Below are positions 1 to 39,013 of a stretch of 39,013 nucleotides of DNA, piece after piece. The stretch's first letter is position 1, and each line of letters opens with the position of its first letter. The position numbers and the translations under genes were made by a program. Source of the stretch: Hydrogenophaga sp. (GTDB lineage: Bacteria > Pseudomonadota > Gammaproteobacteria > Burkholderiales > Burkholderiaceae_C); contig NZ_JAQVEJ010000010.1 in assembly GCF_028698005.1 (NCBI RefSeq), forward strand, positions 1 through 39,013, given 5' to 3'. The notes under the pieces were generated by a model. That model ran no database searches and had not been told where the DNA came from. It was given only the letters and a program-made list of their open reading frames with translations.

Positions 1-1
1 C

Positions 2-91
2 TCACCCGACCTGATCGAGCTCGACGAGTACGAGCGCGGCCCGCAGCGGCCGGCCCAGTTGTTCATGGCGCGCGAGGGGTTCCGGTTCTGA
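2..91 (+). CDS. C-terminal end of a truncated CDS of unknown function (...PDLIELDEYERGPQRPAQLFMAREGFRF*)
   Basis: Open frame from the window edge to TGA at 89-91; too short to assign. Confidence 0.35.
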   Translation, partial: SPDLIELDEYERGPQRPAQLFMAREGFRF

Positions 92-115
92 GCGGCGCCG
101 CCCCAAGGCAAGCGC

Positions 116-2755
116 TCAGCGCCGATGGATCGCCTGATGGAGTTTGAGTGCCAGATCGGCCTTCTTGTACGGTTTGGTCAGGAGCAGGTCGTCCGCAAAC
201 CGGTGATCGTGCAGGGTCATGGCGTCTTCCGTGTAGCCGGAGGCAAACAGCACCGGCAGTGTCGGCCGGATCTCCCGGGCCTGGGCGGCGAGTTCCGGGC
301 CGGTCATGCCGCCCGGCATGATCACGTCGGTGAACAACACCGCGATGTCCGGTTGCGACCGGATCAGCTCGAGCGCCTCTCGCCCGTCCGCGGCCGACAC
401 CACCTCGTAGCCGAGTTTCTTCAGCACCGTGGTCGCGTAGCTGCGCACCAGGTCATCGTCTTCGACGAGCAGCACCCGCTCGCCCTGGCCCATGGGGAGG
501 TCCGCCGTGTTCACGGATGGCGCCGGTACGGCGTCGGCCTCCGGTTCCCGGCGGGCGACGGGCAGGAGCATCTTGATGCTCGTGCCCCGGTTTTCCGCGC
601 TGTCGATCGCGATGTGGCCGGCCGACTGCTTGATGAAGCCATGCACCATGGCCAGGCCCAGCCCGGTGCCCTGCCCTTTGGGCTTGGTCGTGAAGAACGG
701 ATCGAACACCTTGGACAGCATGCGCGGCGAGATGCCCTTGCCGGTATCCGCCACCTCGATCTGGACGTAGGTGGCCGGCGTGCCGCTCCCCTGGTGCACC
801 GGCGGTGCATCGGGCGTGACGGTGGAGGTGGCAATCGTCAGGCACCCGCCCTCGGGCATCGCGTCACGGGCATTGATCGCGAGGTTCAGCAAGGCGCTTT
901 CGAGCTGCACCTCGTCCACCACGGCAGGCGGGACAGCGGGGTCCAGCGCCAGGGTGATCTCGATGTGCTCGCCCAGTGTCCTGTGGAGCAAACCGTGCAT
1001 GCCCTGCGCCAGGCGGTTGACGTCCACCGGGGCCGGTGAGAGTTCCTGCTTCCTGGCAAAGGCCAGCAAGCGGCGCACCATGATGGCACCTCTGTCCGCC
1101 GCGTCGCTGATCGATTGCAGCAGTGGCTTGTTGCCGCTGTCGTGTGTGCTGTCCAGCAGCAGCCCCGTATTGCCCCGGATCACCGTCAGCAGGTTGTTGA
1201 AGTCATGGGCGATGCCGCCCGTCAACTGCCCGATCGATTCGAGCTTCTGGGACTGGTTGAGCTGATCCCTGAGCACCCGTTGCTCGGTCATGTCCCGAAA
1301 GTAGACCGAGATGCCTTCGGCTGACGGGTAGGCGTTCACCTCGAAGTGCTTTTGCAGCGGCTCGTACCACTCCTCGAAACGGACCACTTCGGCGTGGCGC
1401 ATGCACCGCTCGTAGTTCTGCTGGAACGCGGTGCCAACCGCTTCCGGAAACGCCTCCCAGACGTTCTTGCCGATGAGGTCCTCCTTCTTGCGATCCAGCA
1501 GGACTTCTGCGTGCGAGTTCATCAGGGTGACGTGCCAGTTCCTGTCCATGGCAAAGATCGCGTCGGTCATGCTCTCCAGCACGGTCTCGTAGCGCCTTGC
1601 AGCCTGCTTGACGTCACGCTCCAGCCGGATGCGCGCATCGATGTCCATGGCAGTGCCGTACCACGAGTCTTCCGGGTCACCCTGAAGCTTCATCCGGGTC
1701 ACCCGGGCCAGGTGCCACCGGTACTGGCCATCCTTGCGGCGGATCCTGAACATGGACTCGAAGCGGACATCGCTACCGCTGGACGGAACCCAGCCGGTCG
1801 CGACATGGGTGACGTCATCGGGATGCACGATCGCGGTCCAGCCATCGCCCAGCAGCGCCTGCGCCGCGATGCCCGAGTAGTCGGCCAGGGAGCGGCTGGT
1901 ATAGGTGAGCTGGCGGCCCTGATCGGCCGTCCAGATGATCACCGGGAGGGTTTCCGCCAGGCTCTGCCAGCGTTGCAGACTCCTGGCCAGTTCGAGTTCG
2001 ATCTCCTTTTGCCGGCTGATGTCCTGGAACGTACCTTCGACGCCACGGACGCGTCCGCCGTCGTGGACGACGGCACGAGCGGTCACCCGGATCCATCGGC
2101 TGGCCCGGGAGCCGCTGGCGATCCGGAACTCATCCTCGAAGCCGGTCCGGGTGCGGGCACAGGCCTCCAACTGTTCCTTGAAGCGCTGCCGGTCCTGCTC
2201 GCTGTAGCAGGCCAGGACTTCTTCCAGCGCGTGGTCGTGCTCCACGGACAGGCCGTGCAGCCGGAAGACCTCGATGGAGCAGGTGGAGGCCCGGGTGCCG
2301 GTGCTGTATTGCCAGGCGCCCAGATGACCCACTTCCGAGGCCATGGCCAGCAGGCGCGACATGGTCTGCGCCGTGTTCCTGGTCATTTCGAGGCCGGCAC
2401 GCGTCTTGCCCAGCCAATAGGCGATGACCGTGGTGACGACCACGGCCAGCATCGAGATCAGCCGGTTTGAGACATACACCTTGGCCGCCACGCCCGGCGG
2501 CGGCGGTGGCGACCACATCCATCCCAGCAGCGTGAGCAGCACGGCCGTGGCCCCCAAGACCACGAGCGCCCTGGGGGGCGCGAATGTTGCGGCCAGCACG
2601 AGCACGGGCACGTAAAGAACCCCGTGGGCAAACCCCAGCGGGGTGAACAGGTCGCCCACAAACAGGCCGGCCATCAGCAGCCCGGAGACCACGGCCATGA
2701 TCAATCTGGCCTGCTTTTGAAGGGCATTCGGCGATGGAAATACCGGCATGGGCAA
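116..2755 (-). CDS. Membrane-anchored multi-PAS hybrid sensor histidine kinase with C-terminal receiver domain
   Basis: Hydrophobic N-terminal segments, PAS/PAC-like repeats, HisKA motif GGIAHDFNNLLTVI, HATPase motifs (NARDAMPEGG, DTGKGI, GTGLGLAMV), C-terminal receiver (VLLVEDDDLVR...LFTDVIMPG...TKPY). Confidence 0.93.
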   Translation of the reverse strand: MPMPVFPSPNALQKQARLIMAVVSGLLMAGLFVGDLFTPLGFAHGVLYVPVLVLAATFAPPRALVVLGATAVLLTLLGWMWSPPPPPGVAAKVYVSNRLISMLAVVVTTVIAYWLGKTRAGLEMTRNTAQTMSRLLAMASEVGHLGAWQYSTGTRASTCSIEVFRLHGLSVEHDHALEEVLACYSEQDRQRFKEQLEACARTRTGFEDEFRIASGSRASRWIRVTARAVVHDGGRVRGVEGTFQDISRQKEIELELARSLQRWQSLAETLPVIIWTADQGRQLTYTSRSLADYSGIAAQALLGDGWTAIVHPDDVTHVATGWVPSSGSDVRFESMFRIRRKDGQYRWHLARVTRMKLQGDPEDSWYGTAMDIDARIRLERDVKQAARRYETVLESMTDAIFAMDRNWHVTLMNSHAEVLLDRKKEDLIGKNVWEAFPEAVGTAFQQNYERCMRHAEVVRFEEWYEPLQKHFEVNAYPSAEGISVYFRDMTEQRVLRDQLNQSQKLESIGQLTGGIAHDFNNLLTVIRGNTGLLLDSTHDSGNKPLLQSISDAADRGAIMVRRLLAFARKQELSPAPVDVNRLAQGMHGLLHRTLGEHIEITLALDPAVPPAVVDEVQLESALLNLAINARDAMPEGGCLTIATSTVTPDAPPVHQGSGTPATYVQIEVADTGKGISPRMLSKVFDPFFTTKPKGQGTGLGLAMVHGFIKQSAGHIAIDSAENRGTSIKMLLPVARREPEADAVPAPSVNTADLPMGQGERVLLVEDDDLVRSYATTVLKKLGYEVVSAADGREALELIRSQPDIAVLFTDVIMPGGMTGPELAAQAREIRPTLPVLFASGYTEDAMTLHDHRFADDLLLTKPYKKADLALKLHQAIHRR

Positions 2756-3064
2756 TGAAATGGTTGAAGATGGTCGGTGAATCCAACGCCATTAATTAGG
2801 TCATCGATCGCAAGAATCCCATAACAACAACGTATTCAGTTTCAAGACCGCCGGCCACGGTTCCGCCTAGCTTCAATTATTGCGCACCTGCGGCAGGAAT
2901 CGGCGCGGCGGCCACGGCCGCTCGGACAATGGGCCTGCGGGGTATATTTACAACCAGAAACACCGGCCGGCGACGCCTCCCCCTCCTGTGCGTGGCCCGC
3001 TGGCCCTCATGGCGGTGCCCCCCGGGCGCCGCATGAGCCATCCACTCCGGACCCGGCGCAATCC

Positions 3065-3430
3065 ATGGCAATTTCCACCGACACCAGCATACATCCTGTC
3101 TACGATCCCGATGTCATTGCCCAATATGCCGAGGATGACGAGGATCTGGCGGCGGAGCTGCTGACCATATTCACGAATCAGCTCAACCGGGAAGCGGTAT
3201 CGATTGCCGAAGCCCTGCGCGACCGGGACTGGAACAAACTGATGAGCACGGCGCACCGGCTCAAATCGTCGGCGCGCACCGTGGGTGCCATGGCGTTGGC
3301 GGATTACTGTGCGCGCCTGGACAACCCCGGCAACGTACCGGCCGACGATATTGCCCTGGCGCTTGGCGGCCGCATTGCGGCCGGCATCTTCGAAACCGCG
3401 GAAAAAATCAGGGCGAACACCGGCCAGTGA
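3065..3430 (+). CDS. Stand-alone Hpt (histidine phosphotransfer) domain protein
   Basis: About 120 aa with the phosphotransfer motif AHRLKSSARTVGA. Confidence 0.85.
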   Translation: MAISTDTSIHPVYDPDVIAQYAEDDEDLAAELLTIFTNQLNREAVSIAEALRDRDWNKLMSTAHRLKSSARTVGAMALADYCARLDNPGNVPADDIALALGGRIAAGIFETAEKIRANTGQ

Positions 3431-3542
3431 CCTGCTGGCGTGCCGCCCATGAAGGCCACGGCACACGGCACCCCTGAAAACCTGCGAACATCCGTCATCA
3501 AAGAACCACGCGACGCCACCTCACCAGCTGCACAGAGGCTTC

Positions 3543-5537
3543 ATGAATCCATCAGACACCCTGGTCCCGGAAACGCCGGCGGACAAGCTCGCCAGGTATT
3601 CAGCCTGCGGCATCATCGAACTCGATGCCTCTTTGCGCGTCGTTGCCATCAATGCACCCTTGCTCGACTGGCTGAATATCGAAGCCAAAGACTGCGTGGG
3701 GCCCGATGGTGCCGGCGTTTCGTTTGTGGAGCTGGCCAGGATCAACGATGAAGAATGCGTGCAGCGCCTGCGGAAGTTTGTCGCCAGCGCGTTGGCCGGG
3801 ATACCGCCTGCTGCGTTGCACATCCGGCTCTGGGGGAAGGGGCGTTCGTTCATCACCGCCAGGCTGCTGGCCGGCGAAGTGGACTTGCAGGCGCCGGTGC
3901 CAACCGTCAACGTGTCCATCATCGATGCCACGGAGGAAATGGACACCATCCGGGAACTGAAGGCAAAGATCGCGTTTTTGCAGGGCACGGTTGACCGCTC
4001 ACCGTCCGCGCTGGCGTATTTTGACGCCGACCTGGTCTGCCGGTTTTCCAACCGGGCTCACTCGGCCCGGTATGGCCGCGTGCCGGCGGGTGTCGTCGGG
4101 CTGCACCTCGAGGACATCCTGTCCCCGGCACTGCTCAAAGATCTGCTGCCCAGAATCGCCCGGGTTCTGAGCGGTGAATCGCTGTCGTTTGAGGCCGAGC
4201 GCCAGGGCGACAACGGTGAACACAAGTTCTTTTCCGTGCGGCTGACGCCGGATTTTGACGGTGCCCATGTCGTGGGGTTCTTCGCCGAGCACAACGACAT
4301 CACCGACCGGAAGATGACCGAGGATCTGGTCTTCGTCGCCAACCAGGAGCTGGAGGAACAGTACCAGCGCAAGGCGCTGGAATGCCGGCAGCAGGCGGAA
4401 CAACTCGCGCACCTGGCGCTCGAGGCCCGTGACCGGGCCCAGTTCGTTGTCGACGCCGATGGCACCATCGTGGCCTGGCCTCCCGGTGCCGCCCGCCTTT
4501 TTGATCGCAGCGAAGCCGCCTGCCTGGGCCGGAACATCGAAGAGTTGTTCGTCAGCGAGCGGTCAACCCCTTTGAACGGCGACCTCATTCGCCGCCTGCC
4601 GCAAGAGGACAGCGAGACCGTGGCCCGTGTCAGCGCCTGGGGCCTCAGGTCGGGCGATCGCCGTTTCTGGGCCGATTGCAGTTTCGCCCCGCTGTCCTGC
4701 GGCGCCGATGAACGCCGGCTTTTCTCCTGCGTGGTGCACGACCTGACCGAGTCCGGGCTGCTGGAGGGCATGTTGCGCTCGCAGGGCCGCTCGCTACAGG
4801 ACGAGGTGCAAAAGCAGGCGGCACTCCTGTCCCGGATCAACGAGGATTTCGACAACTTCTCCTATCTCGTCGGGCATGATTTCCGCGCGCCGTTGCGGCA
4901 TATCAAGGGCTACGTCCAATTGCTCAAGGAGTCGGAGGTCGTGGCCGCGTCAAGCCCGGATCTCCGGTACGTGGATGACATCGATCGTCTGGCCTCCAAA
5001 ATGGGCGGCATGGTCGATGCGCTGCTGGAATACACCCGGCTGGGCAGCGAGACACCCGCCTTTGCCAAGGTGGATGTCGGACAACTGATCAAGGCCACCG
5101 TCGGTCAGTTCAAGGCGCAGCACAGCAACCGGCTGATCCACTGGGAGGTCGAGCCGGAGATGCCGCAGGTCAGAGGTGATCCTGCCCTCCTGGGCGAAAT
5201 GTTCTCGCGTCTGGTCGATAACGCGGTGAAGTTCACCGCCAAAACGGCGGGTGCAACCATCCAGGTCGGCGTGCGCGAAGGCTCTCCCGGGCGGTGCGTG
5301 ATCTTCATCAAGGACAATGGCGCGGGCTTTGACGCCGCGCAGGCCCCCAATCTGTACCTGCTGTTCCAGCGCCAACACCACACCATGGATTTCCCGGGTC
5401 TGGGCACAGGGCTGGCGATCTCGCAGCGCATCGCACAAAAGCATGGCGGCACCATCGAGTGCGTGGCCAAGCGCGATGAGGGCTGCACCGTGTACCTTGA
5501 AATTCCCCTGTGGACGCAGCAGACCGCGGCGGCTTGA
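3543..5537 (+). CDS. Soluble multi-PAS sensor histidine kinase
   Basis: PAS-like repeats, HisKA motif VGHDFRAPLRHIKGY, HATPase motifs (DNAVKFT, DNGAGFD, GTGLAISQRIAQKHGG). Confidence 0.9.
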   Translation: MNPSDTLVPETPADKLARYSACGIIELDASLRVVAINAPLLDWLNIEAKDCVGPDGAGVSFVELARINDEECVQRLRKFVASALAGIPPAALHIRLWGKGRSFITARLLAGEVDLQAPVPTVNVSIIDATEEMDTIRELKAKIAFLQGTVDRSPSALAYFDADLVCRFSNRAHSARYGRVPAGVVGLHLEDILSPALLKDLLPRIARVLSGESLSFEAERQGDNGEHKFFSVRLTPDFDGAHVVGFFAEHNDITDRKMTEDLVFVANQELEEQYQRKALECRQQAEQLAHLALEARDRAQFVVDADGTIVAWPPGAARLFDRSEAACLGRNIEELFVSERSTPLNGDLIRRLPQEDSETVARVSAWGLRSGDRRFWADCSFAPLSCGADERRLFSCVVHDLTESGLLEGMLRSQGRSLQDEVQKQAALLSRINEDFDNFSYLVGHDFRAPLRHIKGYVQLLKESEVVAASSPDLRYVDDIDRLASKMGGMVDALLEYTRLGSETPAFAKVDVGQLIKATVGQFKAQHSNRLIHWEVEPEMPQVRGDPALLGEMFSRLVDNAVKFTAKTAGATIQVGVREGSPGRCVIFIKDNGAGFDAAQAPNLYLLFQRQHHTMDFPGLGTGLAISQRIAQKHGGTIECVAKRDEGCTVYLEIPLWTQQTAAA

Positions 5538-5565
5538 GCGCGGGCCGCGGCGACGCGCGCCTGCG

Positions 5566-6366
5566 TCAGCGGCGGCCGCCGCCAGCCTGCGCCAGCCGGT
5601 TCATGACCCAACTGGCCGCACACAGGCCGAAGGTGGCGGTCACCGTCACGGCCGAGCCATAGCCGTGGCAATTGAGGCTGTGGTCACCACCGCCTTCGAC
5701 CACGCAGGAGGCATCGGCGGGTACCACCGCTTCGCGGCTGAAGACGCAACCCACGCCGATGCGGCCTGACCGGGCCGCACCGTGGTGGCGGCGCAGGCGG
5801 TAGCGCAACTGGGCGAGCAAGGGATCGTGTGTGACCTCGGCCAGATCCGCCAGGTCCACCGCATGCGCCAGGCGTTTGCCACCGGCCGCACCCACCGTGA
5901 TGAAGGGCACGCCCGAGCGCATGGCCCAATGTGCCATGGCCGTCTTGGCCCTGATCTGGTCGCACGCGTCCACCAGCGCGGACGGCAGGGCCGCACCGTC
6001 GCCCAGCAGGGCCGGCCAGTTGTCGGGCGTCACGAAATCGTCGATGACGCGCACCTGGCAATCGTGGTTGATCTGGGCGATCCGGGCGCGCATCGCCTCC
6101 ACCTTGGCCGCACCCAGCGTGCTGTCGAGCGCATGAATCTGCCGATTGATGTTGGACTCGGCAATGTGGTCCATGTCGATCAGGGTCAGGTGCCCCACCC
6201 CGCTGCGCGCCAGCGCCTCCACGGTCCACGAGCCCACGCCCCCGATACCGGCGACCACCACGTGAGCATCGAAGATGCGCTGTGCCGGCTCGATCCCGTA
6301 CAGGCGCTGCAGGCCACCGAACCGGCGCGCGGGATCGGCGCTGGCCGCCGCGCTCAGGGCAACCAT
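5566..6366 (-). CDS. tcdA: tRNA threonylcarbamoyladenosine dehydratase (TcdA/CsdL, ThiF-like E1 family)
   Basis: RRFGGLQRLYG, VVVAGIGGVGSWTVEALARSGVG, LIDMDHIAESNINRQ; ATG chosen at 6366 rather than the longer ORF. Confidence 0.92.
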   Translation of the reverse strand: MVALSAAASADPARRFGGLQRLYGIEPAQRIFDAHVVVAGIGGVGSWTVEALARSGVGHLTLIDMDHIAESNINRQIHALDSTLGAAKVEAMRARIAQINHDCQVRVIDDFVTPDNWPALLGDGAALPSALVDACDQIRAKTAMAHWAMRSGVPFITVGAAGGKRLAHAVDLADLAEVTHDPLLAQLRYRLRRHHGAARSGRIGVGCVFSREAVVPADASCVVEGGGDHSLNCHGYGSAVTVTATFGLCAASWVMNRLAQAGGGRR

Positions 6367-6367
6367 G

Positions 6368-7480
6368 TCAGGCACGCTCCAGCAGCCACATCTGGAAGCG
6401 GAAACCGCCAAGCGCCCCCAGCACGATACCCGCGACAGCAATCACGCTGGTCAGGCCCAGGGTTGACAGGCCGGACAGGCCCTGCCCCACCGTGCAGCCC
6501 ATGGCGGTGACACCGCCAATGCCCATGCAGGCGGCGCCGGCCAGGTGCAAGGCGGTATCCTGGGTGCCGCGAAAGCCCTCCCAGCGGAACTCGCGCGCCA
6601 GCATGGCCTGCACCCAGGCACCGGCCACGACGCCGAAGACCGACACCACGCCCAGGGTCAGGCGCTTGGACGTATCGCTGAAGTAGATCAGCCAGTCGAG
6701 CGTGTAGGCCATCGGCGCCGTGAATGTCATCGCCTCCATGCGGCTCGAGTTGGTGGCGAGATACACCGACTCCAGCGTTTCGGGGTGCTCAGGCACAAAG
6801 CCCAGTTTGCCACTGACCCACCACATCGCGGCAATCGTCGCGCCAATGCCGACGCCCGCCAGAAGACCATGACCGGTACGGAAGTCGGCACTGGCCAGGG
6901 CCCAGGCTATCAGGCCCAGCCCCACCACCAGCGCCATGACCAGCGATGCCGTCTCGGGGGACAGCCCGACCGACGCAGCCAGCGCCACGGGGATGGATGC
7001 GCCGGTTTCGACATCAAAGGCCACCTTGTCGACCGAGTTGACACGGGCCACCGCCATGAAACCGCGCATGGTCGCAAAGGCGGCCAAGCCCATCACGAAG
7101 AAAACCACCAGTGACTTGAGACTGCCGCCGCCGATGCGCACCAGCGTCTTGCTGCCGCAGCCCGAGGCCAGCACCATGCCGAAGCCGAACAGCGCCCCAC
7201 CCGTGAGCGCCGACAGCCAGATGATGCGCCCGGAGGCGTAGATGGTCATCGCCGGATCGATCCAGCCCGCCCAGGCCATGAGGTGAAAGCCGATCATGGC
7301 CACGCCGACCGCCATGCCCCACATGCGCATGCGCACCCACGAGCCCATGTTCACGACATCGCTGATGGCACCCATGGTGCAAAAGTGGGTGCGCTGGGCA
7401 ATGAAGCCAAATACGGCGGCCACCGCGAAGGCGGCCCAGAGCACGGTGTTTTGCAGGGAGTGCAGTTCGGCGATTTCCAT
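6368..7480 (-). CDS. YeeE/YedE family (TsuA-like) sulfur compound transporter
   Basis: Polytopic; THFCTMGAI, ASGCGSKTLVRIGGGSLKS and AMGCTVGQGLSG Cys motifs. Confidence 0.9.
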   Translation of the reverse strand: MEIAELHSLQNTVLWAAFAVAAVFGFIAQRTHFCTMGAISDVVNMGSWVRMRMWGMAVGVAMIGFHLMAWAGWIDPAMTIYASGRIIWLSALTGGALFGFGMVLASGCGSKTLVRIGGGSLKSLVVFFVMGLAAFATMRGFMAVARVNSVDKVAFDVETGASIPVALAASVGLSPETASLVMALVVGLGLIAWALASADFRTGHGLLAGVGIGATIAAMWWVSGKLGFVPEHPETLESVYLATNSSRMEAMTFTAPMAYTLDWLIYFSDTSKRLTLGVVSVFGVVAGAWVQAMLAREFRWEGFRGTQDTALHLAGAACMGIGGVTAMGCTVGQGLSGLSTLGLTSVIAVAGIVLGALGGFRFQMWLLERA

Positions 7481-7559
7481 GGGGCGTGATTGTAGAAGGT
7501 GAGCGCCACCGGCGTTCGCCGGTGGGTCGGCCTCCTCGACCGTCCCCGTCCAGCCTGGC

Positions 7560-8351
7560 TCAGCGCAGCTTCGCCAGCCGCTCCTTGGCGACCGCGGCCG
7601 CTTCCGATGCCGGATGGGCCTTGATCAGATCACTCAGCGTTTGCCGGGCCGCCTTCACCTCCTTGAGCTCCACCAGGCTGTTGGCCACGGCCAGCATGGC
7701 CTCGGGAACGCGCGGGTGCGACGGATGGTTGTTGATCAGCTGCCGGTGGGTGCCGACGGTCTCGCGGTATTTGCGGTTGGCGTATTGGGCGTTGCCCAGC
7801 CAGTAGAGCACCGAAGGCCGGAAACCACTGTCGGGGTACTGCCGCAAAAAGTTCTGAAAGGCGGTTTCCGCCTGCGGAAAGTCGGCTGCCCGCATGGCTT
7901 CCAGCGCCGATTCGTAATCGCGCTTTTCAGCGGGCAAGGCCTTGAAGGACTGCCCGTCGAAGGTCACCAGCGCCGGCTCCATCTCGCGCAGGCGCTCCTC
8001 CACGCCCTGCTGGGCATCCTTTTGCTGCCGTTGCAGCTCGGACACGTGGCGGGCCAACTCTTCATTCTGGCCCCGCAACTGGGCGACTTCCGCGCGCAAC
8101 TGCTCGATCTGGCTGGCCAGCTCGATCAGGCCACGCTGGTGTGCCGAACTCTCCCGGAGTTCCTTGAGCGCAAGGTCGGAGGTCGCCTTGTAGGCCTCGA
8201 AGCGCTGGCGCAGATCAATGATGGCCTTGCGGGCTTCGTCGTCGTTGAACAGCGCATGCGCCTGCAGCGGCCACCACGCCGCCGCCAGCAACGCCAGGGC
8301 TGCCCACCCTGATCGCCGCCCCGGATTCCGTGCAGTCCCGGCCATCATCAT
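7560..8351 (-). CDS. cpoB: Tol-Pal system protein CpoB/YbgF
   Basis: Signal peptide, coiled coil, C-terminal TPR (FQNFLRQYPDSGFRPSVLYWLGNAQYANRKY); follows pal. Confidence 0.92.
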   Translation of the reverse strand: MMMAGTARNPGRRSGWAALALLAAAWWPLQAHALFNDDEARKAIIDLRQRFEAYKATSDLALKELRESSAHQRGLIELASQIEQLRAEVAQLRGQNEELARHVSELQRQQKDAQQGVEERLREMEPALVTFDGQSFKALPAEKRDYESALEAMRAADFPQAETAFQNFLRQYPDSGFRPSVLYWLGNAQYANRKYRETVGTHRQLINNHPSHPRVPEAMLAVANSLVELKEVKAARQTLSDLIKAHPASEAAAVAKERLAKLR

Positions 8352-8929
8352 CAGCGGTAAACCAGTTCAACGCGGCGGTTCTGGGCGTACGAACCTTCGT
8401 CGAAGCCCACCGCGGCGGGCTTCTCTTCACCAAAGCTGACGGGCTCCATCTGGCTGTCGGGGATGCCCATCAGGGACAGGGCCCGGCGGACGGATTCGGC
8501 ACGCTTCTGACCCAGTGCCAGGTTGTATTCGCGGCCGCCACGCTCGTCGGTGTGACCCTCGAGGTTGACCTTGCGGTTGGGGTTGGCCCGGAGGTAGCGC
8601 GCATTGGCCTCCAGAATGGGGGTGGCGTCCGAGCGCACATCGAAGCTGTCGAAGTCGAAATACACCAGGCGCTCCAGACCGGCAGGCTGAGGGGTGTCGA
8701 TGCCCGGCACGTTGACGCCGTCCATGCTGCCCTGGTCCATGGCGGTGCCGCCCTGGTCGGTGCCGGTGCTGGCCGTGGCTGCCGAGCGGTCCTCGACAGG
8801 CGCCTCGTCGAGCTTGACGCTGGAGCCGCAGGCGGCCAGTGCCATCAGCAACGCCACGGCAGCCGTGCGCTGGACAAGGGGACGGGAGAGTCGGGTGGCC
8901 AGGGACGTGGCGATGCTTCGAGTGGTCAT
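8351..8929 (-). CDS. pal: Peptidoglycan-associated lipoprotein Pal
   Basis: Lipobox LMALAAC; OmpA-like motif LEGHTDERGGREYNLALGQKRAESVRRAL. Confidence 0.95.
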   Translation of the reverse strand: MTTRSIATSLATRLSRPLVQRTAAVALLMALAACGSSVKLDEAPVEDRSAATASTGTDQGGTAMDQGSMDGVNVPGIDTPQPAGLERLVYFDFDSFDVRSDATPILEANARYLRANPNRKVNLEGHTDERGGREYNLALGQKRAESVRRALSLMGIPDSQMEPVSFGEEKPAAVGFDEGSYAQNRRVELVYR

Positions 8930-9006
8930 GGCAGTGCTAGGGAAGGAGGGGAAGAAGGAAAGGTCGTGTGTCATGTGGCGCCGGCACGGGGCCGGCGCGG
9001 TCAGGT

Positions 9007-10317
9007 TCATTTCAGGAAAGGCCCCCAGTCGGGCTCGCGGATTTCGCCCTGCACGCTGGCCAGCCGGGTTTTGACACGGCCGTCCAGCGTGGTGGTCATC
9101 AGGGCCTCCCCGCGGTCGCGCGTGGCGTAGATGATGAGGCGGCTGTTGGGCGCGAAGCTCGGGCTCTCGTCAGCCGACGTCTCGGTCAGTGCCGTGGTGT
9201 TGCCCGACGCCAGGTCCATGACATGCAGTCGGAACGCGCCACCGAGGCGGGAGATGAAGGCCAGCCATTTGCCATCCGGGCTGGGTGCCGGCGATATGTT
9301 GTAGTTGCCGTTGAAGGTGATCCGCTGCGCGCCCCCGCCATTGGCATCCATGCGGTAAATCTGCGGCGAGCCGCCGCGGTCGCTGACGAAGTAGATGCTG
9401 CGGCCGTCGGCGCTGAACACGGGCTCGGTGTCGATGCCGCCCGACTGCGTGAGCCGGCGCGGGGCCGTTCCGTCGAGGTTCAGCGCATAGACCTGGGCGT
9501 TGCCGGAAATGGACAATGCAGCGACCATGCGGCGTCCGTCGGGCGACCACGATGGCGCACTGTTGGAGCCGCGGAAGTTGGCCAGCAAGCGGCGGCGGGC
9601 CGTGAAGATGTCGTGCGAGTAGATGACCGGCTTGCGGGACTCGAACGAGACGTACATCAACTCGTTGCCGGCCGGCGACCACGAGGGCGAGATCAGGGGC
9701 TGGTTGCTGCGGAACACTTCCTGCGCGACCTCGCCATCGGCATCGGCCACCCACAGGCGATGCGTGTTGCCCTGTTTGGACACATAGGCGATGCGGGTCG
9801 AGAACACCCCCTTGTCACCGGTGAGCTTCTCGTACATGAAGTCGGCGATCCGGTGTGCGGCCTGGCGCAGATCGCGCGTGGTGACCGGATAGCTCATGGC
9901 CCCCAGGTCCTGACCACGGACCGCGTCCCAGAGGCGGAAACGGACGTCGAAACGGCCATCGGCCAGCCGCGACACGCTCCCGGTCAGCAGGGAGTCGGTG
10001 CCCTTGCTCCGCCAGGGCGCCAGATCGGGGCGGGACGACTCATCGAGGTGGTAACCCAGCGGCGGCACGAAGCGGAACTGGCCAGAGCGCTCCAGGTCGG
10101 CGCGAATGATGGCCGCCATGTCCTGCGTCACCAGCCCGTTGTCGCGAAACGGTGCAATGGAAAAGGGGATCTGCGTGGCCCCGGCGCCCGCCACTTCGAC
10201 GCGGAATTGTGCCCAGGCCGGGGTGAACGGGACGGCGGCTACAGCCGCGGAAGCTGCGGCCTGGCCCAGCCAGGTGCGGCGCGAAAAGCGAAATGCAAGG
10301 CGGTGGTTATCGTGCAT
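9007..10317 (-). CDS. tolB: Tol-Pal system beta-propeller protein TolB
   Basis: PF/DNGLV N-domain and WSPDGR / FSADGRSIYFVSDRGGSPQIYRM propeller repeats; ATG chosen at 10317. Confidence 0.95.
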   Translation of the reverse strand: MHDNHRLAFRFSRRTWLGQAAASAAVAAVPFTPAWAQFRVEVAGAGATQIPFSIAPFRDNGLVTQDMAAIIRADLERSGQFRFVPPLGYHLDESSRPDLAPWRSKGTDSLLTGSVSRLADGRFDVRFRLWDAVRGQDLGAMSYPVTTRDLRQAAHRIADFMYEKLTGDKGVFSTRIAYVSKQGNTHRLWVADADGEVAQEVFRSNQPLISPSWSPAGNELMYVSFESRKPVIYSHDIFTARRRLLANFRGSNSAPSWSPDGRRMVAALSISGNAQVYALNLDGTAPRRLTQSGGIDTEPVFSADGRSIYFVSDRGGSPQIYRMDANGGGAQRITFNGNYNISPAPSPDGKWLAFISRLGGAFRLHVMDLASGNTTALTETSADESPSFAPNSRLIIYATRDRGEALMTTTLDGRVKTRLASVQGEIREPDWGPFLK

Positions 10318-10477
10318 GCGAGGCGTTGGGGTTATTGGACCTTGGTGGATGAATTTCACTCAAAGTTCCATGCGATGCATCGCATTGGATAATACCGGAT
10401 GACGCAAGGCTGTCCGTCACAAGATGTGATCGCCTTGGAGGCCATTGGCGCCTGCAGTCCTCCCGCCCACTTCGCAC

Positions 10478-12286
10478 ATGTCCGATAAGCCGCCCGAGTC
10501 CCTTTCCATCCTTCAGCGTCTGCGGCGGTTCTGGCCCTATTTCCGGCAGGCCCGCAGCGGCATCGCGCTGGCCGTGATCGGCACCGTGATCGGCGCCGTC
10601 AGCGAGCCGATGATCCCGGCCCTGCTCAAAACCCTGCTCGACCGCGGCTTCACCGAAGGCCGCATCGATCTGTGGATGGTGCCTGTCGCCCTGCTGGGCC
10701 TGTTCGGCCTGCGCGGGATGGCGGGTTTCGTGGCGCAGTATGCGCTGTCCTACACCGCCAGCCTGGGTCTGCTCAACCTGCGGCGGGCCATGTTCGTCCG
10801 GCTCAACGTGGCCGAGCCGGGCCTGTTCGCGCGCCAGAGCGCCAGCAAGCTGTCCAACACCCTCGTCTACGAAGTCCAGAACGGATCGACCACCCTGGTC
10901 AATGCCCTGCTCACCCTGGCCAAGGACAGCCTGACCTTGGTGGCATTGATGGGCTACCTGATGTACCTGAACTGGAAGCTGACACTGATCGTGCTGCTGC
11001 TGTTCCCGGGACTGGTGGTGATCATGAAGGTGCTCTCGCGCCGCCTGTACAAACTCACACGGGCCAGCCAGCAGGCCACCGACGAGCTGGCCTACGTGGT
11101 GGAGGAGAACGCGCTGGCACACCGGATGATCCGGCTGCACGGCGCCCAGGCCCAGCAAGGCGGCCGCTTCGAGCGGCTGAGCGTGGTGTTGCGCCGGCTG
11201 GCACTGAAGTCAACCATCGCCCAGGCGGCCATGACGCCCCTGACGCAGTTGCTGGCCGCCGCTGCGCTGTCGGCCGTGATCGCCATCGCGCTCTGGCAAA
11301 GCAGCACCTCGGGCGTGACGGTGGGCAATTTCGTGGCCTTCGTCACCGCCATGCTGATGCTGATCGCCCCGGTGCGCCACCTGGCCGAGATCGCCGGGCC
11401 CATCACCCGCGGTCTGGCCGCGCTGGAGCGTGGCCTGGAGCTGATCGAGGGCACGCCCGAACAGACGGGTGGCCACCACGCGCCAACGCAGGTCAAAGGC
11501 GAGCTGTCGCTGCAGGATGTCTGGGTCCGATACCCGAGGCGCGAAGGTGAAGTCGACGCGCGCCCCGCCCTGCGCGGTGTCACGCTGGATGTGCGTGCCG
11601 GCGAGGTGCTGGCCCTGGTCGGGCCCTCGGGGTCGGGCAAGACGACGCTGGTCAACCTGCTGCCGCGTTTTCTCGAACCGAGCCAGGGGCGCATCCTGCT
11701 CGATGGAGTGGCCCTGCCCGACTGGGATCTGATGGCCCTGCGGCGCCAGTTCGCCATGGTCAGCCAGGATGTGGTCATGCTCAACGACTCCCTGGCGGCC
11801 AACGTGGCGCTGGGGTACGCCGATGCCGAAGGCATCGACGAGCAGCGTGTCCTGGCGGCCCTGCAATCGGCCAACCTCGGCGAGCTCGTGGAGCGCCTGC
11901 CCGAGGGTATCCACACCGGTGTCGGGCACAACGCCACCGAGTTGTCCGGCGGCCAGCGCCAGCGCCTGGCCATCGCCCGCGCGATCTACAAGGACGCGCC
12001 CATCCTGATTCTCGACGAGGCGACCTCGGCACTGGACAACGAATCCGAGCGCCTGGTGCAGGATGCCCTGTCGCGCCTGATGGCAGGCCGCACCACCCTG
12101 GTGATCGCGCATCGCCTGTCCACCATCGAGCACGCCGACCGGGTGGTGGTGCTGGCCGACGGCCAGCTGATCGAACAGGGTACGCACCAGCAGTTGCTGC
12201 GCCTGGGCGGGATGTATGCGCGGCTGCATGCGCAAGGGTTCGGTCCGGCCAGCCCGGTGGCCAGCACCGACATTCCGATCGACTGA
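10478..12286 (+). CDS. msbA: Lipid A export ABC transporter permease/ATP-binding protein MsbA
   Basis: Six-TM exporter fused to ABC domain: Walker A GPSGSGKTTL, signature LSGGQRQR, Walker B ILILDEATSALD. Confidence 0.93.
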   Translation: MSDKPPESLSILQRLRRFWPYFRQARSGIALAVIGTVIGAVSEPMIPALLKTLLDRGFTEGRIDLWMVPVALLGLFGLRGMAGFVAQYALSYTASLGLLNLRRAMFVRLNVAEPGLFARQSASKLSNTLVYEVQNGSTTLVNALLTLAKDSLTLVALMGYLMYLNWKLTLIVLLLFPGLVVIMKVLSRRLYKLTRASQQATDELAYVVEENALAHRMIRLHGAQAQQGGRFERLSVVLRRLALKSTIAQAAMTPLTQLLAAAALSAVIAIALWQSSTSGVTVGNFVAFVTAMLMLIAPVRHLAEIAGPITRGLAALERGLELIEGTPEQTGGHHAPTQVKGELSLQDVWVRYPRREGEVDARPALRGVTLDVRAGEVLALVGPSGSGKTTLVNLLPRFLEPSQGRILLDGVALPDWDLMALRRQFAMVSQDVVMLNDSLAANVALGYADAEGIDEQRVLAALQSANLGELVERLPEGIHTGVGHNATELSGGQRQRLAIARAIYKDAPILILDEATSALDNESERLVQDALSRLMAGRTTLVIAHRLSTIEHADRVVVLADGQLIEQGTHQQLLRLGGMYARLHAQGFGPASPVASTDIPID

Positions 12287-12319
12287 CACCGGCCGCCGGT
12301 CGCCGGTCTGCCATGCAAC

Positions 12320-12342
12320 AAAAAAAGGCTCCCGCGGGAGCC
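12320..12342 (-). terminator. Rho-independent terminator of the outer-membrane protein gene
   Basis: Minus strand GGCTCCCGCGGGAGCC followed by a T run. Confidence 0.88.
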
Positions 12343-12364
12343 CTGGTACTGACCCGGAGCCGGA

Positions 12365-13438
12365 TCAGAAGTTGTACTGGACGCCGGCACCGAAATAATC
12401 GACGTTGCCCCAGCGCGGGTTGTTGCTGCGGCCTTCCCGCGGGAAGTGATCGGCATCGAAACGCAGCGACAGCTTGTCGGTGAGCGAGTAGGTGGCGCCA
12501 ACGCCATACACGCCACGGGTCTTGGCGTCGCTGCCGCCGCCGAAGCTGTCGTGCTTGACGCGGGCGGCGCCCAGCTTGCCGAACAGGCGCAGCTTGTCGG
12601 TCACCTGGCCACCCAGGGTGACGCGTGCGCCCAGCGCCTGCGCGCCGACGTCAAAGGTGCGCGAGCCGTCCACGGCGCCGTACTGATGATCCTTGCCGCC
12701 CTGGAAGAACACCTCGGCACCGAGCAGTTCGTTGAACTGATAGCCGGCCCCGAACTGCGTGCCGATCTGGCGGTCGGTGTTGCCCACGCTGGTGGACGCG
12801 TCGGCGCCATGGTAGACGACGCTGTCATTGACCGCGCCCAGTGTGCCGAACACATACGGCCCCGCCACTTTCCTGGGCTCGGGTGCTGGCGCAGGCGCGG
12901 CCACCGGCACCGGTGCCGGTGCGGGCGCAACCACGACAGGCGCGGGAGCGGGTGCGGGTGCGGGCGCCGGGGCGGCAGCCACCGGAGCAGGCACCGGCAC
13001 CGGCCGCGGGAAGGCACCCGCGAAGCGGTTGTCGCACTGGGCCATGCTGGCGCGCACCGGCTTGCCGGTGGCATCCGCGTACACGTTCACGTCCATATCG
13101 GGGGCAAACGGCACGTACTTGCCCTGCAGCACCTTGGAGACGCCGTTGCGGCCATTCTGGCGGCCGACGCCGAGGTCGCAGGCACCGTTGGCGTACTCGG
13201 GGCCCAGATCGGCCAGCTTGACGGTCTTCACGCTTTTTTCGCCCTTTTGCAGGCGCGTGGGCATGCGGGTGACCGGCTGGTAGAAGCGGGCCTGGCCGGC
13301 CAGCACCGCCGCATCGCATTCGGCGGCCGTGTCATAGCCGGTGTTGCCGGTGGCATCCGTGGTCGGTGCGGCCCAGGCCGCAGCCGACATCAGGCTGCCG
13401 GCGACAAGGGCGATCGGGGTGAATCGAAACGTTCTCAT
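12365..13438 (-). CDS. Outer membrane beta-barrel protein with N-terminal Cys-containing domain and Pro/Ala linker
   Basis: Signal peptide MRTFRFTPIALVAGSLMSAAAWAA; (PA)n linker; C-terminal OmpA/OmpX-like barrel ending ...VDYFGAGVQYNF. Confidence 0.8.
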   Translation of the reverse strand: MRTFRFTPIALVAGSLMSAAAWAAPTTDATGNTGYDTAAECDAAVLAGQARFYQPVTRMPTRLQKGEKSVKTVKLADLGPEYANGACDLGVGRQNGRNGVSKVLQGKYVPFAPDMDVNVYADATGKPVRASMAQCDNRFAGAFPRPVPVPAPVAAAPAPAPAPAPAPVVVAPAPAPVPVAAPAPAPEPRKVAGPYVFGTLGAVNDSVVYHGADASTSVGNTDRQIGTQFGAGYQFNELLGAEVFFQGGKDHQYGAVDGSRTFDVGAQALGARVTLGGQVTDKLRLFGKLGAARVKHDSFGGGSDAKTRGVYGVGATYSLTDKLSLRFDADHFPREGRSNNPRWGNVDYFGAGVQYNF

Positions 13439-13662
13439 GGCTTTCCTTCGCAATGAACAAAACAATGGGATGGATGCACTGTGCCTGTGCTGCGGCGTGC
13501 TGTCTGCCAGAGAAGTCCTACAGATTGCCCGAAGTGCCGGTCACTGCACACCGCTGTGGGCTGCATGCATCAGACTGTCGACACCGTAGCGGCAAACGCC
13601 GCGCACGGGATGTGACAAACGGTAAGAGCCGTGCGCGGGCGCACGCACGGCAGTGAGGCCGA

Positions 13663-15204
13663 TCAGAGCAGCACGATGTCGTACTGTTCCTGGGTCATGG
13701 ACGCTTCGGACTGCAGCGAGATCGGTTTGCCGATGAAGTCGGACAGACCGGCCAGGTGCTGGCTTTCCTCATCGAGAAACAGCTCGACCACCTGGGGTGA
13801 TGCGACCACGCGGAACTCCCGGGGGTTGAAGGCTCGGGCCTCGCGCAGGATCTCGCGCAGGATGTCGTAGCAGACGCTGCGCGCGGTCTTCACGGTCCCC
13901 CTGCCTGCGCAGGCGCTGCAGGGTTCGCTGAGCATCTGCGCCAGCGACTCGCGGGTGCGCTTGCGGGTCATCTCGACCAGGCCCAGTTGCGAGAACCCGC
14001 CGATCATGGTCTTGACCCGGTCGCGCGCCAGTTGCTTGCGAAACTCCATCAGCACCGCTTCGCGGTGATCCTCGGGCACCATGTCGATGAAGTCGACGAT
14101 GACGATGCCGCCCAGGTTGCGCAACCGCAATTGCCGGGCAATGGCCTGCGCCGCTTCAAGGTTGGTGCGGAACACCGTGTCATCAAAATTGCGTGCCCCG
14201 ACAAAGCCGCCCGTGTTGACATCGACGGTGGTCAGCGCCTCGGTCTGGTCGATGACCAGGTAGCCCCCCGACTTGAGCTCCACCCGCCGCCCCAGCGCCT
14301 TGGTGATCTCCTCGTCGACACCGAACAGATCGAAGATCGGGCGCTCGCCACTGTAGTGTTGCAGCTTGGGCAGCGTGTCGGGCATGAACTCGGCGGCAAA
14401 CTGCCTGAGCTGGCCGTATTGCTCGCGCGAATCGATCTTGATCGACTGTGTTTGCGTGCTGGCCAGGTCCCGCAGCACGCGCTGCATGAGGGTCAGGTCT
14501 TCGTGCAGCAGCGAGGGCGGGGGCAGGCGCGTGGCGGCGTCGCGGATGCGCTGCCAGGTCTTGCGCAGGTAGGCAATGTCCTCGCGCAATTCCTCGTCGC
14601 TCGCGTCCTCGGCGTTGGTGCGCAGAATGAAACCACCGGCGGTAGTGCCGTCACCCTGCGCCGCGGTCAATTGCATCACACGCTGGCGCAAGGCTTCGCG
14701 CTGGGCCGGTGGAATCTTCTGGCTGACACCGATGTGGTCATCCTGCGGCAGGTACACCAGCAGACGCCCGGCGATGCTGATCTGCGCTGTCAGCCGCGCA
14801 CCCTTGGTACCGATCGGGTCCTTGAGCACCTGCACCATCAGTGCCTGTCCCTCAAAGATCTGGCGCTCGATCGGCAGCACCGGATCGGGCTGGAGGACCT
14901 TGCTGGCGGCGCCGTTGGTGGCGGCAGCCGTCGCCGCCGTCACGCGTTCGCGCGGCGCGGCATGCTTGGCCGTGATGTTCGGCATGAGGTCGGCGACATG
15001 CAGGAAGGCGGCACGGTCCAGGCCGATATCGATGAAGGCGGATTGCATGCCGGGCAGCACCCGCGAGACCTTGCCCAGATAAATGTTGCCGACCAGGCCA
15101 CGCTCGAGCGTGCGCTCGATGTGCACTTCCTGCACCGCGCCCTGCTCGACGATGGCGACCCGCGTTTCCTGCGGTGCCCAGTTGATCAAAATGTCCTGGC
15201 TCAT
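13663..15204 (-). CDS. rng: Ribonuclease G
   Basis: RNase E/G family: ILINWAPQETRVAIVEQGAVQEVHIER, S1-like GNIYLGKVSRVLPGMQSAFIDIG, CSACAGRGTVKT. Confidence 0.96.
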   Translation of the reverse strand: MSQDILINWAPQETRVAIVEQGAVQEVHIERTLERGLVGNIYLGKVSRVLPGMQSAFIDIGLDRAAFLHVADLMPNITAKHAAPRERVTAATAAATNGAASKVLQPDPVLPIERQIFEGQALMVQVLKDPIGTKGARLTAQISIAGRLLVYLPQDDHIGVSQKIPPAQREALRQRVMQLTAAQGDGTTAGGFILRTNAEDASDEELREDIAYLRKTWQRIRDAATRLPPPSLLHEDLTLMQRVLRDLASTQTQSIKIDSREQYGQLRQFAAEFMPDTLPKLQHYSGERPIFDLFGVDEEITKALGRRVELKSGGYLVIDQTEALTTVDVNTGGFVGARNFDDTVFRTNLEAAQAIARQLRLRNLGGIVIVDFIDMVPEDHREAVLMEFRKQLARDRVKTMIGGFSQLGLVEMTRKRTRESLAQMLSEPCSACAGRGTVKTARSVCYDILREILREARAFNPREFRVVASPQVVELFLDEESQHLAGLSDFIGKPISLQSEASMTQEQYDIVLL

Positions 15205-15231
15205 AGATTCTCTGGATAGGGTTCCGATCGC

Positions 15232-15849
15232 TCAGCCCAGGCGCACGCGGGCCTGCCGCAGCAGTTGGGCCGTCTCATGGGCGGGCAGCCCCATGATGCC
15301 CGAGTAGCTGCCGCTCATGTGCCGCACCCACATCGCTGCCCTGCCCTGGATGGCATAGGACCCGGCCTTGCCCAGGGGCTCGCCACTGGCCACATAGGCA
15401 CGGATCTCGGCGGCGCTCATCGGTGCAAACTCGACCCAGGACACCGACAGCGCCTCCAGGCAGCGGTCCTGGCGCGTGCCGGGCACGCCGATGGCCACCG
15501 CCGTCAGCACCCGGTGGCGCCGCTCCGACAGGGAGGCCAGCATCCGCCGCGCATCCGCCTCGTCCAGCGGCTTGCCCAGGATACGCCGGCCCAGCGCCAC
15601 GGTGGTATCGGCACACAGCACCGGCGATGGTGGCAGGCGCCGGTCGCGCATGCGCTGCAGGGATGCCTGCAGCTTCAGGCGGGTGACCCGCTGCACATAG
15701 GCCGCCGGCGTTTCGCCAGGCCGCACGGCCTCCAGCGACTCGACGTCCTCGTCCGCCCCGGGCAGAAGCAGTTCGCAACGCACTCCCCATTGGGTCAGCA
15801 GTTGCCGCCGCCTCGGGCTTTGCGAAGCCAGGTATATGAAATCAGCCAT
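15232..15849 (-). CDS. Maf-family nucleotide pyrophosphatase
   Basis: YLASQSPRRRQLL, ADTTV, KPLDEADARRML, YAIQGRAAMWV. Confidence 0.94.
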   Translation of the reverse strand: MADFIYLASQSPRRRQLLTQWGVRCELLLPGADEDVESLEAVRPGETPAAYVQRVTRLKLQASLQRMRDRRLPPSPVLCADTTVALGRRILGKPLDEADARRMLASLSERRHRVLTAVAIGVPGTRQDRCLEALSVSWVEFAPMSAAEIRAYVASGEPLGKAGSYAIQGRAAMWVRHMSGSYSGIMGLPAHETAQLLRQARVRLG

Positions 15850-15884
15850 CGTGATCCTGGGAATTGTCCGGCCAGCGCCTGGCC

Positions 15885-16352
15885 TCATTCGCGGTGATAG
15901 GGGTGCTTGGCATTGACCGACCAGGCCCGGTACAACTGCTCGATCAGCAGGACCCGCACCATCGCATGGGGCAGGGTCAGGTCCGACAGGCGGATGCGCT
16001 GGTGGGCCTGGGCGCGAAAGCCAGGGTCCAGCCCGTCCGGGCCACCGATCACCAGGGCCACGTCATCACCGTCAAGCTGCCACTGCTGCAGTTGCTGTGC
16101 CAGTGCTTTGGTGGTCAGCGCCGTACCACGCTCGTCGAGCACCACCACACGGCACCCCTTGGGCAAGGCGGCCTGAATGCGATCGCGCTCGGCCGCCATC
16201 ACGGCATCGACCGTGCGCGAGCCCCGTGGCTCGGTCTTGACGGTTTTGAGTTCGACCCGCAGTTCCGGCGGGAAGCGCTTGGCGTAGTCGTCGTAGGCCG
16301 TCTGGGCCCAGTCGGGCACGCGCTGCCCGACCGCGACGATCACCAGCTTCAT
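15885..16352 (-). CDS. rlmH: 23S rRNA (pseudouridine1915-N3)-methyltransferase RlmH
   Basis: [15 protein letters not shown]..., [44 protein letters not shown]. Confidence 0.97.
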
Positions 16353-17065
16353 GCCTTCTTCTTGGCAGCGGGCTTCCTGGCGGGCGCCTTGGCCGCCGCC
16401 GTCGGGGATGCGGTTTTGCGCGCCGGCTTGGGGGCATTGACCACCACCTTGGGCAATGCGGCCTTGCGCTTGGCGGGCGCAGTCTTGCCGGCGCCGGCCG
16501 CTGCCGCCGCGCTCTTGCGCGGTGCCGGCTTGGAGGTGGCGCTTTTCTTGGCGGCAGGAGGTGTCGCCGGCGTGGCGGTCTTGCGCGCCACCTTGCGTGC
16601 GGGCTTGGCAGGCACCTCGGCGCTCGCGGCATCCTTGGCGCCGGCAGCCGCGCGCGTGGTCTTGGCGCCGGCGGTCTTGCGGGCCACCGCCTTGGCCTCG
16701 CCCGATTTCAGGCGCACCGGCTTGGCACCCCAGATCTCCTCCAGGCGGTAGTACTGGCGGATGACAGGCTGCATCACGTGCGCCACGGCAGCGCCGCAGT
16801 CGATGATGATCCACTCGCCGTTGTCTTCGCCTTCAATGCGGGGTTTGTCGAAACCGGCCTCCCGCACGGCGTCGCGCACGCTGTTGGCCAGTGCTTTGGT
16901 CTGGCGATTCGAGGTGCCACTGGCAATGATGACGCGCTCGAACAGAGGCGACAGATCGGCCGTGTTGAACACCACGATATCCTGCCCTTTGACGTCCTCC
17001 AGCCCCTCGACAATGGCGCGTTGCAGTTTCTGGATATCCTTCTTGGCGGTGGATTCGCTGGTCAT
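16349..17065 (-). CDS. rsfS: Ribosomal silencing factor RsfS with long basic Ala/Lys/Pro-rich C-terminal extension
   Basis: Core [35 protein letters not shown]...[14 protein letters not shown]...YYRLEEIWG; low-complexity tail of about 125 aa. Confidence 0.95.
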
Positions 17066-17700
17066 GAATGGTTCTGGTAGAGGTTGTGGGTCGAAATATA
17101 GCCTGCCACCGCAGGTGAGACCAGTGGCACGTCATCCAGCACACCATCAAGCCAGTCCTGCTGCATGTGGCGGCGCAGGGCCGTGGCGCTGACATTGAGG
17201 GGCGCCATGGCCAGTGTGACGAAGGGGATCTCCACCGCCGACAGGTTGGACGGTCGGTGTGCCGGCGACAAGGCGTCGGTCCCGATGTGCTCGGCCCGGT
17301 TGGCCACGGCCAGCGTGGCCCGGGACAGAATGTCCTGCCAGCGGTGCCAGGTCGGGAATTGCTGCAACTGGTCGGCCCCGACGATCAGGAACAGCTCGGC
17401 ATCAGGGTGTTCGGCCGCCACCTCGGCCAGGGTGTCGATGGTGTAGGTCGGTCCGGTGCGGTGCAGTTCGCGCTCATCAACGCGGGTGCGCGGCAGATCG
17501 GCAAATGCCAGGCGCGCCATCGCCAGGCGGTGCTCGGCGCTGGTCAGTGGCCGGGACTTGTGCCAGGCTTGCCCGGTGGGGATGATCAGCAGCAGATCCA
17601 GGCCCAGTTGGCCCAGGGCGGCCTGGGCGACCGCATGGTGTGCCACGTGTGGGGGGTCGAAAGCGCCACCGTACAGGCCAATGCGCGGGTGCACCGGCAT
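17062..17700 (-). CDS. nadD: Nicotinate-nucleotide adenylyltransferase NadD
   Basis: IGLYGGAFDPPHVAHHAVAQAAL...IIVPTGQAWHK-like segment, VGADQLQQFPTWHRW; ATG chosen at 17700. Confidence 0.94.
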   Translation of the reverse strand: MPVHPRIGLYGGAFDPPHVAHHAVAQAALGQLGLDLLLIIPTGQAWHKSRPLTSAEHRLAMARLAFADLPRTRVDERELHRTGPTYTIDTLAEVAAEHPDAELFLIVGADQLQQFPTWHRWQDILSRATLAVANRAEHIGTDALSPAHRPSNLSAVEIPFVTLAMAPLNVSATALRRHMQQDWLDGVLDDVPLVSPAVAGYISTHNLYQNHS

Positions 17701-18614
17701 CACACCCATTCCCGCCGCACCAGGAACTTCCGGTACAGCTCGTCCTCCGGTGCGCCCTTGCGGGTCTTGCGGCCGTAAGCCCAACTGACCAAGGGCGGCA
17801 TGGACAACAGGATGGACTCGGTACGGCCACCCGATTGCAGCCCGAAATGCGTACCCCGGTCCCAGACCAGATTGAATTCGACATAACGGCCGCGCCGGTA
17901 CAGCTGGAAGCTGCGTTCGCGCTCGCCATAGGGCGTGTTCTTGCGGCGATCGACGATGGGCAGGTAGGCATCCAGAAAGGCGTCGCCGACCGATGTCGTC
18001 ATCGCGAAGCTGCCATCGAACCCCAGCTCCGAAAAGTCGTCGTAGAACACGCCACCAATGCCGCGCTGCTCGTCGCGGTGCTTGAGGTAGAAATACTCGT
18101 CGCACCACTGCTTGAAGCGGGGGTACTTGTCGATGCCGAACGGGTCCAGCGCGTTCTTGCAGGTGCGGTGGAAGTGGATGCAGTCCTCTTCGAAACCGTA
18201 GTAGGGTGTCAGGTCCATGCCGCCGCCGAACCAGCACACCGGCTCCTTGCCAGCAGGCTTGGCGGCGATCATGCGCACGTTCATGTGCACCGTGGGTACG
18301 TAGGGGTTGCGCGGGTGGAAAACCAGGGATACGCCCATGGCTTCGAACGGTGCGCCGGCCAGCTCGGGCCGGTGCTGCGTGGCCGACGGTGGCAATGCCG
18401 GCCCACGCACATGGGAGAAGCCACAGCCTGCGCGCTCGAAGACCGCCCCATCTTCGAGGATCTGGGTGATGCCCCGTCCTTGCAGGCGCTCACCCCTGGG
18501 TTTGAGCCACTTGTCGACCACGAACTGGCCGCCATCGACCAGCGCGACCGTTGAGGTGATCCTTTGCTGCAGATCGACGAGGTATTCGCGGACGGCGCTG
18601 ATGGAAACGTTCAT
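17700..18614 (-). CDS. hemF: Oxygen-dependent coproporphyrinogen III oxidase
   Basis: [55 protein letters not shown]. Confidence 0.97.
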
Positions 18615-18628
18615 GCTGTCTGGCCCGT

Positions 18629-19903
18629 TCAGAGGGCCCGGTAGCCGATGTCACGACGGTATTGCATGCCGTCGAAGCGGATGCCTTCGGCGAGCGTGTA
18701 GGCCTTTTCCCGGGCCTGACGCACGTCATCGCCCAGGGCGGTCACGCACAGCACGCGGCCACCGGCGGTGACGATCTGCCCGTTCTGGTCGGCCGTGCCG
18801 GCGTGGAACACCATGGCATCGCTGCTGTCGGCCGGCAAGCCGGTGATCACATCACCCTTGCGTGGCTGCAGCGGATAGCCTTCCGCCGCCAGCACCACGC
18901 CCAGTGCCACGCGCGGGTCCCAGTCCAGCGTCACCCGGTCCAGCTCGCCGCGCGTGGCGGCCAGCAGCACCTGTGCCAGGTTGGAGCGCAGACGCATCAT
19001 GATCGGCTGCGTCTCCGGATCGCCCATGCGGCAGTTGAACTCCAGCGTCTTGACACGCCCATCGGGCGTGATCATCAGGCCGGCGTACAGGAAACCGGTG
19101 TAGGGCACACCGTCGGCCTTCATGCCGCGCAGCGTCGGCAGGATCACCTCCTCCATCGCGCGCTGATGGATGGCTGGCGTCACCACGGGCGCGGGCGAAT
19201 AGGCGCCCATGCCCCCGGTGTTCGGCCCCTGGTCGGCATCCAGCAGGCGCTTGTGGTCCTGGCTGGTGGCCAGCGCCAGCGCATGCTCGCCGTCGCACAG
19301 CACGATGAAGCTGGCCTCCTCGCCTTCGAGGAACTCCTCGATCACCACGCGCGCGCCGCCCTCGTTGTGGGCCACGCCAAGCTTGTTGTCCAGCAGCATG
19401 AAGTCGATCGCCTCATGCGCCTCGGCGGCGGTCATGGCGACCACCACCCCCTTGCCCGCAGCCAGGCCATCGGCCTTGACCACGATCGGGGCACCCTTGG
19501 CATCGACGTAGGCATGCGCCTGGTCGGCATCGCTGAAGGTCTGGTACTCGGCCGTGGGCACGCCATGGCGCTCCATGAAGGCCTTGGAGAAGGCCTTGGA
19601 GCTTTCGAGCTGGGCCGCCCTCTGCGTCGGACCGAAAATGGCCAGGCCATGCGCGCGGAACTCGTCCACCACGCCGGCGGCCAGTGGCGCCTCGGGCCCG
19701 ACCACCGTCAGGCCGATGCCGTTGGCCTGCACCCACTCGCGCAGCGCCACCTTGTCGCCGATGGCCACGTTCACCAGTTGCGTGTCGCGGGCCGTGCCCG
19801 CGTTGCCCGGTGCCACATAGACCTGGCTCACGCCCTCGGACTGCTTGAGCTTCCACGCCAGGGCATGCTCGCGGCCACCGCCGCCGATCACCAGGACTTT
19901 CAT
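18629..19903 (-). CDS. purD: Phosphoribosylamine-glycine ligase
   Basis: [22 protein letters not shown]-grasp motifs, [27 protein letters not shown]. Confidence 0.97.
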
Positions 19904-20625
19904 GCGTCGATTTCTGCGTTATGGAAAACGTCCTGGACGTCGTCCAGGTCTTCAAGGGCGTCAAGGAGCTTCTGCATGCGCTCGGCGTCCTCGCCCGTCA
20001 GTTCGATGGTGTTCTCGGGGCGCATCGTCACCTCGGCCACCTCGGCCTTCAGACCGGCCGCCTCCAGTGCGTTTTTCACCGCCTCGAAATCGCCCGGCGC
20101 GCTCAGCACCTCGATGGAGCCGTCGTCGCCCGTGATCACGTCCTCGGCGCCGGCCTCCAGGGCGACTTCCATCACCTGGTCCTCGCTCGTGCCCGGCGCG
20201 AAGATCAACTGCCCGCAGTGCTTGAACTGGAAGGCCACCGAGCCGTCGGTACCCAGGTTGCCACCGTGCTTGCTGAATGCATGGCGAACCTCGGCCACGG
20301 TACGCACGCGGTTGTCCGTCATGGTGTCGACGATGATCGCTGCCCCACCGATACCGTAGCCCTCGTAGCGAATTTCCTCGTAGCTCACGCCGTCGAGGTT
20401 GCCGGTGGCCTTGTCGATGTTGCGTTTGATGTTGTCGGCCGGCATGTTGGCCGCCTTGGCCTTGTCGACGGCCAGGCGCAGGCGCGGATTGGCGTTGATG
20501 TCGCCCCCGCCCTGCCGGGCCGCCACCATGATCTCACGGATGATGCGCGTCCAGACGCGGCCGCGCTTCTCGTCCTGACGGCCCTTGCGGTGTTGAATAT
20601 TTGCCCATTTGCTGTGTCCAGCCAC
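19900..20625 (-). CDS. YebC/PmpR family regulatory protein
   Basis: [32 protein letters not shown]...[23 protein letters not shown]. Confidence 0.96.
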
Positions 20626-20718
20626 GATGGTGCCCTTCTTTCTGAACAGAATTTGGTCTAATCAGACGGGATTTTACGTTTGCCCGTACCCCGCACCGCC
20701 CAAAACAGGATCGACAAC

Positions 20719-22251
20719 ATGGCTGAACCGATACACATCGCCCAGAATGCCCAGACCCAGTGCCTGCTGCTGCCCGGACTGGCCAACCGCCATGGCCTGA
20801 TCACCGGGGCCACCGGCACGGGCAAGACCGTCACGCTGCAGAAGCTGGCCGAGGGCTTTTCTGCCATCGGCGTGCCCGTTTTCATGGCCGACGTCAAGGG
20901 TGACCTGACCGGCATCAGCCAGCGCGGCCAGATCGGCAGCAAGATGGCCCAGACCCTCGCCGACCGGGGCATTGCCCTGCCCGAGCCCGTCGCCTGCCCC
21001 ACCACCCTGTGGGATGTGTTCGGCGAGCAGGGGCACCCGGTACGGGCCACCATCTCGGACATGGGGCCACTGCTGCTGGCGCGCATGCTCGATCTCAATG
21101 ACACCCAGGCCGGGGTGCTCAACCTGGTGTTCAAGATTGCCGACGACCACGGCCTGTTGCTGCTGGACATGAAGGACCTGCGGGCGCTGCTGCAGCACGT
21201 GGGCGACAACGCCAAGCAGTTCACGACCGAGTACGGCAATATCAGCGCCGCCAGCATCGGCGCCATCCAGCGCGGCCTGCTGGCCATCGAATCGCAGGGG
21301 GGCGACAAATTCTTCGGCGAGCCGATGCTGGACATCAGCGACTTCATGCAGACCGTCGGCGGCCAGGGGGTCATCAACATCCTGGCGGCGGACAAGCTGA
21401 TGAACTCGCCCCGCCTGTACGCCACCTTCCTGCTGTGGATGCTCTCGGAGCTGTTCGAGCAGCTGCCCGAGATCGGCGACCCCGACAAGCCCAAGCTGGT
21501 GTTCTTCTTCGATGAGGCCCACCTGCTTTTCGATGGCGCTCCCAAGGTGCTGGTCGAGCGCATTGAACTGGTGGTGCGGCTGGTGCGTTCCAAGGGTGTC
21601 GGGGTGTACTTCGTGACCCAGAATCCGCTGGACATCCCCGACAGCGTGCTCGGCCAGTTGGGCAACCGCGTCCAGCACGCGCTGCGTGCCTTTACGCCGC
21701 GCGACCAGAAGGCCGTCAAGGCCACGGCCGAGACCATGCGGCCCAAGGCCGGTCTGGACATCCAGGCCGCCATCACCGAGCTGGGCGTGGGCGAAGCACT
21801 GGTCAGCTTCCTGGATGCCAAGGGGCGCCCGTGCGAGACCGAACGCGTCTATGTGATCCCGCCGGGCAGCCAGATCGGCCCCATCACGCCGGAGCAGCGC
21901 CAGGCGATGATCCGGGATTCGCTGGTGGCCGGCGTCTATGAAAAGGTGGTGGACCGGGAGAGCGCCTACGAAGTGCTGCGTGGCCGTGTCGAAGGCAGCG
22001 AGCAGCCGGCGCAAGACGCGCCGAAGACCCCGCGCATCCCCGGCGCGACCAAGCCGGCCGCCAGCGACAATGGCGGCGGCATCGGCACCATGATCAATGA
22101 AGCCCTGTTCGGGCGAACGGGGCCGCGCGGCGGTCAGTACGACGGTCTGGTCCAGACGATGGCCAAGACGGCGGCCCGCAGCGTCGCCAGCGGCATCGGT
22201 CGCCAGATTGTGCGCGGCGTGCTGGGCAGCCTGCTGGGCGGCAAGCGCTGA
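20719..22251 (+). CDS. DUF853 / HerA-like helicase family ATPase (YjgR-like)
   Basis: Walker [36 protein letters not shown], Walker [13 protein letters not shown], conserved C-terminal LGSLLGGKR. Confidence 0.9.
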
Positions 22252-22280
22252 CTGAGTTCCCGGCATCAGGAATAAAACAC

Positions 22281-23054
22281 ATGGCGTACCGTTTCTTTGC
22301 CCATGCCTGCCTGGGTGGCCTGATCGCACTGCTGAGCGCCTGCGGCGGCGGCGGTGACGACGACGAGGCCGAGGGCACCCGTGGCACGACCGAGAAGGTG
22401 GCGGGCTGCGGATTCGATGGCGATCCTCTGCGCATCATGCCGTTGGGTGACTCCATCACCGAGGCGGAAGCCGGTCACAACAGCTACCGCAGGGTGCTGT
22501 GGCAGCGTCTGAACCGGGCAGGTTGCGTGGTCAATCTGGTGGGCAGCAAAACGGGTGTGTCCAGAGGCCGGCGCGATAGCGGGTCGGTCAACCCGCCCAA
22601 CGCCGACTTCGATCTGGATCACGAAGGCCACTGGGACTACACGGTGGCCGAACTCCTTCCCCGCGTGGGCACTCTGGTGGCCCAGGCACAGCCCGATGTC
22701 GTTCTGGTTCACCTGGGGACCAATGACGTGCTGCGCGGGCGACCGGCCAGCCGCATCGCCCAGGACCTGGGCGGGCTCATCGACGCCATCCGGGCCGGCA
22801 AGCCGGACACCCACATCCTGCTGGCCAAGATCATCCCGGCGGCGCCCTACCCGGCCGGCACCGCCGCCCTCAACCGCCTGATCGATGGCATTGCATCCAG
22901 CCGGTCCAGCGCCACTTCGCCGGTTGCGGTGGTCGACCAGGCCAGCGGCTACTCGACGGGTGACAACTACGATGGGGTTCACCCCGGGGTCGCCGGCGAG
23001 GCCAAGCTTGGCAACCGCTGGGCCGACGCAGTACTGGCCTGGAGCAGCCTGTAG
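22281..23054 (+). CDS. SGNH/GDSL hydrolase lipoprotein (carbohydrate-esterase-like)
   Basis: Lipobox LLSAC followed by GGGGDDDE; IMPLGDSIT block, VHLGTNDV, YDGVHPG catalytic blocks. Confidence 0.85.
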   Translation: MAYRFFAHACLGGLIALLSACGGGGDDDEAEGTRGTTEKVAGCGFDGDPLRIMPLGDSITEAEAGHNSYRRVLWQRLNRAGCVVNLVGSKTGVSRGRRDSGSVNPPNADFDLDHEGHWDYTVAELLPRVGTLVAQAQPDVVLVHLGTNDVLRGRPASRIAQDLGGLIDAIRAGKPDTHILLAKIIPAAPYPAGTAALNRLIDGIASSRSSATSPVAVVDQASGYSTGDNYDGVHPGVAGEAKLGNRWADAVLAWSSL

Positions 23055-23083
23055 CCGGCCTGGACGGGCATCTGCCGCCCAAG

Positions 23084-23109
23084 AAAAAACCCGGCATGGC
23101 CGGGTTTTT
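23084..23109. terminator. Bidirectional rho-independent terminator between the SGNH hydrolase gene and clpA
   Basis: AAAAAACCCGGCATGGCCGGGTTTTT. Confidence 0.9.
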
Positions 23110-23129
23110 ATGACTGAGCGCGATGTACC

Positions 23130-25472
23130 TCAACCGGCCGTGGCCTCTTCGGGCTTGGCCTTGCCTTCTTTTTTCGGCAACGGCTGGATGTCGAGCTTGA
23201 CCTCGTGGGTCTCCTTGCCATCCTCGCCAAGCTTGGTCTCCAGGTCCACCGTCAGGCGACCGCCATCGGTCAGGCGTCCGAACAGCAGCTCGTCGGCCAG
23301 GGCCTTGCGGATCATGTCCTGAATCAGCCGCTGCATCGGTCGTGCGCCCATCAGCGGGTCGAAGCCCTTCTTGGCCAGATGCTTGCGCAACGCGTCGGTG
23401 AAGGTAACCTCCACCTTCTTCTCGGCCAGCTGGCTTTCGAGCTGCAGCAGGAACTTGTCCACCACGCGCAGGATGATGTTTTCGTCCAGCGGCTTGAAGC
23501 TGACGATGGCATCCAGGCGGTTGCGGAACTCCGGCGTGAACAGGCGCTTGATGTCGGCCATCTCGTCGCCGGCCTCGCGCGGGTTCGTGAAGCCGATGGT
23601 CGCCTTGTTCATGGTTTCGGCGCCCGCGTTCGTCGTCATGATGATGATGACGTTGCGGAAGTCGGCCTTGCGCCCGTTGTTGTCCGTCAGCGTACCGTGG
23701 TCCATGACCTGCAGCAGCACGTTGAAGATGTCCGGATGCGCCTTCTCGATCTCGTCGAGCAGCAGCACCGCGTGTGGCTTCTTCGTGATGGCCTCGGTCA
23801 GCAGGCCGCCCTGGTCGAAGCCCACGTAGCCGGGTGGCGCGCCGATCAGGCGGCTGACCGCATGGCGCTCCATGTACTCCGACATGTCGAAGCGGATCAG
23901 GTCGATGCCCAGGATGTAGGCCAGTTGCTTGGCGGCCTCGGTCTTGCCGACGCCGGTCGGGCCGCTGAACAGGAAGGCACCGATCGGCTTGTCGGCCTTG
24001 CCCAGGCCGGAGCGCGCCATCTTGACCGAGGAAGCCAGCAGCTCCAGCGCCTTGTCCTGTCCGAACACCACGCTCTTGAGGTCACGTTCGAGCGTGGCCA
24101 GCTTGCTGCGGTCGTCGCTGGACACGTTCGCGGGCGGAATGCGCGCGATCTTGGCCACGATGTCCTCGATCTCGGCCTTGCCGATGGTCTTCTTGCGTTT
24201 GCTGGCCACGGCGATGCGCTGCGCGGCACCGGCCTCGTCGATCACGTCGATGGCCTTGTCGGGCAGATGCCGGTCGTTGATGTACTTGGCCGAGAGCTCG
24301 GCCGCCGCCTGCAGCGCCGCGTTGGCGTACTTGACGCTGTGGTGCTCCTCGAAGCGGCTCTTGAGACCCTTGAGGATTTCCACCGTCTGCTCGACGGTCG
24401 GTTCGACCACGTCGATCTTCTGGAAGCGCCGGCTCAGGGCCGCGTCCTTCTCGAAGATGCCGCGGTACTCGGTGAAGGTCGTCGCGCCGATGCACTTGAG
24501 CTGGCCGCTGGAGAGCGCCGGCTTGAGCAGGTTGGAGGCGTCCAGCGTGCCACCCGAGGCCGCACCAGCCCCGATCAGCGTGTGGATCTCGTCGATGAAC
24601 AGCACGGCGTGCGGCTTGTCCTTGAGCGCCTTGAGCACGGCCTTCAGGCGCTGCTCGAAATCGCCCCGGTATTTGGTGCCGGCCAGCAGTGCCCCCATGT
24701 CGAGCGAGTACACCGTGGCTTCGGCCAGAATCTCGGGCACGTCACCCTGGGTGATGCGCCAGGCCAGACCCTCGGCGATCGCCGTCTTGCCCACGCCGGC
24801 CTCGCCGACCAGCAGCGGGTTGTTCTTGCGGCGCCGGCACAGGATCTGGATCGTGCGCTCGACCTCGTAGTCGCGGCCGATCAGGGGATCGATCTTGCCG
24901 TCCTTGGCTGCCTGGTTCAGGTTCTGGGTGAACTGCTCCAGCGGCGACTGCTTCTCGTTGCCCTTGGCCCCCTGCTCGACGGCCTCCTCGTTGTCGGCCG
25001 CGCTTTCGCCCGGCTTGCCGGCCTCTGGCGGATCGCTCTTGCGGATGCCATGGGCGATGAAGTTGACCACGTCCAGGCGCGTGACGCCCTGCTGGTGCAG
25101 GTAGTACACGGCATGCGAGTCCTTTTCGCCGAAGATGGCCACCAGCACGTTGGCACCCGTGACTTCCTTCTTGCCGTTGCCGGTGGACTGCACGTGCATG
25201 ATCGCGCGCTGGATCACGCGCTGGAAGCCCAGGGTGGGCTGGGTGTCAACCTCTTCGGTGCCGGCCACCTGCGGGGTGTTGTCCTTGATGAAATTCGTCA
25301 GGGACTTGCGCAGATCGTCGATGTTGGCCGAGCAGGCGCGCAGCACTTCGGCGGCGCTGGGGTTGTCCAGCAGCGCCAGCAGCAGGTGCTCGACGGTGAT
25401 GAATTCGTGTCGCTGTTGCCGGGCCTCGACAAAGGCCATGTGCAAGCTGACTTCAAGTTCCTGGGCAATCAT
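23130..25472 (-). CDS. clpA: ATP-dependent Clp protease ATP-binding subunit ClpA
   Basis: Clp N domain [31 protein letters not shown]; two AAA modules [13 protein letters not shown] and [15 protein letters not shown]. An in-frame GTG at 25478 is also possible. Confidence 0.97.
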
Positions 25473-25563
25473 GGACACTTCCTTTGGTGCTGGTGGATCA
25501 GGATACGCGATTCGTCCGGTGGAGATCAGTGGAAGAGACCATCACATGGGGTTGGGTTCGTCC

Positions 25564-25920
25564 TTATTCAATAGGTTCAGTGGTGCACTGCAAAGGGTGC
25601 CCCGCATGACGGGAGGCCTGCAGCACCTGGTCCACCTTGGTGATGGCGACGTCGCGGGTATAGACCCCGCACACGCCTTTGCCCTCCAGGTGGATCTTGA
25701 GCATGATCTGGGTGGCGGTTTCCCGGTCCTTGCCGAAAAATTCCTGAATGATCTGGACGACAAACTCCATCGGCGTGAAATCGTCGTTGAGCAGGACCAC
25801 CTGGTACATCTGGGGCGGCCGGACCCGCTGGGCGCGGCGCTCCAGCACCACCGCGTCATCGCCTGCCACGCTGGGGCGCGATGCGGGAATCACGGGTTTT
25901 TTGGGGGTTTGGGCAACCAT
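25564..25920 (-). CDS. clpS: ATP-dependent Clp protease adaptor ClpS
   Basis: [59 protein letters not shown]. Confidence 0.96.
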
Positions 25921-26001
25921 GAAAACCATTCTACCGGCGGGCATTAGGCCCGCACATCATATGGAATTGAAAAGACACAGTCTGCTGCGTTTCTGGAGGG
26001 G

Positions 26002-26817
26002 CTAAGCCAGCTGGCGCGCCAGCCGTATCAGCCGCGGTCCCACATCCTCCAGCAGCCACCGCTCGTTCATCTCGCGACCGAAGAACGAGCAATTGATCGC
26101 AGCGGGCATGCCACCGTCGATGCGACCCAGGGGAACAGCGACCGCTTGTACTTCCGGGTAAACCTCCCCCATCGAGATGCAGCATCCCCGTTGGGGATAT
26201 TGCGCGACGTTGTCCATCACCCGCTGGGCATGCCGCTCCCACTCGAGCGGCGCCTTCACCTTGATCTCGTTGATGAGCGTCATCCGCTCCTCCGTGCTGC
26301 AGGACATCAGATAGGCACGCCCAACGGCGGTGCCGGCCAGTGACTGGGTGACACCCACGTCCAGCGCATAAGCGCCGCGTTCGCGAGCACGGATCGACTC
26401 GATGTAAACAATGTTCAGGCGGTCACGGATGCCAATCGATACGTTGCCGTCAACTTCCTGTGCGAACGCCATGAGGAGAGGCCGCACGCGCTGGCGAAAA
26501 GGAAATTGGTCCAGCAGCGGGTACCCCAGGGACAGCATGGCCACCCCAAGCCTGTATTTGCCCCAGCCCTGTGCTTGTGTCAGATAGCCCATCTGCACCA
26601 GGGTGTACGCAAGCCGGGACACGGTTGACACGGGAAGACCCAGGCGACGGGCCAGTTCGGTCACACCGAGCAGCGGCTCTGCTGGGGTGAAACAGCGCAA
26701 CAACTCCAGGCCCCGCGCCAGCGTCGTGGCGAAGTGCCGGTCACCAGCGAATTCGCTCCAGGCAGCAGGAACCTTCCGCCTCGAGCCGATGGATGGGGGA
26801 TGAGAAGACTTCGACAT
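26002..26817 (-). CDS. IclR family transcriptional regulator
   Basis: N-terminal wHTH (RGLELLRCFTPAEPLLGVTELARRLGLPVSTVSRLAYTLVQMGYL) and IclR effector domain. Confidence 0.93.
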   Translation of the reverse strand: MSKSSHPPSIGSRRKVPAAWSEFAGDRHFATTLARGLELLRCFTPAEPLLGVTELARRLGLPVSTVSRLAYTLVQMGYLTQAQGWGKYRLGVAMLSLGYPLLDQFPFRQRVRPLLMAFAQEVDGNVSIGIRDRLNIVYIESIRARERGAYALDVGVTQSLAGTAVGRAYLMSCSTEERMTLINEIKVKAPLEWERHAQRVMDNVAQYPQRGCCISMGEVYPEVQAVAVPLGRIDGGMPAAINCSFFGREMNERWLLEDVGPRLIRLARQLA

Positions 26818-26860
26818 AGCGAGAATCATAGTGTCATATCGGAAATCCTTCTCTGCTCCA

Positions 26861-26888
26861 GTTGGGCATACCTATCATCGCGCCCAAC
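26861..26888. promoter_or_regulatory. Candidate IclR-family operator
   Basis: GTTGGGC-N14-GCCCAAC, perfect 7-bp arms in the divergent IclR/SBP promoter region. Confidence 0.45.
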
Positions 26889-26911
26889 ATTCAACCAACA
26901 GGAGACAAGCC

Positions 26912-28522
26912 ATGGCAATTCACTTGAGGTATTGGCACGCAGCCCTGGGCGCCGCAGCGACGGTGACGCTGGCGGGTGCGGTCATGCCGGCAGCGGCGCA
27001 ATCCGCCGACCAGCCCAAACGCGGCGGCACACTGGTGTTCCCGATCCACATGGGAGAGCCCAACACGCTGGACTGCCATGCGGCAAGCACGCCTGGTGTC
27101 ATGTGGCGCATTGCGCCGCACTACTCCACATTGCTGCAGTTGGAGGATGACGGCACTATCAAGGGGGACTTGGCACGCAGCTGGAAAATTTCGAGTGATG
27201 GCCTGAGCTATGAGTTCAAGCTGCACCCTGGCATCAAGTTCCATGATGGTTCGGCGCTGACATCACGCGACGTCAAGGTCAGCATCGACCGCATGCGCAA
27301 CCCGCCCCCGGGCGTCGTTTCGATGCGCATGGGCATGTACAAGGACATCAAGTCGGTGGAGACGCCAGACGCGGAGACCGTGGTGCTGCGCCTGAGCGAG
27401 GTCAACGCCGCGATGCTGAATCTGCTGGCAACCCCCTACGCCTGCATCCTGTCCGCACAGCGCCTGGAGACCGATGCGTCCTACCCCGCCAAAACGGTGA
27501 TGGGCAGCGGGCCATTCCGGTTTGTGCGCTACGTCCCCGGGACCGAATGGGTCGGGGAACGCTTTGATAGCTACTTTATGGCGGGAAAACCCTATATCGA
27601 TGGCTTCCGAGCTCTCACGGTGTCCGCGGCCGCGGCCACCAATGCGGTGATTTCCGGACAGGTGCATTACAACCTGCGCGGGCTGACCGAAAGCCAGATT
27701 GCCCAGGTCCTGGCCAGCCGTGCCGATCAGGTCAACATCGTCGGCACGGGTGCCGCCGGCGACCTCCTTTTCGTGGTGTCGCTGAACACCACCCAGAAAC
27801 CGCTGGACGATGTGCGGGTTCGCCGCGCGCTGCTGCTCGCCCTGGACCGCCAGGCGGGCGCCAAGGCCATGAAGCAGCTCACCTCGGCCAACGTCATTGG
27901 TGGCCTGAGTCGCCCGGGGTCGGTCTGGGCGCGTAGCGAGCAGGAGTTGGAAGCCCTGCCGGGCTTTGGCCGCGATGTCGAAGCAGCACGAGCCGAGGCA
28001 CGCCGGCTGCTCAAGGAAGCAGGCCATCCCAACCTGAAGCTGCGGTTTACCTTCAATGGCCTGTACAGCTACTTTGCCGTGCTGATGGCCGACCAATTGC
28101 GTCAGATCGGCGTCACCGTCGAGACCCAGACCGTGGATTCACTGAGTCTGGCCGCCGTCAAGCGCAGCGGCGACTACGACATGCTGTTTGACAACCTGCC
28201 CGAGTACCTCGACGACCCCAGTGTGCGGCTGGGCTGGTTCCTGCCTTTCAAGACAAACCCGCTCAACACAACACGCGCCAACGACCCGCTCCTGGAGTCG
28301 CTGTACGACCAACAAAAGCGCGAGATGGACACGGCGCGCCGTACCGTCCTGGTGCAGAAAATGGAGAAGCACATTGTGGACAACGCCTATGTGATCCCGT
28401 TGTACTGGATGGAATGGCAGCGCGCCATCTCGAAGGACGTTGGGGGCCTGCGGTCGATGCCATCGAACTTCATGAAGATCAACCTTGCCGACATCTGGCT
28501 GCGCAACGCCGGCACGCGCTGA
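26912..28522 (+). CDS. ABC transporter family-5 (peptide/nickel type) substrate-binding protein
   Basis: Signal peptide; LARSWKISSDGLSYEFKLHPGIKFHDGSALTSRDVKVSIDRM; DDVRVRRALLLALDRQ. Confidence 0.93.
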   Translation: MAIHLRYWHAALGAAATVTLAGAVMPAAAQSADQPKRGGTLVFPIHMGEPNTLDCHAASTPGVMWRIAPHYSTLLQLEDDGTIKGDLARSWKISSDGLSYEFKLHPGIKFHDGSALTSRDVKVSIDRMRNPPPGVVSMRMGMYKDIKSVETPDAETVVLRLSEVNAAMLNLLATPYACILSAQRLETDASYPAKTVMGSGPFRFVRYVPGTEWVGERFDSYFMAGKPYIDGFRALTVSAAAATNAVISGQVHYNLRGLTESQIAQVLASRADQVNIVGTGAAGDLLFVVSLNTTQKPLDDVRVRRALLLALDRQAGAKAMKQLTSANVIGGLSRPGSVWARSEQELEALPGFGRDVEAARAEARRLLKEAGHPNLKLRFTFNGLYSYFAVLMADQLRQIGVTVETQTVDSLSLAAVKRSGDYDMLFDNLPEYLDDPSVRLGWFLPFKTNPLNTTRANDPLLESLYDQQKREMDTARRTVLVQKMEKHIVDNAYVIPLYWMEWQRAISKDVGGLRSMPSNFMKINLADIWLRNAGTR

Positions 28523-28564
28523 CCTGCCTCACATTCATTCAACGCAATTTTTTCAAGTCATCAC

Positions 28565-29437
28565 ATGTCCAAAGTCATCGTTACCGTCGCAGTCACCGGC
28601 TCGCAGCCCACCCGGGAAATGAACCCCAACCTGCCCGTGACACCGCAGGAGATTGCCGATTCGGCCATTGAGTGCTTCAACGAAGGTGCATCGATCGTGC
28701 ACGTGCATGTTCGCGACCCGAAAACCGGCCGAGCTTCCATGGCATTGGAGCACTATCAGGAGGTCATGGAGCGGGTACGCGCCAAAGTACCGATGATCAT
28801 CAATCTGACGACCGGCCCGGGCGGTCGGCTGGCTGTGGATGCCGATGCCCAGCCTTTGCCTGGCAGCCCGCATCTGATGTCGGCCCAGGAACGGGTCGCG
28901 CATGTCCTGCAACTTCGTCCGGAGATGTGCACGCTCGACCTGGGCAGCATGACCACCCGGCTGGGCATCATGGCGAATGCCCAGCCGGTGGTCGAGCGCA
29001 TGGCGGAACTGATGAACGAGGCCGGGGTGAAGCCCGAGGTCGAACTGTTCGAACTGGGCGCGTTCAAGCTGGTTCGCTCGATGATCGACCGCGGCCTGCT
29101 CGATGCACGTTGCCATCTGCAGTTGTGCATGGGCACGAGCGGCGGTATCCCCGCCGACCCGAGGACCGCGCAACTGATGATCGACAGCGTTCCGTCCACA
29201 TGCACCTGGTCCATCTTCGGCGTCGCCCGGACACAGTTCCCGATGGTGGCCATGGGTGTCATGAACGGGGGACACGTGCGCGTGGGCATGGAGGACAATA
29301 TCTACCTGCGCAAGGGGCAACTCACCAGCGGTAACGCCGAACTGGTGCGCAATGCCGTTCAGATCATCCGGAACATGGGTGCCGAAGTCGCCAGCGTCGA
29401 GGAAGCGCGCCAAATGCTTGGCCTTGCGGCACACTGA
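28565..29437 (+). CDS. Beta-keto acid cleavage enzyme family (BKACE, DUF849) protein
   Basis: VTVAVTGSQPTREMNPNLPVTPQEIADSAIECFNEGASIVHVHVRDPKTG; metal-binding HVH; C-terminal VRVGMEDNIYL. Confidence 0.94.
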   Translation: MSKVIVTVAVTGSQPTREMNPNLPVTPQEIADSAIECFNEGASIVHVHVRDPKTGRASMALEHYQEVMERVRAKVPMIINLTTGPGGRLAVDADAQPLPGSPHLMSAQERVAHVLQLRPEMCTLDLGSMTTRLGIMANAQPVVERMAELMNEAGVKPEVELFELGAFKLVRSMIDRGLLDARCHLQLCMGTSGGIPADPRTAQLMIDSVPSTCTWSIFGVARTQFPMVAMGVMNGGHVRVGMEDNIYLRKGQLTSGNAELVRNAVQIIRNMGAEVASVEEARQMLGLAAH

Positions 29438-29504
29438 TGCCCCTGCCTGCACGGCACCGGCCATCCGGTCGCCGCCTGTCCGAAGCCACTGCCTTCCCAA
29501 ACCC

Positions 29505-30317
29505 ATGCCCACGCCGCCGCCACGCCTCCTGACGCTCTCTCGCTGCACACTGGCCTACCGGGACACGGGCGATCCGCCACATGACGCCGGTACCCCTCTG
29601 GTGCTGCTGCACGGCAGCCACGGGGACTGGCGGCACTGGTCGGCGAACCTGCCCGCGCTCTCGCGCACGCATCGCGTCCTTGTGCCCGACATGCCCTGCT
29701 TCGGCGCTTCCTCCAGCCTGCCTGGCGAGCCCGAGCCGGGTGATCTGGCCCAGGCGCTGAGCGAGTGGATGGCGCAGCTGGACCTGACCGGGGTGACACT
29801 CGTGGGTTTCTCCTTTGGTTGCCTGGTGGCCACGGCGCTGGCACAGGCGGCACCTGCGCGTGTCGCGCGCCTGATGCTCGTTCACCCGCCTGGACTTGGG
29901 ATCACCGGCGAACGGGGAGCCCACATTGCAGCCACCGCCTCTGCGATCGCGCGCAGCGAAGGACGCCGCGCCGGCATCCGGGAAACATTGACCTCGCTGA
30001 TGCTGGCCGATGCGTCCAAGATCGATGAGGCCATGATCGACGACGCGCTGTCGATGGCGCAGGCATCGAGGTTGCGCACGACGGCCCTGTCGCGCAACGC
30101 CAAATTGCCGCCGGTGCTGGCGAACCTGCCCCAGCCGCTGACGGTGGTGTTCGGCGACCGCGATCCCTACCATGCGCACGACCTGGATGGCCGGCGATCA
30201 CGCCTGCTTCAGGCACGCGAAGACGCCAACTTCGTCCTGGTCCGTGGTGCCGCACACTGGTTGCAAAGAGACCAGCCGCAAGCGTTCAACAAGTTGCTGC
30301 TCGACTTTGCCCGCTGA
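29505..30317 (+). CDS. Alpha/beta-fold hydrolase
   Basis: LVLLHGSHGDWRHW oxyanion region, nucleophile elbow GFSFGC, acid FGDRD, catalytic His AAHWLQRDQP. Confidence 0.9.
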   Translation: MPTPPPRLLTLSRCTLAYRDTGDPPHDAGTPLVLLHGSHGDWRHWSANLPALSRTHRVLVPDMPCFGASSSLPGEPEPGDLAQALSEWMAQLDLTGVTLVGFSFGCLVATALAQAAPARVARLMLVHPPGLGITGERGAHIAATASAIARSEGRRAGIRETLTSLMLADASKIDEAMIDDALSMAQASRLRTTALSRNAKLPPVLANLPQPLTVVFGDRDPYHAHDLDGRRSRLLQAREDANFVLVRGAAHWLQRDQPQAFNKLLLDFAR

Positions 30318-30407
30318 CCGCTGACCACTTATGGCGCCACGGCCCAACTCTGGTACAAAGGACATGCCATTCGGCACATTCATCCATTGAGCAGAGGAGC
30401 GCGATCC

Positions 30408-30740
30408 ATGAGCGGAAAATTCGAGATCAGCAAGGCCAAGAACGGCAAGTTCATGTTCCACCTCAAGGCCGGCAATGGCGAGGTCATCCTGAACAGCCAG
30501 ATGTACGAAACCCGGGCCAGTGCCCTGCAGGGTGTCGATTCTGTCAAGGCCAATGCCGCCCAGGACGAGCGCTACGTGCGTGCCACGTCTTCCGACGGCA
30601 AACCCTATTTCAACCTGAAGGCGGCCAATGGCCAGATCATCGGCAGCAGCGAGATGTACTCATCGGCCGCGGCCATGGAAAACGGCATTGCCTCGGTGAA
30701 GAAGAACGCCCCGGGCGCCAGCACGACCGACCTGAGTTGA
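30408..30740 (+). CDS. YegP family protein with two DUF1508 repeats
   Basis: Tandem KFEISKAKNGKFMFHLKAGNGEVILNSQMY and YVRATSSDGKPYFNLKAANGQIIGSSEMY. Confidence 0.92.
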   Translation: MSGKFEISKAKNGKFMFHLKAGNGEVILNSQMYETRASALQGVDSVKANAAQDERYVRATSSDGKPYFNLKAANGQIIGSSEMYSSAAAMENGIASVKKNAPGASTTDLS

Positions 30741-30863
30741 CCCACCGTCCGGCGGTGACCCCGCGCGGCTGCCGGAAATGCCGGGCACGAGGCCGGGCAG
30801 AAACCGCACCGGAGGCTAGCGGGAAAAAGTGCCTGGCTGGCGGAACGGAGTCCGTTGGCTGGC

Positions 30864-30901
30864 AAAAAACGACCCTGGCGACTGCTTGCCGCCCCGGGTC
30901 G
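30864..30901 (-). terminator. Rho-independent terminator (3' end of candidate sRNA, or icd transcript end)
   Basis: Minus strand CGACCCGGGGCGGCAAGCAGTCGCCAGGGTCGTTTTTT. Confidence 0.8.
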
Positions 30902-30973
30902 CCCCACGATGAGCCAAAGCATGACCCAGGCTTGGCGTTCCGGCCTGGGGAGCTGTCATAGGGTGGACCCTAC
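30864..30973 (-). ncRNA. Candidate Fur-regulated small RNA
   Basis: Fur-box-like palindrome upstream, two stem-loops (30959-30972 and 30925-30949) and a U-tract terminator within about 110 nt; no credible ORF. Confidence 0.5.
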
Positions 30974-30975
30974 CA

Positions 30976-31002
30976 CAGTTGATAATAATCATTATTCAAC
31001 TG
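30976..31002. promoter_or_regulatory. Candidate Fur box
   Basis: CAGTTGATAATAATCATTATTCAACTG; 15/19 match by eye to GATAATGATAATCATTATC, with inner AATAAT-C-ATTATT palindrome. Confidence 0.65.
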
Positions 31003-31066
31003 CGAGCCATTCTTGCCGGGGTTCTCCTGCAGAAGATCGATGCTCTCTCCCAGGGCATTTCCCGGA

Positions 31067-32326
31067 CTATTCGTCCATCGCCTCGATCATGGCCTGGCCG
31101 AAACCCGAGCACGACACTTGCGTGGCGCCGTCCATCAGGCGGGCGAAGTCGTAGGTGACCTTCTTGGCCAGGATGGTGCGCTCCATGCTGGCAATGATCA
31201 GGTTGGCCGCTTCGCGCCAGCCCATGTGGCGCAGCATCATCTCGGCCGACAGGATCAATGAACCGGGATTGACGTAATCCTTGCCGGCATACTTGGGCGC
31301 CGTGCCGTGCGTGGCCTCGAAGCAGGCCACCGTGTCACTCATGTTGGCGCCCGGCGCGATGCCGATCCCGCCCACCTGCGCGGCCAGCGCGTCGGAGAGG
31401 TAGTCACCGTTGAGATTGAGCGTCGCGATCACCGAATATTCGGCCGGCCGCGTGAGGATCTGCTGCAGGAAGGCATCGGTGATGACGTCCTTGATGATGA
31501 TGGAGCGGCCGGTCTTGGGGTTTTTGAGCTTGCACCACGGCCCGCCGTCGAGCAGTTCGGCGCCGAATTCCTTCTGCGCCAGCGCGTAGCCCCAGTCACG
31601 GAAACCGCCTTCCGTGAACTTCATGATGTTGCCTTTGTGCACCAGGGTCACGTTGGGCTTGTCATGATCGATCGCGTACTGGATGGCCTTGCGCACCAGA
31701 CGCTCGGTGCCCTCGATCGAGACCGGCTTGATGCCGATGCCCGAGGTCCCGGGGAAGCGGATCTTGTTCACGCCCATTTCTTCCTGCAGGAAGCGGATGA
31801 GCTTCTTCGCGTCATCGCTTTGCGCAGGGTATTCGATGCCGGCGTAAATGTCCTCCGAGTTTTCGCGGAAGATCACCATGTTGGTCTTTTCCGGCTCCTT
31901 GAGCGGACTGGGAACCCCCCTGAAATACTGCACCGGACGCAGGCAGACATACAGATCGAGCTCCTGGCGCAACGCCACATTGAGCGAGCGGATACCGCCA
32001 CCCACCGGTGTCGTCAGCGGCCCCTTGATCGACACCACGAAGTCCTTGAAGACCTGCAGGGTTTCCTCGGGCAGCCATACGTCCGGGCCATACACCTTGG
32101 TCGACTTCTGGCCGGCATACACCTCCATCCAGTGGATCTTGCGCTGGCCACCATAAGCCCTTGCGACGGCCGCATCGACCACCTTGAGCATCACCGGCGT
32201 GATGTCGACGCCGACACCGTCACCTTCGATGTACGGAATGATGGGCTCATCCGGCACATTCAGCGACATGTCGGCATTGACGGTGATCTTCTGGCCTTGC
32301 TCAGGCATCTGGATGTGCTGGTACAT
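31067..32326 (-). CDS. icd: NADP-dependent isocitrate dehydrogenase (homodimeric type)
   Basis: [27 protein letters not shown]...[15 protein letters not shown]...[31 protein letters not shown] chosen at 32326. Confidence 0.97.
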
Positions 32327-32462
32327 GGAAATCCGGTCTCCTGGATTGTCGGGAATCAAACGGGCCGCCAAATTCTATCCACCCGCTCAGCATGCCGCGG
32401 GTGCCCGGCATGGCGCACAATGCCGGCACCCGATTGATTCTTCGTTGTTGTTGTCGCTTGCC

Positions 32463-32912
32463 ATGAAAAAGACGATCGCCAGCCTGCTGCTGGCCCTTCT
32501 GTCCACCCTGTCAGCCGCTCAGGAAATGCAGCCGCAGATGAATCTGCCGCGCACCACCCTCAGGGCCGGCATGCACCTGATCCAGGCCCAGGTGGCAACC
32601 ACGCCGCAGCAGCGCGCCATGGGACTGATGTTCCGCCGCGAGATGCCGGCCAACGAGGGCATGCTGTTCGTATTCGAGCAGCCCGCCGTGCAGTGCTTCT
32701 GGATGAAAAACACCCTGCTGCCGCTGACGGCGGCCTTCGTGGCCGACGACGGGACCGTGGTCAACCTGGCCGACATGCAGCCGCTGAGCGAAGCATCACA
32801 CTGCTCGGCCGAGCCCGTGCGCTATGTGCTGGAAATGCACCAGGGCTGGTTTGCCAAGCGCGCGATAAAGCCCGGCTTCAGGCTCGGCGGCCCCCCTTTC
32901 GGCGGCCGCTGA
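32463..32912 (+). CDS. DUF192 family exported protein
   Basis: Signal peptide; QVATTPQQRAMGLMFRREMPANEGMLFVFEQPAVQCFWMKNTLLPL. Confidence 0.93.
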   Translation: MKKTIASLLLALLSTLSAAQEMQPQMNLPRTTLRAGMHLIQAQVATTPQQRAMGLMFRREMPANEGMLFVFEQPAVQCFWMKNTLLPLTAAFVADDGTVVNLADMQPLSEASHCSAEPVRYVLEMHQGWFAKRAIKPGFRLGGPPFGGR

Positions 32913-32952
32913 GCCCTCCCCTGGGCTTTGCTTGGTTGGCCGAGGCCGCTTG

Positions 32953-35190
<2,238 letters not shown>

Positions 35191-35317
35191 GAGGGTTCTC
35201 CGGATGTCGTTGTGGATATCGGCTGCCAGCCTTGCCTGTTGGGTTCGGCCAAACCTGTCTATTTTGCGTTCAACGGTCGTTGGCGGGCATCGCTTTTTGA
35301 CCTGATTTACCGCATTA

Positions 35318-35332
35318 TGGTATCTGATACCA
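35318..35332. promoter_or_regulatory. Candidate GntR-type operator upstream of monomeric isocitrate dehydrogenase
   Basis: Perfect palindrome TGGTATC-T-GATACCA. Confidence 0.45.
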
Positions 35333-35382
35333 AAATTACGGCTTTTTTTTGTCGCCACCCCCGCTGTATCCCGGCAGGCGAA

Positions 35383-35412
35383 AAAAAACCCGAGGTGCCA
35401 TACCTCGGGTTT
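35383..35412 (-). terminator. Rho-independent terminator of sodB
   Basis: Minus strand AAACCCGAGGTATGGCACCTCGGGTTTTTTTT. Confidence 0.9.
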
Positions 35413-35431
35413 CGTCATGGGGTGAGCGCGA

Positions 35432-36013
35432 TCAGCCGAAGTTCTTCTCGGCGAACGACCAGTTCACCAGCTTGTCGAGGAAGGTTTCGACGAACTTGGG
35501 ACGCAGGTTGCGGTAGTCGATGTAGTAGGCGTGCTCCCACACGTCGACGGTCAGCAGCGCCTTGTCCTCGGTGGTCAGCGGCGTGCCGGCGGCGCCGGTG
35601 TTGACGATGTCCACGGAACCGTCGGCCTTCTTGACCAGCCAGGTCCAGCCGGAACCGAAATTGCCCACGGCGGACTTCACAAAGGCTTCCTTGAAGGCGG
35701 CGTAGCTGCCCCACTTGGCGTTGATCGCAGCGGCCAGCGCGCCCGAGGGTTCGCCACCTCCGTTGGGCTTCATGCAGTTCCAGAAGAAGGTGTGGTTCCA
35801 GATCTGGGCTGCGTTGTTGTAGATGCCGCCACTGGATTTCTTCACGATCGATTCGAGATCCATGTTCTCGAACTCGGTGCCCTTCTGGAGGTTGTTGAGG
35901 TTCACCACATAGGCGTTGTGGTGCTTGCCGTGGTGGTACTCCAGAGTCTCGCGGCTGTAGTGGGGAGCCAGATCATCCAGTCCATAGGGCAGCGGAGGCA
36001 GGGTGTGTTCCAT
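35432..36013 (-). CDS. sodB: Superoxide dismutase [Fe]
   Basis: [68 protein letters not shown]. Confidence 0.96.
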
Positions 36014-36110
36014 GGGGTTTCCTCGTTGAAAGTTGTGTTGTTTGACACCTGCGAAGGGCGGTGCCTTCGCCGGAATGGGCATTGTAGGTAAGCTCAGCGC
36101 GCAGTGTCGC

Positions 36111-37451
36111 TCATGCACCCTTGTCCAGTCCAGTCACAAGGACATCCATGCGCCCGTCGGCCAGCCGCGCCTGCAGCGACGCGCCCACCTGCGTCTGCCC
36201 GATGCCCGTGATGGCACGGCCCTGGGCATCGGTCAGGTAGGCATAACCGCGCTCGAGCACCAGTTGCGGGTCCAGGTGGGTGAGCGCGGTTGCGCACCGG
36301 TCCAGCCGTCGCTGTTGCCGCTGCAGGTACTGCGCCGCCGACTGCTCCAGCACTGGCGACAGACGCTGCAGCTGTCCGCGCCGGCGCTCCAGCGACAGCC
36401 GCAGCGCGCCCTGCAGGCGGTGCTCCAGGCTCAGCAGGCGCTGCCGGCCTTCGTGCAAACGCGCGGACGGACGCCCCAGCCGCTGGGCGATGCGATCGAG
36501 CCGCTGGGCGCGCGTGTCGAGGTTCTGCAGCATCAGATCGCTCAGGCGCGAACCCAGCCACTGCAAAGCGGCCAGTTGCTCGTCGCGCGCCGGCGTGCAC
36601 AGCTCGGCCGCCGCGGTGGGCGTGGGCGCGCGCAGGTCCGAGGCGAAATCGACCAGGGTGAAGTCGGTTTCGTGACCCACGCCGGTGATCACCGGCATGG
36701 GCACGGCCACCACGGCACAGACCACGCGCTCGTCGTTGAAGCTCCACAGATCCTCGATCGAGCCGCCGCCACGCACCAGCAGCAGCACATCGCACTCACC
36801 CGAGGCGTGGCGGCCCGCCGCCTGCCGCAGGGCAGCGACGATCTCGTCGGGCGCGGAGGCGCCCTGCACCGACGCCGGATAGATGGTCACCGGCACATGG
36901 GGCGCGCGCCGGCGCAGCGTCGTGACGACGTCGCGCAGCGCTGCGGCCCCGAGCGAGGTGACGACACCGATGCCGCGTGGAAAACGCGGCGGCACCCGCT
37001 TGCGCCCGGCATCGAACAGGCCCTCGGCCTCCAGCTTGGCCTTCAGGCGCAGGAACTGCTCGTACAGACTGCCCAGGCCGGCCGGCTGCAGGCGCTCGAC
37101 GATCAACTGCAGGTCGCCGCGGGGGCCGTACAGGTCCAGCCGCCCCTGTGCCTCGACCACCATGCCTTCGCCCGGCTGGAACTTCAGGCCGTCGGCCGAG
37201 CGCCGGAACATGGCGCAACGGATCTGGCCCGCACTGTCCTTGAGCGAGAAATAGCAATGCCCGCTGGACGCGCGGGAAAAGCCCGAAATCTCGCCGCGCA
37301 CCGTGACCGGATTGAACCGGGCCGCCAAAGTGTCAGCAATGGCGCGCAACAGCGGGCCAACTGCCCACACAGCCCTTGAAGATCCGGCATCGGAGATGAA
37401 AAACCCTTCAGCCACCAGCGTCTCCGGGCAGGATGTGTCCACAACCCGCAT
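36111..37451 (-). CDS. xseA: Exodeoxyribonuclease VII large subunit
   Basis: OB-fold [67 protein letters not shown]. Confidence 0.96.
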
Positions 37452-37609
37452 GAATCCAGGGATTCACTGCAAAAACACCCGTCAATCCAAGAATCTTCGT
37501 ACAACCCATTGATTTATATGACTTTTTTTGCGCCTAATTGTTAAGCAAACCCATGAATGGCGCTCTGACCAAGGCCTGGCGGCGTCGGCCCACAGGGTTT
37601 TTCACAAAG

Positions 37610-37618
37610 TTATCCACA
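37610..37618 (+). promoter_or_regulatory. Perfect-consensus DnaA box
   Basis: TTATCCACA in the xseA/exbB divergent intergenic region. Confidence 0.45.
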
Positions 37619-37752
37619 GAATCTGTGCAAGAACGCCGGTGGTGAGGGCGATGGGTGCGGGCGCGCCGCGCGGGCAGATGCGCCGGCCGGCTGCGTCATA
37701 ATGGCCGCCGGTTGCCGCCCGCAGCGGGCGGCATGTCGTCGGGAGCCCCGTT

Positions 37753-38394
37753 TTGCTGTCCATCATACAAGCCGCCGGTTGGCCGATCTGGCCCTTGATC
37801 ATCTGCTCGGTTCTGGGCCTGGCCCTGATCATTGAACGTTTCATCAGCCTCAAGGCCTCGCGCATCCTGCCGGCCAAGCTGCTGGATGAAGCGATCCAGG
37901 TTTCCCGCGACGGCATTCCCTCGCCCGATGTGGTCAGGCAGCTCGAACAGAACTCGATGCTCGGTGAGGTGCTCGCCAGCGGCTTCCGGACCTTCAACAA
38001 CAACCCTTATGCGACCGAGGCCGATCTGCAGGCCAACATGGAGTCCACCGGCCGCCTGGTCGCTGCCCGGCTGCAGAAATACCTGGGTGCGCTGGCCACG
38101 ATCGCGTCGGCGGCACCGCTGATCGGCCTGCTCGGCACCGTGGTGGGCATGATCGAGATTTTTGCGTCGCAGGGCGGTCACGGTGGCATGGGCACCATGC
38201 CCGGTGGCGGCGACCCGTCACAACTGGCCCGGGGCATCTCCATCGCCCTGTACAACACGGCCTTCGGTCTGATCATCGCCATCCCGGCGCTGATCTTCTG
38301 GCGCTACTTCCGCGCCCGGGTGGACACCTACCTGCTGGGCATGGAGGTCGCCTCAGACCGTTTCGCCCGCCACCTGCTGACCCTGCACAAGTAA
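37753..38394 (+). CDS. exbB: MotA/TolQ/ExbB proton channel family protein (TTG start)
   Basis: PLIGLLGTVVGMIEIF, ARGISIALYNTAFGLIIAIPALIFWRYF; followed by exbD and lpxK. Confidence 0.93.
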   Translation: MLSIIQAAGWPIWPLIICSVLGLALIIERFISLKASRILPAKLLDEAIQVSRDGIPSPDVVRQLEQNSMLGEVLASGFRTFNNNPYATEADLQANMESTGRLVAARLQKYLGALATIASAAPLIGLLGTVVGMIEIFASQGGHGGMGTMPGGGDPSQLARGISIALYNTAFGLIIAIPALIFWRYFRARVDTYLLGMEVASDRFARHLLTLHK

Positions 38395-38415
38395 TCCGGA
38401 AGGAGCGGCACCGGC

Positions 38416-38835
38416 ATGAATTTCCGTCAAGGCAACCGGGATGAGCCGGAGATCAACCTCATTCCGTTCATCGACATCCTGCTGGTCGTCCTCATTTTCC
38501 TGATGCTGACCACGACCTACAGCAAGTTCACTGAACTGCAGGTCAATCTGCCCGTGGCCGATGCCCAGCCACCGAAGGACAACCCGCAGGAGATCGTGGT
38601 GTCGGTGGCCAGTGACGGGCGCTATGCCATCAACCGGGAGGCGGTGGATGGCGGCAGCATCGACCACCTCGTGCAAGCCCTGCGTGCGGCCGCCAAGGCC
38701 GACGATCCGGTGGTCGTTGTCAGTGCCGACGCCGCAGCGACGCACCAGTCGGTGATCAATGTGATGGATGCGGCGCGCCGTGCCGGGCTGGTCCAGATCA
38801 CCTTTGCCACGCAGCGGCCCGGCGGCGGCCACTGA
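38416..38835 (+). CDS. exbD: ExbD/TolR family biopolymer transport protein
   Basis: INLIPFIDILLVVLIFLMLTTTY; DPVVVVSADAAATHQSVINVMDAARRAGL. Confidence 0.94.
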   Translation: MNFRQGNRDEPEINLIPFIDILLVVLIFLMLTTTYSKFTELQVNLPVADAQPPKDNPQEIVVSVASDGRYAINREAVDGGSIDHLVQALRAAAKADDPVVVVSADAAATHQSVINVMDAARRAGLVQITFATQRPGGGH

Positions 38836-38840
38836 CCTCC

Positions 38841-39013
38841 ATGCCGTCCCCCCGCCGAGCCGCCCGCTGGTCTGCCCTGTGGCGGCGGGCCAGCGAGCGG
38901 CGAGGCGCCCTTGCCCACGCCCTGCTGCCACTGGCCTGGTTGTACGGCAGATTGGCGCGCCAGCGGCGCGCGGCGTTCCTGTCCGACGCGACCCGGACAT
39001 CCCGCTTGCCGGT
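38841..39013 (+). CDS. lpxK: Tetraacyldisaccharide 4'-kinase LpxK, N-terminal part (truncated by window end)
   Basis: Open frame from ATG 38841 (MPSPRRAARWSALWRRASERRGALAHALLPLAWLYGRLARQRRA...) directly after exbD, the usual betaproteobacterial order. Confidence 0.75.
   Translation, partial: MPSPRRAARWSALWRRASERRGALAHALLPLAWLYGRLARQRRAAFLSDATRTSRLP

Follow-up and report, generated by a model that had tools for sequence, protein, structure and literature searches.

A very probable iron-starvation small RNA gene downstream of Hydrogenophaga icd

The element between icd and the DUF1508 gene

The window, by which we mean the whole 39,013-nucleotide stretch of Hydrogenophaga sp. DNA that was analysed (NZ_JAQVEJ010000010.1), carries on its minus strand, between icd (31067-32371) and a DUF1508 gene (30387-30740), an element that a preliminary description of the sequence had read as a possible Fur-repressed small RNA. 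The neighbourhood also contains, on the minus strand, an 821-codon frame (32953-35418) that we take to be a monomeric NADP isocitrate dehydrogenase; together with the PF00180-type icd (31067-32371), both isocitrate dehydrogenase types are apparently close neighbours here.

The Fur-box-like palindrome reported at this place is present on the minus strand at 30978-30996, where it matches GATAATGATAATCATTATC at 15 of 19 positions. It is the top site of the 39-kb window, the second-ranking non-overlapping Fur-like site reaching only 12/19, and it encloses the hexamer TATTAT (30987-30982), a possible -10 box. Because a consensus promoter scan returned no sigma-70 site at the element, the putative transcription start, near 30975, is placed from TATTAT. 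Both 5' stem-loops of the preliminary description, TAGGG-TCCA-CCCTA (stem-loop 1, 30959-30972) and CCCAGGC-N11-GCCTGGG (stem-loop 2, 30925-30949), were recovered on the minus strand by RNA folding and are lineage-specific, and the GC-rich hairpin with six U residues was found as well, ending in TTTTTT at 30869-30864, the first U-tract of the element. The features of the proposed module of about 110 nt (30864-30973) are thus all there but its extent was too short, as the conserved unit runs some 40 nt further, to 30824. RNA folding gave the three stems, with an energy of -53.9 kcal/mol (z -2.2); over the full 155 nt, the energy is unexceptional (z -1.2).

The 3' part of the element is a conserved core of 90 nt (30913-30824, minus strand), which scores 78.2 bits with our covariance model R1, a value that is not independent since the window copy was among the 37 training sequences. 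Its parts follow the order CAUCGUGGGGCGACC, hairpin, U-tract, GCCAGCCA, hairpin, AGCCAGGCA, U-tract. The core opens with the near-invariant CAUCGUGGGGC (30901-30911), the proposed pairing region, which is complementary to the sdhC ribosome-binding region and whose alignment columns are invariant, in loci that were in part chosen by that very motif. The P1 hairpin, GGGGCGAC...GUCGUUUU, forms with the first U-tract a terminator-like structure (30864-30905) that is mostly invariant and has 99% of its cells paired; it could act as a termination point at 30864, ahead of the second half. There follow the conserved first GCCAGCCA box (30856-30863), the P2 hairpin AACGGA-C-TCCGTT (30844-30856; helix 4 of the model, in which all five pairs covary), a conserved second box, GCCAGCCAGGCA (30830-30841), and a second U-tract (30824-30828), conserved in the family, at which the RNA would end.

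The preliminary description had seen no plausible open reading frame. A 58-codon ATG frame (30992-30816) does cross the element, but it begins within the Fur box and matches nothing in Pfam. Upstream, the interval between the icd stop codon and the Fur box contains no T-run, and therefore icd transcripts probably enter the element and stop at its U-tracts.

Conservation, covariation and genomic settings of the core

BLAST searches with the region matched 33 of the 67 genomes of the genus Hydrogenophaga, mostly only over query positions 149-211 (~30912-30850), and reading of the matched loci revealed the longer common core with its end at 30824. With the covariance model, a type of search that had been suggested at the outset, this core was detected in 121 genomes out of 400 from the host's family, spread over 40 of 126 genera; this is a lower bound, because strict filters were applied. 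Within a 299-genome sample of the order, the model matched 17 genomes, several of the matches being weak and outside the family. Stem-loops 1 and 2 lie outside the core and, by the genus-level BLAST, their sequence is not kept in relatives, so that the expectation of conserved stem-loops holds for the core and fails for the two 5' structures. Many stand-alone copies (see below) have a 5' hairpin of other sequence in the place of stem-loop 2, and the leaders of the 25 stand-alone copies fold with a mean z of -1.2.

An alignment of 80 distinct sequences contained standard pairs in 93.5% of pair cells and 93 double-change cells, against 29.9 in shuffles, although these counts lean towards the structure to which the alignment was fitted. 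Sliding the pairs by one to three columns destroyed the signal. Support from covariation comes mainly from P2, because P1 hardly varies. Conservation, covariation and the lack of a Pfam match together indicate a conserved structured non-coding element. Tandem copies of the core, ~120-165 nt apart, were seen in three loci (L015, L006 and L154), in the last of which both stand behind hemP.

Altogether we examined 81 copies of the core, from 79 loci plus the window. Directly behind the haem-uptake gene hemP lie 55 of them; the others are stand-alone (25), except for one (L129): the frame upstream of it has SLTK as its last residues and is possibly what remains of a hemP-like gene. Among the stand-alone copies, 21 of 25 are preceded, within 140 nt, by a Fur-like site of at least 12/19; the same holds for 5.4% of shuffles and for none of the 55 regions immediately upstream of hemP-type cores. 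In 52 of the 55 hemP-type copies, the stretch 200-650 nt upstream contains a Fur box of at least 13/19, compared with 1.5% of shuffles. With Fur boxes upstream of both forms, stand-alone and hemP-type copies therefore appear to be both under Fur. The Fur box of the window copy is the best match among all 25 stand-alone copies. The hemP of the window's own genome (locus L194) has no core behind it, and the model finds only two copies in that genome, both stand-alone and with Fur-like sites. Apart from the window copy, no fetched copy has icd next to the core, and the icd neighbourhood thus seems peculiar to this species.

Eight copies of the core are closely followed by a gene resembling the Fur family, and two of the eight also stand behind hemP. 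The core is here 44-102 nt upstream of the gene and in the same orientation (L032 at 4466-4552, L066, L076, L125, L133 and L139, also L132 and L153), an arrangement that suggests a linked sRNA-regulator unit. One locus fetched for comparison, from Comamonas sp. JUb58, contains a fluoride riboswitch (RF01734; L055, 5265-5330, minus strand).

Part of the core reaches further. The hemP gene of other families of the order is often trailed by AGCCAGCC, a short hairpin and a second AGCCAGCC. Exact twin boxes were counted, by eye from two lists, within ~250 nt downstream and on the same strand in 18 of 45 hemP places, where ~0.002 would be expected from roughly 130 pattern matches in 100 genomes. These order-wide RNAs may either be homologous to the whole core or share only its twin-box half. 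Three loci from a genus of another family, tentatively Nitrosomonas-like (L177, L178 and L279), have the twin AGCCAGCC element behind a gene that we read as bacterioferritin; in L279 the order is hemP, then this gene, then the boxes.

Candidate targets and described RNAs

Of 35 genomes with the RNA, 80% have in the sdhC start region a stretch of at least 6 nt that is perfectly complementary to the 5' motif. The figure is 21% for 34 genomes in which the model had no hit, 14% for shuffles and 16% for background frames (crude gene calls of one genome, wrong frames among them); these percentages come from related genomes and are uncorrected for kinship, those with and without the RNA may be different clades, and the 6-nt test was devised after the sequences had been seen, together with a comparison of sdhC duplex energies between genomes with and without the RNA that gave no significant difference (p = 0.25). 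Within Hydrogenophaga, sdhC has 6 nt in 90% of cases (40% of shuffles) and 7 nt in 62% (11% of shuffles). The site in most genera is CCACGA at the ribosome-binding region, and in Hydrogenophaga it is often GCCCCAC immediately ahead of the start codon. Complementarity between the 5' motif and sdhC suggests iron sparing of the RyhB type.

The leuC gene, whose product is an iron-sulphur enzyme, is a suggestive further candidate, with complementarity in 50% against 19% (n = 14). GCCCCAC, complementary to the sRNA motif, occurs in the leuC leaders of some Hydrogenophaga genomes (L385, L387 and L393). Complementarity to sodB is weak (31% against 16%). Although this gene is a classical target of Fur-regulated sRNAs, duplex energy does not support it as one here, its median rank being near 0.69 of background. 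The window itself contains an Fe/Mn superoxide dismutase gene (35768-36010, minus strand; PF00081 match) about 5 kb from the sRNA.

RyhB, PrrF, NrrF and HrrF are stand-alone, Fur-repressed sRNAs that spare iron. The window element resembles them in this layout and in its proposed role, and its Fur box would lie over the promoter, as in the RyhB-like class; so would those of 21 of the 25 stand-alone copies. None of the four appeared in a permissive search of the element. Rfam 15 at gathering score likewise returned no family in the window or in 14 order-level loci, and nothing relevant came up when the element and related loci were searched permissively against Rfam. The element is one member of a widespread, mostly hemP-linked family.

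Among described RNAs, BrrF of Burkholderia cenocepacia (BTH_s39 in B. thailandensis), which is cut from the hemP mRNA (PMC7377471), comes closest; the likeness is one of position only. BrrF is induced more than 50-fold by iron depletion, has a U-run with no stem before it as its 3' end and is needed for the low-iron repression of sdhC, acnA, fumA and sodB (PMC7377471). With BrrF the family shares its place at the hemP 3' end (that is, in the relatives of the window copy) and, as predicted, regulation by Fur acting on the promoter of hemP and an RNA 3' end at a U-run with no stem adjoining it; iron-sparing targets that include sdhC are proposed as a further likeness. Fur control as for BrrF is predicted from the Fur box of the window copy and from those in the hemP promoter regions of 52 of 55 relatives. 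BrrF differs in having no Fur box of its own, whereas the window copy is stand-alone with one; standing behind icd, this copy lacks BrrF's position at the hemP 3' end, which most relatives share. The BrrF report mentions no genera other than Burkholderia, Paraburkholderia, Pandoraea and Cupriavidus, and describes nothing similar beyond Burkholderiales (PMC7377471).

Two other described RNAs were considered and rejected. S17 of Bordetella is a widely conserved betaproteobacterial sRNA (PMC11722255); RF02278, the model of the Burkholderia toxic sRNAs considered alongside it, matched neither the window nor any of the related loci that were searched, and the described trigger is not iron or Fur, unlike that proposed for the window element. 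The icd-II RNA motif is a riboswitch candidate upstream of icd (PMC8632094). Neither it nor the icd motif fits an element that lies downstream of icd, is preceded by a Fur box of its own and occurs elsewhere in association with hemP.

Alternative readings and proposed function

The window very probably contains an sRNA gene, downstream of Hydrogenophaga icd, that is switched on by iron starvation. We consider it likely that a stand-alone gene here encodes a Fur-repressed, trans-acting sRNA of ~150 nt (~30975 to 30824, minus strand) that spares iron in the manner of RyhB. Judged by its sequence, the window copy is one member of a conserved family, absent from Rfam, of putative hemP-linked and stand-alone Fur-controlled RNAs. 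The conservation and covariation of the core and the Fur boxes of its stand-alone and hemP-linked copies favour the Fur-repressed sRNA that had been proposed in the preliminary description.

It is unlikely, although this alternative survives best, that the RNA is Fur-regulated and has a mainly local role, or serves as an RNA or protein sponge through its repeated GCCAGCC boxes, instead of repressing mRNAs as RyhB does. No feature is shared more widely than the twin AGCCAGCC boxes (18 of 45 hemP places in the order) and the complementarity to sodB is weak, both as such a role would have it; against it, complementarity to the sdhC start region is found mainly in genomes with the RNA, and BrrF, at the same position in Burkholderia, acts in low-iron repression of mRNAs (PMC7377471). 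Still less probable is that the window copy is a decaying duplicate whose expression or function has been lost. Its icd position was not found in the other 66 species of the genus, and the same genome has a second stand-alone copy, but the window copy has the best Fur box of the 25 and an intact core (78 bits); with the hemP copy missing from this genome, function would moreover rest on the stand-alone copies. Least credible is the alternative raised in the preliminary description, that the element is only the icd terminator; the Fur-like palindrome would then be a matter of chance and no separate RNA would be made. The icd transcripts do probably end at its U-tracts, but across 40 genera this core turns up again, either behind hemP or standing alone with a Fur box, with no other fetched copy beside icd, and its conserved unpaired motifs and two U-tracts are more than a terminator needs.

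For the iron-sparing sRNA that we favour, we propose the following mechanism. When iron is plentiful, Fur-Fe2+ would cover the promoter. When iron is short, transcription from the gene's own promoter, perhaps joined by read-through from icd, would yield an RNA with a variable 5' hairpin ahead of the core, which most relatives would make from the 3' UTR of hemP mRNA under the control of Fur. If BrrF and RyhB are a guide, the unpaired motif UUCAUCGUGGGGC may pair, presumably with the help of Hfq, with the ribosome-binding regions of mRNAs for iron proteins, sdhC being the best candidate; synthesis of these proteins would be lowered and iron thereby spared.

On a wider scale, we lean, with some reserve, towards a betaproteobacteria-wide family of iron-stress sRNAs, with two AGCCAGCC boxes around a hairpin, whose main seat is the 3' UTR of hemP and which would repeatedly have broken away to form separate sRNA genes with Fur boxes, in some cases upstream of a Fur paralogue; the regulator would move between these forms and could replace the hemP copy. 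The element described here would provide a concrete candidate for the RyhB role in Comamonadaceae. Its relatives would take iron sRNAs of the hemP-linked type far outside Burkholderia, and together they may offer a natural case of an sRNA that moves between an mRNA 3' UTR and its own Fur-controlled gene.
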